From NCBI RefSeq assembly GCF_025950085.1, contig NZ_JAPDDS010000002.1, forward strand, positions 372,001 through 436,000: 64,000 bases of DNA, given 5' to 3'. The notes under the pieces are model-generated. The model did no database searches. It saw only the letters and a program-made list of their open reading frames with translations, and had not been told where the DNA came from. A program made the position numbers and the translations under genes. Positions 1 to 64,000 of this stretch are shown here, piece after piece (position 1 is the first letter of the stretch; the number at the start of each line of letters is the position of its first letter). The DNA comes from Luteolibacter flavescens. GTDB lineage: Bacteria > Verrucomicrobiota > Verrucomicrobiia > Verrucomicrobiales > Akkermansiaceae.

Positions 1-1224
1 AATGGCACGCTGGATATCAGCGGGAATGCGGTGGTCACCGCCGCCAGCGCGAATGGCGTGGTCATCGGCCAGGACGAGGTCGGCGTCGGCACCGTGAACC
101 TGAACGGTGGCACGCTCGTCACCAAGCGGGTCTTCGGCAACAACGGTACCAGCACCTTCAACTTCAACGGCGGCCTGCTGCGTGCGGGTGCCGGTGCGAA
201 TGCCGACTTCATCGCCGGCATCGACACCGCGGTGGTGGCGACGGGCGGTGCGAAGATCGACAGCAACGGCCAGACCGTGGCCGTGAGTGTCCCGCTCGTG
301 GCGGGCACGCCGAGCGGCGGCCTGACGAAGAGCGGCACCGGCACGCTGCGCCTGAACGGTGTGAATACCTACACGGGCGCGACGACCGTTTCCGCGGGTA
401 ATCTCGGAGGCACCGGCACCATCGCCGGACCCATCACCGTGCAGAGCGGTGCGGGCATCGCTCCGGGTGCGGCCACCGGCACGCTGACCGCCAGCGGCGG
501 CGTCACCCTCAGCGCGGGCTCGAACTTCGTCGTCACGCTGAATGACAGCCAGGCCGAGAACAGCAGCCGCCTCAGCGTCCCGGGTGCCTTGAATGTGGCA
601 GGCGTGAACCTCCAGGTGAACCTCGGTGGTGCGGCGGCCCAGGCCTCCTACACCATCGCCACCGCAGGCTCCGTCACCGGCACCTTCGCCTCGGTCCCGG
701 CCGGTGTGACCGTGACCTACAATGCGACGAGCATCACCATCACCCCGCCATCGGCGACGCCCTTCCAGTCTTGGATCGGTGCCTTCAATGTCGGCACCCT
801 TACGCAACCGGGCGATGATGCGGACGGCGACGGCATGACCAACCTCGAGGAATTCGCCCTTGATGGCGATCCTTCCAAGGGAGCGGCGTCGGGCAAGGTC
901 CGCTCGCGGATCGAGACGGTGGGCGGCCAGCAGGCGCTGGTCATCACCCTGCCGGTGCGTGCCGGAGCCACCTTTGACAACACGCCGGGCCCCGGCATGG
1001 ATGCCACGGTGGCGGCGGACGGTGTGACCTACATCATCCGCGGGTCGAACAACCTCACCGCCTTTGATCAAGGCGTCAGCGAGGTGACACCCGCCAGCGC
1101 TGCCAACATGCCGCCTCTCAGCGACGGGACGAAGTGGACCTACCGGACCTTCCGTCTGAATGGCGCGATCCCGGCACGGGGCACGAAGGGCTTCCTGGAC
1201 ATCCAGATCCAGCCCGCCCCCTGA
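1..1224 (+). CDS. C-terminal part of an autotransporter-associated beta-strand repeat surface protein (partial)
   Basis: The frame is open from the first base of the window, so the N-terminus lies outside; 407 residues are visible. Gly/Thr/Asn-rich beta-helix sequence fills the first 250 residues. It contains a classic passenger-associated repeat at about residues 106-134 (GGLTKSGTGTLRL followed by NTYTGATTVSAG). After residue 255 comes a hinge with a calcium-binding-like acidic loop (DDADGDG, about 271-278, then NLEEFALDGDP), followed by a C-terminal beta domain of about 120 residues. Verrucomicrobiota carry many such long secreted proteins with this DxDxDG-NLEE tail. It is probably exported and surface-attached; no enzyme motif is visible. 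A hairpin terminator follows at 1262. The exact ligand or role cannot be read from the sequence. Confidence 0.85.
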   Translation, partial: NGTLDISGNAVVTAASANGVVIGQDEVGVGTVNLNGGTLVTKRVFGNNGTSTFNFNGGLLRAGAGANADFIAGIDTAVVATGGAKIDSNGQTVAVSVPLVAGTPSGGLTKSGTGTLRLNGVNTYTGATTVSAGNLGGTGTIAGPITVQSGAGIAPGAATGTLTASGGVTLSAGSNFVVTLNDSQAENSSRLSVPGALNVAGVNLQVNLGGAAAQASYTIATAGSVTGTFASVPAGVTVTYNATSITITPPSATPFQSWIGAFNVGTLTQPGDDADGDGMTNLEEFALDGDPSKGAASGKVRSRIETVGGQQALVITLPVRAGATFDNTPGPGMDATVAADGVTYIIRGSNNLTAFDQGVSEVTPASAANMPPLSDGTKWTYRTFRLNGAIPARGTKGFLDIQIQPAP

Positions 1225-1261
1225 TCGGGCGGAGTAGCAGATTCCCAGGGTTCTTGGGTCT

Positions 1262-1297
1262 GGGCTCCGGTCGCCTCGTGCGGTCGGGGCCCTTTTT
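1262..1297 (+). terminator. Rho-independent terminator after the surface protein gene
   Basis: An imperfect stem, GGGCTCCG against CGGGGCCC, closes a loop of about 15 nt and is followed by TTTTT. It lies 38 bp after the stop codon. Confidence 0.6.
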
Positions 1298-1382
1298 CCG
1301 TCCGCTGCGGGTCCATTCCGTCCTCTGGCGGTCCATATTCCGCCTTGGCACCCCCGGATTCCCGGCCTAGAACCCGCCCGCC

Positions 1383-1496
1383 ATGTATACGACCAAGCAG
1401 ATCGACGTCACCGTTAAGATCTTCATCGTCCTCCTCATCATCGCGTTCTGCTACGCGACTTGGGGCGTGCTGGGATTGATCGGCATTGTCGGTTGA
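1383..1496 (+). CDS. Small single-pass membrane protein (37 aa)
   Basis: ATG start, 37 codons, TGA stop. The peptide begins MYTTKQIDVTVK and then has one hydrophobic stretch of about 24 residues (IFIVLLIIAFCYATWGVLG, then LIGIVG). This fits a single transmembrane helix with a charged cytoplasmic N-terminus. It is too short for ordinary ORF callers. It sits alone between a terminator and the convergent exonuclease gene. The ordered charged-then-hydrophobic pattern and good codon use suggest a real protein; function unknown. Confidence 0.5.
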   Translation: MYTTKQIDVTVKIFIVLLIIAFCYATWGVLGLIGIVG

Positions 1497-1540
1497 TCGA
1501 CGGGCCGCGGGCAGGTTTTTGCCCCTGTTTTTCCCGTCGT

Positions 1541-2107
1541 TCACTTCCAGCCCACGGCCACCTCCTGCAGGTGGCCGCCGCGGTCGTGGTATTTGATGTG
1601 GCCGTTCGCGAGCGCGTATTCGTGCACGCATTTGGTCACCTTCACGTCGAAGGCGCAGTATTCCGCGATCTTCATGAGCGGCTCGGTGCTGCCGGTTTTC
1701 TTGTATTCCTGCCACCACTTCAGCGCGTCCAGCCCGTCGGCGGACTTGCCGGTGCCGAGCGAGGCGGAGGCTGCGGCATCCAGCTTCATGCGGAAGCCGA
1801 GGATCTCCTGCAGGTCCAGCATCATGTCCAGATTCACCGTCTGCGACGGCAGGTCGTAGATCGTGTAGCCCTGGAGCACGGGGTAGTCGAATTCCACGTG
1901 ATTCCACCCGACGACCAGGTCGGCGCGGACCAGCTCGTCCACCAGCTCGTTGATGTCGTGCTCGCCGTAGATCCGGTAGCCGCCGCGGGCGGTGCTGTAG
2001 GTCACGGCCACGGAGACCCCCATCTTGTCCTTGTGGGCGGAGCCCCCCACGTCGCCGAAGCTGCGCTGCGTTTCGAGGTCGAAATAGACGATGTTCTTGC
2101 CGGACAC
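1541..2107 (-). CDS. DEDDy-type 3'-5' exonuclease domain protein (RNase H-like, YprB-type)
   Basis: A 188-residue protein made almost entirely of an RNase H-like exonuclease fold. The acidic motifs are in place: D10 and E12 in YFDLET (motif I), D74 in GWNHVEFDYPVL (motif II), and Y150-x3-D154 in EYCAFD (motif III), which makes it a DEDDy enzyme. Members remove nucleotides from 3' ends of DNA or RNA; similar domains occur alone or fused to helicases (YprB, RNase_H_2 family). The start is GTG at 2107; no upstream ATG in frame gives a better protein. A minisatellite starts only 64 bp upstream and may overlap its promoter. The substrate is unknown. Confidence 0.8.
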   Translation of the reverse strand: MSGKNIVYFDLETQRSFGDVGGSAHKDKMGVSVAVTYSTARGGYRIYGEHDINELVDELVRADLVVGWNHVEFDYPVLQGYTIYDLPSQTVNLDMMLDLQEILGFRMKLDAAASASLGTGKSADGLDALKWWQEYKKTGSTEPLMKIAEYCAFDVKVTKCVHEYALANGHIKYHDRGGHLQEVAVGWK

Positions 2108-2170
2108 GCGCGGAGCCTAGGCGGTGCCCCGCGAGTCCCGCAACCCTTCTGGCGAGGCTTGGCAGGATGA

Positions 2171-2345
2171 AGGCGGGTGAGGCGGGTGAGGCGGGTGAGG
2201 CGGGTGAGGCGGGTGAGGCGGGTGAGGCGGGTGAGGCGGGTGAGGCGGGTGAAGGCGGGTGAAGGCGGGTGAAGGCGGGTGAAGGCGGGTGAAGGCGGGT
2301 GAAGGCGGGTGAAGGCGGGTGCGGGCGGGTGCGGGTGCGGGCAGG
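2171..2345. repeat. Minisatellite: nine 9-bp units then six to seven 10-bp units
   Basis: From 2172 to 2252 the unit GGCGGGTGA is repeated nine times without change. From 2253 to 2320 it becomes AGGCGGGTGA, six full copies and a partial one. It then decays into GTGCGGGC-like sequence to about 2345. No spacers separate the units, so this is not a CRISPR. It lies in the leader of the exonuclease gene on the minus strand. Such perfect arrays usually vary in copy number by slippage. Confidence 0.95.
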
Positions 2346-2741
2346 CGCGCATGTCAGGGCCAAAGGCCCGGCCATCCCTCAGCCCGGGCCATCGGCCCGG
2401 GAAGGGGATCACCGTGAAGACGGCGGCCTGAAGGGCCGCGATAGGGATGACGGCCCGCCCCGCGGATGCGGTGAGGAGATTGCCGGATGAGGGGAGGTCG
2501 CTTGGCGGGATCTGTTGGTCGGACTTTTTGGGGGAGACGGATCTGTAAATCCCGCGCATGCCGCTCCCGTATCGCGGCCCTACAGGCCGCCTGCTCGGCC
2601 GAATCACACACCCGGGCCGATGGCCCGGGCTGAGGGATGGTCGGGCCTTTGGCCCTTTGACCGGCGGTGCCTTGATCGACACCTGCTTATAGTCCAGTCG
2701 GTCGGCTCCGACCTCCGGGCCTTTTGATCGCTCCCGACCGG
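2346..2741. repeat. Gene-free stretch holding a 45-bp inverted repeat (2356-2400 / 2612-2656)
   Basis: No credible gene is visible between the minisatellite and the gene ending at 2742. The stretch holds two inverted copies of a 45-bp sequence beginning AGGGCCAAAGGCCC, which match at 44 of 45 positions and are 211 bp apart. Each arm is itself built of small palindromes (GGGCCAAAGGCCC and CCCGGGCCATCGGCCCGGG). Weaker inverted similarity continues inward (CGCGATAGGG and TATCGCGGCC). It resembles a REP/MITE-like non-coding element or the remains of one. Confidence 0.75.
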
Positions 2742-3125
2742 TCAGCCCGCGGTGGGCAGGGGATAGCACGCCATCTCCTTCAGCTCCGGCCAGGTCGGGG
2801 CCTGCACTTCCGCGGCGAGCTTCATCATGCCGTCCTTGCCGGTCTGGAGGCACCAGGTGCGGATGCGGGCCTCGATGGCCAGGTAGGGCGCGTCGTATTC
2901 CTCGGTGAATTGCACCACGCCGAGAACCGGGTAGCTACCGCCGGGGAATTTCGTCCGCGTCATCGCGAAGATCGCGACCTGCGAATTCTTCGGAATCAGG
3001 TCCGCCGCCATCTGCGGCAGTTCCCGCCGGATCACCTCCAGGCAAGGCATGATCGCATCCATATCCCACGCCAGCAGCTCGTAGATCGGCGGCTCAAGCG
3101 GGGTGAAATAGAGGTCCACTTCCAT
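2742..3125 (-). CDS. Hypothetical protein, 127 aa
   Basis: ATG start at 3125, 127 residues, soluble, no signal peptide or membrane segment. It begins MEVDLYFTPLEPPIYELLAW and has a mixed alpha/beta pattern with several aromatic and acidic residues and two cysteines near the C-terminus. I do not recognise the family. The codon use resembles that of neighbouring genes and the overlapping frames look worse, so it is probably real. It is divergent from the amidohydrolase gene and shares a roughly 314-bp upstream gap with it. Confidence 0.6.
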   Translation of the reverse strand: MEVDLYFTPLEPPIYELLAWDMDAIMPCLEVIRRELPQMAADLIPKNSQVAIFAMTRTKFPGGSYPVLGVVQFTEEYDAPYLAIEARIRTWCLQTGKDGMMKLAAEVQAPTWPELKEMACYPLPTAG

Positions 3126-3439
3126 GGGAGGGCGCGGTCAGGTTACGAATACGGAGCCGGTCGTCACGACTTTCCCGGTCCTTATTATAACCCCGCCGGA
3201 GCGGAATTTGTTGCCGCCGGGCGGGAGGACATCCGCCGCAGCATGTCCGTGTCGGGCGAAATTCCAGCAATTCGTGGGAAAACGGCGGGGAATGCCGAAT
3301 TGTCTAACAGCTTTCGTTGGTTTCGTGGCAATCCATTGCTCCAGCACCTTCGGATCCGGGGAAACCCCCGGAGTATCGTGCCAGTGCCCCAACTCGTCGC
3401 TCGACGATGGGGCTTTCCATGGGCAGATCGTTTCATCTC
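3126..3439. other. Divergent intergenic region, no gene seen
   Basis: This 314-bp gap separates two divergently transcribed genes and should carry both promoters, but no clear -35/-10 pair stands out. An in-frame extension of the downstream gene back to 3317 is possible, but its translation is low-complexity and unlike the family. It carries one copy of the 8-mer TCTAACAG (3303-3310). Confidence 0.5.
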
Positions 3440-4417
3440 ATGCGCATCGACTGTCACGTACACATGGTCGGCACCGGGACCGGAGGCACGGGATGTTGGT
3501 ACCGGCCGAAGGGATTCACGAAGATCGGCGAGCCCTTCCTCGTGAAGGCGGTGGGCCTTACCACGCATGACCTGCACGGCCCGGACTTCGACCGCCTGTA
3601 TGTGGGGAAGCTGTTAGAGTTTATCCGCACGTCATCGCTCGACCGCGCGCTGCTGCTCGCCCACGAGCTGCCGCACTTGGAGGATGGCACGCCCCTGCCC
3701 GAGCGATCCTCGCTGTACGTGCCAAATGACTGCGTGCTGACATTGGCAAAGGAGCACCCGGAATTCCTCGCCGGGGTCTCGATCCACCCGGCGCGGAAGG
3801 ACGCGATGGAGGAGCTGGAGAAGTGCCTCGCCGGCAGTGCCTCGGCGCTGAAGTGCCTGCCGAATGTGCAGGGCATCGACTGGAACGACCGTCGCTACAC
3901 CGGCTTCCTGGAGCGCATGGCGGAGGCGGGGCTGCCGCTGCTGGCGCACACCGGCAGCGAGCGGACGATGCCGGTGATGGATCACACGCTCGCCTCGCCG
4001 CGGGTGCTCACGCGCGCGCTGGAGATCGGCGTCACGTGCATCGCGGCGCACGCGGGCACGGGCATGATGCTGCTGGACCCCGACTACTTCGATGTCTTCG
4101 CGGAGATGCTCGCGAGATATCCGAATCTCTACGGGGACAACAGCGCGCTCGCTGGGCTGAGCTTCCGCCTGCGTCCCTCCGCGCTGGGCGCGATGATCTC
4201 TGGCCTCATGGACGGCCGCATCCTCCATGGAAGCGATTTGCCGGTGCCGCCCAGCGGCCTGCTCCCGTGGGTCTTTGGCATGATCCGTTGGGAAGACTTC
4301 ATGGACAGCCGCGCGGTCGCGAATCCGCTGGAGAGGGATGCCGTGCTGAAGGAGATGATGGGCTTCAGCGATCTCTCCTTCACCCGTGCGACCAGTGTGC
4401 TGCGCGGGGTGACGTGA
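3440..4417 (+). CDS. Amidohydrolase family (PF04909-type) metal-dependent hydrolase
   Basis: A TIM-barrel hydrolase of 325 residues when started at the ATG before RIDCHVH. The metal set is complete: H6-x-H8 after the first strand, H170 (LLAHTGSE), H204 (IAAHAGTG) and D266 (HGSDLPVPP). This is the ligand pattern of the amidohydrolase_2 family, which includes decarboxylases and lactonases acting on small aromatic or carboxylic substrates. Longer starts exist (3407 and 3317), but family members begin almost directly at the HxH strand. No signal peptide, so cytosolic. The neighbours do not indicate a pathway, so the substrate is unknown. Confidence 0.85.
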   Translation: MRIDCHVHMVGTGTGGTGCWYRPKGFTKIGEPFLVKAVGLTTHDLHGPDFDRLYVGKLLEFIRTSSLDRALLLAHELPHLEDGTPLPERSSLYVPNDCVLTLAKEHPEFLAGVSIHPARKDAMEELEKCLAGSASALKCLPNVQGIDWNDRRYTGFLERMAEAGLPLLAHTGSERTMPVMDHTLASPRVLTRALEIGVTCIAAHAGTGMMLLDPDYFDVFAEMLARYPNLYGDNSALAGLSFRLRPSALGAMISGLMDGRILHGSDLPVPPSGLLPWVFGMIRWEDFMDSRAVANPLERDAVLKEMMGFSDLSFTRATSVLRGVT

Positions 4418-4516
4418 TGGCCCGGTGGCGCGCTCGTCCGATTTTCCGGCTACCTACGCGATCACGTGATGCACGTGCGGGCGATCTCCGGTATGTTCCG
4501 GGAATCCCCCTGTTTT

Positions 4517-4966
4517 ATGAGAACCGCATCCCCCCTGCGGTCCACGTTTGCGAGAGGCATGACCCTGCTGGAACTCACGGTGGTCATTGCTGTACTCCTT
4601 GCGTTGACCTCTGTACTGTTCCTCGGAGCACGCGCTTGGAAAAGTGGCGCCGACCGCACCGCCTGCATCATGAATATCCGCAACGTCCAGACGGCCGTGC
4701 GGTCCTATCAGAATATCTACGGCTATACGGCCGGTGGCATGCCCTATGCCGAGAATGGCACGCAGGACATCGCGGCCCACCTCCATACGAAAGGCTACAT
4801 CACCCCCGAACAGTTTGCGGCTATTCAGGGCGATAGTCCATGTGCCGGCGGCGGCCTCTATGAGTGCCTCTATCCGGATACTTTCCCGCCGGTCGGCCAG
4901 CTCTACATCGGGTGCTCCCTTGCCTCGACGAAGAAGCACGAGCTGACCCCGGGCGTCGAGTGGTGA
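4517..4966 (+). CDS. Type IV prepilin / type II secretion pseudopilin-like protein
   Basis: 149 residues with a class III (prepilin) signal: a basic leader (MRTASPLRSTFARG), cleavage expected between G14 and M15, Glu at position +5 of the mature protein (E19) and a hydrophobic helix (residues 20-37). The rest is a short globular domain with four cysteines. Verrucomicrobiota and Planctomycetota encode many scattered proteins of this kind (N-terminal methylation domain). They are processed by prepilin peptidase and may be minor pseudopilins or secreted proteins. No other secretion gene lies nearby. The start at 4517 is chosen because an upstream ATG (4466) would put 30 residues before the cleavage site. 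Confidence 0.8.
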   Translation: MRTASPLRSTFARGMTLLELTVVIAVLLALTSVLFLGARAWKSGADRTACIMNIRNVQTAVRSYQNIYGYTAGGMPYAENGTQDIAAHLHTKGYITPEQFAAIQGDSPCAGGGLYECLYPDTFPPVGQLYIGCSLASTKKHELTPGVEW

Positions 4967-5368
4967 GGATGGCGTAGGAAAGCGACGCGTGGAAACGACG
5001 GGCACCCGCCTGACGGGAGCAGCGCGGCGTGATTCACGTGGCAAAGGATTTCGCAAGGTGCCGTGCCTTGGCGGCGGACAATGGGTCCGCGGTCGCAAGG
5101 GGGGTGACGGCGCATGCATGGAAGCCCGGCAGCAAGTGCCGGACAGGTAGGAGAAGAACATCGGTGGCGTCCCGAGCGGGCGCTTCATGCAGGGAAGCGC
5201 ATGGCCAAGCACGGCCGGCCTTCGCCTCGGCACACAGGGGACGGTCCGCCAGCATGGCGTACCATCAGCCGCATGGCATGGAGCGTCGCATTCCGGATGC
5301 CCGGTCTCGGGGGTCTCCCTGTTCCGGTGCTTCCTCCCGGGCTTCCATGCATTGCATTGCCCGCCCGA
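4967..5368. repeat. Gene-free region with an imperfect inverted repeat (5112-5147 / 5318-5355)
   Basis: This 402-bp gap lies between the prepilin gene and the end of rmuC (convergent). It holds two inverted arms of 36-38 bp (GCATGCATGGAAGCCCGG... against ...CCGGGCTTCCATGCATTGC) that differ at only a few positions and two indels, about 170 bp apart. The rest shows no coding pattern; the possible short frames are low quality. No T-tract terminator is seen. Confidence 0.65.
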
Positions 5369-6862
5369 TCAATCGTCCTCGTTTTCGAGAGCGAGCCTGA
5401 GATCTGAGGCGGCGGAGGTCGCCTTTTCCTTCGGGTCCTCGGCGATGGGCCCGGAGGCGACGGCTGGAGCTTGTGCATCCGCCGCCGCGTCGAGTGCGGG
5501 CAGGCGTGGTGCCCGCTCGATCGGGGCGAGATCCTGCAGCGTGGCATTTTCCGGGGCGGCTTGCAGGTCCTCGAATTTCCGCGCGGTGATGAGCACGCGG
5601 GTTTCGTAGGAAGCCACGGCGGCATTGTAGTGGCCCACCGCATTCTCCAGCGACTTGCCCATCTTGCCGAAGTGCCCGGCCAGCACGGAGAGGCGCTCGT
5701 GCATCGTCCGCCCCAGCACGAAGATCTCGCGCGCGTTTTCCGAGAGCGCCTGCTGCCGCCATCCGTAAGCGACCGCGCGCAGCAGTGCGATCAGCGTGGT
5801 GGGCGTGGCGAGGATCACTCCTTGGTTCGATCCCTTTTCGATCAGCTCCGGGTCCACCTGTAGCGCGGCGGAGAAGAAGGACTCGCTCGGCAGGAAGAGC
5901 ACGGTGAACTCCGGTGCGTGCTCGAATTGCGCCGCATAGTTCTTCGAGGAAAGCTGGGCGATGTGCGTGCGCACCTGCCGCGCATGGCGTAGCAGCGCCT
6001 CGTCCCGGGCGCGGTCCTCGGTCGCTTCCAGCGCATCGAGGTAGGCGTCCATCGGCGTCTTCGCATCCACCACGATCACCTTTTCCCCCGGCAGGTGGAC
6101 GACCATGTCCGGCCTCAGGCGCTTGCCCTCGTCGGTCGTGGTGGTGGTCTGCAGGGAGAAGTCGCAGTGCTCCTGCATGCCGGCCATCTCCACCACGCGG
6201 CGGAGCTGGATCTCTCCCCACTGGCCGCGGCCGGTCGGCTGGCGCAGCGCCTTCACGAGCTGGGATGTCTCGCGCTGCAGGCCGAGCTGGCCCTCTGCCA
6301 GCGTGCGCACCTGCGTCCGGAGCTCGGCGTAGGCACCCTCGCGCGCCTTTTCGATCTCCCCGATGCGTCCCTCGAATTTCCCCAGCGAGTCCGCGACCGG
6401 CTTCACCAGGCTCTCGATCGCCATGCGGCGCTTGTCCAGATCGCCCTTTGCTTCCTCGGACTGGGCGCGCAGCGAGGTCTTCGCAAGATGGAGGAAAGTT
6501 TCCGCGGACGAGCGCAGGGCGTCCGACGAGAGTGCCTTGAAGGTATCGGAAAGCCGCTGCTCCGCGCGCTCCAGCAGGGCCCGCTTCTCGGCGGCGGACC
6601 TTCTTTCGTCGTCCAGCCGGGTCCTCACCTCGGTGAGCTGGGTGCGCAGCATCTGGCCGGCCTTCTCATGCTCCGTGGACTCCGCGGCGGTGGCCACCAG
6701 GCGGGCCTCCAGCTCGGTGGTGCGGCGCTCCTCGGCGCGGATGCGCTCCTCGTAGCGGGCCCGCCGCCCGGACAGGGCGAGCAGCGTGATCAGCCAGCCG
6801 AGGAATGCTCCGGCGAGGGCAGACAGGATCCACGGCAGGGCGGTTTCGAGTTCGGGAGGCAT
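5369..6862 (-). CDS. rmuC: DNA recombination protein RmuC
   Basis: A 497-residue protein with one N-terminal membrane helix (about residues 6-28), a long charged coiled coil (about 35-190) and the RmuC nuclease-like domain (about 195-420). Recognisable signatures are [39 protein letters not shown] and [18 protein letters not shown]. RmuC proteins limit recombination at inverted repeats and are thought to be membrane-anchored PD-(D/E)XK-like nucleases; the E-x-Q, D and D-x-K residues expected for that fold are present. The C-terminal 70 residues are Ala/Pro-rich. Start 6862 ([11 protein letters not shown]) is chosen because the further 42 upstream residues are low quality. Divergent from sodA. 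Confidence 0.92.
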
Positions 6863-6977
6863 GGATGGTGGGATTGTTCCTTGCGGCGGGCAAGATGCGC
6901 GGCATCGTTCCGTCCGTCGCGCGCCGACCGGGGTACCGGCCGGGCCGCGCGAACGCAAATCAAACCGACCCACCATC

Positions 6978-7604
<627 letters not shown>

Positions 7605-7660
7605 GACCCTGCAAGGCTGGCCCCGTGAAAGTGGACGCCTGCCTTCATCGACCATTCAAG

Positions 7661-7693
7661 AACGGCCGTCGGAATCCCCGGCGGCCGTTTTTT
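7661..7693 (+). terminator. Rho-independent terminator of sodA
   Basis: A perfect 8-bp stem (AACGGCCG / CGGCCGTT) with a 13-nt loop is followed by a run of T, 57 bp after the sodA stop codon. Confidence 0.9.
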
Positions 7694-7739
7694 CGTGTCC
7701 GCTCAGGTCAATCGGCTCATCCCCTTCATCCGCGTCCCG

Positions 7740-8738
7740 TCACAGACCCGTGGAAAGCAGCTTTGCCGCCACGGCATCGATCGCTTCCCGGCTGTCCAGA
7801 TCCTCCACCCCTGCCCAGCGGCAGAGCAGCGGGAGAGCGATCCCAAGTGAACGCCGGAAGGTGGATGCCTCGAAGGCCACGGTGTCCGGCATGCCGGTGA
7901 AGGCACCCAGCCCGGCTGCATCCGCCCGCTCCAGCACGTCGGCGGAGAGCTGGGTGATGCGCGCCATTTTCTTGTAGTTCAGCCGGTCCGGCGTGTCGCT
8001 CGGCCGGTGATAGTGCTGCCAGCGACCGCAGGAAAAGAAGAGATACGGCACGCGGTTTTTGCGGAAGATCCCGTGGTCGCTCATGTCGCCCACGTAGCGG
8101 TTCAGAGCGGCGATCAGGCGCAGCTTCGCGGGCAGGGAAGTCGTGCCCAGCAGGTCCGGCAAATCCGGGTGGCTCTCTGCTCCGGTGACGAAGAGCAGGT
8201 CCTTCAGGAATGGCACCTGCACGTCGTGGCCGACCAGATCGTAGATCACCGCCAGGTGCACGCCGCGGTCGTCCAGTTCGTCCGTCGCGAAGCGGATGCT
8301 GCCCATCGGCGGGCCTTGGAAATACGGCGGCTCTTCCGCGTCAAAGATGGCCACGACCAGGTCGCGCCCGTAGCCGCCCTGCTTCATCGCCGCCTCCGCC
8401 AGTGCCAGGCAGATGGCCACCGCCGCGCCATTGTCGTCCGCGCATGGGGCCTCGATCACGCTGTCATAGTGCGCGCCGATCAGCAGCGGGGCCAGCGAGC
8501 GATCCCGCCCCGGCACCACGCCGACGAAATTCGTGAAGGCGATCCCTTCCCACTCGTAAGGCAGCGCAAAGGAATCCCCGCGATACGGCACCAGTCCGAT
8601 CTCCTCCATCCGGCGCGCCACGAAACGCTCGGCCACCGCGTGTCCTTCCGTGCCCACCATCCGCCCCTCCGGCCTGCAGAGCTCATGGACATCCTTTTCC
8701 AGAGCTGCGGCGAGGTGGGAAATGTCGGGGAGGCTCAT
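7740..8738 (-). CDS. M28 family zinc aminopeptidase-like metallopeptidase
   Basis: 332 residues. The two-zinc site of M28 peptidases is complete: H90 (GAHYDS), D101 (CADDNGA), the E135-E136 pair (FDAEEPPYF), D167 (YDLVGHD) and a C-terminal histidine near residue 244 (QHYHRPSDTPDRLNY). Family members remove N-terminal residues from peptides or cyclise glutaminyl N-termini. There is no signal peptide and no accessory domain, so it is a compact cytosolic form. It ends facing the sodA terminator and starts 77 bp from the end of the fucosidase gene, on the same strand. Confidence 0.9.
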   Translation of the reverse strand: MSLPDISHLAAALEKDVHELCRPEGRMVGTEGHAVAERFVARRMEEIGLVPYRGDSFALPYEWEGIAFTNFVGVVPGRDRSLAPLLIGAHYDSVIEAPCADDNGAAVAICLALAEAAMKQGGYGRDLVVAIFDAEEPPYFQGPPMGSIRFATDELDDRGVHLAVIYDLVGHDVQVPFLKDLLFVTGAESHPDLPDLLGTTSLPAKLRLIAALNRYVGDMSDHGIFRKNRVPYLFFSCGRWQHYHRPSDTPDRLNYKKMARITQLSADVLERADAAGLGAFTGMPDTVAFEASTFRRSLGIALPLLCRWAGVEDLDSREAIDAVAAKLLSTGL

Positions 8739-8814
8739 GGGAAGGGGTGCTCCGGGTCGGGCGCGCCATCGATTACTATTCGTCTAGTAGTTCGCCCGGG
8801 CATCGGGCCCCGCC

Positions 8815-11800
8815 TCACTGCTTCACATGCAGGCGGAAGAAGCGCTTGCTGCCTTCCTGTGGCAGGGTGTAGCGGTCGCGGGTGACGCCGTTGCCGAGGT
8901 CGGTGGAAGCGGGGAGCGTGGTGCCGAGGTCCTCCCACTCTTCCAGATCCGTCGAGGATTGCAGGACGGCGGATAGGGCGGTGGCACCGGTGCGGCGGAG
9001 TGCTTCGAGGACGATGCCGCCTTCTTCCCGCTGGATCCGGACGGGATTCACCGTCGCGGGGCCGAAGGGATCGGAGCCGAAATAGTAGTCCATGAGCAGC
9101 GGGCGGCCGTCGCTATTCGGATCGTCGGTCGCGGTCAGGTGCTGGAGGCCGGCTTCCCTCAGGTAGGCTTCGAATCCGGCGGGAAGGATGGTGACTTCAG
9201 ACGCACCGGCTCGGCCCGATCCGGCGATGTCCGAGAGCGAGGTGAAGCGGAAATAGCGCACCTTCACCGCCTGCGGCAGGGTGACCATCCGCAGGTTCGG
9301 GTTGTTGACCATGTTGTCGAAGCGGCCCGCGGACGCCTCGGTCCAGTGCACGCCATCGGTGCTGGTCTCGAAGCGGTAATCCCAGACCACGCCGACACCG
9401 CTGTCCGCCGGGTGGTAGCCGAAGCCACCGATCCAGCGCGGCGCGCCCATGTCGATGGCGAGGTGATGGGGATGCGAGGTCGCTCCCCCGGTGGCCGGCG
9501 TGAGCCAGGAGGTGTCCGTGTGGTCGTCGATCGCCAGCGCCGCAGCCCCGGAGGGCAGTTCCTCGGCATCGGTGGAAAGCACCTGCCAGCCGGTGGGGAC
9601 CACGCCGGAGAAGAAGCGGGAGACGGTGTAGCTGGGCTGGCCGTCTTCATAGGCGACAGCCTTGATGGTGCCGCCGAGGGGCAGCGGAACCGGGCTGGAG
9701 TACAGCGGGGAGGTAGCGGACGGCTCCGAGCCATCGACCGTGTAGCGGACCACCCGCCCGTCGCTGCCGAGGATGGGCACGCTGCCATCCGGCTGACGAC
9801 CGGAGATTTCCGGCGGGGAAACCGCAGCGGCGGAAAGGTGGACACCCACCGACGCCAGCGACGGCGAGAGGCGGGAGGAAAGGATGCGGAAGCGCACCGC
9901 ATCCCCGGTGACGGCGGTGGGCAGCTTCACGATGCGCTTGTGGCCGACGGTGGTGGACACGGCGCGCTCGACCCACTCTCCCGTGCCCGTCCGGGTGTCG
10001 ATGGCGAATTGCTCGATGCGCTGGCTGCGGGTGGCGATCGCTTCCTGCAGGACGAAGATGTCGAACTCGCGGGTCTCCGGAAAAGTCAGCGTGAACGTCG
10101 GGACGGCGTCACCCGTGGCGGGCTCCCACCAGGTATCGAGGTCGCCGTCCAGCGCGAGCGCCGCGGGCTGGCCTTCCGAGGTCGTGCTGGCCGTCGGCAC
10201 GGCATCGTCCGCCAGATTCACCTCGAAGGTCCGGTTGATGGAGCTCATCGCCTGGTAGAGCGGGGCGATCTGGTTGTCCGGGATCAGGCCGCGTTTGTCC
10301 GGAGAGAGATTGAGCAGCAGGTTGGCATTGCGCCCCACGGACTTGAAATAGATGTCCGTCAGCGTGGCGGTGCTGCGGATCGGGTGATTCGGATGCCAGA
10401 ACCAGCCGCCGAGGATGGGCACGTCCGCCTCGGCGGGGAACCAGTAGGTGTAGGAGCCGGGGACGATCTTCGAGCGGCTGCCGATGTCCACGGTGAAGGG
10501 ATTCGGCTGCCCGCCACCGAGCTGGGGATCTGCGGAGAACGGCGTGACGCTCCACTCCGTCTCGCGGGCGATGCCGATTTCATTCCCCACCCAGCGGACG
10601 TCCGAGCCGCCGACGGCGATATTGATGTCCGGCTGGAGCTTGTAGATCAGGTCGAACCACGCCGGGTAGTTGTAGGTCTGCGAACTGCCGGTGTGGGGGT
10701 TGGCACCGTCGAACCAGATCTCCGCGATGGGGCCGTACTCGGTGAGCAGTTCGTAGAGCTGGTTGAGGAAGTAGCGGTTGTAGTCATCCACCGTGTACAC
10801 GTGCTCGCCGGCTCCGGGCGCGGCGGGGCGGGTGAGGGCGGGATTGCTGCCAAAGGTGGCGGGATTCGTGGGAATGTGGGACGCCACGGCGGCGCTGTTG
10901 TTCCCGTAGTAGCCGACCCCGGTCTCGTAGTTCGTGGTGCCGCCCTCGATCTGGTAGAGATCGGCGGGGGAGAGGTAGATGCCGAGGGCGATCCCGGCGT
11001 CGGCGCAGGCCTCGCTGACCGCGCGCACGATGTCGCCCTGGCCGCCGAGCCAGGAGGCGGAGGCGAGGTCGTGATTCGTGTAGCGGCTCGGGTAGAGGCA
11101 GAAGCCGTCGTGGTGCTTCACCACGAGGATGAGCATCTTCCCGCCTGCCTGCTTGATGACATCCACCCACTGGGTGGCGTCGAAGGCGGTGGGCTGGAAG
11201 TCGTCGGGCGACTCGTGTCCGGTGCCCCATTCCACGCCGTTGAAGGTATTCGGGCCGAAGTGGATGAAGTAGGTGGTCTCCATCCGCTGCCACTCGACCT
11301 GCTTCGGGCGTGGCAGGGTTTTCGCGGCTTTCTCGATCCGGGTGGCCTCGTCGTCGCCGGGCAGGATCTTGTGGACGAAGTCGTATTGGATCTCAAGCGG
11401 CGCGGCGACGGAGCCGCCCGCGAGGTGGACGCGGTCGATGGTGAAGTCCTGGCCTCCGGTGGCGGCGGAAATGGCGAACCGCAGGACCAGCCGCTGGCGG
11501 GACTCCGGTGCGGTGAAGGTGAGATTTGTCTGCAGCCACGAGCCCGGCGTGGTCTCCGAGGCAAAGGTGCCGAGCGTGGTGAAGACCTCGCGGGCCACCT
11601 CGTCCCAGAGCTGCACGCTCAGGGTGGTGGGGCTCCCGCTTCCGAAGACCGCCCGGTCAAAGCTGACCGAGATCTCCTCGCCCGCCCTCACGGCGACGCC
11701 GGTTGCGGAGGTGAGCGTGTCGCCACCGTCGCGATGCAGCGTCACGATCCGCGAGTCGTTGGCGGTATCCGCACCGAAGGGCGAGGTGGTGAGATGGGAG

Positions 11801-12525
11801 CTCCCGCTGCCGATCCACACGCCGTGCTCAGCAACCCAGCCCTGCGGAGAGCCATTGAGATTCACCTGGCCATTCACGAATCCACCGTTGCCCGCGCCGG
11901 CGTGGATGATGGCGGTCGCTCCCGGCGGGACCACCGTGCCGCCGGTCAGGTGGATGCGGTCGATGAAGAAGTCCTTCCCGAGTCCACCGGCTGCGGCGGA
12001 GATGGTGAAGCGCAGCGCCAATCGCGCGCGGGCCTGAGCAGCGGTGAAAGTGAGGCTTTCCTGCTCGTAGCCGGACGAGCCGTCCGCGGTGGAAAAGGTG
12101 CCCAGCGTGGCAAAGGCCTGGTCCGCGATCGTGTCCCAGAGCTGGACGGTCAGCACCGTATCCGACCCTTCGCCCCAGACGCTCCAGTCGAAGTCCAGCG
12201 CGACCGACTCGCCTGCCTGAAGGCTGAATTCCCGGGTGGAGGTGAGGTGGTCGCCCTCATCGTGATGCAGCATCACGAAGCGCGAATCTTCCGCGTCGTC
12301 GATGCCGAAGGGTGCGGTCTCGAGGTAGGAGTTTCCGTTTCCGATCCACACGCCGCGCTGAGCCATCCAACCGTCCGGGGAGCCGTTGAACTCGAGCGTG
12401 GAACTCACGAAGCCGCCGTTGCCGTGGGTCGAGTCGATGACGACTTCCGCTCGTGTCTCTGTAGTGGAGAGTCCGAGGAGGAGAAGGGCAGCGGGGATGA
12501 AGGGGAGAAAGCGGGGGCGAGACAT
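8815..12525 (-). CDS. Secreted multidomain alpha-L-fucosidase (GH29) with discoidin-type modules
   Basis: 1236 residues with a signal peptide (cleavage near ETRA, residue 26). Two tandem homologous beta domains follow (about 28-200 and 203-375; both have NGGFV, GVWIG, LHxDxGDxLTS, TVQLWD and FxIDRxHLxGG). The GH29 barrel covers about 405-770: TYFIHFGPNTF, KHHDGFCLYPS, IYLSPADLY, the putative nucleophile D606 in IWFDGAN, and LLLNLSPDKRG. C-terminal modules are an F5/8-type domain (about 770-900), a chitobiase-C-like domain (905-965), a second F5/8-type domain (975-1115) and a DPNSDG...YYFGSDP tail. It should release fucose from extracellular glycans. The duplicated N-terminal domain is unusual for GH29; its function is unknown. 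Confidence 0.93.
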   Translation of the reverse strand: MSRPRFLPFIPAALLLLGLSTTETRAEVVIDSTHGNGGFVSSTLEFNGSPDGWMAQRGVWIGNGNSYLETAPFGIDDAEDSRFVMLHHDEGDHLTSTREFSLQAGESVALDFDWSVWGEGSDTVLTVQLWDTIADQAFATLGTFSTADGSSGYEQESLTFTAAQARARLALRFTISAAAGGLGKDFFIDRIHLTGGTVVPPGATAIIHAGAGNGGFVNGQVNLNGSPQGWVAEHGVWIGSGSSHLTTSPFGADTANDSRIVTLHRDGGDTLTSATGVAVRAGEEISVSFDRAVFGSGSPTTLSVQLWDEVAREVFTTLGTFASETTPGSWLQTNLTFTAPESRQRLVLRFAISAATGGQDFTIDRVHLAGGSVAAPLEIQYDFVHKILPGDDEATRIEKAAKTLPRPKQVEWQRMETTYFIHFGPNTFNGVEWGTGHESPDDFQPTAFDATQWVDVIKQAGGKMLILVVKHHDGFCLYPSRYTNHDLASASWLGGQGDIVRAVSEACADAGIALGIYLSPADLYQIEGGTTNYETGVGYYGNNSAAVASHIPTNPATFGSNPALTRPAAPGAGEHVYTVDDYNRYFLNQLYELLTEYGPIAEIWFDGANPHTGSSQTYNYPAWFDLIYKLQPDINIAVGGSDVRWVGNEIGIARETEWSVTPFSADPQLGGGQPNPFTVDIGSRSKIVPGSYTYWFPAEADVPILGGWFWHPNHPIRSTATLTDIYFKSVGRNANLLLNLSPDKRGLIPDNQIAPLYQAMSSINRTFEVNLADDAVPTASTTSEGQPAALALDGDLDTWWEPATGDAVPTFTLTFPETREFDIFVLQEAIATRSQRIEQFAIDTRTGTGEWVERAVSTTVGHKRIVKLPTAVTGDAVRFRILSSRLSPSLASVGVHLSAAAVSPPEISGRQPDGSVPILGSDGRVVRYTVDGSEPSATSPLYSSPVPLPLGGTIKAVAYEDGQPSYTVSRFFSGVVPTGWQVLSTDAEELPSGAAALAIDDHTDTSWLTPATGGATSHPHHLAIDMGAPRWIGGFGYHPADSGVGVVWDYRFETSTDGVHWTEASAGRFDNMVNNPNLRMVTLPQAVKVRYFRFTSLSDIAGSGRAGASEVTILPAGFEAYLREAGLQHLTATDDPNSDGRPLLMDYYFGSDPFGPATVNPVRIQREEGGIVLEALRRTGATALSAVLQSSTDLEEWEDLGTTLPASTDLGNGVTRDRYTLPQEGSKRFFRLHVKQ

Positions 12526-12717
12526 GGCAATTCCGGTGGGGGATCCGGCCGCATCCGGCGGGGACCGGAGAGCGGTGAAATTTTTAAGAAAACGAACTCA
12601 ACCACGAGATCGTGGAAATGGCTAGGTGTTTGAATTACGGATTTCCTGACAATCTGGTACTGTTGCTCCGCATGGAATCGAAGCCCGAATCACGCCAAGT
12701 CTCTTCGCGGCTGCGGC

Positions 12718-13116
12718 TTACGAACCACGAGTGTGATCGTGGAAGCAGCCGAATCCGGCGAAACACTGCTCCAAGCCTGCGCGCAAAGTTTCAAAGCTCT
12801 CCCCTGAAAAGTCGAAGAGCACCTCGGTGGATGCGAGCCCGTCCATGAACTCCATGCCGCTTTCGTCAAAGTGGATGTGCAGGCGATCGGGAAACAGATG
12901 GACGCCGCGGATCCCGGCATAGCCCGAGTGACCTTGGTCATTGCGCTCGACGTGGACGGCATCCATTCCCTGCTCGATGTCTTGCTGGTCAAATTCGTGA
13001 GAGCGCTGGAAGGTAAGATAATCGACCGTCTCGAACTTGTGGTCTGCCAAGCCGACGACAAGGAATTCGCCCATGTCTTCCACGTGGAAACAGGTGGCCT
13101 TGAAACTGCGGTTCAT
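12718..13116 (-). CDS. Imm10-like immunity family protein
   Basis: 132 residues from the ATG at 13116 (MNRSFKATCF). The pattern FLVVGLAD, YLTFQR, then a central AVHVERNDQGHSGYAGI and VHLFPDRLHIHFDES, resembles the Imm10 family of contact-dependent or polymorphic toxin immunity proteins; this assignment is from memory of the pattern and is moderate. No signal peptide. It lies 62 bp downstream of a SUKH gene on the same strand, so the two are probably co-transcribed. No nuclease toxin is visible around it, as in solitary polyimmunity loci. An overlapping frame on the plus strand (12871-13242) is judged to be a shadow. Confidence 0.55.
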   Translation of the reverse strand: MNRSFKATCFHVEDMGEFLVVGLADHKFETVDYLTFQRSHEFDQQDIEQGMDAVHVERNDQGHSGYAGIRGVHLFPDRLHIHFDESGMEFMDGLASTEVLFDFSGESFETLRAGLEQCFAGFGCFHDHTRGS

Positions 13117-13178
13117 TGGCAATTGTTCTTTCCTGCATCCCATCGTGGCGACGTCCACGCCACCCCGGGTCACTCTTC

Positions 13179-13544
13179 TTACGACATCGGTTCGGTCTCG
13201 TTCAGGAATGCAGAGAACGACGGGAACTTCTCCCGGATCTGATAGCGTTCCGAGTATTGAATCTCGCCAAAATCCTTCTCCGAGACCTTCAGGTAAAGGT
13301 AACCTCCCATGATGTCGTGGCCGATGTGCAGGAGCGATTCCGCCGGGATGCCGATCCGATTTTTTTCGTCATTTTCAAGGATATCCTCAACCGTCAGAAG
13401 GTAGTTGATGACCCCGGAACGGGGCGGGAGGAAGGCTAGGGCGGAATCCAACAGGCGCTGATGATTTGCGACCAGGAACTCCCGGTAGTCTTCGGGCAGG
13501 CGAAATCCCAAGCGCGACTCAAGTTCCAGACCCCGTTCTTCCAT
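13179..13544 (-). CDS. SMI1/KNR4 (SUKH) family immunity-type protein
   Basis: 121 residues from the ATG at 13544. The N-terminal half has the SUKH hallmark (ESRLGFRLPEDYREFLVANH), followed by YLLTVEDILEND, a GIPAESLLHIGHD strand pair and a final SFSAFLNE helix. SUKH proteins in bacteria mostly act as immunity proteins that bind and block diverse nuclease toxins. A longer in-frame start is possible, but it would run back over the start of the divergent EF-hand gene at 13624. Together with the Imm10-like gene downstream it forms a two-gene immunity cluster. Confidence 0.8.
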   Translation of the reverse strand: MEERGLELESRLGFRLPEDYREFLVANHQRLLDSALAFLPPRSGVINYLLTVEDILENDEKNRIGIPAESLLHIGHDIMGGYLYLKVSEKDFGEIQYSERYQIREKFPSFSAFLNETEPMS

Positions 13545-13623
13545 GAGTCTCGCTACCCCTTGCGAGTTAACTGGTAAAGGCGGAAGCTTGCAGGGATCGC
13601 CCCTATCCCTAACTCTCCGGCTC

Positions 13624-14172
13624 ATGCGCTTCGCATTCCTCCCCTTTCTCTGTGCCTTCATCGCCGCGCCTGCCGTTCAGGCCCAGTCGGCTCCGAAGCC
13701 GAACCGGGCGACAAAGGCCCACATCCGCGCCTTCGAGCGGTTGGATCTGGACAATGACGAGTCCCTGAGCCCGGCGGAGCTGCTGAAGGCCACCGCCTCC
13801 GTCAAAGGCAGCTTCACCGCGACGAATGCGGTCGTTCACGCATGGTTCGACCTTGATGAAAACGGCGGCATCGACCTCGGCGAGTGGCTGGATGGCCGGA
13901 CGGGCAACGGCAATTCCGAAGAGCCCAGCCTTTCGGGTGACGCCGCGGTGGAATTGGACAAAAACGGGAACGAGAAGGTGTCCCGCACCGAATTTTCAAG
14001 GGTCATCAACCGCTACGTCCCGGCCAAGATCACCCGCACGTGGTTTGCCGCGCAGTTCCCGGGCGGGCAGGTGACGGGATCGACCTCCGTCTGGAATAAC
14101 ATCTGGGACTGGAACTTCACGGTCGTCGGCTGGGATACGGTTGCGCCGGTCGGCCCTGTGGCAGGTGACTGA
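13624..14172 (+). CDS. Secreted EF-hand protein
   Basis: 182 residues with a signal peptide (MRFAFLPFLCAFIAAPAVQAQ, cleavage near residue 21). Three EF-hand-like calcium loops follow: DLDNDESLSPAEL, DLDENGGIDLGEW and DKNGNEKVSRTEF. The C-terminal 60 residues are aromatic and unrelated to EF-hands (WNNIWDWNF). Small secreted EF-hand proteins are common in Verrucomicrobiota and Planctomycetota and their roles are mostly unknown; calcium binding is likely from the spacing of acidic residues. Transcribed alone, with its own terminator 10 bp downstream. Confidence 0.85.
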   Translation: MRFAFLPFLCAFIAAPAVQAQSAPKPNRATKAHIRAFERLDLDNDESLSPAELLKATASVKGSFTATNAVVHAWFDLDENGGIDLGEWLDGRTGNGNSEEPSLSGDAAVELDKNGNEKVSRTEFSRVINRYVPAKITRTWFAAQFPGGQVTGSTSVWNNIWDWNFTVVGWDTVAPVGPVAGD

Positions 14173-14180
14173 ATGAAAAA

Positions 14181-14210
14181 GGGCCGCCGCGTGATCGCGG
14201 CAGCCCTTTT
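14181..14210 (+). terminator. Rho-independent terminator of the EF-hand gene
   Basis: A strong stem, GGGCCGCCGCG against CGCGGCAGCCC with one mismatch, has a TGAT loop and is followed by TTTT. It also faces the end of the convergent ABM-like gene. Confidence 0.85.
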
Positions 14211-14237
14211 GGAAAAGACGCTCTGTCCGGCGGCGGC

Positions 14238-14600
14238 TCAGCGCTCGATGCCGGCCTTCAGGACGAAAAACCCGGGGTTCAGGTGGGCGAGCGGGCCGCG
14301 GAGCTTGTCGATTTCCTCGGCGGGGCCGTGGAATTCGAGGCGGAGCAGGTCGGAGATCGTCAGCATGCGGCCGAGCACTTCGCCGATGTTTTCGAGGTGG
14401 GTGAGCACGCCCTCGCCGCCGACATAGCCTTCGCGGCAGAAGACCTCGTCACCGTTGACGGTGAATTCGTAGAAGAGGCGCGCCGTCTCGGTGCGGGTCT
14501 TTTCGATGAAGTCGGCCATGATGGCCTCGGACTCCTCCTGCTTGCCGGGGTGGAGTTTGAAATACGGGTGGATGGTGACTAGGTTCGCGGGCAGGCTCAT
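14238..14600 (-). CDS. Small ABM-like (dimeric alpha/beta barrel) protein
   Basis: 120 residues from the ATG at 14600 (MSLPANLVTIHPYF). The pattern IHPYFKLHPGKQEESEAIMADFIEKT, YEFTVNGDEVFCREGY and VLTHLENIGEVLGRML matches the dimeric ferredoxin-like fold of the antibiotic biosynthesis monooxygenase (ABM) superfamily. Several such proteins are annotated only as putative quinol monooxygenases. No catalytic residue can be assigned. The 37-residue extension further upstream is Arg-rich and non-family-like. Convergent with the EF-hand gene; a promoter should lie in the divergent gap shared with acnB. Confidence 0.65.
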   Translation of the reverse strand: MSLPANLVTIHPYFKLHPGKQEESEAIMADFIEKTRTETARLFYEFTVNGDEVFCREGYVGGEGVLTHLENIGEVLGRMLTISDLLRLEFHGPAEEIDKLRGPLAHLNPGFFVLKAGIER

Positions 14601-14951
14601 ACGTTGGGTCGCACTCTTGCGAAATCGTCCGCGGCGGCAAGCTCGATTCCGGGAGGGAATTCCGGACCGGAATCGTTTGAAATAGGGCGCTCTGGCGCGT
14701 TTCTCCATGAGCGTCCGCGACCTCCGCAGGGGCGGCCCCGGCGGTCACCGGCGGCGGATTTTTCGCCTCCCCGGCCAGCCTTGATCCTCTTCGGGGAAGC
14801 TTTTTGACATTTCGGCCCCCCCATCTAACCTCCGCGCCGCGAGCGCGAGGTATGCTTTCGCCGTGAAGCCTCGTTCCCCGCCTTCTGTCATTTGACGCCC
14901 CGGCGCCGCTTGACCTCCCCGTGAATTCCCATCGATCGATTTTTAAAGAAC
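14601..14951. other. Divergent intergenic region upstream of acnB
   Basis: 351 bp without a convincing gene. It separates the minus-strand ABM-like gene from acnB. A sigma-70-like promoter candidate lies at 14804-14831 and would leave an acnB leader of about 110 nt. I see no recognisable riboswitch or iron-responsive structure, though the leader could fold. Confidence 0.5.
14804..14831 (+). promoter_or_regulatory. Candidate sigma-70-type promoter for acnB
   Basis: A perfect -35 hexamer TTGACA (14804-14809) is followed, 16 nt later, by TAACCT, a poor -10. The position fits transcription of acnB, but the -10 match is weak and GC-rich genomes give chance hits. Confidence 0.3.
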
Positions 14952-17726
14952 ATGCACCTTTATCAGGACTACTTGGCGGAAATTGAGGAACGCAAAGCCG
15001 CGGGCTTGCATCCCAAGCCCATCGATGGCGCCGAACTGACGGCCGAGATCATCGCCCAGATCAAGGACCTCTCCAATCCCCACCGGAAGGAGTCCCTCGA
15101 TTTCCTGATCTACAACACGCTCCCCGGCACCACGAGTGCGGCGGGCGAGAAGGCCCGCTTCCTCGAGGAGATCATCCTCGGCCAATCGGTCGTGGAGGAG
15201 ATCACCCCTGCCTTCGCCTTCGAGCTGCTGTCCCACATGAAGGGCGGCGCCTCCATCCAGACGCTGCTGAATCTCGCGCTCGGCGAGGATGCTGACATCG
15301 CCCGGCAAGCCGCCGATGTGCTCAAGACGCAGGTCTTCCTCTACGATGCGGATACCGCGCGCCTCGAGGCCGCCTACAAGGCAGGTAGCCCGGTGGCGAA
15401 GGACATCCTCGAGAGCTACGCTGCCGCCGAGTTCTTCACGAAGCTCCCGGAGCCTCCCGAGGAAGTGCAGGTCGTGACCTACATCGCGGCCGAGGGCGAC
15501 ATCTCCACCGACCTCCTTTCCCCGGGCAACCAGGCCCACTCCCGCTCCGACCGCGAGCTGCACGGCAAGTGCATGATCAGCGCCGAGGGCCAGGAGACGA
15601 TCAAGGCGCTGCAGAAGCTTCATCCTGACAAGAGCGTCATGATGATCGCTGAAAAGGGCACCATGGGCGTGGGCTCCTCCCGCATGTCCGGCGTGAACAA
15701 CGTCGCGCTCTGGACTGGCAAGCAGGCGAGCAAGTACGTGCCATTCGTCAATATCTTCCCGATCGTGGCGGGTACGAACGGCATCTCGCCCATCTTCCTC
15801 ACCACCGTCAGCGTCACCGGCGGCATCGGCCTCGACCTCAAGAACTGGGTCAAGAAGACCGACGCCGAGGGCAAGGTGGTCAAGGACGCCAATGGCGATC
15901 CCGTCCTGGAGCAGGCCTACTCGGTCGAGACCGGCACGCTTCTCACCATCAATACGAAGGAGAAGAAGCTCTACGGCGACGGCAAGGTGCTGGCGGATGT
16001 TTCCTCCGCCTTCACCCCGCAGAAGCTCGAGTTCATCAAGGCGGGCGGATCCTACGCCATCGTCTTCGGCAAGAAGCTCCAGACCTTCGCGGCCCAGACG
16101 CTGGGCATCGAGGCACCGGTCGTCTTCGCCCCGTCGAAGGAAGTCTCGCACGAGGGACAGGGCCTCACGGCCGTCGAGAAGATATTCAACCGCAACGCCG
16201 TCGGCAGCACTCCCGGCCTGACGCTTCACGCCGGATCCGACGTCCGCGTGAAGGTGAATATCGTGGGCTCGCAGGACACCACCGGCCTGATGACCTCACA
16301 GGAGCTGGAGGCGATGGCCGCCACCGTGATCTCGCCCACCGTCGATGCCGCCTACCAGTCCGGCTGCCACACCGCCTCCGTATGGGACAAGAAGGCCCAG
16401 GCCAATATCCCGCGCCTGATGTCCTTCATGCAGCGCTTCGGCCTCATCACCGCGCGCGATCCGAAGGACGGCTACCACGCCATGACCGACGTGATCCACA
16501 AGGTGCTGAACGACCTCACCGTGGACGATTGGGACATCATCATCGGCGGTGACTCCCACACCCGCATGTCGAAGGGCGTCGCCTTTGGCGCGGACTCCGG
16601 CACCGTGGCGCTGGCCCTGGCCACCGGCGAGGCGACCATGCCCATTCCGCAGTCCGTGAAGGTGACCTTCACGGGCACGATGAAGCCTTACATGGACTTC
16701 CGCGACGTGGTCCACGCCACCCAGTCGCAGATGCTGAAGAAATTCGGCGAGAACGTCTTCCAGGGCCGCGTGATCGAGGTCCACATCGGCACGCTGCCCG
16801 CGGACCAGGCGTTCACCTTCACCGACTGGACCGCCGAGATGAAGGCGAAGGCCTCCATCTGCATCTCGCAGCCCGAGACCCTCATCGAGTCGCTGGAGAT
16901 CGCGAAGGACCGCATCCGCATCATGATCGACAAGGGAATGGACAACGACGTCCACGTCCTCCAGGGGCTGATCGACAAGGCCGACAAGCGCATCGCCGAG
17001 ATCCGCTCCGGCGAGAAGCCGCCGCTCGCGCCCGATGCGAATGCGAAGTACCACGCCGAGATGGTCGTGGACCTCGACATCATCGACGAGCCGATGATCG
17101 CCGACCCGGACGTGAACAACGAGGATGTCTCGAAGCGCTACACCCACGACGTGATCCGCGGGCTTTCCTACTATGCAGGTAGTAAGTCGGTGGACCTCGG
17201 TTTCGTCGGCTCCTGCATGGTCCACAAGGGCGACCTCAAGATCGTCGCAAAGATGCTCAAGAACCTCGAGCAGGGCCAGGGCAAGGTGGAGTTCAACGCG
17301 CCGCTGGTGGTCGCCGCACCGACCTACAACATCATCGACGAGCTCAAGGCCGAGGGCGACTGGGACATCCTCCAGAAGTACTCCGGCTTCGAATTCGACG
17401 ACAACGCACCGAAGACCGCCGCCCGCACCGAGTACCAGAACATGATGTATCTCGAGCGTCCCGGCTGTAACCTCTGCATGGGCAACCAGGAGAAGGCCGA
17501 GAAGGGTGACACGGTCATGGCTACTTCCACCCGCCTCTTCCAGGGCCGCGTGGTCGAGGACACCGAGCGGAAGAAGGGCGAGTCCCTGCTTTCCTCCACC
17601 CCCGTCGTCGTCCTGTCCGCCATCCTCGGCCGCACGCCGAGCCTGGAGGAATACAAGACCGCCGTGGAAGGCATCGACCTCACCACCTTCGCCCCGCCGG
17701 TGAAGGAGCTGGTGGCTGCCTCCTGA
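14952..17726 (+). CDS. acnB: Aconitate hydratase B (bifunctional with 2-methylisocitrate dehydratase)
   Basis: 924 residues, somewhat longer than the roughly 865 of Escherichia coli AcnB. The protein has the B-type order: an N-terminal helical HEAT-like domain (about 1-160), the swivelling domain with GVGSSRMSGVNNVALWTG, then the catalytic domains. The 4Fe-4S ligands are C755 (GSCMVHKG) and C839/C842 (GCNLCMGNQEK). GGDSHTRMSKG and LATGEATMPIP are further active-site signatures. It isomerises citrate to isocitrate in the TCA cycle and in many bacteria also acts in the methylcitrate cycle. It lies 129 bp upstream of acnA, separated by a possible terminator. Confidence 0.97.
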   Translation: MHLYQDYLAEIEERKAAGLHPKPIDGAELTAEIIAQIKDLSNPHRKESLDFLIYNTLPGTTSAAGEKARFLEEIILGQSVVEEITPAFAFELLSHMKGGASIQTLLNLALGEDADIARQAADVLKTQVFLYDADTARLEAAYKAGSPVAKDILESYAAAEFFTKLPEPPEEVQVVTYIAAEGDISTDLLSPGNQAHSRSDRELHGKCMISAEGQETIKALQKLHPDKSVMMIAEKGTMGVGSSRMSGVNNVALWTGKQASKYVPFVNIFPIVAGTNGISPIFLTTVSVTGGIGLDLKNWVKKTDAEGKVVKDANGDPVLEQAYSVETGTLLTINTKEKKLYGDGKVLADVSSAFTPQKLEFIKAGGSYAIVFGKKLQTFAAQTLGIEAPVVFAPSKEVSHEGQGLTAVEKIFNRNAVGSTPGLTLHAGSDVRVKVNIVGSQDTTGLMTSQELEAMAATVISPTVDAAYQSGCHTASVWDKKAQANIPRLMSFMQRFGLITARDPKDGYHAMTDVIHKVLNDLTVDDWDIIIGGDSHTRMSKGVAFGADSGTVALALATGEATMPIPQSVKVTFTGTMKPYMDFRDVVHATQSQMLKKFGENVFQGRVIEVHIGTLPADQAFTFTDWTAEMKAKASICISQPETLIESLEIAKDRIRIMIDKGMDNDVHVLQGLIDKADKRIAEIRSGEKPPLAPDANAKYHAEMVVDLDIIDEPMIADPDVNNEDVSKRYTHDVIRGLSYYAGSKSVDLGFVGSCMVHKGDLKIVAKMLKNLEQGQGKVEFNAPLVVAAPTYNIIDELKAEGDWDILQKYSGFEFDDNAPKTAARTEYQNMMYLERPGCNLCMGNQEKAEKGDTVMATSTRLFQGRVVEDTERKKGESLLSSTPVVVLSAILGRTPSLEEYKTAVEGIDLTTFAPPVKELVAAS

Positions 17727-17764
17727 GGCGACGGATCGCGGGACCTGAGCCCGCCCCATTTCAC

Positions 17765-17798
17765 CGGCTCCCGGGTCTTCGCGGCCCGGGAGCCGTTT
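17765..17798 (+). terminator. Possible terminator between acnB and acnA
   Basis: A perfect 11-bp stem (CGGCTCCCGGG / CCCGGGAGCCG) with a 9-nt loop is followed by only three T. The stem is strong but the T-tract is short, so it may attenuate rather than end transcription into acnA. Confidence 0.5.
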
Positions 17799-17855
17799 CG
17801 CGTCGGCCGGGAAGCCTCTGGAAGTTTCAGGGCGCTGTTGTATAGGTAGCATCCT

Positions 17856-20717
<2,862 letters not shown>

Positions 20718-20756
20718 GGTGGTGGGCATCCGTGGTCACAGGGCCACTCGAGCGAT

Positions 20757-20787
20757 GGCCGCTTCCGGCAGTGAGAGCGGCCGTTTT
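20757..20787 (+). terminator. Rho-independent terminator of acnA
   Basis: A 7-bp stem (GGCCGCT / AGCGGCC) with a 12-nt loop, followed by GTTTT, 40 bp after the acnA stop. Confidence 0.75.
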
Positions 20788-20829
20788 CATCTGGCCTTCG
20801 GGGGCGGATCATGGTGATGATATTTCCCG

Positions 20830-21456
20830 GTGCATCTTCATCGTTCGTTGCTGCTTGTCCCCTTGGTTCTGCTGTTGCTGGTTATTCCCGCCGCAGCGTG
20901 GACTTCACGCACCGCAGAGGTCCAGGCATTGGGAAACATTGCGACCTTGTGCAAATTCCATGAGATGGACAAAGGGCGGAAGATCGGGTCTTGGAAAGAT
21001 CTCGACGATGTGTGGGGCAAGCCGCTGGACGAGGTTTATCCCCTCGTGCTTCCTACCCGTCGTTATGAGCTGTTCTCTCCTCCGGTAGAGCTTCCGCTTC
21101 ACGAAAAACTGTCCATGCAGATCGTCGCAATGACCCGTAAACCGATGTGGGAGACCACTCGGAAAGGGAACATGGGACGAACGATGGCTCTCAAGGGGCC
21201 TGGTCGCTACGTGTTATATCGCGAACCGGATGGCGACTATCGAACGCGGTGGTTTGACGAGTCCGAGGTCCAACGCCTTTGGCCAAGGACAGGCCGGGCT
21301 CTACCGGTTCCGGATGATGAGCCAGAGCGTCCATGGGTGACCAAGGCTCGAACGGAGATCCTGTGGAAGCGCATCGGCCTTGTCTCACTCGTTGTCCTTT
21401 TGATTGGGTGGCTGGCTGGCCGTGTCATTTGGAGGCGGAAGCAGGCAATCGCCTGA
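20830..21456 (+). CDS. Hypothetical membrane-anchored protein, 208 aa
   Basis: GTG start. A hydrophobic N-terminus (SLLLVPLVLLLLVIPAAAW) looks like a signal peptide with cleavage near residue 23. A soluble domain of about 150 residues follows, and a second hydrophobic helix lies near the C-terminus (about 180-197) followed by a basic tail (RRKQAIA). This is the layout of a periplasmic domain anchored at its C-terminus. I do not recognise the family. Codon use is less GC-biased than in its neighbours, as in the following genes to about 23.7 kb, which hints at accessory DNA. Confidence 0.6.
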   Translation: MHLHRSLLLVPLVLLLLVIPAAAWTSRTAEVQALGNIATLCKFHEMDKGRKIGSWKDLDDVWGKPLDEVYPLVLPTRRYELFSPPVELPLHEKLSMQIVAMTRKPMWETTRKGNMGRTMALKGPGRYVLYREPDGDYRTRWFDESEVQRLWPRTGRALPVPDDEPERPWVTKARTEILWKRIGLVSLVVLLIGWLAGRVIWRRKQAIA

Positions 21457-21466
21457 GACCGCGTTG

Positions 21467-21907
21467 TTAGGCCAGCGGGTTCCACACCTTCTCAAACCCC
21501 AAGCCTGTGAAGTCCTTCACATTGACCGTGGCGAATTCTCGCACGCCTCCTCGGATGAGGGTGAGTGCCATGCGCCAGTCGTATGAGCGCCGTCTTGCGA
21601 ACTGCTTTTCCCGGAGTCTCGGCCAGAGTTCGTCGTGAAAGGCACGGCTCTCCGGTGGAAAGCCGATGACTTGCCAGCGGGGATGGCTTCGGAAGGCCTC
21701 GCAAACCGCAGCGGCCTTCTCCCCATCAAGCGGCTTTGCCAGCACGGCGGGATTCCGCAGCAGCACGTAAAGTTCAAGCAAGGCGAATTCGGAAATCGCC
21801 ACGTCAACTCGATCATGCAGCGAATTCAGGAATCCTGCCGCCTTCGCATGATCCGGGTTACCCGTCTCCACCGCAGCAAGCAGGACATTGGTATCGATCG
21901 ACATCAT
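21467..21907 (-). CDS. vapC: PIN-domain ribonuclease toxin (VapC family)
   Basis: 146 residues. The PIN fold is recognisable from D5 (SIDTNVLLAA), E40/E45 (ISEFALLELYVLL), D110 (SYDWRMALTLI) and D132 (NVKDF), the acidic residues that bind Mg2+ in VapC RNases. Such toxins cut tRNA or rRNA when released from the antitoxin. The ATG overlaps the stop codon of the upstream antitoxin gene by four bases (ATGA), so the pair is translationally coupled. The size is normal for this VapC subgroup. Confidence 0.85.
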   Translation of the reverse strand: MMSIDTNVLLAAVETGNPDHAKAAGFLNSLHDRVDVAISEFALLELYVLLRNPAVLAKPLDGEKAAAVCEAFRSHPRWQVIGFPPESRAFHDELWPRLREKQFARRRSYDWRMALTLIRGGVREFATVNVKDFTGLGFEKVWNPLA

Positions 21908-22158
21908 CGGCGCTTCCCGCGTCGCGCTTGATCCTCTGCTGCAGCCTCGTGCAATTGTGCGAGTGGCACCTTGATCCCGCCTCCCTTTACCTGTGGCAGG
22001 GTCCATTCCGTGGACTTGGAATTCTCGTCCGGATAGCGCTCGAGAAGCAGCTCCAACCCTCGCCGGGTCATCTCTGCCAACGACACCTCACGCTCTGCCG
22101 AGAATCGCTTCGCGCGCCGGTAGAGTTCGTCAGGCAGTTGGATCTGCGTCCTTGTCAT
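21904..22158 (-). CDS. vapB: Ribbon-helix-helix antitoxin (VapB-type)
   Basis: 84 residues. The N-terminus is a ribbon-helix-helix DNA-binding domain (TQIQLPDELYRRAKRF, then a helix ending LELLLERYP). The C-terminal half is charged (VPLAQLHEAAAEDQAR) and likely wraps the toxin. It lies directly upstream of vapC with a four-base overlap. By family knowledge the complex represses its own promoter, which should lie in the 133 bp upstream shared with the divergent gene at 22292. Confidence 0.8.
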   Translation of the reverse strand: MTRTQIQLPDELYRRAKRFSAEREVSLAEMTRRGLELLLERYPDENSKSTEWTLPQVKGGGIKVPLAQLHEAAAEDQARRGKRR

Positions 22159-22291
22159 GCTGTAAATCTTACATCATGGAGCCGGGGTGACAATGTGCTT
22201 TTGAGCGACGCTGCCGGTGTCCGGCCACGGGTGATCACCACCACTGACAGTCCTTCTTGTCACCGGGTCATCGGTCTCTCAGCCTTACCAC

Positions 22292-23716
22292 ATGTCATCG
22301 TTCCGGCTTCTGATGATTCTGCTGCTCGTGGCGGCCGGCGTCGTCCACGGCTCCGTCACCGTCGGGTGGAAGATGCCGGTGGAGCGGGTCGCCCCGGCGT
22401 ATGCAGAGGCTGCACCACTCGCGAAGCCTCCGGGCGAGTCGGCTTTCTTCCACCCGGGCGACAAGTTGTGGGATCTTTCCGGAGTCATCAGATGGGAGAC
22501 CCCGGTCGAGATTGATGACGGACCGGAGCCGGACCCATTTGCCGAACCGCGGACCAAACAGACGAAGCTGGATTGGAAAGGCGACTGGATCGTGTGGAAC
22601 GAGCGTTCCGGGATGATCGTGGCGCGTGGCTTGTGGTGCGATGTGATCGTCGCGTCGAAAGTGCTTCGTTGCGACGAGATCGGACACGTGATTCGCACGC
22701 GGATTGAAGTAAAGGAGTCCAAGGAGTCGCGCTCCCTGTCTCTCGTCTCGCGCAACCATGAGAAAGCATTGATGGAGACCGCCGGCGTCCAGGCGGAGGT
22801 AGACGTGGCATTCTCGCATGGAAGTGATATCGCCGATGCTCGGGTCTGGGTGAGCTGGCCCTCCCGGGACAATCGCGGAGCTTGGGAGGTGATCAGCTCC
22901 GCTTGGTTGCGCGAGGGGCAATCTTGTAGAATTGCCCGCCACGATGCGGGAGAGCAGAGCTGGGAAGTGGTGATATCCGCAGTGCGGGAATTGAGAGACG
23001 GCACTCCCTTGAGAGAGTTCTGCTGGTTGGAAGACTCCGGGGCTCTGAAAGCCTGGCCGGACTCCATTTTCGAAGGGAAGCCTCTGAGAAAGCAACTGGG
23101 CAAGGACCGTTGGCTCGGAGTATTCCCGGGGGATCAGACAGCGAGATCTTCCATTCTGGAACTATCCCGACGGCACCCACAACCGGACTTCAATGCGCCA
23201 GAGCTCGGTGAGTGGACCCGGAGTCCGTTGAAGGGTATCAGCTTGGCGCTGCGTGAGCAAGGCATGCAGTTTGATGATGCAAGTCACTATGCAGGTTTCG
23301 ATCCATCGACGAACACGACATTCGTGGTGACGGATCAAGAGAATCTGGACCACGCCGAAGGGCTTTTTTGCAGTAGGAAAGGTGGGGACCTAAGGCCGCC
23401 GATCTGGATCGAGACAAATCCGGAGTCAGGTGGATGGGGCTTGGCATGCCGAACTGGCGAGGTGGCAGAGATCCGGAGGTCGAGCAGCAATCCCGAAGAC
23501 AAATTGTCAGTGGTCTGCTCCGCTATCCAGTCGGTCGATGACGTCGCATTCGATGTGAGCTACGCGCTCGACCTAGTGGCCGATGGATCAAAGATCGGGA
23601 GGCTGGAGTCAGCCAGCACGCTCACGAAGGACAAGCCTCAGGTCATCGGCAGTGGCACCGGTCCGGATGGGAAAGAGGTGAAAGTTTCCATGACCGTCTC
23701 ACTTCCGGGGGAGTGA
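22292..23716 (+). CDS. Hypothetical secreted protein, 474 aa
   Basis: A signal peptide is clear (LLMILLLVAAGVVHGS, cleavage near residue 20). The mature part is beta-rich with many tryptophans and ends in KEVKVSMTVSLPGE. Repeated short units such as GVFxGDQTARSS and DFNAPELGEW do not give a family I recognise; the middle (about 120-240) has the look of tandem beta-sandwich domains. It overlaps the end of the convergent monooxygenase gene by 18 bp. Codon use is looser than in the housekeeping genes here. Probably periplasmic or outer-surface; function unknown. Confidence 0.6.
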   Translation: MSSFRLLMILLLVAAGVVHGSVTVGWKMPVERVAPAYAEAAPLAKPPGESAFFHPGDKLWDLSGVIRWETPVEIDDGPEPDPFAEPRTKQTKLDWKGDWIVWNERSGMIVARGLWCDVIVASKVLRCDEIGHVIRTRIEVKESKESRSLSLVSRNHEKALMETAGVQAEVDVAFSHGSDIADARVWVSWPSRDNRGAWEVISSAWLREGQSCRIARHDAGEQSWEVVISAVRELRDGTPLREFCWLEDSGALKAWPDSIFEGKPLRKQLGKDRWLGVFPGDQTARSSILELSRRHPQPDFNAPELGEWTRSPLKGISLALREQGMQFDDASHYAGFDPSTNTTFVVTDQENLDHAEGLFCSRKGGDLRPPIWIETNPESGGWGLACRTGEVAEIRRSSSNPEDKLSVVCSAIQSVDDVAFDVSYALDLVADGSKIGRLESASTLTKDKPQVIGSGTGPDGKEVKVSMTVSLPGE

Positions 23717-24895
23717 GGCTCCCACCAGCCCCGCCATCGTTTTCGTCATGAACCGCCGCGCGAGCGGGAGGTGGCGGGTGATGCCGAAGAAGCCGGTGCG
23801 CAGGGGAGTGAGCCATTCGTGGTCGGACTGGAACCACGGGGTGAGCTGGCGGCTGGCGAGGCGGTAGTAGGCGAGTGCCATGCGCCGCTCGCGGCTGTAG
23901 CGGGACAGGGCTTCTGTTAGATCCGGGAAGCGGGTGATGCTGTCGGCGAGGCAGGCGGCATCGGCGAGCGCGAGATTCACGCCCTGGCCGAGTTGCGGAC
24001 TCATGGCGTGGCCGGCATCGCCGAGGATGACCACGCCGTCGCCGTGCCACCGGCTCATCGCGACATCGCCGTAGCGGGCGGTGAGGACCTGGGACCAATC
24101 GTGGATCTGCCCGAGAAGCGCGTCCGCCCGCGGGCAGAGATCGAGGATGGTCTGCTTCCACTCCGCCAGCGGCCGGGCGCGGATGGTCGCATCGTCGGCG
24201 AGCTTGATGCTCCAGAAGAGGCTCACCAGCGGCTCCGTGCCATCGAGTTCCGTGCCGGTGGCGAGGAAGCCGAGCAGGCGGCGCGTGCCGTGGACGATCT
24301 GGTAGAGCTCGCTTTCCGGGAAGGCCCCGCGGTTCTCGCCGATGAACCAGTGCGCGCCCCACGGATACCCGCGGTTGATGCCCTTGAATCCCAGCTTCCC
24401 GCGCAGTGCCGAGCGCGCGCCGTCCGCCACCACCAGCAGGTCGTAGCCCGTCTCGCGCCTGCCGTCCGCCGTCTCTAACAGCCACTTGCCATCCTCGCGT
24501 CTTGCCTGGGAAATCTCCCATCCCCAGCGAACGTCCACGCCGGCATCGCGCATTGCTTCCAGCAGAAAGTGAAGCAGCACCGGCCGGTGCAGTCCCAGCC
24601 CGTGCAGATCCTTGCCGAGCTCCGCATAGTGCAGGTCCAGCACCTCGCGCTCGTCGCGGTCCACCACGTGCAGGCGCTCCACCCTTGCGCCGCGGCGGAG
24701 GATTTCCTCCAGGATGCCCAGCTCGCGCAGCACCGCCATGCCCGATGGCTGGAGCAGGAATCCCGCACCGACCGGGCGGCAATCCGGTGCGCGCTCGTAG
24801 AGCGTCACCTCATGTCCCTGCCGCCGCAGCAGGATGGCGGCGGCGGGACCGGCGGAGCCGCAGCCGACCACGGCCACCCGGAGCTTTGGATTCAC
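23699..24895 (-). CDS. FAD-dependent monooxygenase (class A flavoprotein, PHBH-like)
   Basis: 398 residues with the three class A signatures: the N-terminal dinucleotide fold VVGCGSAGPAAAILL (residues 9-23), the central VVADGARSALR (DG motif) and the C-terminal GDAGHAMSPQLGQGVNLALADA (GD motif). Enzymes of this family use FAD and NAD(P)H to hydroxylate small aromatic or polyketide-like substrates. The short C-terminal tail after the GD motif fits a stand-alone monooxygenase. The start is GTG at 24895. It is divergent from the flavin oxidoreductase gene at 24969, 73 bp away. The substrate cannot be predicted. Confidence 0.87.
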   Translation of the reverse strand: MNPKLRVAVVGCGSAGPAAAILLRRQGHEVTLYERAPDCRPVGAGFLLQPSGMAVLRELGILEEILRRGARVERLHVVDRDEREVLDLHYAELGKDLHGLGLHRPVLLHFLLEAMRDAGVDVRWGWEISQARREDGKWLLETADGRRETGYDLLVVADGARSALRGKLGFKGINRGYPWGAHWFIGENRGAFPESELYQIVHGTRRLLGFLATGTELDGTEPLVSLFWSIKLADDATIRARPLAEWKQTILDLCPRADALLGQIHDWSQVLTARYGDVAMSRWHGDGVVILGDAGHAMSPQLGQGVNLALADAACLADSITRFPDLTEALSRYSRERRMALAYYRLASRQLTPWFQSDHEWLTPLRTGFFGITRHLPLARRFMTKTMAGLVGASLPRK

Positions 24896-24968
24896 GGGCT
24901 GGATGCTTCATTGCCACCGCGGCCCGGCAAGCTTGTGTTTGCGGAGATGCGTGGAAGCATCTCCCGTG

Positions 24969-26345
24969 ATGTCTGTTTCACGCCGCACGTTCCTGGGGCT
25001 ATCGATGGCGGCGCTGCCCGCCTGGGGTCAGGTGAGGCCCGCGCTGCGCTACCTGCAGCCCGGGGATGCCGGCTATGAGGAAGCGCGGCAGCCCTTCAAT
25101 TCCATCATCCTGCTGAGGCCCGGACGCATCGCCTGCTGCCGCACCGAGGCGGACGTGATCGCCGCCGTGCGCCACGCAAAGGAAGCCGGTCTGCCGGTGG
25201 CGATCAAAAGCGGCGGGCACGATTTCCACGGCTTCAGCCTGAATGACGGCGGCCTGTTGGTCGAACTCTCTGGAATGGCTGCCCGCGCACTCGACGCGAA
25301 GACGGGCCACTTCACCGCCGGGCCCGGCCTGAAGCTCCGCGACTGCTACTCCGCGCTCATCCCGCGCGGGCGATTCCTTCCCGCGGGATCGTGCGGCGGC
25401 GTCGGCCTGTCCGGGCTCACGCTCGGCGGTGGCTACGGACTGTTTTCCCGGGAGTTCGGCCTGACCTGCGATCACCTGCTCTCCGTGCGGCTCGTCGATG
25501 GGCAGGGTGAGGTCCGCGACTCCCGCGACGAGCCGGAGCTGCTGTGGGCCTGCCGTGGCGGTGGAAACGGGAACTTCGGTATCGTCACCTCGTTCACCTT
25601 CGAGACACGCGCGGCCCCGCCGACGCTGGCGAGCCGCAAGTTCGTCGCGAAAGGCCTCGATGCCCGCGGGCTGGCCCGGTGCATGGAGCGGTGGTTCGAG
25701 ATAGCGGCGGCTCTCCCGGAGCCCTGTTTCTCCGCAGTGATCCTGAATGGCAGCCAGGCGACCGTGCTGCTCACCTCCACGAAGTCCGCCGACGGCCCGG
25801 CATTTGTCACCGCGTCAAAAGCGCTGCTGCAGGCGGGCTTCACTTCGAAGGGGCCGCTCACCCGGCCGTTTGCCCGCGCGCTGGTGACCTACGAGGGGCG
25901 TCCCGGCCCGCTGCCCTTCGACAATGTCTCCGCCGGCTACTATCGCGGCCACGATGACCTGAAATCCGCAGCCGCGGGAATCTGCGAGACGGTCCGCGCG
26001 ACGCCGGGCCTCATTTTCCAAGTGAATACCCTCGGCGGCGCAATCGCTAGGGGCCCCGACTCCGCCTATCCGCACCGCGAGTTCCCCTTCCTCGGCGAGT
26101 TGCAGGCGTATTGGGAAAAGGGCGCGATCCCCGCGAAGCTCGCTGCCGGTCACGCCTCGGTCCGCGCCGCATTGGAAGCCGCGGGCATCCGCCGCCACTA
26201 CCGGAACTACCCCGACCCGCGCCTCGCCGATTGGCAGACCGCCTACTTCCCCGGCACCTACGAGCGGCTCCAGAAGCTGAAGGCGACCCTGGATCCCGAC
26301 GACCGCTTCCGCCACCCGCAGAGCGTCCGGCTTCCCGGAAACTGA
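24969..26345 (+). CDS. Exported FAD-linked oxidase (BBE-like), probably bicovalent flavin
   Basis: 458 residues. The N-terminus has a twin-arginine-like signal (MSVSRRTFLGLSMAALPAWG). An FAD-binding PCMH-type domain covers about 40-215 and a BBE-type C-terminal segment ends near NYPDPRLADWQTAYFPGTYERL and DPDDRFRHPQSV. H84 (SGGHDF) and C142 (GSCGGVG) are at the places where berberine-bridge-like oxidases attach FAD by two covalent bonds. These enzymes oxidise sugars, alcohols or alkaloids with oxygen. Start 24969 is preferred because the upstream extension overlaps the divergent gene and would bury the Tat signal. Confidence 0.85.
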   Translation: MSVSRRTFLGLSMAALPAWGQVRPALRYLQPGDAGYEEARQPFNSIILLRPGRIACCRTEADVIAAVRHAKEAGLPVAIKSGGHDFHGFSLNDGGLLVELSGMAARALDAKTGHFTAGPGLKLRDCYSALIPRGRFLPAGSCGGVGLSGLTLGGGYGLFSREFGLTCDHLLSVRLVDGQGEVRDSRDEPELLWACRGGGNGNFGIVTSFTFETRAAPPTLASRKFVAKGLDARGLARCMERWFEIAAALPEPCFSAVILNGSQATVLLTSTKSADGPAFVTASKALLQAGFTSKGPLTRPFARALVTYEGRPGPLPFDNVSAGYYRGHDDLKSAAAGICETVRATPGLIFQVNTLGGAIARGPDSAYPHREFPFLGELQAYWEKGAIPAKLAAGHASVRAALEAAGIRRHYRNYPDPRLADWQTAYFPGTYERLQKLKATLDPDDRFRHPQSVRLPGN

Positions 26346-26370
26346 GGCGTTTTCAAAAAATTCTCAGAAT

Positions 26371-26532
26371 CTTTGAACGTCTGAGAAAGTGAAGGGTCTA
26401 TGACCATGAAGACCGCGCAAGCGTCAGTCTTCATGTAAGGGTGAACAGCACAACATCAGCTTCCTGACCATGGGTGTGGGAGGGAAATGATTCAGGCCGT
26501 CAGGGGTGGGACCCTGGCGGCCGACTCTTGTA
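26371..26532 (+). ncRNA. Structured tandem element, copy 1
   Basis: First of three homologous copies spaced 233-234 bp apart. It contains a hairpin of nine pairs (CATGAAGAC / GTCTTCATG, 26405-26435), a conserved linker (TAAGGGTGAACAGCACAACA), and an 11-bp terminal hairpin (26495-26522, loop GTGGGA) with one T-G pair. It ends in TCTTGTAC. The outer helix seen in copy 2 is weakened here (AAGTGA instead of AAGCTGA). The strand is assigned from the order of elements and is not proven. Confidence 0.45.
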
Positions 26533-26603
26533 CACGGGTCACGATGCGGACTTTTCGGCCCCGCACCCCGCCTTCTGAAATTTCCGCGAAATATTTTTGG
26601 AAA

Positions 26604-26769
26604 CTTTGAACATCGGGGAAGCTGAAGGGTCTATGATCATGAAGACCACGCACTGCGTCGGTCTTCATGTAAGGGTGAACAGCACAACATCAGCTTCCCG
26701 AGTCCATGGGTGTGGGCAGGGAAATGATTCGGCCGCCAAGGGTGGGACCTTGGCGGCCAACTCTTGTAC
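26604..26769 (+). ncRNA. Structured tandem element, copy 2
   Basis: Best-formed copy. An outer helix GGAAGCTGA (26617-26625) pairs perfectly with TCAGCTTCC (26690-26698) and encloses a 10-bp hairpin (26638-26647 with 26660-26669). A perfect 11-bp hairpin follows at 26731-26758. Compared with copies 1 and 3, a G-C pair has become A-T on both sides of this last stem. The inner part of the first hairpin also changes on both sides (CGC...GCG becomes ACGCA...TGCGT). This supports selection on structure. No ribosome site or conserved reading frame. Confidence 0.5.
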
Positions 26770-26837
26770 AGGCATCGCGACGGGGACTTCCGGCACCACG
26801 CCGCCTCTGGAAAGATCCGGTGAAGTATTTTTGGAAA

Positions 26838-27004
26838 CTTTGAACGTCCCGAAAGCTGAAGGGTCTATCCCTATGAAGACCGCGCAAGCGTCAGTCTTCA
26901 TGTAAGGGTGAACAGCACAAAACATCAGCTTCCTGACCATGGGTGTGGGCAGGGAACATGATTCAGGCCGCCAGGGGTGGGACCCTGGCGGCCGACTTTT
27001 GTAC
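26838..27004 (+). ncRNA. Structured tandem element, copy 3
   Basis: Third copy. Outer helix AAGCTGA/TCAGCTT, first hairpin CGCGCAAGCG-type as in copy 1, terminal hairpin 26966-26993 with 11 perfect pairs, and the end CTTTTGTAC. The spacers between copies (about 70 bp, including TATTTTTGG and AACTTTGAAC) are also conserved, so whole 234-bp units were duplicated. TTGAAC and TCTAT boxes precede each copy and might be promoters. The gap from 26346 to 27021 holds nothing else. Confidence 0.45.
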
Positions 27005-27021
27005 CGAGGTATCAGTCGTCG

Positions 27022-27429
27022 TCAGAGAAGGCGTTCGCGAAGTGCATCCGAGGGCATGGCGCAGGCGTCGCCCTTGCCGAACCATTTCAGACGGCGGGCG
27101 GCGATGAAGTCGTAGGCCGCGTCTCGGAGGGAGCGCGGGATGACGCGTGCGAGCAGCGCGAGGATGCGCCAATGCCAGCCCATTTCACGGAGGCACCGCA
27201 GGATGCCATCGGAGCGGGAGAGTACGGTGCCGTCCACCTCGACCAGCGCGGTATTCAGCGCGCCGGTGCCGGATCTTTCCTCCATGCTCCGGCCGCGGGG
27301 GCTCTGGAGGGTGACGAAGCGGAAGCGCTTCCCCGGATCATGCTCGGCCAGGAAGCGGATGCTGCGGCTGCACATCAGGCAGTCACCGTCGAATGCCACC
27401 ACGAGGAAGTCATCTGTGCCCGAGCTCAC
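27022..27429 (-). CDS. DCC-family thiol-disulfide oxidoreductase-like protein (DUF393)
   Basis: 135 residues. The defining DxxCxxC motif is at D13-C16-C19 (FDGDCLMCSRSIRFL), in a thioredoxin-like N-terminal half, followed by FVTLQSPRG, a DGILRCLREMG helix and a positively charged C-terminal half (RLKWFGKGDACAMP). DCC proteins are predicted thiol-disulfide oxidoreductases; their substrates are unknown. Start is GTG at 27429, 64 bp from the divergent LysR gene. No signal peptide, so cytosolic. Confidence 0.85.
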   Translation of the reverse strand: MSSGTDDFLVVAFDGDCLMCSRSIRFLAEHDPGKRFRFVTLQSPRGRSMEERSGTGALNTALVEVDGTVLSRSDGILRCLREMGWHWRILALLARVIPRSLRDAAYDFIAARRLKWFGKGDACAMPSDALRERLL

Positions 27430-27493
27430 GGGCGGAAGTTAGCACGATCCCGCCGCGAGGAAATCCTAGGCTGGTTCATCTGCTTCGGATTGG

Positions 27494-28372
27494 ATGCATG
27501 GCGTGACGCCCAATCTCCACCACCTCGAGCTCTTCTATCATGTCGCGCGGAATGGCGGCATCACGGCGGCCTCGCGCAGCATGCCCTACGGCATCCAGCA
27601 GCCGGCCATCAGCGGGCAGATCACGCTGCTTGAGAATGACCTCGGCGTGCGTCTTTTCCAGCGGCGTCCCTTCAAGCTCACGCCGGAAGGCCGGGAGCTG
27701 TATGAATTCCTCGCGCCATTCTTCAGCGCGCTGCCGGACATGGCGGCAAAGGTGGCGGGGAAGGCATCACGCCGCCTGCGCCTGGCCGCCCCCGCGACCA
27801 TCATCCGCCGTCACCTGCCGGACGTGCTCGCCTCGGTGCGCAAGGCACGGCCGGATCTGGAGCTGACGCTGGTGGATGCCGACCAGCGCGCCGCCTTTGG
27901 CCTGCTGGAGGCGGAGCAGGTGGATCTGGCGGTCTGCGAGCTGGAAGGCCGCGCGCCCGCCGGGATCAAGACCGAGGCGCTGATTTCCATGCCGCTGGTG
28001 CTGCTGCTGCCCGAGGCCTACCAGATCGCGCGCTCCGGCATGCACGGCATGGCCGTGGACCTCCCGCTGATCCGCCCACCCGCGGATACGGCGATGAGCC
28101 GTCTCTTTGCCAAGGGGCTTGCAAATGCCAAGCTGGAGTGGCCCTCGCGGATCGAGGTGAACTCGCTGGAGCTGGTCCACGCCTATGTCGCCGGTGGCTT
28201 CGGCGCCGGACTCAGCGTCAGGGCACCGGGCCTCGCCGCGCCAAAGGGCACGCGTGCCTGGCCCATCCCGGAGTGTCCAGAGCTCACCATCGCGGCCGCA
28301 TGGCGGGGCAAGCTCTCGCCACTGGCGGAGCTGGTGCTCGTGGGTCTGCGGAAGCGGGCGAAGGCAGGCTGA
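27494..28372 (+). CDS. LysR-family transcriptional regulator
   Basis: 292 residues. The N-terminal winged helix-turn-helix is typical (LELFYHVARNGGITAASRSM, then PAISGQITLLENDLGVRLFQRRPFKLTPEGREL). A type 2 periplasmic-binding-like effector domain covers about 90-290. LysR regulators usually control a divergent gene, which here is the DCC protein, 64 bp away. The effector cannot be inferred. The recognition helix is slightly unusual (SMPYGIQQPAIS), which is a recognised variant in Verrucomicrobiota and Planctomycetota-like sequences. Confidence 0.88.
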   Translation: MHGVTPNLHHLELFYHVARNGGITAASRSMPYGIQQPAISGQITLLENDLGVRLFQRRPFKLTPEGRELYEFLAPFFSALPDMAAKVAGKASRRLRLAAPATIIRRHLPDVLASVRKARPDLELTLVDADQRAAFGLLEAEQVDLAVCELEGRAPAGIKTEALISMPLVLLLPEAYQIARSGMHGMAVDLPLIRPPADTAMSRLFAKGLANAKLEWPSRIEVNSLELVHAYVAGGFGAGLSVRAPGLAAPKGTRAWPIPECPELTIAAAWRGKLSPLAELVLVGLRKRAKAG

Positions 28373-28386
28373 TCCCGGTCGGCCGG

Positions 28387-28557
28387 TCAATCGCGGCCAA
28401 ACATCCGGCGAAGCTCGGCGGCATCCTTCACCCTGTGCCGCGGCGTGCGCGTGGCAGCCGGGACCGGGATGATGGTGGTTTCTTTCTTCGGCTTCGGGCG
28501 GTCCCGTAGCGGGACGTCGAGATCGCCGAACCATGCGAGGCAGATACGGTGTTTCAT
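28387..28557 (-). CDS. Possible small basic protein, 56 aa
   Basis: ATG start at 28557, 56 codons. The peptide begins MKHRICLAWFGDLDVPLRDR and ends KDAAELRRMFGRD; it is basic, Pro- and Arg-rich, and has no membrane segment. The end has a helical look. No good ribosome-binding site precedes the ATG. It lies between the LysR gene and a membrane protein gene in a 286-bp gap with no other candidate. It may be a chance frame; reported at low confidence. Confidence 0.35.
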   Translation of the reverse strand: MKHRICLAWFGDLDVPLRDRPKPKKETTIIPVPAATRTPRHRVKDAAELRRMFGRD

Positions 28558-28658
28558 GGGGGAGGATGTGAAACTCCGGCCACGCTGCACACATATCCCG
28601 CTGATTTCAAGTCCGGAAGAGATGACAGGCGAATCTGTCACCCTCCGTCGTTTTCCGC

Positions 28659-29078
28659 TTAATAGCCCTCCGGCCTGAAGTCGGGATTTTCGAGAATACG
28701 CGCCTCGATCTCCAATTGCCGGTGGCGAGCCCAGTCCGGCACGCGCTGCTCCCACTCCTGCCGGGAAAGCCGGGTGTAAACCTCGTGCCCGACCTCGATC
28801 AGGTCGCCGGGCAAGCGGAGTTCGCGGACGCTTCCATTGCAGATCTCCCGGTAAAGGAAGCCGCGGTCAGCCTCGCAGATGACCTCGTAGCCTGCCTTCC
28901 GGAAAGCGCGCCGCCGGTGAGCCCACTCGATGGTGATCGAGCCGCTCACCACCAGCGCCACCGCGAACGCCGCCCAGATAAGCTTCACCCCGGCCAGATC
29001 CCAGAAGCCCGCGATGGCCAGGATGAAACAAGCCATTGCCAGCGCGAGGCCGGCAATGGCTTTCAAGTTCGTCTTCAT
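28659..29078 (-). CDS. Small membrane protein with a cytoplasmic tail, 139 aa
   Basis: Two hydrophobic helices near the N-terminus (about 8-25 and 32-50: AIAGLALAMACFILAIAG and LIWAAFAVALVVSGSI) are followed by a charged cytoplasmic domain of about 85 residues (HRRRAFRKAGYEV ... ARILENPDF). No known domain recognised. It starts 25 bp downstream of the end of the phosphorylase gene, on the same strand, so the two may be co-transcribed. Function unknown. Confidence 0.65.
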   Translation of the reverse strand: MKTNLKAIAGLALAMACFILAIAGFWDLAGVKLIWAAFAVALVVSGSITIEWAHRRRAFRKAGYEVICEADRGFLYREICNGSVRELRLPGDLIEVGHEVYTRLSRQEWEQRVPDWARHRQLEIEARILENPDFRPEGY

Positions 29079-29103
29079 CGCCCGGGTCGGGTCGTGCGCC
29101 GCT

Positions 29104-30765
29104 TCACGCGTAGATCTTCTCGTAGTACTCCGTCACCATGCGGTCGGAGTCGAAGAAGGGCACCACCTCGTTCATCGAGTTCAGCACCAGCTTCCACCAG
29201 CCGTCCGGATCGCCGTAGTAGAGCGGCAGCACCTTTTGCTCCATGGCCTCGTAGAAGCCGAGCAGGTCGTGGCGGTCGCGCGACTCCGGGTCGAGGCCGG
29301 GATCGGCGGGCGGGATGATGAAGCTGTTGTGCCCGTCCTTCGAGAACTCGCAGACCCAGCCGTCGTAGGTCGAGAGATTGATCGCGGCATTCATCGCGGC
29401 GGTCATGCCGGAGGTGCCGGAGGCCTCGCGGGTCACCACCGGGTTGTTCAGCCAGATGTCCGCGCCGTACTTGAGCTGGCGGGACAGCTCCAGCTCGTAG
29501 CCGACAAGCACGGCCACGTTCGGGAAGTCCTTCGTGGTCTGGACGAGGTGGTTGAAGGTCTCGATCGCGCCGAAGTCGAAGGGATACGGCTTGCCCGCCC
29601 AGATGATCTGCACCGGGCGGTCGATGTTGTTCACCAGCGAGCGGAAGAGGCGGATGTCGCGCGTGATCAGGTCCGGGCGCTTGTAGCCGGCGAAGCGTCG
29701 TGCCCAGACCACGGTCAGCGCGTCGGGGTTGAAGAGCTTGCCGGTCTGGTTTGCCACGGTCTGGAAGAGCTGGGACTTCAGCTCGCGCTTGCGGGCCTTC
29801 AGCGTCTCGATGTCTCCTTCCGCGCGTGAGCCCTCGAGGCCCTTGTCCTTCCAGAAGCGACCATTCTGCGCATTCGTCACGTGGGTGATCGGGCAGATGT
29901 TCGGATAGTGTTCCCACATCTTGCGGGAGACGTCGCCGTGCAGCTTCGACACCGCATTCGAGAGATGGCTCAGGCGCAGCGCCGCGAGTGAGTGGTTGAA
30001 GACATCGCCCTCGATGCCGGTGATGCCGCGGATGTCATCCATCGGCACGGAGCCGAAGAAGGAGAAGTCGTGCAGGAGCTGGAAGTCGTGCTTCTCATTG
30101 CCCGCCTCCTCCGGCGTGTGGGTGGTGAAAACGAAGCGCTTCTTCACCTCGTCCACGTTGCGGTATTTCTCATACACGCGGAAGGCCGCGGAGAGACCGT
30201 GCGCTTCATTCAGGTGCCAAACCTCCGGGTCCACGCCCAGCTCCTCCAGCAGGCGGGCACCGCCGGCGCCGAGCACGATGTACTGGGCGATGCGGCGCAG
30301 CGGGTCATTGTCATAGAGACGGTGCGTGATCGCGCGGGAGAGGTGGTCATTCTCATCCAGATCCGTCGTGAGGAAGAACATCGGCACCGTGCCGAAGATA
30401 TCTCCCGGCAGGAACATCGCCTTCACCCACACCGGGTGCCCGTGGACAGGCACCTGGAACTTGATGCCGGTGTCCTGCAGGAAGGCGTACTGCTTCTTGC
30501 GGAACTGCACCGCCATCTCGCGCTCCTCGCCGCGGGCCTGGTCATAGTAGCCGTAGGTCCACAGCATGCCGATGCCGCAGAGATTCTGCTTCAGGGCGGC
30601 GGCGGAGCGCATGTGCGAGCCGGCGAGGAAGCCGAGGCCGCCGGAGTAGATCTTGAAGATCTGGTCGATGGCGAATTCGCACGAGAAATAGACGGCGCTC
30701 TTCGAGAACTTCGGGTCGATCTCGTAGGTATGCGAGAATGGCTTCGGAAGAAAGGATCCGGACAT
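29104..30765 (-). CDS. Short alpha-glucan phosphorylase homologue (GT35-like) lacking the PLP lysine
   Basis: 553 residues, well below the roughly 800-850 of classical glycogen phosphorylases but like the compact alpha-glucan phosphorylase group. Typical blocks are YFSCEFAID, SGGLGFLAGSHMRSA, WHLNEAHGLSAAF, VFTTHTPEEAGNE, ITHVTNAQNGRFW, VWARRFAGYKRPDL and NPVVTREASGTSGM. In active enzymes this last block is EASGTxxMK, and the lysine carries pyridoxal phosphate. Here the residue is Thr455 (codon ACC), so the cofactor bond cannot form as usual. It may be a non-phosphorylytic relative, a binding protein or an inactive homologue. Transcribed away from the urt operon. Confidence 0.82.
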   Translation of the reverse strand: MSGSFLPKPFSHTYEIDPKFSKSAVYFSCEFAIDQIFKIYSGGLGFLAGSHMRSAAALKQNLCGIGMLWTYGYYDQARGEEREMAVQFRKKQYAFLQDTGIKFQVPVHGHPVWVKAMFLPGDIFGTVPMFFLTTDLDENDHLSRAITHRLYDNDPLRRIAQYIVLGAGGARLLEELGVDPEVWHLNEAHGLSAAFRVYEKYRNVDEVKKRFVFTTHTPEEAGNEKHDFQLLHDFSFFGSVPMDDIRGITGIEGDVFNHSLAALRLSHLSNAVSKLHGDVSRKMWEHYPNICPITHVTNAQNGRFWKDKGLEGSRAEGDIETLKARKRELKSQLFQTVANQTGKLFNPDALTVVWARRFAGYKRPDLITRDIRLFRSLVNNIDRPVQIIWAGKPYPFDFGAIETFNHLVQTTKDFPNVAVLVGYELELSRQLKYGADIWLNNPVVTREASGTSGMTAAMNAAINLSTYDGWVCEFSKDGHNSFIIPPADPGLDPESRDRHDLLGFYEAMEQKVLPLYYGDPDGWWKLVLNSMNEVVPFFDSDRMVTEYYEKIYA

Positions 30766-30986
30766 GGGTGCGGCAGGCTGAGAAGGAAATGTCGCTGTGG
30801 ACGTGGCGTTCGGGGGACTGGACGGTTGCCGTTAGGCTTGCGCCAGCAAGGCGGATTTGTCGAGCCCGGGAAGGAGGATGCGGATTCCGTACCAGCTTGT
30901 CCGATTTCCGGAAGGGCCGGTTGTGGCCAGGGTGACAGAGTGAATGAGGGAGGGTGGCACGGCGGGTGCTCTTGCGTAGATTCACC

Positions 30987-32699
30987 ATGTCACTCGCGTC
31001 GTCAGGGAGTATGGGAATCGTCGGCCACCGGCTACGACTATGGCTTATCTGCATGGCAGGGCTTTTCGTCCCGCTATCCCTCGCGGCGCAGGAGCCACCC
31101 GCGAAATCACCGCGTGAGATCGTGGCGGAGGCTGCCGTGCTCATGGACGCGGACGAGCAGCGCGTGCTGGTCGAGTCGCTGGCCACCGCGAATGCCGACG
31201 AGGTGGTATCGCTGCTGGCGAAGTGGCGGGAAGGCGAGATCTACCAATGGCAGGACGACGAGGGAAACAGCGTGGCCGTGCTGCTCGATGGCGAGCCGGA
31301 CGGTGACGAAAAATTCGCGCTCGTGACTCTCGCCGCCGGCAAGCCGGTCCTCGCCGCCGATGGCACCGCGGTCCGCATGACCAAGGACGAACTCTACATG
31401 GCGGACACCGACTCGAAGCTCCGCCGCGTGATGAAGGGCGTGACCGACCGGCTCGCCCTGTCTTCCCCCGACGTCCCGAAGCGCCTGCGCGCCGTGCAGG
31501 ACACCGGCCTGGAGCAGGACCTCGCGAAACTGCCGCTGCTGGAGCAGCTCACGGTGGTCGAAAAGAACGGCAAGGTGAAGCAGGCACTCGCCGAGGCGAC
31601 GGCCATGCTGAAGCTGCGTTCCGAGGACATGGCCGTCCGGGAGACCGCCGTGAAGGAACTCGGTGCGATGGGCTCCATCGCCTCGCAGGGTGCAATCAAA
31701 ACGGTGCGCGATGAAGCGGACCAGGGCGGCCTCGTCAGCCTCGTGGCCGCATGTGACCAGGCGCAGAAGGAGATCGACTCGCACATTTCATTCGTGAACT
31801 CCGCGGGCACCGTCTTCCGCGGTATCTCGAAGGGCAGCATCCTGCTCATCGCGGCCATCGGCCTCGCGATTACCTTTGGCCTGATGGGCGTGATCAACAT
31901 GGCCCACGGCGAACTCATCGTGGTGGGTGCCTATACCACCTACATGGTGCAGAATCTCTTCGCGAAGTGGAACCTCAACGGGATGGCGTGGGACATGTAC
32001 TTCCTCGTCGCGATCCCCGCGAGCTTCCTCACCGCCGCGCTCGTCGGGCTCATCCTGGAGCGCGGCATCATCCGCTTCCTCTACAAGCGTCCGCTGGAGT
32101 CGCTGCTGGCCACCTGGGGTGTCTCGATGGTAATGCAGCAGCTCTTCCGCCTCACCTTTGGCGCGAACAACGTGCAGGTGGAAAGCCCCGCCTTCCTCTC
32201 CGGGAACTGGACGGTGAATGACATCGTCTTCGGCTGGAACCGCGTCTTCGTCATCGGCTTCGCGGTGCTGATCATCTTCCTCACGTGGGCCACGCTGAAC
32301 AAGACCTCGCTCGGCCTGCTGATCCGCGCGGTGATGCAAAACCGCAGCATGGCCGCCTGCATGGGCATCCGCACGGAGCGGGTGAACATGATGACCTTCG
32401 CCTTTGGCAGCGGCCTCGCGGGTCTCGCGGGTGCCTTCCTTTCGCAGATCGGGAATGTCGGGCCGAATCTCGGGCAGGACTACATCGTGGACTCCTTCAT
32501 GACCGTCGTCGTGGGCGGCGTGGGGAATATCTTCGGCACGGTGATCAGCGCGCTCGGCATCGGCATGGCGGACCAGTCGCTCCAACAGATCCTCGGTGAT
32601 CCGGTCACGGGCAAGATCCTCGTGCTCGGTGCCATCATCCTCTTCCTCCAGTGGAAGCCCTCGGGCCTCTTCGCCACCCGCTCCCGCAGCCTCGACTGA
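30987..32699 (+). CDS. urtB: Urea ABC transporter permease UrtB
   Basis: 570 residues from the ATG at 30987 (a GTG at 30954 or ATG at 31011 are alternatives). A signal-like segment is followed by a long hydrophilic N-terminal domain (about 35-255), typical of UrtB, with helical repeats such as [22 protein letters not shown]. Then comes the branched-chain-type permease core with about eight membrane helices ([65 protein letters not shown]). UrtB pairs with UrtC. The last base of the stop codon is the first base of urtC. No urtA (binding protein) is found in the window. Confidence 0.92.
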
Positions 32700-33835
32700 T
32701 GAATACTTCGCCCAATGCCATGGCAAAGGCCCCCACCATCGGCCTCGCGGTGATCGCGCTTTTCCTCGTCGTGGGGATGCCGTCGCTGAATGCCGCGGGG
32801 GTGGTCTCCGACTTCCATCTCAATACGTGGGGGAAATACCTCTGCTACGCGATCCTCGCGATCTCGGTGGATCTCCTCTGGGGCTACACCGGCCTGCTTT
32901 GCCTCGGGCAGTCGCTCTTCTTCGCGCTCGGCGGCTACATGTTCGGCATGCATCTCATGCTGATGATCGGGAAAATGGGCGCGTACAAGAGCGACCTGCC
33001 GGACTTCATGGTCTTCCTCGGCCGGAAGGAACTGCCCGGATTCTGGGAGCCCTTCTATTCCTTTCCCTTTGCCGCACTGATGGTCTTCCTCCTGCCGGGC
33101 GTGCTCGCCGGCATCTTCGGCTACCTCGCCTTCCGCTCGCGCATCAAGGGCGTGTACTTTTCCATCCTCACGCAGGCGCTCACGTACGGTGCCGCGCTGA
33201 TGTTCTTCCGCAATGAACTCTACATGGGCGGGAACAACGGCTTCACCGACTTCCGCAGCATCCTCGGCGCGGACATCCGCAGCCCGGAAACGAAGCGCAT
33301 GCTCTACATCGCCTCCGCGATCACGCTGGTGCTGGTCTTCCTCTTCTGCAAATGGCTCACCACCTCGCGCTACGGGCTCATCCAGCGGGCGATCCGAGAC
33401 AGTGAGAACCGCGTGCTTTTCTCCGGCTACTCGGCGGCGAATTTCAAGCTCTTCGTCTTCGTCATCAGCGCGATGATCGCGGGTGTGGGCGGCGCGCTCT
33501 ATGTGCCGCAGGTCGGCATCATCAATCCGAGCGAGATGATGACCGAGAAGTCGCTGGAGGCCGTCGTGTGGGTCGCGGTCGGTGGGCGCGGGACGCTCTT
33601 CGGCCCCATCGTGGGTGCGATCCTGGTGAACTATCTGAAGAGCTGGGCCACCACGGAATTTCCCGATTACTGGCTCATCATCATGGGCGGCAGCTTCGTG
33701 CTGGTGGTGCTCTTCCTGCCAAAGGGCATCGTCGGCATCCCAGCCCAGATCCGCGAGCTGCTGGCAAATCGCGAGAGCCGCAGGGCCGCCGCCGCAGAAG
33801 ATGAACTCCTGAACTCCGCCGCAAAGTCCGAATGA
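32699..33835 (+). CDS. urtC: Urea ABC transporter permease UrtC
   Basis: 378 residues with about nine membrane helices. The family signatures are [31 protein letters not shown]-like blocks near residues 55-85 (seen here as [16 protein letters not shown] and LGGYMFGMH), [10 protein letters not shown], and [19 protein letters not shown]. The UrtC-specific insert in the second loop is present ([15 protein letters not shown]). It forms the second half of the urea channel with UrtB. The stop overlaps the start of urtD by four bases (ATGA), so the subunits are probably translated in coupling. Confidence 0.93.
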
Positions 33836-34599
33836 GCATGCAGCCCTACCTCCTGGCCGCGGAGGGACTGAACAAGTCCTTCTCCGGATTCCAGGCGATC
33901 CGCGACCTGAACTTCGCCCTGCAGAAGGGCGAGCTGCGGACCGTCATCGGTCCGAATGGCGCGGGCAAGACCACCTTCCTCGACCTCATCACCGGGCGCA
34001 CGAAGCCGGACACCGGCACGCTCCACTTCGAGCAGACGCACGATCTGCTGAAGATGAATGAATACCAGATCTACCGCCTCGGCATCGGCCGGAAATTCCA
34101 GACGCCGACAGTGTATGTGGATCACACCGTGCGGGAAAACCTGCTGCTCTCGCTCGCCGGATCGCGCGGCATCCTTCACTCGCTCTTCGGCCGCGTGAAG
34201 AAGGAGCAGGAGCAGCGGATGGACGAGATCCTCCACACCATCAAGCTCACCGAGCGCGCGCACGCGAAGGCCGGCTCGCTGGCCCACGGGCAAAAGCAGT
34301 GGCTGGAGATCGGCATGCTGCTCGCGCAGGATGCGAAGCTGCTGCTGGTGGACGAGCCCGCCGCCGGCATGACCGATGAGGAAACGCACCGTACCGGCGA
34401 GCTGCTGCTTTCGCTCGCGGGCAAGCACACCATCGTCGTCATCGAGCACGACATGACCTTCGTCCGCCAGATTTCCCAGGGCGGCATCGTCACCGTGCTC
34501 CACCAGGGGAATGTCCTCTGCGAGGGATCCGTGGACCGCGTGCAATCGGACGAGCGCGTCATCGAAGTCTATCTCGGCCGCAAGAAGAAGGCCGCCTGA
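33832..34599 (+). CDS. urtD: Urea ABC transporter ATP-binding protein UrtD
   Basis: 255 residues, complete LivG-type ATPase. Walker A is GPNGAGKT (about 40-47), the signature is [13 protein letters not shown], Walker B is [11 protein letters not shown] and the switch histidine lies in IEHDMTFV. Inserts typical of UrtD/LivG follow the Q-loop ([19 protein letters not shown]). It powers urea uptake together with UrtE. It starts inside the end of urtC and is followed by urtE after 10 bp. Confidence 0.93.
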
Positions 34600-34609
34600 A
34601 CGAACTACC

Positions 34610-35338
34610 ATGAGTGCCGTAGTTGCCACCGATGCCCCGACCCTCTCCGTCGGCAGCCTGCATGTCTCCATCGGCGGCAGCCAGATCCTGCGCGGCGTCG
34701 ACCTGGAGATCCGCCCGAAGACCGTCTTTTGCCTGATGGGCCGGAACGGCGTCGGCAAGACCACCACGCTGAAGGCCATCACCGGCCTGATGACCGCGAA
34801 CAAGGGCACGGTCTCGCTCGAGGGCGAGACGATCTCCCACCTGAGCCCGGAGAAGCGCGCGCTGATGGGGCTGGGCTTCGTCCCGCAGGGTCGCGAGATC
34901 TTCCCCCAGCTCACCGTGGAGGAGAATCTCTACATCGGCACCACCGCCCGCGGGCGGAAGCCCAAGAAGGAGGAGGTGGACCGCGTCTTCACGCTCTTCC
35001 CCATCATCAAGGAATTCCTTCCCCGCAAGGGCGGCATGCTTTCCGGCGGCCAGCAGCAGCAACTCGCGATCGGGCGCGCGCTGCTCACCCGGCCGAAGCT
35101 GCTCATCCTCGACGAGCCGACCGAGGGCATCCAGCCGAACATCATCGACCAGATCGGCGAGGCCATCAAGATGCTGCGCGAGGAGGGCGAGATGGCGATC
35201 CTGCTGGTCGAGCAGTACCTCGATTTCTGCAAGGAACTCGGCGACGACTTCTGCATCCTGGAGCGCGGCCGCGTGGCGGCGAATGGACCGATGACCGGCC
35301 TCAGCGAAGAACTCATCAAGGAATTCCTCACCGTCTGA
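34610..35338 (+). CDS. urtE: Urea ABC transporter ATP-binding protein UrtE
   Basis: 242 residues, LivF-type ATPase. Walker A is GRNGVGKTT, the signature LSGGQQQQLAIGR, Walker B LLILDEPTEGIQP and the histidine is replaced by glutamine in LLVEQYLDFC, which is normal for the LivF/UrtE group. The ATG at 34610 is chosen because the upstream frame overlaps urtD with non-family sequence. It ends the transporter block. After it comes a 118-bp gap with a strong inverted repeat and then the small HPGH gene and urease genes, all on the same strand. Confidence 0.93.
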   Translation: MSAVVATDAPTLSVGSLHVSIGGSQILRGVDLEIRPKTVFCLMGRNGVGKTTTLKAITGLMTANKGTVSLEGETISHLSPEKRALMGLGFVPQGREIFPQLTVEENLYIGTTARGRKPKKEEVDRVFTLFPIIKEFLPRKGGMLSGGQQQQLAIGRALLTRPKLLILDEPTEGIQPNIIDQIGEAIKMLREEGEMAILLVEQYLDFCKELGDDFCILERGRVAANGPMTGLSEELIKEFLTV

Positions 35339-35362
35339 CCCACGCCAAATTTTCAAGAATCA

Positions 35363-35439
35363 GGACCAGGATGGATGGGATGGATTGGATAAAGTCAGGC
35401 ATCGAAATCTTATCCCATTCATCCTATCCATCCCGGTCC
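35363..35439 (+). repeat. Long hairpin between urtE and the urease genes
   Basis: Arms 35363-35394 and 35409-35439 pair over about 31 bp with a few mismatches (GGACCAGGATGGATGGG against CCTATCCATCCCGGTCC), with a 14-nt loop. No T-tract follows. It is probably a processing or attenuation structure within the transcript, not a terminator. Confidence 0.6.
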
Positions 35440-35456
35440 CTTCTCCCTTTCCGACC

Positions 35457-35744
35457 ATGATCCGCGATACCCTCCGCAAGCTGCTGTCAGGCTTGCTTGC
35501 TTTCTTGCCCGCCATCGCCGCCGCCCATCCGGGACACTATCATCCTCCGGGTGAGGAGGATGAGTTTGACCAGCTCGACAAGCTTCGCGCGGACTGGCTG
35601 CACCTGCATGGATGGGTTGAGGTGACGCTTGCCGCCACGCTGGTGACGTCGGTGCTGCTGTTCCACTTCAACAAGAACCGGAAGGTCCGCATCGGTGCGA
35701 TCATTGCCTTCGGCGGATCGCTCGCACTGCTTGCAGCATCCTGA
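35457..35744 (+). CDS. Small HPGH membrane protein of the urea cluster, HupE/UreJ-like N-terminus
   Basis: 95 residues. An N-terminal signal (LLSGLLAFLPAIAAA) is followed immediately by HPGHYHPPGEEDEFDQLDK and two hydrophobic helices (about 55-70 and 76-92). Mature N-termini that begin HPGH are a mark of HupE/UreJ nickel transporters, where the histidines bind Ni2+. This protein has only two helices after it, so it is not a complete HupE, and the family is not one I can name. Because it lies immediately before ureA (3 bp apart) it may bind or deliver nickel for urease; that is inference. Confidence 0.55.
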   Translation: MIRDTLRKLLSGLLAFLPAIAAAHPGHYHPPGEEDEFDQLDKLRADWLHLHGWVEVTLAATLVTSVLLFHFNKNRKVRIGAIIAFGGSLALLAAS

Positions 35745-35747
35745 GCC

Positions 35748-36050
35748 ATGCACTTGTCCCCGCGCGAACAGGAGAAGCTGCTGGTGGTCGTCGCGGCCGA
35801 CCTTGCCCGGCGTCGTCGCGACCGCGGCGTGAAGCTGAACTATCCCGAAGTCGTCGCCCTCATCACTGCCGAGATCTTCGAGGGAGCCCGCGACGGGAGA
35901 TCCGTGGCGGAGCTCATGAGCTACGGCACCACGCTCGTCACCCGCGACGAGGTCATGGAGGGAGTCGCGGAAATGATTCACGACATCCAGGTCGAGGCCA
36001 CCTTCCCGGACGGCACGAAGCTCGTCACCGTCCACCACCCCGTGAGATGA
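35748..36050 (+). CDS. ureA: Urease gamma subunit
   Basis: 100 residues, the normal size of UreA. It begins [20 protein letters not shown] and has the hallmarks [30 protein letters not shown] and [24 protein letters not shown]. UreA, UreB and UreC form the (alpha-beta-gamma)3 urease that hydrolyses urea to ammonia and carbamate. Start three bases after the preceding small gene. The gap to ureB (94 bp) carries an inverted repeat. Confidence 0.96.
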
Positions 36051-36054
36051 AGAA

Positions 36055-36125
36055 GATCGTAGATGGGAGATTGCAGATCGTGGAGACCCCACACGCCTGT
36101 TGCCTTTCATCTCCCATCTTCCATC
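36055..36125 (+). repeat. Inverted repeat between ureA and ureB
   Basis: Arms GATCGTAGATGGGAGAT (36055-36071) and ATCTCCCATCTTCCATC (36109-36125) match at 15 of 17 positions, with a 37-nt loop. The arm sequence is unrelated to that of the other hairpins of the cluster. Confidence 0.5.
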
Positions 36126-36144
36126 TGCCATCCACCATCTCAGA

Positions 36145-36453
36145 ATGATTCCCGGAGAAATCATCACGCCCGATGGCGTCATCGAGATCAATACAGGCCT
36201 CGCGAAGCTGCGCGTGGCCGTTGCGAATACCGGCGACCGCCCCGTGCAAGTCGGCAGCCATTTTCACTTCGCCGAGGTGAATGATGCGCTGGAGTTCGAC
36301 CGCGCCGCTGCCCGTGGCTTCCGCCTCGATATTCCCGCGGGCACCGCGATCCGCTTCGAGCCGGGGGACACGCGCGAAGTGCCGCTCGTCGCCTTCGCCG
36401 GGAAGCGCGAGATCTACGGGCTGAACAACAAGGTGAACGGGCCTCTGGAATGA
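36145..36453 (+). CDS. ureB: Urease beta subunit
   Basis: 102 residues, standard UreB length. It has the signatures [68 protein letters not shown], written here in pieces: [16 protein letters not shown] and [14 protein letters not shown]. The start at 36145 matches the family; the upstream frame to 36100 is not conserved. It is followed after 100 bp by ureC, with another inverted repeat in between. Confidence 0.96.
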
Positions 36454-36473
36454 AGATGAAACGAATGGGGACC

Positions 36474-36547
36474 GGGAACGCGGAATTCATTCCGCGCGTG
36501 CAAGCCCAGACACCCGACCTTCCGAGCGGAATGAATTCCGCGCTCCC
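36474..36547 (+). repeat. Inverted repeat between ureB and ureC
   Basis: Arms 36474-36495 and 36526-36547 (GGGAACGCGGAATTCATTCC... and ...GGAATGAATTCCGCGCTCCC) match at 21 of 22 positions, with a 30-nt loop. It lies seven bases before the ureC start codon and so could affect ribosome access. Confidence 0.7.
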
Positions 36548-36553
36548 AGTGTC

Positions 36554-38275
<1,722 letters not shown>

Positions 38276-38286
38276 CAGACAGCCGG

Positions 38287-39111
38287 TTATTGGGTGATCG
38301 CCACGGGGCCCGGTGCCTCGACCGGCTCCGGCAGTTCGTCCATGGAACGGCGGATGCGCGCGTGGGTGCGGGCGATCATGTCGGCCTCGTCGCGCAGGCC
38401 TCCGAGGATCTCATGCAGGCGCTGGCCGGGTTGCTCCGCGGCTGTCTGCTTCGGCTTGTGATCGAGTGACTCTGTCCCGAGTCCAACGATCTCGGCGTGG
38501 ACCTGATAGAGGGAGGTGTAGGCGTGCAGGATCGCCGCGTGCGACTCGCGTCGCGCGCTCTCCAGTCTTTCCAGCAGGGCGGGGTCGCGGGAGGTTAGCA
38601 CGTCGCCGAGCCTTTCCTCGCGCTTCCGGATGTCGGTGATCTCGCGGCAGACTTCCGCGCAGATGCCGTCCACGCCTTTCTCAACTTCCTGGGCGAAGAC
38701 GGCGAGATGTTTGCCGCGATGGACGTCCTTCTCGATCTTCTGCTTCAGGAAGAGGAAACGTCCGAGGCACAGCGCGTACTGATGGAGACCCTTTGCCGAG
38801 AGGTTGTTGATGATGCGCTTGAGCTCATCGTCCTGCGCGGCATTGCTCTCGCCGATCAGTTCGCGGAGGCTCGTCGCATCGATCGCCGGACGGCGCTTCT
38901 TCCAGTAGCGGCTGACCAGGGCTGCGGTCGCGCCGAAGAGAATCACGAATCCGGCCAGTCCCGCATCGAGCGCAATGCCCGCCGCGCCCGCCAGGATCAG
39001 CGGCGTCCAGGTTATCGGTGACCGCAGCATGAGCTCGCGGCTGCGTTCCCGGATGCGGACATCGTCCATCGGGAAAGTGGGTGCCACCGAGAAGAGCGTC
39101 GAGGGGTCCAT
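38287..39111 (-). CDS. Hypothetical membrane protein with coiled coil, 274 aa
   Basis: Two membrane helices lie near residues 37-70 (LILAGAAGIALDAGLAG, FVILFGATAALVS). A charged, mostly helical cytoplasmic part follows (about 75-230), then an acidic Pro-rich tail. The pattern of charged heptads (EVCREITDIRKREERLGDVL and others) suggests a coiled coil. A GTG start at 39117 is also possible. The family is not recognised. Convergent with ureC, with 11 bp between them, and divergent promoters are not shared. Confidence 0.65.
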   Translation of the reverse strand: MDPSTLFSVAPTFPMDDVRIRERSRELMLRSPITWTPLILAGAAGIALDAGLAGFVILFGATAALVSRYWKKRRPAIDATSLRELIGESNAAQDDELKRIINNLSAKGLHQYALCLGRFLFLKQKIEKDVHRGKHLAVFAQEVEKGVDGICAEVCREITDIRKREERLGDVLTSRDPALLERLESARRESHAAILHAYTSLYQVHAEIVGLGTESLDHKPKQTAAEQPGQRLHEILGGLRDEADMIARTHARIRRSMDELPEPVEAPGPVAITQ

Positions 39112-39223
39112 GGTCACGTGGGTTTCTTCTTTGCCCGCGAGGCTAGGAGGCGAATCGAGCGGGGGGCGACTACATTCGGGCGCTATCTTCGGAGTCGCGG
39201 GATTGCGCGCGATTGTGATTCAT

Positions 39224-40558
39224 TCAACGAACCGAGTCCTTCGACTCGGCGAATCGCTTCCGCATCATTTCCAGCCGGTCCTTCTCGGTCGCCGCGAGAT
39301 TCGCCTGTTCGCGCGGGTCGTTCTTCAGGTCGAAGAGTTCTTCGAATCCGCTGTCCGGCCACAGGATGTATTTCCATTCCCGCGTCACCAGTGCCTCCGA
39401 GGCGGGGATGAAGTCCTTGTCGCGGATCACCGCGTGCTCGTAGTAGAAGTCCTCGCGCCACGCGGGCTTCACCGGAGAAAGATAGAGCGGCGCGAAGTCG
39501 CGGCCCTGCATCGTCGGAGGGGCGGCTTTCCCCGTGGCGGCGAGAATGGTGGGCGCGAGGTCGGCATTCAGGACGATGTCATCGTTCGTCGCTCCACGCT
39601 TATCTTTCGCAAGCCGCGGATCACGCACGATGAGCGGGACGCGGATCGACTCCTCGTAGGGATACCACTTGTCGGCCAGCCCGTGCTCGCCGTGGAAGTA
39701 GCCATTGTCCGTCGTGAAGATGACCAGCGTATCTTCTAACAGACCCTGTGCCTGCAGCTCGTCCAGCACCCGGCCGCAGGCGGTATCCACCTCGGTCACC
39801 AGGCGGAAGTAGTTCTTCATCGAGGTCTGGTATTTCTCAGCGGTGTCAAAGCGCAGGCCCCATCGGCGGCGGCCCTCGTTCTTCGCGCTGGAGACTGCGG
39901 GCGGCAGCTTGGCAAAGGTGTCCGGGACTTCCGGCACGTGCGCGTCCTTGTAAAGGGCGGCGCTTTCCGGCTGGGGGAGGTACTGGTCCGGGTGATCGTC
40001 CTCGGCATGGGCGGCGAAGAAATTCACCGTCAGGAAGAACGGCTGGTCCTCCGGGCGCGAGCGCAGGAAGTCGAGCGCATCGGCCTCGTTCTTGCGCGTG
40101 ATGTGGATCTCGCTGCCATCCTCTTGCTTGATGAAATGCTTCCCGCCGTAGTTGCGCGCGAAGTCGAAGCGGCCCGCCTGGAATTTCCCCGAGTGCCACT
40201 TCCCCACATGCCCGGACCACCAGCCCGCCTCGCGCAGGATGCCGGGCCACGTTTCCTCCCATGGTGTTCGGAAGGCATCGAAGCCGCGGTTCCCGTGGCG
40301 GGACATCCACTGCCCGGTCAGCATGGTCGAGCGGCTCACCCCGCAGATCGACGTGGTCACGCAGGCACGCGTGAAGCGCACGCCTTCTCCCGCCAGCGCA
40401 TCCAGCCGCGGCGTCTGCACCACCGGGTGACCAGCGCAGCCCAGCGTGTCGTGCCGCCAGTCGTCGGCATAGAGCAGCACGATGTTCAGCGGCTTGGCAC
40501 CGGCCGCGAGGGTCAATGCGAAACCGGCCGCAAGAATGGAAAGGAAGCCACGGATCAT
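39224..40558 (-). CDS. Secreted arylsulfatase-type sulfatase (S1 family)
   Basis: 444 residues with a signal peptide ([14 protein letters not shown], cleavage near residue 21). The sulfatase fold is clear: [18 protein letters not shown] (the first metal Asp pair), [30 protein letters not shown] (the D-N pair and substrate lysine) and the [14 protein letters not shown] block. The formylglycine site reads C72-G-V-S-R76. In most sulfatases it is C-x-P-S-R; here Pro is Val. Whether this cysteine is still converted cannot be told. Expected to remove sulfate from a polysaccharide or small molecule outside the cytoplasm. Confidence 0.88.
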
Positions 40559-40688
40559 CTCTGATTGAAGTTACGTGTTGGAAGTCGATTTCATTCGGTG
40601 AAGGACCAATGAACTTTTGGTGACAAAAAGTTTCATTCTTGCCACTGACAGAGACGACTCCCAGCGTGAATGGAGTTGTTAAAATGCC

Positions 40689-41672
<984 letters not shown>

Positions 41673-41676
41673 GGCC

Positions 41677-42777
41677 ATGACCCCGCCGGTCCCCCAGCCC
41701 CCGGATGATCGATCACCCATGGCTGCCCGATTCGCGGCAGCGCGGGGGATGGCGTCCTCGGGACCGCCGCCTTTCCCCGGTGCGAAGGAATCTTCACCAA
41801 CAAAGCCGCCACCTTTCCCCGGGTCAGCCAAGCCCCGCGAATCTGCGGACGCCGCGGATGAGCGGAACCGCGAGCACCTTGCCTCGCGCCTGCTCGATCA
41901 GTCGGAGCTGGAGCGCTTCAAGAATCTCATCGTCTTCGCGAAGACCACCGTCGAGAGCCAGTTCAGCGGCAGGCACAAGTCGCCGGACCTCGGCAGCGGC
42001 GGGGAATTCGTGGAGTACCAGGCCTACCTTCCCGGCCTGCCGATCCATGCGATCGATTGGCGCATCTACGCGCGCACGCGGAAGCTGGTCATCCGCCGCT
42101 ACCGTGAGGAGACTGACATGGACGTGCATCTGCTGGTGGATGCATCCGGCTCGATGGGCTATCTCGGCACGGGCCGGGAGAACAAGGGCCGCCGTGCGGC
42201 ACGCATCGCCGCGGCGCTCGCCTACCTCATGATGAAGCAGGGCGACAAGGCCTCGCTCACCCTCTTCGCCGACCGCGTGATCGACCACTTGCCCGCAGGC
42301 GGCGGCCAGCGTCATTTGTTGAAGGCCCTGCGCTCGCTGGTGAGGCCTGCGCACGAGCCGACCGGACTGACGGACCTGCCCGGCGCGGTGCGCGAGTGCA
42401 ACCGGCTATTCAAGCGGCGCGGACGGCTCATCATCCTTTCGGACCTGCTCGGGCACGATCCGGCGGAAATCTTCGATGCGCTCGGCCCGCTCCTTCACCG
42501 CGGCTTTGAGATCCTGCTGATGCAGATCCTCGATCCGGAAGAGCGCATGCTGCCGGATGCGCCGCTCGCGCATTTCGTGGACATGGAGACGGGCGAGTCG
42601 ATCGAGGTGGAGCCCGCCGAGATCCGCGATGCCTACGCCGCACGCGTGCAGGAGCGCTGCGACACACTCGCGGAGGACGGTGCGAAGCATCGCGTGGAAT
42701 TCACCTCGCTCTGCACCGAGAGCCCTTACCGCGAGGCCATCGAGGCCTATCTCGGCTTCCGCACTTCCAAGAACTGA
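41677..42777 (+). CDS. DUF58 protein with von Willebrand-type domain
   Basis: 366 residues. A Pro/Ala-rich N-terminus of about 60 residues is followed by the DUF58 signature SGGEFVEYQAYLPGLPIHAIDWRIYARTRKL, visible here in two pieces (GGEFVEYQAYLPG and IDWRIYARTRKLVIRRY). The vWA fold has the metal-ion-dependent adhesion motif DASGSMGY. DUF58 proteins are standard partners of MoxR ATPases. Probably cytosolic or peripheral. Operon position two, 12 bp before the next gene. Confidence 0.9.
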   Translation: MTPPVPQPPDDRSPMAARFAAARGMASSGPPPFPGAKESSPTKPPPFPGSAKPRESADAADERNREHLASRLLDQSELERFKNLIVFAKTTVESQFSGRHKSPDLGSGGEFVEYQAYLPGLPIHAIDWRIYARTRKLVIRRYREETDMDVHLLVDASGSMGYLGTGRENKGRRAARIAAALAYLMMKQGDKASLTLFADRVIDHLPAGGGQRHLLKALRSLVRPAHEPTGLTDLPGAVRECNRLFKRRGRLIILSDLLGHDPAEIFDALGPLLHRGFEILLMQILDPEERMLPDAPLAHFVDMETGESIEVEPAEIRDAYAARVQERCDTLAEDGAKHRVEFTSLCTESPYREAIEAYLGFRTSKN

Positions 42778-42789
42778 AGCCACGCCGCC

Positions 42790-44883
42790 ATGTCCTTCCT
42801 CAATTCCCCGTTTCTCTGGCTGCTGCCGCTGGCGGGGATACCGCTGCTCATCCACTGGCTCAGCCGGCGCTTTCCGAAGACCTTCCTCTTCTCGTCCATC
42901 GAGGACATCCGCCGTACCGTGGCGGGTCGTTCGCGGCTCTTCCGCTGGCGGCATCTCATCATGCTGCTGCTGCGCACCCTCGCGCTGCTTGCCCTGGTGG
43001 GCGCGTTCTTGAAGCCGGTCATCGCCTCGCGTGCTCCGGCCGACGGGAAGGAGGGCCGCCGCGTGCTGCTGCTGGTGGACCACTCGCTCAGCATGACCCA
43101 TGCGGATGGCGGGACCACCGCGTTGTCGAGGGCGAAGGGCGAGGCGAGACGCCTGCTGGATTCGCTGGACCCTGCGGATCACTTCAATGTCATCCGCGTC
43201 GATGCCTCTCCCGCCGCGGCCTTCGTCGAGTTCTCCACGCTGCGCGATGCGGCGATGGCCTTTTTGGAGGACTCGGCCCCTCCCGTGGGTACCGCCGATT
43301 TCCATGCGGCGAACCAACTCGCGGCGGAACTCGCGAGAGATCAGAAGGGCCAGCTCGATGTCTATTACTTCTCCGACTTCCAGCGCGGCAATTGGGCGGA
43401 TGTTGCCTTCTCGTCGCTGCCGTCCGATGCGCGCCTTTTCTTCGTGTCTGCCGCAGGAGAGAAGCAGCGCGGGAATCGCGCGGTGAGCGGCATCCGGATC
43501 GCGGAGGGCGCGGTCATCGCCGGGGGAGAGATCGAGCTTTCCATCCGCGTCGCGAATCATTCGCCGGACCCTTGGAGCGGGAAGATCGAGGCGGGCTTCG
43601 ATCCTGCCCATCTGCGCGAGCGAGAGGTCACGCTTTCCCCGTGGTCGGAGACGGATGCCACACTCGTCGTGCCCGTGCCTGCGGGCGGCCTCCAGAAACT
43701 GACGGTAACATTGCCGCCGGATGACATGCCGCTCGATGACAAGCGACATCTCGTCGTGCAGGTGCGAGACCGCGAGGAGGTGGTGCTGCTCACCGGTCCC
43801 GATGCGGCGGGTGGCTCGCCCGCGCCGTCGCTCTTCCTCCGCACGGCAGTCGATCCCTATGGCGGGGAGAAGGGCGTGTATCGTCCGAGACCGCTGGAGC
43901 CCGGTGCCTTGACGCCCGCTGCGCTCTCGGCGAGCACGCGGGTGATTGGCTCGCGGCTTCCCTTGCTCGGCGATGACCAGGCGGGCACGCTGGCGACATT
44001 CCTGCGCGGTGGCGGCGGGATGATCCTCTTCCTCGATGGCGAGTCCGACCGGGCGAATCTCGACAAGCTCTCCGGCCTGCTGGGCGAGGAGCTGCCGCTG
44101 CGCCTGACCGAGAAGCTCGGCTCGGAGAATCTGCCGGGCGGTGCGATGCAGGTGGCCAGCGGGGACTTCCGCTCGCGCTTCCTACGGCTCTTCGAGAACG
44201 AGCGGCGGCAAAATCTCGCGCTGCTGGAATTCTACGATCTCTACCACGCCATGCCTACCGGCAAGGGCCGCACGCTGCTGAGCTATGCCGACGGGACGCC
44301 CGCACTGACCGAGAGCCAGATCGGCCTCGGCACGCTGCTGGTTTGCAATTTCTCCGTCTCGGAGGCATCGAGCAATCTCGCCCGCCAGCGCCTCTTCCCC
44401 GCATGGATCCACGAGATGCTGCTCCGCATGGGCGACTCCACGAATGCGGCGATGGAATCTTTCGTCCCGGGTGACACGATCTCCGGCGAAGCCTGGGCGG
44501 CGGAGGCGACCGGGCGCGATCTCATCGCTCCGCCAAGTACGAAGACCATCGTACGTCGCGATCCTGCGGGCGAGCGCCTGCGCGTCACCTTCACCGCGCC
44601 AGCCCCCGGCTTCTACCGCCTGCCCGGTGGCGATGGCCGCGACCTGCTTGCCTTCGCCGTGAATCCCGATCCCCGCGAGTCCGACCTGCGCTCGATCGAC
44701 CCCGCGGTGCTGCCGGACCGTGCCGGTGGCAGCAATTCCGGCGCGGCCTACGTCGGGGAAACCGCGGACTACGGCGTGCTCCTGCGCGGCCGACCGGTCT
44801 TCCACTGGTTCCTGCTCGGCGCGCTCGGCCTGCTGCTGGTCGAGGCGATGCTTTTCAAGACTCTCAAACCGCGAACCGCCTGA
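42790..44883 (+). CDS. BatA-like membrane protein with von Willebrand domain
   Basis: 697 residues. The N-terminal 75 residues have the BatA-like arrangement (LNSPFLWLLPLAGIPLLIHWLS, then RFPKTFLFSSIEDIRRT and a second helix). A vWA domain with the adhesion motif DHSLSM covers about 95-240 (LLLVDHSLSMTHADG). Then come beta domains, about 250-640, and a C-terminal helix (HWFLLGALGLLLVEAMLF). It is expected in the membrane with the beta domains outside. It belongs to the MoxR operon; the next gene starts one base after its stop. Confidence 0.85.
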   Translation: MSFLNSPFLWLLPLAGIPLLIHWLSRRFPKTFLFSSIEDIRRTVAGRSRLFRWRHLIMLLLRTLALLALVGAFLKPVIASRAPADGKEGRRVLLLVDHSLSMTHADGGTTALSRAKGEARRLLDSLDPADHFNVIRVDASPAAAFVEFSTLRDAAMAFLEDSAPPVGTADFHAANQLAAELARDQKGQLDVYYFSDFQRGNWADVAFSSLPSDARLFFVSAAGEKQRGNRAVSGIRIAEGAVIAGGEIELSIRVANHSPDPWSGKIEAGFDPAHLREREVTLSPWSETDATLVVPVPAGGLQKLTVTLPPDDMPLDDKRHLVVQVRDREEVVLLTGPDAAGGSPAPSLFLRTAVDPYGGEKGVYRPRPLEPGALTPAALSASTRVIGSRLPLLGDDQAGTLATFLRGGGGMILFLDGESDRANLDKLSGLLGEELPLRLTEKLGSENLPGGAMQVASGDFRSRFLRLFENERRQNLALLEFYDLYHAMPTGKGRTLLSYADGTPALTESQIGLGTLLVCNFSVSEASSNLARQRLFPAWIHEMLLRMGDSTNAAMESFVPGDTISGEAWAAEATGRDLIAPPSTKTIVRRDPAGERLRVTFTAPAPGFYRLPGGDGRDLLAFAVNPDPRESDLRSIDPAVLPDRAGGSNSGAAYVGETADYGVLLRGRPVFHWFLLGALGLLLVEAMLFKTLKPRTA

Positions 44884-44884
44884 G

Positions 44885-47041
44885 GTGCTTTTCGATCCCG
44901 TCATCCCCCTTCCATGGATCCTGCTCGCCGCCCTCGTGGTGCTGGGGCCCACGGTGGTCTTCTACTTCCGCTCGGGCAAGCGGCTCGGTTCTGTTAGAAA
45001 CGTCTTCCTCCTCGTGCTGAGGGTCGCGGCGCTGCTGGTGATGCTCGCCATCCTGCTACAGCCATACCGCGAGGAGCCGGTGCCCGTGCCGGTCCGGGAG
45101 AAGTCGGTCCTCTTCGCCATCGATACTTCGGCCAGCATGGCGGAGGCGCATGCAGACGGGAAGAGCCGCATCGATGCCGCGCGCGACGATCTCGCCGGGG
45201 CGGGTGTCCTTGACGATGAAAGCGGGCGCTACCGCTTCTTCACGCTCGGCGAGGACGCGGCATCCATCAGTGCCGAGGAGCTGCAGTTCAAGCCCGCCGA
45301 TGGCAAGTCCACGCGCATTGACACCGCCGTCGCGACCATCCTGCGGAATGCGAATCATCCGCCGCCATCCGCGCTGGTGCTGCTGTCGGACGGCCATGAC
45401 TTCGAGCTCATCCCGCCGGGCGACACGGCACGCCGCACGCGGGCGCGCGGCATTCCCGTCTTCACGCTGCCCTATGGCACGGCGGAGTCCGGGCGCGATG
45501 TCTCGGTGCGCATCGCGAACTACCATCCGCACACGTTCGTCCGGCAGAAGACGCAGCTTCAGGTCTTCGTCCGCGCCACCGGCTGCCCGCACGAGACGCT
45601 GAACATGGACCTGCTGCTCGATGGCAAGCTCGTCGAGCGCAAGACCCTCGAGACCGGCACCCAGTCCTATCACAATGTCTCCTTCACCGTCTCGCACGAG
45701 GAGTCCGGGCAATTCGAATACACCTTCCGGCTCTCGCCTGTTACGAACGAGCGCGAGCTCTCCAACAACACCGCGACCACCTACCTCAATGTGATCGCCG
45801 AGAAGATCCGCATCCTGGAAATAGAGGGCACGCCATTCTGGGATACCACTTTCCTGCGGCGTTCCTTCGCGAGGAATGACAAGTTCGACATCGACTCGCT
45901 TGTCGCCTTCACCGGCGACCGGGTGCGGCCCATCCGGTCGAATCCCGAGCGCGTTGCCGCCGAGTTGGTCCCGCCTGCGAAGGCCGACGACCTGGCTCCC
46001 TACAATCTCGTCGTGCTAGGCCGCGACGTGCAAAAGGTGATCGGCACCGATGGCATCGCCGCGATCGATGCGTGGGTGAAGGACCACGGCGGCATCGTGG
46101 TCTTCGCCCGCGGCAAGGCATGGCCGGAGGGCGAACTGCCGGGGGCCGAGCTGCCACCGATCGAATGGGACACCTCGAATGCGCGCGGCGCGCGGCTGGA
46201 GGTGACGCCGCAGGCGGGCTCCGTGCCGGCCTTCCGCCTGCTGCGCGAGGTGGCCGCGGCGGACCAGTTTCCCGAGATCATTTCCTTCCCCGCCACCGGC
46301 CAGCCGAAGACGCTCGCGACCACCTTCTCCGTATCGGAAGACCAGGCCCCGGCGGTGGTCTATCGCCGCTATGGCAGCGGGCAGACGATCTCGCTCGGCG
46401 TGGGAAACCTGTGGCGCTGGGTTTTCAATCCGCAGGCCGAGTATGATAACAATGCCTACGACCGCTTCTGGGACCAGCTCTCGCTGTGGCTGCTGGCGAA
46501 TGGCGGCGTGACCCCGATCGAGGGCTACTCGCTGCGCACCGACACGGCGAACCTGCCGCTCGGTGAGACAATCCGCCTGCGCTTCGGCATCCACGGGCGC
46601 GACGCGATGGTCGCCCCGCCATCGATCTCGTTTTCGAAGGACGGTGCGCCCGTCACGAATCTCGTGATGACCTCCGAGGAGAATGGCATGCTCCATCGCG
46701 CGGAGTTCACGCCGCGGGAGACCGGCCGCTATCGTGCCGAGGTCACGGCTCCGGATGGGAAAGTGCTCGGTGCGAGCTTCATTGTCTTCCGCGAGGACCT
46801 GGAGTCGGTGGAGACCGCGATGGACCGCTCCTATCTCGATGAACTTTCGAAGGCCAGCGGCGGCCGGCTCCTCGACCCCGCCGAGCTCGGTCCACTCCTG
46901 TCCGACCTGATGCGCGAGGCCGCCGAGCAGACCCCGCTCACCCGCCGCGTCTCGCTGTGGGACCGCGCGTGGGTTTTCATCCTTGTGAGTTTCCTCCTCG
47001 CCACGGACTGGTATCTTCGCCGCCGCTGGGGTTTGATCTGA
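44885..47041 (+). CDS. Second BatA-like von Willebrand membrane protein
   Basis: 718 residues from a GTG at 44885, one base after the preceding stop. Two N-terminal helices (IPLPWILLAALVVLGPTVVFYF and FLLVLRVAALLVMLAILL) precede a vWA domain with DTSASMAEAH (adhesion motif) and VLLSDGHDFE. Long beta-rich extracellular domains (about 260-620) follow and one C-terminal helix (AWVFILVSFLLATDWYL). It is probably a paralogue of the previous gene, as both have the same order. The role is unknown; in Bacteroidota related loci affect oxygen tolerance. Confidence 0.85.
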   Translation: MLFDPVIPLPWILLAALVVLGPTVVFYFRSGKRLGSVRNVFLLVLRVAALLVMLAILLQPYREEPVPVPVREKSVLFAIDTSASMAEAHADGKSRIDAARDDLAGAGVLDDESGRYRFFTLGEDAASISAEELQFKPADGKSTRIDTAVATILRNANHPPPSALVLLSDGHDFELIPPGDTARRTRARGIPVFTLPYGTAESGRDVSVRIANYHPHTFVRQKTQLQVFVRATGCPHETLNMDLLLDGKLVERKTLETGTQSYHNVSFTVSHEESGQFEYTFRLSPVTNERELSNNTATTYLNVIAEKIRILEIEGTPFWDTTFLRRSFARNDKFDIDSLVAFTGDRVRPIRSNPERVAAELVPPAKADDLAPYNLVVLGRDVQKVIGTDGIAAIDAWVKDHGGIVVFARGKAWPEGELPGAELPPIEWDTSNARGARLEVTPQAGSVPAFRLLREVAAADQFPEIISFPATGQPKTLATTFSVSEDQAPAVVYRRYGSGQTISLGVGNLWRWVFNPQAEYDNNAYDRFWDQLSLWLLANGGVTPIEGYSLRTDTANLPLGETIRLRFGIHGRDAMVAPPSISFSKDGAPVTNLVMTSEENGMLHRAEFTPRETGRYRAEVTAPDGKVLGASFIVFREDLESVETAMDRSYLDELSKASGGRLLDPAELGPLLSDLMREAAEQTPLTRRVSLWDRAWVFILVSFLLATDWYLRRRWGLI

Positions 47042-47060
47042 TATGATATGAAGTGATGCA

Positions 47061-49943
47061 ATGAAAGACGAACCACCTCCCTCCTCACCGGTGATCGAGA
47101 TGCTCCGCCGGGCCGGTGCCGTCGAGTCGCGGCATCGCGCGCTGCGGCTGGTGATGCGCTCGCTGGTGTGGATCGCCCTCGCGGTGCCGCTGCTGATGGT
47201 GGCGGACATCCTGTTCCATTTCTCCGATGGCGTGCGGCTGGCGGGTAGCCTCGGCGTGGCCGTCGCGCTGGTGCTGGTGCTCGCCGCGGCGGCGGTGATC
47301 GCCTTCTTCGCGAGGCCCCCTTTGCTCAGGGTCGCACGTCTTCTCGAGTCGCGCGATCCCTCGCTGGGGTCGAAGCTGGTGAACTTGCTCCAGCTCGATG
47401 CCGACGCACGCTCGGCACAGGGCTCGGAACTCACCCGCGAGCTGGCGGGCCAGGCGGTGCAGCAGGCGGCGCGCTCCGTGGATTCCTCGGGCTTCCCGGT
47501 TCTCGCGCGCGATCCGCAGCGCTTCCGTTATCTCGGTCGCGCGATGGTGCTGCCGGTGTTGTTGGGGCTGGTCACGCTCTTCGGCGGGGCGGATGCCCGG
47601 CGCGAGTGGTTGCGCTTCCTCGATCCCCATGGCGATCATCCGCCGTTGTCGTTCACGCGCATCGAGATCGAGAAGCCGGAAGCCGGCACCTCGGTCCTCT
47701 ACGGGGAATCCCTGCTCGTCATCGCGAAGACGCGCGGCCACATCCCGAAAGAGCTTTTTCTAACAGCCCGGCCGGAGGGCGGTGGAGAGCCATTCACCGT
47801 CGCCATGATCCCGCGGGGCGAGGGGATCTTCGTCGCGCCGCTGGAGAAGATCCACCAACCGCTGGAGGTCACCGCGCACACCCGCGGCGAGAGCAGCCGC
47901 AGCCAACGCCGCCGCATCGATCTCATCCTCACGCCGCAGATCGGCCCCGCCGTCGTGACCATCGCGCCGCCCGCTTACACCGGCCAGCCCGCGCGCGAGG
48001 TGCCCTTCCGCTTTACTGCTCTCCAAGCGCTGGAAGGCACGGCGATCACCTTCCGCCTTGGCTCGAATCGACCTCTGGGTGAGGGCAAGATTTCGCTGCT
48101 CACCGCGCCGGACCAGTCCACGGACTTCCCGCTGCTCCCGGCACCCGAGGGCGCGGCGGACAGCGCCACCGCCTCGCTGACGGCCACGGCATCGGGCCGT
48201 CTTTCCTATCATCTCGTGGACATCGCCGGTCACGCAGCGACGGAGACCCCGACTTCCACGCTGACGGTCACGCGGGATCAGCCTCCTTCCATCACGGTCA
48301 CCGCACCGGAGCGCGATGCCTTCGTCGTGGAGAAGATGAGGCTGCCGCTGGTGATCGATGCGACCGATGACTACGGCCTGCGCTCGGTGCGGCTGCATGT
48401 GGGCATCGACGGGAAATTCGGCGAGCCGGTGGTCGCGGAGTTCGACAAGCCCGACGTCCGCCGCCACCGCGTGGAGCATCAGCTCGACCTCGCCGCCATG
48501 GGGGCGAATGCGGACAGCGAGATCACTGTCTTCGCCGAGGCAGTCGATACACGCCCCGAGCCGCAGATGACGCGTACCGGCAGCCGCAGGATGGGCGTGA
48601 TTACCGAGGAGCAGTACAATGAATACCTCCGCCAGCGGGCCGACGTCGCAATGATCGCGGGGAAGTACGAGAACCTGCTGGCCCGCTTGCAGGAGAAGGT
48701 CGAGGCGCAGCGCGAGATCGAGAAGACCTTGAAGGAGCTTCAGGAGAAACAGGCGAAGGACCCCGACGACAAGGAACTGGAGGAGGGCCTGGCCAAGGCA
48801 TTCCAGCAGCAGGACGACCTGAACCACGAACTGGAAGCGCTGGCGGAAGAGATGTCCGACTTCGGCCGGGAGGATCCCGTTTACGATTTCGAAAAGGAAC
48901 TGCAGGAGCAGTTGCGCGAGCAGGCGGGGAAGCTGCGTGAGTCGGCGAAGCGCAACCGCGAAGAGACCGGGAAGGCGCTGGAATCCGGCCCGCCGCCATC
49001 CGAGCCGCCGACGAAGGAACAGCTCGACGCCATGGCGCAGGCTGCGCAGGAGCAGCGCGAACGCCTGGAAGGCGAGCGCCAGGAGGCGGAGCAGAACGTG
49101 CAGGAGCCGCTGCAGGATCTCGCGCAGCTCCACGAACTGATGAAGGACTTCAATCTCTTCAAGCAGCTTGAAGAACAGCAGCGCGAGCTCGCGGAGCAAT
49201 CGAAGGCCTACGAGGAGAAGCAGGAGCTGACGCCCGACGACCGCCTCGCTATGCGCGAGATGGGAGCGAAGCAGCGGGAGCTGGGACGCAAGCTGGATGA
49301 CCTCGCGCGCAAGCTCGAGCAGGACGCCGCGGCGGCGAAGGAGGAGTTCCCGCAGGCGGCGGAGAGCGCGCAGCAACTCGCCGACGCCATCGGCCAGGCA
49401 GGCATGCCCGGCATGGCTCGGGAGGCCGCGCAGGACATGCTGGAGGGTCGCGCCGATGGAGCGCATCCGCGCGCGCAGCAGCTCCACGAGGAGATGGAGA
49501 AACTTTTCGCCGAGAACGGGCAGCCCGGTCTGGAGGGCGTGCAGCAGGGCATGGATCAGGCGCTGCGGCTGGAGCGCGGGATGAATCCCGGCAATTCCTT
49601 CCGCCAGATGATGCAGTCGCTGAATTTCCGCCCGGGTCCGGGCGGCGGGTCGGGCAAGGGTGCCTCCGGAATGATGGCCAGCGGCTCCGCACCCGGCGAT
49701 ACGGACGTCATCGGCGGCGAGTCTCTGATGGACGGCCCCATGTCGCAGGCCATGGCCGGTCGTGGCGACCAGGGCGGCGCGGGGATGTCCGGCGCGCCCA
49801 CCGCACGCATCGATGCCGCCGACAGCGGCAAGCCTGACGAGCTTTCCTCGCGACGCACCACCACGCCCGGTTCGTCATCGCTTCTGATGGAGTATGAAAA
49901 CATCGCCGACGCCTACTTCCGCCGGCTCACCACGGAGAAATGA
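47061..49943 (+). CDS. Large membrane protein with long coiled coil (DUF4175-like), 960 aa
   Basis: The N-terminal third has two to three membrane helices (LVWIALAVPLLMVADILFHF, GVAVALVLVLAAAAVIAFF, MVLPVLLGLVTLF), then beta domains (about 195-505: IEIEKPEAGTSV, PPAYTGQPAREVPF). From about 515 to 800 there is a Glu/Gln/Arg-rich coiled coil, and the C-terminus is Gly/Met-rich and disordered (NSFRQMMQSLNFRPG). This resembles the DUF4175 architecture of MoxR operons. It starts 19 bp after the preceding gene and overlaps the next start by four bases. Confidence 0.75.
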   Translation: MKDEPPPSSPVIEMLRRAGAVESRHRALRLVMRSLVWIALAVPLLMVADILFHFSDGVRLAGSLGVAVALVLVLAAAAVIAFFARPPLLRVARLLESRDPSLGSKLVNLLQLDADARSAQGSELTRELAGQAVQQAARSVDSSGFPVLARDPQRFRYLGRAMVLPVLLGLVTLFGGADARREWLRFLDPHGDHPPLSFTRIEIEKPEAGTSVLYGESLLVIAKTRGHIPKELFLTARPEGGGEPFTVAMIPRGEGIFVAPLEKIHQPLEVTAHTRGESSRSQRRRIDLILTPQIGPAVVTIAPPAYTGQPAREVPFRFTALQALEGTAITFRLGSNRPLGEGKISLLTAPDQSTDFPLLPAPEGAADSATASLTATASGRLSYHLVDIAGHAATETPTSTLTVTRDQPPSITVTAPERDAFVVEKMRLPLVIDATDDYGLRSVRLHVGIDGKFGEPVVAEFDKPDVRRHRVEHQLDLAAMGANADSEITVFAEAVDTRPEPQMTRTGSRRMGVITEEQYNEYLRQRADVAMIAGKYENLLARLQEKVEAQREIEKTLKELQEKQAKDPDDKELEEGLAKAFQQQDDLNHELEALAEEMSDFGREDPVYDFEKELQEQLREQAGKLRESAKRNREETGKALESGPPPSEPPTKEQLDAMAQAAQEQRERLEGERQEAEQNVQEPLQDLAQLHELMKDFNLFKQLEEQQRELAEQSKAYEEKQELTPDDRLAMREMGAKQRELGRKLDDLARKLEQDAAAAKEEFPQAAESAQQLADAIGQAGMPGMAREAAQDMLEGRADGAHPRAQQLHEEMEKLFAENGQPGLEGVQQGMDQALRLERGMNPGNSFRQMMQSLNFRPGPGGGSGKGASGMMASGSAPGDTDVIGGESLMDGPMSQAMAGRGDQGGAGMSGAPTARIDAADSGKPDELSSRRTTTPGSSSLLMEYENIADAYFRRLTTEK

Positions 49944-50596
49944 TACCACTCATGAAAGCACTCCTTTTTCTAACAGCACTCTTCGCCTCGCCGGTGCTCG
50001 CCGTCGATTGGAATACCGAGACCATCCGCTGCGGGAATCTCGTCTATGGCGACAACCAGACCTCGGTGTGCTTCGCCGAGACCTTCCTCACCGAGACGGC
50101 GAGCGAGACCGGCCTGAAGATCGACCCGAAATTCGCACGCATCGCGCTGGCGACCGAGGAGGTCTTCACCACGCCGCTCTGCGTCTTCACCGGCGAGGGC
50201 GATTTCAAGCTGAAGGATTCCGAGCGCGCGAACCTGCGACGCTATCTGGAGAACGGTGGCTTCATCCTTTCCAGCCCCGGGTGCTCCAGCGAGCCGTGGG
50301 ACAAGGCCTTCCACAAGGAGATTGCGCTCGCCCTACCCGGCCACGAGCTGAAGGAGATCCCAATGGACCACGAGATCTTCTCCACCGTCCACAAGATCAC
50401 GAAGCTGAATGTGAAAGGCGGCGGCAGCACGCGGCTGAAGGGCATTTTCATCAATGGTCGCCTCGCGCTGGTGCATTCGCCCGAGGGCCTGAACAACGCC
50501 GCGAACGCGAAGGGCTGCTGCTGCTGCGGTGGTGCCGAGATCCTGGAGGCCAAGCAGGTCAATGTGAACGCCGTGGCCTACGCGCTCCTTCACTGA
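49940..50596 (+). CDS. DUF4159-like secreted protein with CCCC motif, 218 aa
   Basis: A signal peptide (ALLFLTALFASPVLAV, cleavage near residue 21) is followed by a domain with RRYLENGGFILSSPGC (about 97-112) as in DUF4159 proteins, which resemble a class I glutamine amidotransferase-like fold. Near the C-terminus four cysteines in a row (KGCCCCGGAEI) could bind metal. The start overlaps the previous stop (ATGA); a second ATG at 49952 also fits. It lies between the coiled-coil protein and the tetraheme cytochrome in the MoxR operon. Probably periplasmic. Confidence 0.7.
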   Translation: MIPLMKALLFLTALFASPVLAVDWNTETIRCGNLVYGDNQTSVCFAETFLTETASETGLKIDPKFARIALATEEVFTTPLCVFTGEGDFKLKDSERANLRRYLENGGFILSSPGCSSEPWDKAFHKEIALALPGHELKEIPMDHEIFSTVHKITKLNVKGGGSTRLKGIFINGRLALVHSPEGLNNAANAKGCCCCGGAEILEAKQVNVNAVAYALLH

Positions 50597-50606
50597 GTAT
50601 TCCCGC

Positions 50607-51986
50607 GTGAAGAAAGTCCTCCTCATCGCCCTTGGGCTCGCTGTCGTGGTCGCCGCTGCGGCGATCTATTACACCCGGTCTCCCGGGGCAAAGCCCGCTG
50701 CCGCGCAAAAGCTGACCATCCACTTCACCTGCGACACTTCCGGCAGGCTGGAGCCGTGCGGGTGCTTCACCGGCCAGCATGGCGGCCTCACCCGTCTCAT
50801 GACCTGGCTGGAGGCGAGGCCGGAGCGTCACGACACGCTCATGGTGGATGTGGGCGGCGCACTCGCCGGGGTGAATGACTACGATCTCATCCAATACCGC
50901 TACCTCGCCCGCGGCTATCAGGAGATGGGCTTCGAGGCGCTGAACATGGGCGCTGCCGAGGCGGCGATCCCCGCGAAGACCATCGCCTCGCTCTCCTCCA
51001 CCTCGGCGGTGCCGCTAGTGAGCGCTTCGCTGGTGGACGCCACCACGCGGAAGGAAATCCTCGATCCCTATCGCATCGTTGAGAAGGGCGGTCGCCGCAT
51101 CGGGATCCTCGGCGTGGTCTCGCCGACCAGCGTCACCGATCCCGGCGAGGGGCTGGCCGTGCTGAGCCTCGACGAGGCGATCGGGCGGCACCTCCCGGCC
51201 TTGCGTGAGAAGACGGATCTCATCGTGCTGCTCGCATTCGCAAAGGAGGCCGAGCTGCGCCGCCTGGCCCGCGACTATTATGAACTCGCGCTCATTCTCG
51301 GCGGCGACGTCGGTGGTCCGGCGCAGGACATGATCCGCGAGAACGACTCGATCGTGCTCTACACGACGAATGAAGCGCGCACCGTGGGCACGCTGACGGC
51401 GACGCTCGATGGCCAGCCCCGGACCCGTCTGTTAGATCCTGTTTACGAGATCACGCTTCTGGAAGAGAGCATCCCGCAGCACGTGGACCTGCAGGAGCTG
51501 GTGCGTGAATTCCGCGACGAGATCCGGAGCACGCCGCTCGCCGTGGATGATCCGGATGCCGTCGATCCCAGCGCCATCCCCGGCGTCCAGCCACCTGCGA
51601 CCTATGTCGGCTCCGCGACCTGCCAGAGCTGCCACCCGAAGGCGTATGAGACGTGGGAGAAGAGCGGCCACGGCCATGCCTTCGAGACACTTGAGAAGAA
51701 GGGCTCCGATGCCGATCCGCACTGCATCCAGTGCCACACCGTCGGCTTCGGGCGTCCGTCCGGCTATCGCCGTCCGTTTGGAAAGGAGAAGCTCGTCGAT
51801 GTCGGCTGCGAGTCCTGCCATGGCCCGGCGAGCGAGCACGTCGCGCATTTCCGCGACGGGAAGAAGACCGCCTTCAAGTTCCGGCCGGTGGGCCCGGGCG
51901 ACTGCGTCACCTGCCACCACGGCGAATTTTCCCGGCCCTTCGATTGGGACAAGTTCTGGCCCCTCATCGAGCACGGAAAGGAGTGA
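50607..51986 (+). CDS. Tetraheme cytochrome c fused to a 5'-nucleotidase-like domain
   Basis: 459 residues, GTG start. A signal/anchor (LIALGLAVVVAAAAIYY) is followed by a metallophosphoesterase/UshA-like domain (about 35-300) with TCDTSGRLEPCGCFTGQHGG and FEALNMGAAEAA. In the C-terminal part there are four c-type heme motifs: CQSCH (C339), CIQCH (C373), CESCH (C401) and CVTCH (C433). Such proteins are known in Planctomycetota and Verrucomicrobiota. Heme attachment needs export. It is the last gene of the operon, 10 bp after the DUF4159-like gene. The redox partner is unknown. Confidence 0.85.
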   Translation: MKKVLLIALGLAVVVAAAAIYYTRSPGAKPAAAQKLTIHFTCDTSGRLEPCGCFTGQHGGLTRLMTWLEARPERHDTLMVDVGGALAGVNDYDLIQYRYLARGYQEMGFEALNMGAAEAAIPAKTIASLSSTSAVPLVSASLVDATTRKEILDPYRIVEKGGRRIGILGVVSPTSVTDPGEGLAVLSLDEAIGRHLPALREKTDLIVLLAFAKEAELRRLARDYYELALILGGDVGGPAQDMIRENDSIVLYTTNEARTVGTLTATLDGQPRTRLLDPVYEITLLEESIPQHVDLQELVREFRDEIRSTPLAVDDPDAVDPSAIPGVQPPATYVGSATCQSCHPKAYETWEKSGHGHAFETLEKKGSDADPHCIQCHTVGFGRPSGYRRPFGKEKLVDVGCESCHGPASEHVAHFRDGKKTAFKFRPVGPGDCVTCHHGEFSRPFDWDKFWPLIEHGKE

Positions 51987-51990
51987 CCGG

Positions 51991-52683
51991 TCAGAAGAGG
52001 TCCGCGATCACCTTTGCCGCGATCTCGTGCCCCTTGCGGTTCGGGTGATTCGCCTGGGCGAGCAGCCTGTCCTGCTTCACGCCGCGCTTCAGCTCGGCCT
52101 TCCACGCGGCCCACACGTCAGCCAGCAGCACGCCTTCCTCCGCGGCCACCTTGCGGATGATGGCGGCGCGGATTTCCAGCGGCTCGTCAGGTGAATCGAT
52201 CTGTGCTCCCCGCGAGCCGGTGGGTGTCAGGAAGACCACGGGCACGCCCTTCTTCTTCGCGGCGCGCGCCATGGACCGCCATGCTTTCTCCACGTCCTCC
52301 ACGGGCACGCGGCGATCGTTCAGCGCGTAGTCGATGAAGACGATGTCCGGCCGCAGCGTGAGCACGTCTTTCTCGAATCTCGCCGCGCCCTTCACGCTGT
52401 CCTCGCCGCCGATCGCCGTGACGATGGAATTGATCACCGCATGGGGATGCGCCTTCTGGATCTTCCCCAGGGCCATCAGAGGGTAGGAGTCGAAGGGCTT
52501 CACCTCCGGCGTGCGGTGATACCCCGCAGGCACGCTGTGGCCGTGGAAGACGAGGTGGATGGTGCGGTTGTGCGGCCACGTTTTCGCCAGTTCCGCGCGC
52601 AATGCCGCGGGGACCTGCGGTTCGCGGGCGTGCCCGGCGCAGCTTGCGAAGAGCAGGAGGAATGGAAGGAGCAGCCACTTCAT
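51991..52683 (-). CDS. SGNH/GDSL-type hydrolase, probable lipoprotein
   Basis: 230 residues. A lipoprotein-like signal (KWLLLPFLLLFASCAGH) precedes the SGNH domain. Block I reads VFHGHSVPAGY, with GHS instead of the usual GDS; block III is FIDYALNDRR and block V is NHPNRKGHEIAA, which supplies the catalytic His. The acid residue of block V is replaced by Asn, and block I has His where Asp is usual. Some SGNH families have such changes. Acts probably on acyl or acetyl esters outside the cytoplasm. Convergent with the cytochrome gene; 44 bp downstream of the rhodanese gene. Confidence 0.75.
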   Translation of the reverse strand: MKWLLLPFLLLFASCAGHAREPQVPAALRAELAKTWPHNRTIHLVFHGHSVPAGYHRTPEVKPFDSYPLMALGKIQKAHPHAVINSIVTAIGGEDSVKGAARFEKDVLTLRPDIVFIDYALNDRRVPVEDVEKAWRSMARAAKKKGVPVVFLTPTGSRGAQIDSPDEPLEIRAAIIRKVAAEEGVLLADVWAAWKAELKRGVKQDRLLAQANHPNRKGHEIAAKVIADLF

Positions 52684-52727
52684 CGGCAGGGATCTTACGC
52701 TGGTTGGCAAGCGCGTCTTGCCGCGCC

Positions 52728-53102
52728 TCATTTCTGCACCGGCTTGCCCGCCTTCTTCCACGCGGTGATGCCGCCGGCGAGGTCATGCACGGTGAAGCCA
52801 GCCTCGCGGAGCTGCTTCGCGGCACGGGCGCTACGGCCACCGGACTTGCAATAGACGAGCACCGGCTTCTTCGGATCGAGCGCCGCCTTGGCCCCTTCGA
52901 GAAAGCCGTCCTTCGCGATGGGCACGAATTTCGCGCCCTTGATGTGGCCCTCATCCCACTCTTCCTGCGTGCGCACGTCGAGGAGCTGGGCACCGTCGGC
53001 GAGATGCTTCTCCGTCTGCTCGATCTTCACGGGAGCGGGTGCCTCCGCGGCGGACAGGGGAGTGGCGAGGGCGAGGAGGGCGAGAGCGGCTGCGATTTTC
53101 AT
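52728..53102 (-). CDS. Periplasmic single-domain rhodanese
   Basis: 124 residues with a signal peptide (AAALALLALATPLSAAE, cleavage near 19). One rhodanese domain follows, with catalytic C85 in the loop CKSGGRS, and the flanking LLDVRTQEEWDEGHIKGAKFVPI and AGGITAWKKAGKPV. It would move sulfane sulfur (thiosulfate or persulfides) in the periplasm. The likely two-gene unit with the SGNH gene has no known functional meaning. Confidence 0.88.
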   Translation of the reverse strand: MKIAAALALLALATPLSAAEAPAPVKIEQTEKHLADGAQLLDVRTQEEWDEGHIKGAKFVPIAKDGFLEGAKAALDPKKPVLVYCKSGGRSARAAKQLREAGFTVHDLAGGITAWKKAGKPVQK

Positions 53103-53319
53103 GATGGCATTCTCGTGCGCATCGGGCGTTCGGGCAAGGGCTCCTGACTGGCGGGAGGATCGACAACGAAGCGGGCGAAATTGACGAAAGTCAGAAGACC
53201 GGACCGAGGCGGCTTGGCTGCATTTCCATTTTCGTTCGTTTCGCTCGTTTTGTTGTTCCCCATCTTCTTATCCAGACATCACCGCTTGAAAACCGGCGTC
53301 GTCCGGTCATGCCTGTGCC

Positions 53320-54267
53320 GTGCCTGTGCCGGAGATTCCCTGGTTCCAGTCCGCCTCCAGGCGGCGGCGCTACCTTGCGGGCATTTCCGGCGGGGCGGAC
53401 TCGGTGGCGCTGCTTCACCTATTGCATCGCGCTGGCTTCCGGGATGTCGTGGTCTGCCATCTCGACCATGGCCTGCGCGGCCAGGCGTCGGCGGGGGATG
53501 CGCGATTCGTGGAGAAGCTCGCGGCCTCGCTCGGCTACCCGTGTGAATCCGGCAAGGCGGACGTGCAGGCGATGATCCGTGAAACGGGCGACTCGCTCGA
53601 GACCGCCGCCCGCGATGCCCGCCATGCCTTTTTCGCAGCCTGCTCCCGGAAGCACCGCTGCCCGCGACTGCTGCTCGCGCATCACGCCGATGACCAGGCG
53701 GAGACCATCCTGTGGAATCTCCTGCGCGGCAGCCGCGGCCTCTCCGGCATGCGCGCGGAGCAGGTGCTCCAGATGGACGGCAAGCCGGTGGAATGTCTGA
53801 GGCCGCTCCTGACGATGCGACGCGATGAGTTGCTCGCCTGGCTCGTATCCGAAAAGATCGCGTGGCGCGAGGACGCGTCGAATGCGGAACCCATTGCCGC
53901 ACGGAATCGCCTCCGCAATGAAGCGCTGCCCCTGCTCTCGGACATCGCACGACGGGATATCACCGCCTTGCTGAATCGTGCGGCAGACTCCTCGGACGAG
54001 CTGCGCGTGATCGAGCGATGGGCCGTGGAGCAAGCGGCGGCGCTCGATCCGCAGGGTCGCCTGCACGTGCCACGGCTGCGCACGCTGCCGCGCGAGGTCC
54101 AGTCGGCGTGCTTGTACGATTACCTTCGTACTTCCGGCGTCCCGGAGCTGTCGCGCGATCTCGTCGCGCGCGGCCTCACGCTGCTCGATGCAGACGGGCC
54201 GCCCGCGGTCAATCTGCCGGGCGACCGGGTACTCCGCCGGAGGGCGGGCAGGATCTTCATCGTGTAG
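53320..54267 (+). CDS. tilS: tRNA(Ile)-lysidine synthase
   Basis: 315 residues, shorter than E. coli TilS (432), but with the N-terminal ATP-pyrophosphatase domain complete: SGGADSVAL (residues 23-31), CHLDHGLRG, LLAHHADDQAETILWNLLRGS, and RPLLTMRRDELLAWL. The C-terminal domains are reduced to a short LRR-type tail, as in many non-proteobacterial enzymes. It puts lysine on C34 of tRNA(Ile2), an essential step. Start GTG at 53320 (a second in-frame GTG at 53326). The upstream 217 bp has no gene. Confidence 0.9.
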   Translation: MPVPEIPWFQSASRRRRYLAGISGGADSVALLHLLHRAGFRDVVVCHLDHGLRGQASAGDARFVEKLAASLGYPCESGKADVQAMIRETGDSLETAARDARHAFFAACSRKHRCPRLLLAHHADDQAETILWNLLRGSRGLSGMRAEQVLQMDGKPVECLRPLLTMRRDELLAWLVSEKIAWREDASNAEPIAARNRLRNEALPLLSDIARRDITALLNRAADSSDELRVIERWAVEQAAALDPQGRLHVPRLRTLPREVQSACLYDYLRTSGVPELSRDLVARGLTLLDADGPPAVNLPGDRVLRRRAGRIFIV

Positions 54268-54317
54268 CGGAGGCTCGCCAGGGTGCGGCGTGTGTGATTG
54301 GTTCCGGTCATACCGCC

Positions 54318-54722
54318 ATGATATCTTTCCCTTCCCTCCGTTCGTTCGCCGTCATCCTGCTGGCCGTCACCGCACCGCTTGCTGCCGATCCTTCCGAAGA
54401 CAAGCGGTTCACCGCGATGATCAAGGAAGACGCCACGACCAGGACGACCACGGTGCGTGTCCGCATCCCGAAGGACGCCCATGCGACGCCCGTCCAGTCC
54501 GTCTATCTGCAACGTGCGAGCAAAACGGGCCTCGACCTCAATGTTCCCGTGAGCTTCACCGAGGGGCCGGAGGGAGTATCCGTTTACCTCATGCTGCCCA
54601 CCGATCTCGCGCGGCAGGCCACCCTGCGCGTGAGCCATCGCGCGGCGGAGACGGGCGGGGCTGGCAGCGGTGGCCAAGCAGGGGAGGCCTACAAGATCCC
54701 GCTGGTGGAGCCGAAGAAGTGA
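54318..54722 (+). CDS. Small secreted protein, 134 aa
   Basis: Signal peptide (SFAVILLAVTAPLAAD, cleavage near residue 23), then a beta-rich domain of about 100 residues with many Arg/Thr (TTVRVRIPKDAHA, LNVPVSFTEGPEGVSVY) and a Gly-rich linker (GGAGSGGQAGEA). No family recognised. It starts 50 bp after tilS and stops seven bases before the end of the convergent tdh gene. Transcribed perhaps with tilS. Confidence 0.6.
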   Translation: MISFPSLRSFAVILLAVTAPLAADPSEDKRFTAMIKEDATTRTTTVRVRIPKDAHATPVQSVYLQRASKTGLDLNVPVSFTEGPEGVSVYLMLPTDLARQATLRVSHRAAETGGAGSGGQAGEAYKIPLVEPKK

Positions 54723-54729
54723 GCGCCGC

Positions 54730-55755
<1,026 letters not shown>

Positions 55756-55831
55756 CAGATGAGGTGCGCGAGGAATCGTGCACGGCCCCCCGGGGCGGAC
55801 TAGGGAAATGTTTTCCGCCCGGGAAAAGTGA

Positions 55832-56914
55832 CTAAGCCGCGCGGGACGGTTGGCGGAATCGGTCCAAAGGCTGCTCCAGGTAGCGCCAGCACAGCCACGC
55901 CACGCCCCACGAGGCGAGCGCGAAGAAGATGAGCCGAACGCCGAGCAGCGGGCCGTGGAAGGTGGGATGCTCGAAGACGGGGTGCCACAGGATCGGCATC
56001 ACGGTGCCCAGCGCGAGCGGCACGGTGGTGTGAAAGAGGTAAAGCCCGTAGCTGATCCGGCCGATGTGCTGCGCCACCGGGTGCTCCAGAATTCTCCCCA
56101 GCGGGCCGGTGAAGCCGTGGAGCGTCGCGGAGATCAGCGCGGCGAAGAGAATGGAGACAAAGGTCTGCTGGAAGTGCCGCAGCCCGGGCACGGAGCGGTC
56201 CGCCTCATCCAGGCAGTAGAGTATCACGTAGGAGGCGAAGGCGATCCACCCGGCGATGCGCACCCGGCAATCGCCCGGCTGCATTCCGCGCTCCATCGCC
56301 AGCGCGAGCAGCGCCCCCACGGCGAAGTAGTCCGCGGCGCAGGTGGAGATCGCACCGGGGTGCGGGATCTCGGGGAAATGGTGGAGCAGCACCCAGCGGC
56401 TCAGCGGGGCCAGCATCACGAAGCCCGTCAGCAGGGGAGCCAGCATCCGCCGTGGAGAGAAGAAGATCAGCAGCGGCCACAGGAAGTAGAACTGCATCTG
56501 GATCGCCAGCGTCCAGTAGTGTGCCGTGCCCGAGGGATAGTCGGGCAGGTAGGCCATGTGGAGATTTGAGACATGGGTCAGATACACCCACGGGTGTGCG
56601 CGCATGTCCGGGGCCGCGCAGATCCAGGCGAAGGCCATGGCGGCGTAGCACGGGATGAGGATGCGGATGGCGCGGCGCTTCAGGAAGTGCCGCGTGGCCA
56701 TCTTCCGCCACGGCTTCTGCAGCTTTTCCCCGGCATCCCGGTCCCGCAGCAGCACGCGGGTGATGAGGAAGCCGGTGAGCGTGAGGAAGAAGTAGAGGCC
56801 GATCTCGAAAGGCAGCGCCCCGCGCCACTCCCGCGGTGCCCAGTGCAGCCACATCACGCCCAGCACGGCGAAGGCGCGCCAGCCATCCAGTTGGGTGTTT
56901 CGCGGTGCGGACAA
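55832..56914 (-). CDS. Acyltransferase 3 family membrane protein
   Basis: 360 residues with about ten membrane helices. The N-terminus has the acyltransferase_3 hallmark ([17 protein letters not shown], with the conserved His after the first helix), followed by [20 protein letters not shown], the [11 protein letters not shown] block and the [17 protein letters not shown] motif. Members O-acetylate or O-acylate surface sugars. Start is TTG at 56914; an ATG further in (residue 21) would cut the first helix. Monocistronic, 76 bp upstream of tdh on the same strand. Confidence 0.88.
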
Positions 56915-56996
56915 GGTGGTGCGACGCTGTCAGGAGCGGCGGGAGATCACAGGGAAAAAATGCGAGGGATCCTTGCCGCTGGATCCACGGACACTT

Positions 56997-57338
56997 TCAC
57001 AGCAGCAGTGCATAGCGGGTTATCAGTATCACGGACAGCACGGCAAAGGGGACGACGAGACACTGCAGGATGATAAATGCAGTAAGTGGTGGGAAGATCT
57101 TGTCGGTCGGGATTCTTGGATCGATCAGCTTCCGGTCAAGCATGCCGAGGCAACAGGTTGCGATGAAGCTCGCGAAGATCCACCCATAGAACCATGTGTC
57201 GTTCTCAACCGAAGGAATGTGCCGCTGAAGCAGGATTATTAGCTCCGCGGCGGCATATCCGAAGCACGTCGGCATGATCCAGACCACTACCCGAAACCGA
57301 TATGAGGGGTTGTTTCGGAATGAGGGCTTATCGCGCAT
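56997..57338 (-). CDS. Hypothetical membrane protein, 113 aa
   Basis: Three membrane helices (about 11-35, 43-63 and 80-110: VVVWIMPTCFGYAAAELIILL, FYGWIFASFIATCCLGML, LTAFIILQCLVVPFAVLSVILI). ATG start at 57338; a TTG at 57365 would add nine residues. Base composition is visibly lower in GC than in neighbouring genes. No family recognised. It is 82 bp upstream of the acyltransferase gene, on the same strand, and divergent from glnB. Confidence 0.6.
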   Translation of the reverse strand: MRDKPSFRNNPSYRFRVVVWIMPTCFGYAAAELIILLQRHIPSVENDTWFYGWIFASFIATCCLGMLDRKLIDPRIPTDKIFPPLTAFIILQCLVVPFAVLSVILITRYALLL

Positions 57339-57421
57339 TTCGGACAGGTTTTCGAATTTTTCCAAAAATTAGGCCAAGCTTTCGCGATGTCACGATTATC
57401 GCCGGAAACGCTTGAAATTGA

Positions 57422-57886
<465 letters not shown>

Positions 57887-57913
57887 GACCACCCAAATTT
57901 TTCCCAGGTCATC

Positions 57914-57944
57914 GCCCGGCTCTCCCCAGGGAGTCGGGCTTTTT
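57914..57944 (+). terminator. Rho-independent terminator of glnB
   Basis: A hairpin GCCCGGCTC / GAGTCGGGC with one mismatch and a short loop is followed by TTTTT, 28 bp after the glnB stop. Confidence 0.85.
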
Positions 57945-58514
57945 CGTGGGCGGAAGGAGGTGGTGCCTAGAGTTTGAACCCAGTCTAGGAAGCCGCCCTC
58001 ACCGGGAATCCCCGCTGGGAGCGCCCGCTGGGAGCGCGGAGCCACTGGCCCGCAGAAGCACCGGAGCGGTCCGCTACAGGGGTAGCTTCCCCACTGTCAC
58101 CAGTGCGACTACGGTTGGCCGTGCGGACCGTACAAGTGAGCGGCATTTCTCCATCCTCCGTAGTCGTGGTGGTGACACCACGGAAGCGACCGGTGGAGTC
58201 CGCCTCGCTTCGTCGTGAGGCGCGAGAAGATCGCAGCGTGGATCGCTGATCGCTCTTCCCGGACTCTCCGGTCATCGCGCGGCAATGCCCGGCTTCCATC
58301 TGGAAAATAACGCTCTCATGGGGAAGAAGGAACGCCGAGCTTTGGGATGAAATCGCCGGGCAATCTGAGGTCATGCCGTGCAGCCCATGCGGGCCGCTTC
58401 ATGTAGCGGCCCGCCCCCGTGCTTCTGCGGGCCAGTGGCTCCGCGCTCCCAGGAGGGAAGCCTCCCCGCGGCGGAGCCACACCCATTGGCGCGGCTCCGC
58501 TTTCACGGCCTGCC
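57945..58514. repeat. Gene-free region with nested inverted repeats (MITE-like)
   Basis: Between the glnB terminator and the end of the gene at 58515 no protein-coding gene is visible. A perfect 34-bp inverted repeat (58028-58061 and 58419-58452, CTGGGAGCGCGGAGCCACTG...) bounds a 425-bp segment. Inside are a second inverted repeat (58096-58114 and 58158-58176, 17 of 19 matches) and short palindromes such as GGGCCGCTTCATGTAGCGGCCC. CGCTGGGAGCGC occurs twice at the left end. No transposase or target duplication is seen. It could be a MITE remnant or a folded RNA region. Confidence 0.7.
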
Positions 58515-60752
58515 TTATGGCAGCACCAGCACCGCGCTGGCGGCAGCCGGGGCATCGAGGCGTTCCTGTAGCGTCGTGCGGATCGCGGTCGCCGTGCGGG
58601 CGACCTTGCCGTCGTGCACTTGCTTGCCATTCACGATGACCTTCACCGGCTGGTCCAGATCGACCAGCTCGTCGGAAAGCCGCAGTTCCGTCTTCGCAGG
58701 GACATCGCCCTCCAGGCGGATGGTCTGTCCCTCCACCGTGGCCACGATCTTTTCACCGGCCTTCGCCGCCGCCTTGTCCGTGATCTTCAGCCAGTAGAAG
58801 CGGTCGTGTGTGATGTCGTCCTGTAGCCAGACAATCTTCTTCGGCCACGGATTGCGGGTGAAGCCTGCCATCCACGGCACGCCCTCGGCGTCCTTGCGAT
58901 TCATCCAGTGCGGCAGGCCCTCGTAGATGCGGGACATGTGGACATACGCGCCCGGGTCGTCCTTCGCGAGTTGGTCCAGCTCGGCGGTCTTCGCCGCGGC
59001 GATCTTGTTGCGGTCGTACGCCGCGTCATTGCCGCCCATGAAGATCGCGAAGGGAAGATTCCGCAGGCCCAGCAGCGAGGCTTCGTTCGGGTGGCCCGCC
59101 ATCATCGCCGCCGCGGCGTAGCGGTCCGCCATGCGCGGCGCGAGCTGCCAGACGCCATCGCCGCCGGCCGAGTAGCCCATCAGGTAGATCTTGTTCGGAT
59201 TCACGCCGCGCAGTGCGACGTGGTCCTCGATGAGGCGCTGGAACATCGGGTCGATGTGGCTCTCGTGCCACAGGTTCCAAGTATCGGTTGGTGCGCGCGG
59301 CGCGATGTAGATGCCCTCGGCGGGCTCGTAGAGGCGGATCTGGTTTTGCCACTGCTGGTCATTCACCCGCGGCGGCGCGCTGCCACCGCCGTGCATGGAG
59401 ATCCACAGGCTGCGGCCGTCCGCCGGGGCTTCGCCAAAGGTCTTCTCCAGCCAGCGCAGCGTCTTGCCATCCACGGTGATCGCCTTCTTCTCCAGCTCAT
59501 CCTTCCGCTCTCCGGCCAGTGCTGCCGAGCGATCGGCCGCCAGCAGCTTCGTCACGCGGGCGGCGTCCGTCTTGCTCAGGTCGCCCGGCAGGTCATCGCC
59601 CTTCCGGTCCGAGGAAAGCCACACCTCCACGGTCGAGACCGCGCAGGGCACCGGGGCCATCTCCTCCCAGCTCGCGTCCACCGTAGGGTCGCCCTTTTCC
59701 AGCGGACCGTAGGCCATCTCGCGGAGCTCGCCGTCCTTCGAGAATCGCAGCCAACCCTTCGCGCCCGGCTTCAGCTCGAAGCGCGGCATGTCATTCAGGT
59801 CCGCCGTACCGGCCTTCGTCTCGGCCTCGCCGATCTTCTTGCCGTTCTCGTCCAGCAGCGTCAGCGGCACCGCCAGGCGCTCGCCGCCCTTCTTCTGGAA
59901 AATCCGCACGCCCAGCTTTGCCAGCGGGGCCGCCTCGGGGGCCTTCGCGTAGGTCGCGGTCACATTCACCGCTGCCACTGCCTGGCTGCCCGGTGCCCAG
60001 ACCATCGGGAAGGAAAGGCCGTCCTTCTTCCACGAGGTCGAGTAGATCGCATACTTCGGCTCGTCCGCCTTGGCCTGCGCCGCATCGTTCACGAACCACC
60101 CGCGATTCAGCCCGTCGTTGTCATACTCGTCGGCACCGGTGAAGTGCCAGCCGCCGTCCCACACTTCCACCCAAGTGTGATTCCCGCGCTCGTTCGCCCA
60201 CAGCGGCGTGCCGGTGGCGCGGGCCGGGATGCCCACCGCGCGACACGCATCCACCAGGATGATCGAGAGGCCGGTGCAGGTCGCCTTGTTGATCGCGATC
60301 GACTCGCTCGGACTCTGGTTCGGCGCCTTGCGACCGGTATTGTAGTGGACGTTGATGATCTTGAAGAACTCGCGGTTCAGCGCCTGCACCGCATCGGTCG
60401 CCGTCTTCGCGTCCTTCACCAGCGGGCGTGCCTTCTCCAGGAAGTCCTTCCGCCACTCCTCGCGTGTCTCGTCAAAGACCGCGTAGGGCAGCACGTCATT
60501 GAGGAAGATCTCCTCCGGCACCTGCTTCGCCCACGGGAATTCCTCGCGAGCCTGGAAGGCGAGGTTCAGATTGTCCGACAGGAAGTCCGCGGAGAGCGAC
60601 TCGCGGTCCTTGGCCGGCATGTGTTCCGTGAGGAACTTGGCGGCGCGCTCGCCGGCCTCGCCGTGTTTCGCCTTCGCGGCGGTGATGAAGTCGTCGGTCG
60701 GCGCGCCGAGCGCTGCGGCCGCCAGCCCGAGCAGGGGAAGGAAAAATCGCAT
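58515..60752 (-). CDS. Secreted transglutaminase-like / alpha-beta hydrolase fusion protein
   Basis: 745 residues with a signal peptide (LLGLAAAALGAP, cleavage near 17). A transglutaminase-like domain covers about 60-245 with the C159 (NKATCTGLS), H192 (RGNHTWVEVWDGG) and D208 (HFTGADEYD) triad. A beta domain of about 130 residues with the EVWLSSDRKGDD region links to an alpha/beta hydrolase (about 445-650): MHGGGSAPP oxyanion region, GYSAGGDGVWQL nucleophile S529, and PHWMNRKDA. A beta C-terminal domain ends the chain. This pairing is uncommon. The reading frame continues upstream to 61343, but family-like sequence begins only at MRFFLPLLG. Confidence 0.85.
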   Translation of the reverse strand: MRFFLPLLGLAAAALGAPTDDFITAAKAKHGEAGERAAKFLTEHMPAKDRESLSADFLSDNLNLAFQAREEFPWAKQVPEEIFLNDVLPYAVFDETREEWRKDFLEKARPLVKDAKTATDAVQALNREFFKIINVHYNTGRKAPNQSPSESIAINKATCTGLSIILVDACRAVGIPARATGTPLWANERGNHTWVEVWDGGWHFTGADEYDNDGLNRGWFVNDAAQAKADEPKYAIYSTSWKKDGLSFPMVWAPGSQAVAAVNVTATYAKAPEAAPLAKLGVRIFQKKGGERLAVPLTLLDENGKKIGEAETKAGTADLNDMPRFELKPGAKGWLRFSKDGELREMAYGPLEKGDPTVDASWEEMAPVPCAVSTVEVWLSSDRKGDDLPGDLSKTDAARVTKLLAADRSAALAGERKDELEKKAITVDGKTLRWLEKTFGEAPADGRSLWISMHGGGSAPPRVNDQQWQNQIRLYEPAEGIYIAPRAPTDTWNLWHESHIDPMFQRLIEDHVALRGVNPNKIYLMGYSAGGDGVWQLAPRMADRYAAAAMMAGHPNEASLLGLRNLPFAIFMGGNDAAYDRNKIAAAKTAELDQLAKDDPGAYVHMSRIYEGLPHWMNRKDAEGVPWMAGFTRNPWPKKIVWLQDDITHDRFYWLKITDKAAAKAGEKIVATVEGQTIRLEGDVPAKTELRLSDELVDLDQPVKVIVNGKQVHDGKVARTATAIRTTLQERLDAPAAASAVLVLP

Positions 60753-60835
60753 GACGCGCACCCTAGCGAAGCGGGCAGCGCGATCAATCTCCGGATTTTT
60801 TTGTTCCGGAAAGTGAGCATCGATTCGCTTTGATG

Positions 60836-61570
60836 TCAGGATCCGCTGACGAATGCCGCCGCCGCCTGTGCTGCCGCGACGTGGGCGGCGATGCGGTCTT
60901 GCAGGCAATTCGCGCTGGGCGTCTCGAAGGTGAAGGAGACCGGGCAGCCGCGCTTTGCCAGGAAGATCGCCTCCGGCCAATTCCCCGGGAGGTCCGCTTC
61001 CGCGGCGTGGTAGATCCAGCCGGTGTCGCGGATCTCGTGGCCGTCGATCAGCGCTCCCTCCTCCGGCGGGAACCACGGCTCCACCGCTTGCAGGATGGAG
61101 GCTGCGCGGTCCGGCAGATCGTCCCCCAGATTGATCTCGTAGAAGTAGAAGCCGCTCGTTTCCCAGTCCTCGTGGAGCGAGATGAAGATCCGCGGGCAGG
61201 GCAGCGATTCCAGCCACGCCGCGTGCACCTGCACCTCCTCGGTACTGCGGTTCCAGTAGTCGCGGTTCAGGTCCACGCCCGCGGCATTGTGGCGGGTGCC
61301 GGCGACCAGTCCGGTGGGATTCAGGGCCGGGCAGACGAGCCACGGGCCATCGTCAAAGGCGCCCTGCCTCAGCAGTTCCAGTGCGGCCCAAGGTCCTGCC
61401 GGTTCGTCGCCATGCATCCCGGCGGACAGGTAGCCTGCGGGGCCTTCGCCCGGCTTTTCCCATGCCACCAGCGGTCCCGCTGCCGTGTGGCACAGCGTCC
61501 GCGCGGTGAATCCACGTTCACCGGCAAGCGCGCCGAACTCGGCAAGGAAGGACAGGAGCTCGAAGGCCAC
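60836..61570 (-). CDS. M14-family metallocarboxypeptidase
   Basis: 244 residues. The zinc-binding HxxE is in MHGDEPAG (H53, E56), the third ligand H133 is in FISLHEDWE, the substrate arginine in DLNRDYWN (R103), and the catalytic glutamate is E216 (SFTFETPS). The compact size and the LNPTGLVAGTRHNAAGVDLNRD block match M14 enzymes of the AspA/AstE or MpaA-like type, which act on amino-acyl amides or peptidoglycan peptides. The start is GTG. No signal peptide is visible, so cytosolic. Confidence 0.85.
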   Translation of the reverse strand: MAFELLSFLAEFGALAGERGFTARTLCHTAAGPLVAWEKPGEGPAGYLSAGMHGDEPAGPWAALELLRQGAFDDGPWLVCPALNPTGLVAGTRHNAAGVDLNRDYWNRSTEEVQVHAAWLESLPCPRIFISLHEDWETSGFYFYEINLGDDLPDRAASILQAVEPWFPPEEGALIDGHEIRDTGWIYHAAEADLPGNWPEAIFLAKRGCPVSFTFETPSANCLQDRIAAHVAAAQAAAAFVSGS

Positions 61571-61665
61571 GCCCGGAGGATGCCCCGGACCCGCCGGGGC
61601 CGATCAAGCGGATTCAGATCCCCGATGCGTGATTGCCGGGCCGATGCCAATGGACGGAGCTGCGC

Positions 61666-61771
61666 ATCGTGGTCCGCATCGCTCCGCGTGCGGTTTAGCC
61701 GGTAGGGGAGCCTGTGGTGGAGTCCGCCATCATATAGCTTCGACCGCACGCGGGGCGATGCGGACCACGAT
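61666..61771. repeat. 29-bp inverted repeat upstream of the M14 gene
   Basis: Arms 61666-61694 and 61743-61771 (ATCGTGGTCCGCATCGCTCC... and ...GCGATGCGGACCACGAT) match at 28 of 29 positions, with a 48-nt loop. The 230-bp gap shows no gene. The structure lies between two minus-strand genes and is not followed by a T-tract on either strand. Confidence 0.75.
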
Positions 61772-61800
61772 CGAGGCCGCCCCGGCACTCAAAGTTCGCT

Positions 61801-62199
61801 TCAATCCCCACCAGGTGCAGGCCACGGCAGGATCTCCGCCAGCTCGAAGTCGATGATGCAGAAGCGTCCTGCCCGGGCGTCGTAGGTGATGTTCCGCGGC
61901 TCCGCGTCCAGATGGCGGACGCCATAGTCGCGTTCCAGATCGGCGAAGAGCTGGTCGGCCCGCTCCTTCGAGATCGTCGGGGCCGGCTGGCCGCAGCTCG
62001 TGGAGACGAAGTAGAGTTCGTCCGGATGCTCTTCCACCAGCTTCGGTACGTAGGGGCAGCCGCGTTCCTGCAGGACTTTCAGCACGGCCACCTCGTTGGC
62101 GTAGCGCTTGTCCGCATCGGTGCCGCGGAAGCGCTTGTGCACGTTTCCCGTCCAATCGAGCCGCACGTGGGCGCGGATGCCGTCCTTCAGTTCCTTCAT
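61801..62199 (-). CDS. Mini protein-kinase-like (phosphotransferase) protein, 132 aa
   Basis: 132 residues. The catalytic part of a kinase or aminoglycoside-phosphotransferase fold is recognisable: HLDAEPRNITYD (the HxDxxxxN motif) and CIIDFELAEI (DFE in place of DFG). The N-terminal lobe is reduced to about 60 residues with EVAVLKVLQERGCPYVPKL. The ATG overlaps the stop of mgtE by four bases (ATGA), so the two are translated together. Lipopolysaccharide-kinase-like domains are of similar shape. Whether it has activity is unknown; the size is at the lower limit. Confidence 0.65.
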   Translation of the reverse strand: MKELKDGIRAHVRLDWTGNVHKRFRGTDADKRYANEVAVLKVLQERGCPYVPKLVEEHPDELYFVSTSCGQPAPTISKERADQLFADLERDYGVRHLDAEPRNITYDARAGRFCIIDFELAEILPWPAPGGD

Positions 62200-63593
62200 A
62201 AGCCCAGAATGGCGCGTGCCACGGAGAAATAAATGACCATCCCCGATACGTCGACGATCGCGGCGATGGCCGGGGCCGAGACCACCGCCGGGTCCAGCTT
62301 CACCGCCCGCGCACCGAGGGGCAGCAGCGAGCCGAGGAATGTCGCGGAGGTGACCTGCGTGGTGAGTGCCACGGCTACCGCGAGCGCCACCTTTGCCAAG
62401 CTCATCCCCGGAGGTAGCGGCAGGTGGAAGAAGGGCAGCAGCACCATGGTGAAGAGCGCCATGCACAGCCCCAGCAGCGCGCCGAGGAAGAAGCCGGTGC
62501 GCAGCTCCTTCCACGCGACCTCCCCGGCGGCACCGGGATTGATCTCCCCGAGCGACATCGCGCGGATCACCATGGTCGAGGCCTGCCCGCCGGTATTCCC
62601 GCCCGCCGCCACCACCATCGGCAGGAAGAGCGAGAGCAGGAAGACCTGGCTGAGGATGGAGCCAAAGCGCATCATCACATAGCCGGAGAGGATGGACACG
62701 AATGCCAGCCCGGTGAGCCACCCCGCACGGCGGCGGAAGTGGGTGAGGATCGTCGTATTCAGATACGTCTCCTCGGACTGCTCGCCACCGATACCGGCGA
62801 TCTTTTCGATGTCCTCCGTGCTTTCCTCCTGGAGGATCTCCATCGCGTCGTCGTGGGTGACGATGCCGAGCAGGTGGTCGAATTCATCGACCACGGGCAG
62901 CGCGATGAGGTCGTACTTCAGCAGCATGTTCGCCGCTTCTTCCTGGTCCGCGGTGGCCAGCACGCGCTCCGTGCCGATCTCGCGCATGATGTCCCGCACG
63001 GGGGTGTCCCAGGTATTGAAGGCGAGGTCGCGGAAGCGGAGCTTGCCGAGCAACCTGCCCTTTTGATCCACCACGAAGATCCGGCTCAGCGTCTCGGTGG
63101 ACTCCTGCCCGCGGCGCAGCATCTCGATCGCCTGCTTCACCGTCTGGTGGACGAAGACGCGGCCGATCCGCGTGGTCATGCGGCCGCCTGCCGTATCGTG
63201 CTCGTATTTCAGCAGCGAGCGGGTCAGCTCCTCATCCTCCGGCCCCAGCAGGCCCAGGAAGCGCTGCCGTGCCTCATCGCCCACGTCCTGGAGGATGTCC
63301 ACGCGGTCATCGTCGGAGAGCTCGTGAAAGAGCACCTTCAGCTCGGACGGGCTGAAGGCCCCGAGTGCCTGCTCGATCATCGAGTCCGGCAGCTCCACCA
63401 CCATGTCGGCCGCCTTTTCCGGGCCGATGGTCTTCAGGAAGAGGTCGCGCTGTTCCTCCTCGATCTCCTGATAGGCCTGGGCGAGGTCGGCATAGTGCAT
63501 CTCCTCGGCCAATTCCCGGATGACGCTGCAATCCGCCGCCTCGATGGCTCGCATGAGCTCGTCGAGTGGCAGTTTGGCTTCGTCGTCCGGCAT
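62196..63593 (-). CDS. mgtE: Magnesium transporter MgtE
   Basis: 465 residues, standard length. It has an N-terminal superhelical domain (about 20-135), a pair of CBS domains (about 140-265; RIFVVDQKGRLLGKLRFRDL and ALPVVDEFDHLLGIVTHDDAM) and five membrane helices in the C-terminal channel domain with LPMVVAAGGNTGGQASTMVIRAMSLGE, seen here in pieces (LFLPMVVAAGGNTGGQ and VIRAMSLGEI). MgtE is a Mg2+-gated channel. The stop overlaps the start of the kinase-like gene. Confidence 0.95.
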   Translation of the reverse strand: MPDDEAKLPLDELMRAIEAADCSVIRELAEEMHYADLAQAYQEIEEEQRDLFLKTIGPEKAADMVVELPDSMIEQALGAFSPSELKVLFHELSDDDRVDILQDVGDEARQRFLGLLGPEDEELTRSLLKYEHDTAGGRMTTRIGRVFVHQTVKQAIEMLRRGQESTETLSRIFVVDQKGRLLGKLRFRDLAFNTWDTPVRDIMREIGTERVLATADQEEAANMLLKYDLIALPVVDEFDHLLGIVTHDDAMEILQEESTEDIEKIAGIGGEQSEETYLNTTILTHFRRRAGWLTGLAFVSILSGYVMMRFGSILSQVFLLSLFLPMVVAAGGNTGGQASTMVIRAMSLGEINPGAAGEVAWKELRTGFFLGALLGLCMALFTMVLLPFFHLPLPPGMSLAKVALAVAVALTTQVTSATFLGSLLPLGARAVKLDPAVVSAPAIAAIVDVSGMVIYFSVARAILGL

Positions 63594-63685
63594 GGGGCGG
63601 AGTGTATGGCCGGACTCCGCACCGCCAAGCGCGGAGAGGTGACGGCCCTTCCAAAAAAAGGTGGGTCAGGAGGGGGGCCGGCTGC

Positions 63686-64000
63686 TCAGGGCTTCAGGTC
63701 CAGTGCCGCCTTGTCACTGCCATCCATCAGGAATGGCACCGACTCGTGGAGGTGGCGGATTTTCCAGGCATCGGCGGACTTCTCCAGCCCCATCGTCAGC
63801 CGGAACCACAGGTCGGTCCTCTCGCCCGATTTCTTCGTGCCGTTCAGATGCGCGAGAGCATGAGCCCATGCGACCGGGCCGGACGCCTTCACCTGGAGGT
63901 CGCGGAGTTCCTGATGGAGCGGCCCGTCGAAGGTGTCGAACCACCCGGCGAGGTTTTCTTCCAGCGGCTCATCCGCCACCAGGGGCGGTGCGAGGTAGTA
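63686..64000 (-). CDS. NTF2/SnoaL-like protein, C-terminal part (partial at window edge)
   Basis: The frame is open to the window edge; 104 residues are visible, starting YYLAPPLVADEP. The order VAWAHALAHLNGTKK, RTDLWFRLTMGLEK, KIRHLHESVPFLMDGSDKAALDLKP is typical of the YybH-like branch of the NTF2/SnoaL superfamily (ketosteroid-isomerase fold). Such small proteins have varied roles. A GTG at 63979 could start a 97-residue protein, but family members have about 30 more residues upstream, so the true start is outside the window. Confidence 0.75.
   Translation of the reverse strand, partial: YYLAPPLVADEPLEENLAGWFDTFDGPLHQELRDLQVKASGPVAWAHALAHLNGTKKSGERTDLWFRLTMGLEKSADAWKIRHLHESVPFLMDGSDKAALDLKP

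Follow-up and report, generated by a model that had tools for sequence, protein, structure and literature searches.

In Luteolibacter flavescens, three direct repeats separate a BBE-type FAD oxidase gene (24834-26345, + strand) from a DCC1-like gene (27022-27429, - strand), and they raise the question of what they encode: a structured RNA, a peptide or a mobile element. Coordinates are those of the window, by which we mean the whole 64,000-nucleotide stretch of DNA that was analysed. In our analysis the repeats look like copies of an unnamed small-RNA gene, limited so far to one Verrucomicrobiota family. A first-pass annotation of the sequence had described three tandem copies, and we found the same: the repeat blocks lie about 234 bp apart (start spacings of 233-236 bp), the three aligned units, flanks included, share a mean column identity of 81%, and 150-nt stretches of copies 1-3 fold on the + strand with minimum free energy z-scores of -2.5, -5.5 and -3.6 relative to dinucleotide shuffles. 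The limits that the annotation gave to each copy agree almost to the letter with a span that opens at a conserved TTTGAAC box and closes at the TTGTAC following the terminal hairpin, and the structured units within are 132-136 nt long (26402-26533, 26635-26769 and 26869-27004). Folding and inspection also confirmed that all three copies have a first hairpin and an 11-bp terminal hairpin with the loop GTGGGA, and by inspection the reported concerted changes at paired positions were seen, as was the 1-nt difference in loop length that shifts the reading frame. A peptide reading was rejected, as indels seen on inspection between the three copies shift the frame. Because the reverse strand folds about equally (z -2.4, -6.7 and -5.1), the strand of the RNA was assigned from the box and from the T-tracts of relatives, not from folding.

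Comparison across the family gave each unit the same anatomy, namely a promoter-like box, a 5′ hairpin (H1), a 16-nt linker, a second hairpin (H2), a terminal hairpin (H3) and, in most relatives, a T-run; all features listed here are on the + strand. The box of copy 1 (TTTGAAC-N17-GTCT, 26372-26399) is an exact pattern match at G000:C2:398372-398399, with a -35-like part at 26372-26378 and a -10-like GGTC at 26395-26398. It precedes a putative sRNA (26402-26533), which has homologues and which matches the covariance model with 129 bits, this copy being in the model's own set. H1 (26405-26435) is drawn from the fold and from covariation, the conserved motif GTAAGGGTGAACAGCA (26435-26450) falls among the family's most conserved columns, H2 (26455-26491) comes from the fold, and the terminator-like H3 with its GTGGGA loop (26495-26522) is backed by covariation and followed by a weak U-tract. 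The same pattern places the box of copy 2 at 26605-26632 (GGTC at 26628-26631), ahead of a putative sRNA at 26635-26769 (130.7 bits). Its H1 (26638-26669) and H3 (26731-26758) again follow from fold and covariation, the latter without a call in a terminator scan, and its motif (26669-26684) from sequence and the conserved columns. In copy 3 these features are the box at 26839-26866 (GGTC at 26862-26865), the putative sRNA at 26869-27004 (127.3 bits), H1 at 26873-26901 (fold and covariation), the motif at 26902-26917 (sequence and conserved columns) and H3 at 26966-26993, the only one of the three that the terminator scan called. The limits of H2 in copies 2 and 3 (26689-26728 and 26924-26962) are approximate and set by analogy with copy 1, as the single-sequence folds preferred other pairs.

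A 176-base query detected five copies in the window's own genome, the triplet and single matches at C15:102374 and C5:355463. The first search of relatives yielded matches in 19 of 57 genomes, the own genome included, and in 2 of 32 genera. With a covariance model built from 56 copies, matches were obtained in 94 of 260 genomes of the family, representing 8 of 16 genera, and all 18 genomes of the genus that were examined carry the sRNA, with one to six copies per genome among the matches listed. A model built from 117 matches was then run on an order-wide sample (matches in 84 of 386 genomes, 8 of 50 genera) and a phylum-wide sample (13 of 387 genomes, 4 of 197 genera) under strict filters that lose weak matches, such that diverged copies may be present in genera that gave none; every genome with a match in these two samples belongs to the window's own family. 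One genus of this family (g3), which we take to be Akkermansia proper, gave no match among the genomes listed. A 21-letter pattern with 20 fixed bases, for which we calculate about 0.5 chance matches, retrieved 65 stretches from the GTDB collection; all 65 are titled as members of the Verrucomicrobiota group, and all match the covariance model, one of them cut by a contig end. Going by their titles, the holders are, among others, Luteolibacter marinus, L. pohnpeiensis, Haloferula luteola, H. rosea and Roseibacillus MAGs. Another five (L096, L108, L114, L118 and L132) bear the title of Akkermansia muciniphila MAGs, which is doubtful because L096 and L108 appear to belong to G006, a genome of the window's own genus. 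The homologue search that the first-pass annotation had proposed as a check came out in its favour. Comparative support is strong, and it is highly likely that the repeats are members of a family of structured small RNAs that is confined, within the genomes sampled, to a single bacterial family.

The annotation had recognised no named family in the element, and this was upheld within Rfam 15, in a search that covered the complete window, the triplet on its own, both further copies of the own genome and four relatives: no family reached its gathering score at the triplet, where the best sub-threshold match had an E-value of 1.4, and none appeared up to E 1 at the six other loci. Among the open-access papers listed in literature searches, no title or opening of an abstract described the element. 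Elsewhere in the window (36710-37003, - strand) Rfam family RF02514 (5′ ureB sRNA) matched with 63.8 bits, which may reflect only the conservation of a urease coding sequence.

To describe the family we used an anatomy set of 100 loci, picked to skip most repeats, that gave 117 model matches, 113 of them distinct, as a few places were fetched twice. In the alignment of the 113 distinct copies, which is fitted to the structure of the covariance model itself, 17 of the 21 pairs of H1 and H3 changed on both sides and 93.4% were paired; none of 500 shuffles was as high on any measure, and slid versions of the alignment reached at most 51.8%. H3 had two-sided changes in all ten of its pairs, with 99.3% of cells paired, and H1 in 7 of its 11 modelled pairs, with 87.9% of cells paired. 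The first, unfitted alignment (MAFFT, 56 copies) was 92.0% paired, with two-sided changes in 7 of 21 pairs and none of 500 shuffles reaching it. It was weaker in that its number of pair types did not exceed that of the shuffles (212 of 500), and a version displaced by one column likewise had seven two-sided pairs, though it was only 46.4% paired. On this alignment RNAalifold paired ACC with GGU in place of H1, which was set by hand from single-sequence folds because the divergent loops aligned poorly. In distant members the sequence of H3 is replaced and its loop is TTCG or GAAA, mostly still with a T-rich tail after it; the GTGGGA loop, reported as invariant, is constant across the window's three copies and differs elsewhere in the family. 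Covariation, the other check that had been proposed, supports two hairpins, H1 and H3, more weakly in the first alignment than in the fitted one.

The region of H2 is too variable to be aligned across the family. Taken from the linker to H3 and compared with 40 shuffles for each of the 113 distinct copies, it has a mean z-score of -3.0, with z below -1 in 96% and below -2 in 76% of the copies. The 16-nt linker between H1 and H2, GUAAGGGUGAACAGCA, is exact in 86 of the 113; its ACAGC is predicted to be open (unpaired probability of 0.71-0.87), and its GGG to be mostly paired (0.13-0.17) with the 5′ end or the region of H3 and the tail. An outer helix, which the annotation had listed ahead of an enclosed first hairpin, was rejected. 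It overlaps the promoter spacer and shows no covariation: in 26 array-type copies 59.7% of its cells are paired, a level equalled or exceeded in 439 of 500 shuffles of the partners, and versions slid along the alignment are 23-49% paired.

The promoter-like box, GAAC-N17/18-GTC, stands upstream of 110 of the 113 distinct copies, with a 17-nt spacer in 105 and an 18-nt spacer in five. Two of the remaining copies are one letter off (L124 and L210) and one has none (L093); a looser search had found a box at all 57 first-round copies. Conservation extends to letters outside the search pattern, as among 104 anchored copies a T is found at -2 in 104 and at -1 in 101, a G before GTC in 85 and a T after it in 84, and an A-tract is conserved 15-20 nt upstream of GAAC. 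Within the spacer, 15 of 17 positions carry 0.03-0.57 bits and the two outer ones 1.1 bits. The box has GAAC in its -35-like part and GTC in its -10-like part, at near-constant spacing, and the sigmaE boxes given for Salmonella rybB and micA, GGAACTTTT and GTCAAA, also include GAAC and GTC (PMC1804206). Compared by its letters, the box resembles RpoE-type ECF promoters. An ORF downstream of the box (L265) looked sigma-like by eye and was set aside, as no Pfam or NCBIfam model matched it.

The fuller pattern TTTGAAC-N17-GTCT matched 62 times in 10 genomes of the genus, compared with six matches of a reversed-pattern control; by hand count, 34 of these sites are at sRNA copies and 28 elsewhere, 13 of the latter falling outside the groups described here. 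One group lies in a non-coding stretch beside mutL, which carries the pattern in 8 of the 10 genomes (G000:C11:55649 in the own genome, locus L252, and L254, L255, L256, L261, L262, L264 and L271); the identity of MutL was established by Pfam for L254 and by tblastn at all eight sites. All eight sites have AACAAGAAATTTCT upstream; in seven of them CATTCCCCC follows the box, and six also show its partner GGGGAAATG, of which L252 has a variant. The stretch is possibly a second RNA gene. Rfam gave no match at 12 searched box loci without the sRNA, the mutL-side ones included, and at a relaxed threshold L252 had chance-level matches only. At three other sites (G000:C8:166974 in the own genome, locus L253, and L263 and L270) in three genomes, 10-11 nt separate the box from the ATG of membrane-protein genes that are homologous to one another and whose mutual blastp E-values are 5e-19 or better; L270 matches Wzz below the Pfam cut-off, and L253 and L263 match nothing at full length. 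This arrangement suggests leaderless mRNAs, and the 10-11 nt distance fits a transcription start at about the position where H1 begins in the sRNA. Four further sites (L257-L260, in G012, G015, G010 and G008) share an upstream stretch, TTAACAAGAAAATC, and adjoin genes on the other strand, with no common product seen.

As for the 3′ end, the number of T in the 10 nt that follow H3 averages 6.7 for 83 of the 113 copies and 5.1 for the 30 with a TTGTAC tail. The U-tracts of the window's copies are weak (CTCTTGTAC and CTTTTGTAC), and the terminator scan of the triplet made its one call against a shuffle mean of 0.9, about the number that chance would yield; it also called the rsmA-linked copy of the own genome. 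H3 resembles an intrinsic terminator in the majority of relatives, and the likeness is weaker in the window. Homologues, covariation and the terminator-like end together uphold the annotation's preference for a structured RNA over a peptide and, among the roles it had listed, that of a tandem small RNA.

The most widely shared form of the RNA is flanked by rsmA and by a chaperone gene of the SurA/PpiD type, a linkage that spans several genera. In the fetched flanks of the 117 rows both genes were found 16 times, the chaperone gene only 12 times and rsmA only four times (16, 10 and 4 for the 113 distinct copies), counts that are lower bounds, as some flanks are cut. Where found, the chaperone gene was always downstream of the RNA on the same strand (28 of 28), at a distance of 89-350 nt. 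Of the 18 genomes of the genus, 15 showed both neighbours; in G001, where the copy is at the edge of a contig, rsmA was the only one seen. The neighbouring proteins match Pfam RrnaAD and SurA_N_3, and the latter protein has a partial, sub-cut-off likeness to the peptidyl-prolyl isomerase model NF008054, which we take to be PpiD. Array-type copies lie near an aconitase, BBE oxidase or DCC gene in G000 (the own genome), G003, G007, G008, G009, G010 and G015. None of these three genes was found in the fetched flanks of the arrays of G004, G006, G011 and G012; those of G004 and G012 share an adjoining kinase/FGE-type gene family, and that of G011 shares the FAD_binding_3 gene. There was no consistent gene downstream of the array-type copies, and its strand was mixed, the same in nine cases and opposite in 17, with copy types assigned by simple patterns and genes by a rough ORF caller. 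Copies resemble each other more closely within a genome than between genomes, above all in H2 (similarity of 0.87 in 21 pairs within genomes and 0.68 in 304 pairs between genomes), which points to recent duplication or gene conversion.

We propose that each unit would be a gene in its own right, encoding a small RNA some 130-150 nt long, whose transcription an ECF-type sigma factor would start at the 5′ hairpin or shortly before it. The RNA would act in trans, because the array neighbours are mixed, the box is present and the end is terminator-like, and its linker, with the predicted open ACAGC, would dock target mRNAs or an RNA-binding protein. Hfq would not be used, since none was detected in this lineage: PF17209 matched 0 of 57 genomes of the order, compared with 5 of 14 control genomes. 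Long target sites were not in excess, as TGTTCACCCTT occurs 75 times in 18 genomes, 51 of them within the sRNA by hand count, leaving 24 occurrences outside it versus 41 for a reversed control; targets, if any, would for this reason use short seeds, or the partner would be a protein. The linker was also considered as an anti-Shine-Dalgarno mimic, an idea that gained no support, its energy with an assumed 16S tail being -8.5 kcal/mol against a shuffled mean of -6.4 and 19% of shuffles being as good. Envelope stress would be the likeliest signal because the most widely shared copy lies between rsmA and the SurA/PpiD-type chaperone gene. In the window's genus an extra copy would have been amplified into small arrays, the window holding one of three copies, and an array could raise dosage or let copies specialise. 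On the whole, the probable reading in our judgement is an sRNA that acts in trans without Hfq, is controlled by an ECF-type sigma factor and has been amplified into arrays.

It has to be weighed against four others. The linkage to the chaperone gene would also be explained if the RNA were a cis leader or attenuator of that gene, with H3 deciding on read-through and the other copies being relics or secondary. The gene is present in 28 of 117 rows (26 of 113 distinct copies), across several genera, and we raised the odds of this explanation because its strand turned out to be uniform. We still hold it to be distinctly unlikely, given that the array-type copies, those of the window included, have downstream genes on either strand and yet keep box, hairpins and linker. 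A dispersed and tandem repeat with hairpins could instead be a mobile or REP/MITE-like element, a role that the first-pass annotation had left open; the few copies per genome among the matches listed, the recurrent neighbourhoods, the box before nearly all copies and the replacement of H3 with its pairing kept make this highly improbable.

The other two explanations accept a small RNA and differ in how it is controlled or how it works. It could be an sRNA of the ordinary kind, with a box recognised not by an ECF sigma factor but by the housekeeping one or by an activator; TTGAAC does resemble a sigma-70 -35 box, and we found no sigma-factor gene, of the ECF type or otherwise, tied to the box. 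Given the fixed GTC, and with no sigma-70-like site in 26300-27100 or around the rsmA-linked own-genome copy, we regard this as rather unlikely. The RNA could also work by binding a protein and sequestering a regulator, in the manner of CsrB or 6S RNA, instead of by pairing with mRNAs. The linker and the order of hairpins are conserved beyond the need of a short seed, long complementary sites are not in excess, and several copies per genome would add dosage; on the other side, inspection revealed neither a repeated GGA motif across the family nor a long 6S-like duplex, and no Rfam family reached its score at the searched loci, so that this explanation, too, seems to us rather unlikely.

Under the preferred reading of a trans-acting sRNA, the box and the neighbouring chaperone gene, and to a lesser degree the gene for a membrane protein, hint indirectly that the RNA may help these bacteria to respond to cell-envelope stress. 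A wider proposal, which we offer as speculative and rather doubtful, is that Akkermansiaceae run an Hfq-free envelope-stress sRNA circuit independent of the enterobacterial MicA/RybB, in which one ECF sigma factor would drive not only the sRNA but also another non-coding transcript, next to mutL, and a polysaccharide-related gene with a leaderless mRNA, the sRNA being amplified into arrays in one genus. Very few small RNAs have been charted in the Planctomycetes-Verrucomicrobia-Chlamydiae group, for the whole of which a table in a 2022 review has eight (PMC9029176). A covariance model and a promoter motif are now at hand for the new family, which also has relatives in culture (Luteolibacter and Haloferula strains), and in a lineage where no Hfq was detected it makes sRNA action without Hfq directly testable.

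The closest likeness is to MicA and RybB, the sigmaE-dependent sRNAs of enterobacteria, which are likewise encoded by small intergenic genes with GAAC and GTC in their boxes (PMC1804206). The neighbours of the most shared Luteolibacter copy have E. coli counterparts in the sigmaE regulon, a table of which includes imp-surA-pdxA-ksgA-apaG-apaH, where the same source notes that the sigmaE consensus was not found upstream of imp-surA-pdxA (PMC2731931). Unlike MicA and RybB, of about 70-80 nt, the Luteolibacter RNA would be 130-150 nt long, with three hairpins and no Rfam match, and it comes in several copies per genome, in an order where no Hfq was detected in 57 genomes. Multi-copy sibling sRNAs are known in Qrr and in OmrA/OmrB; like them, the Luteolibacter RNA is encoded several times in a genome by similar copies that have a core in common, and it differs from them in phylum, sequence and promoter class.
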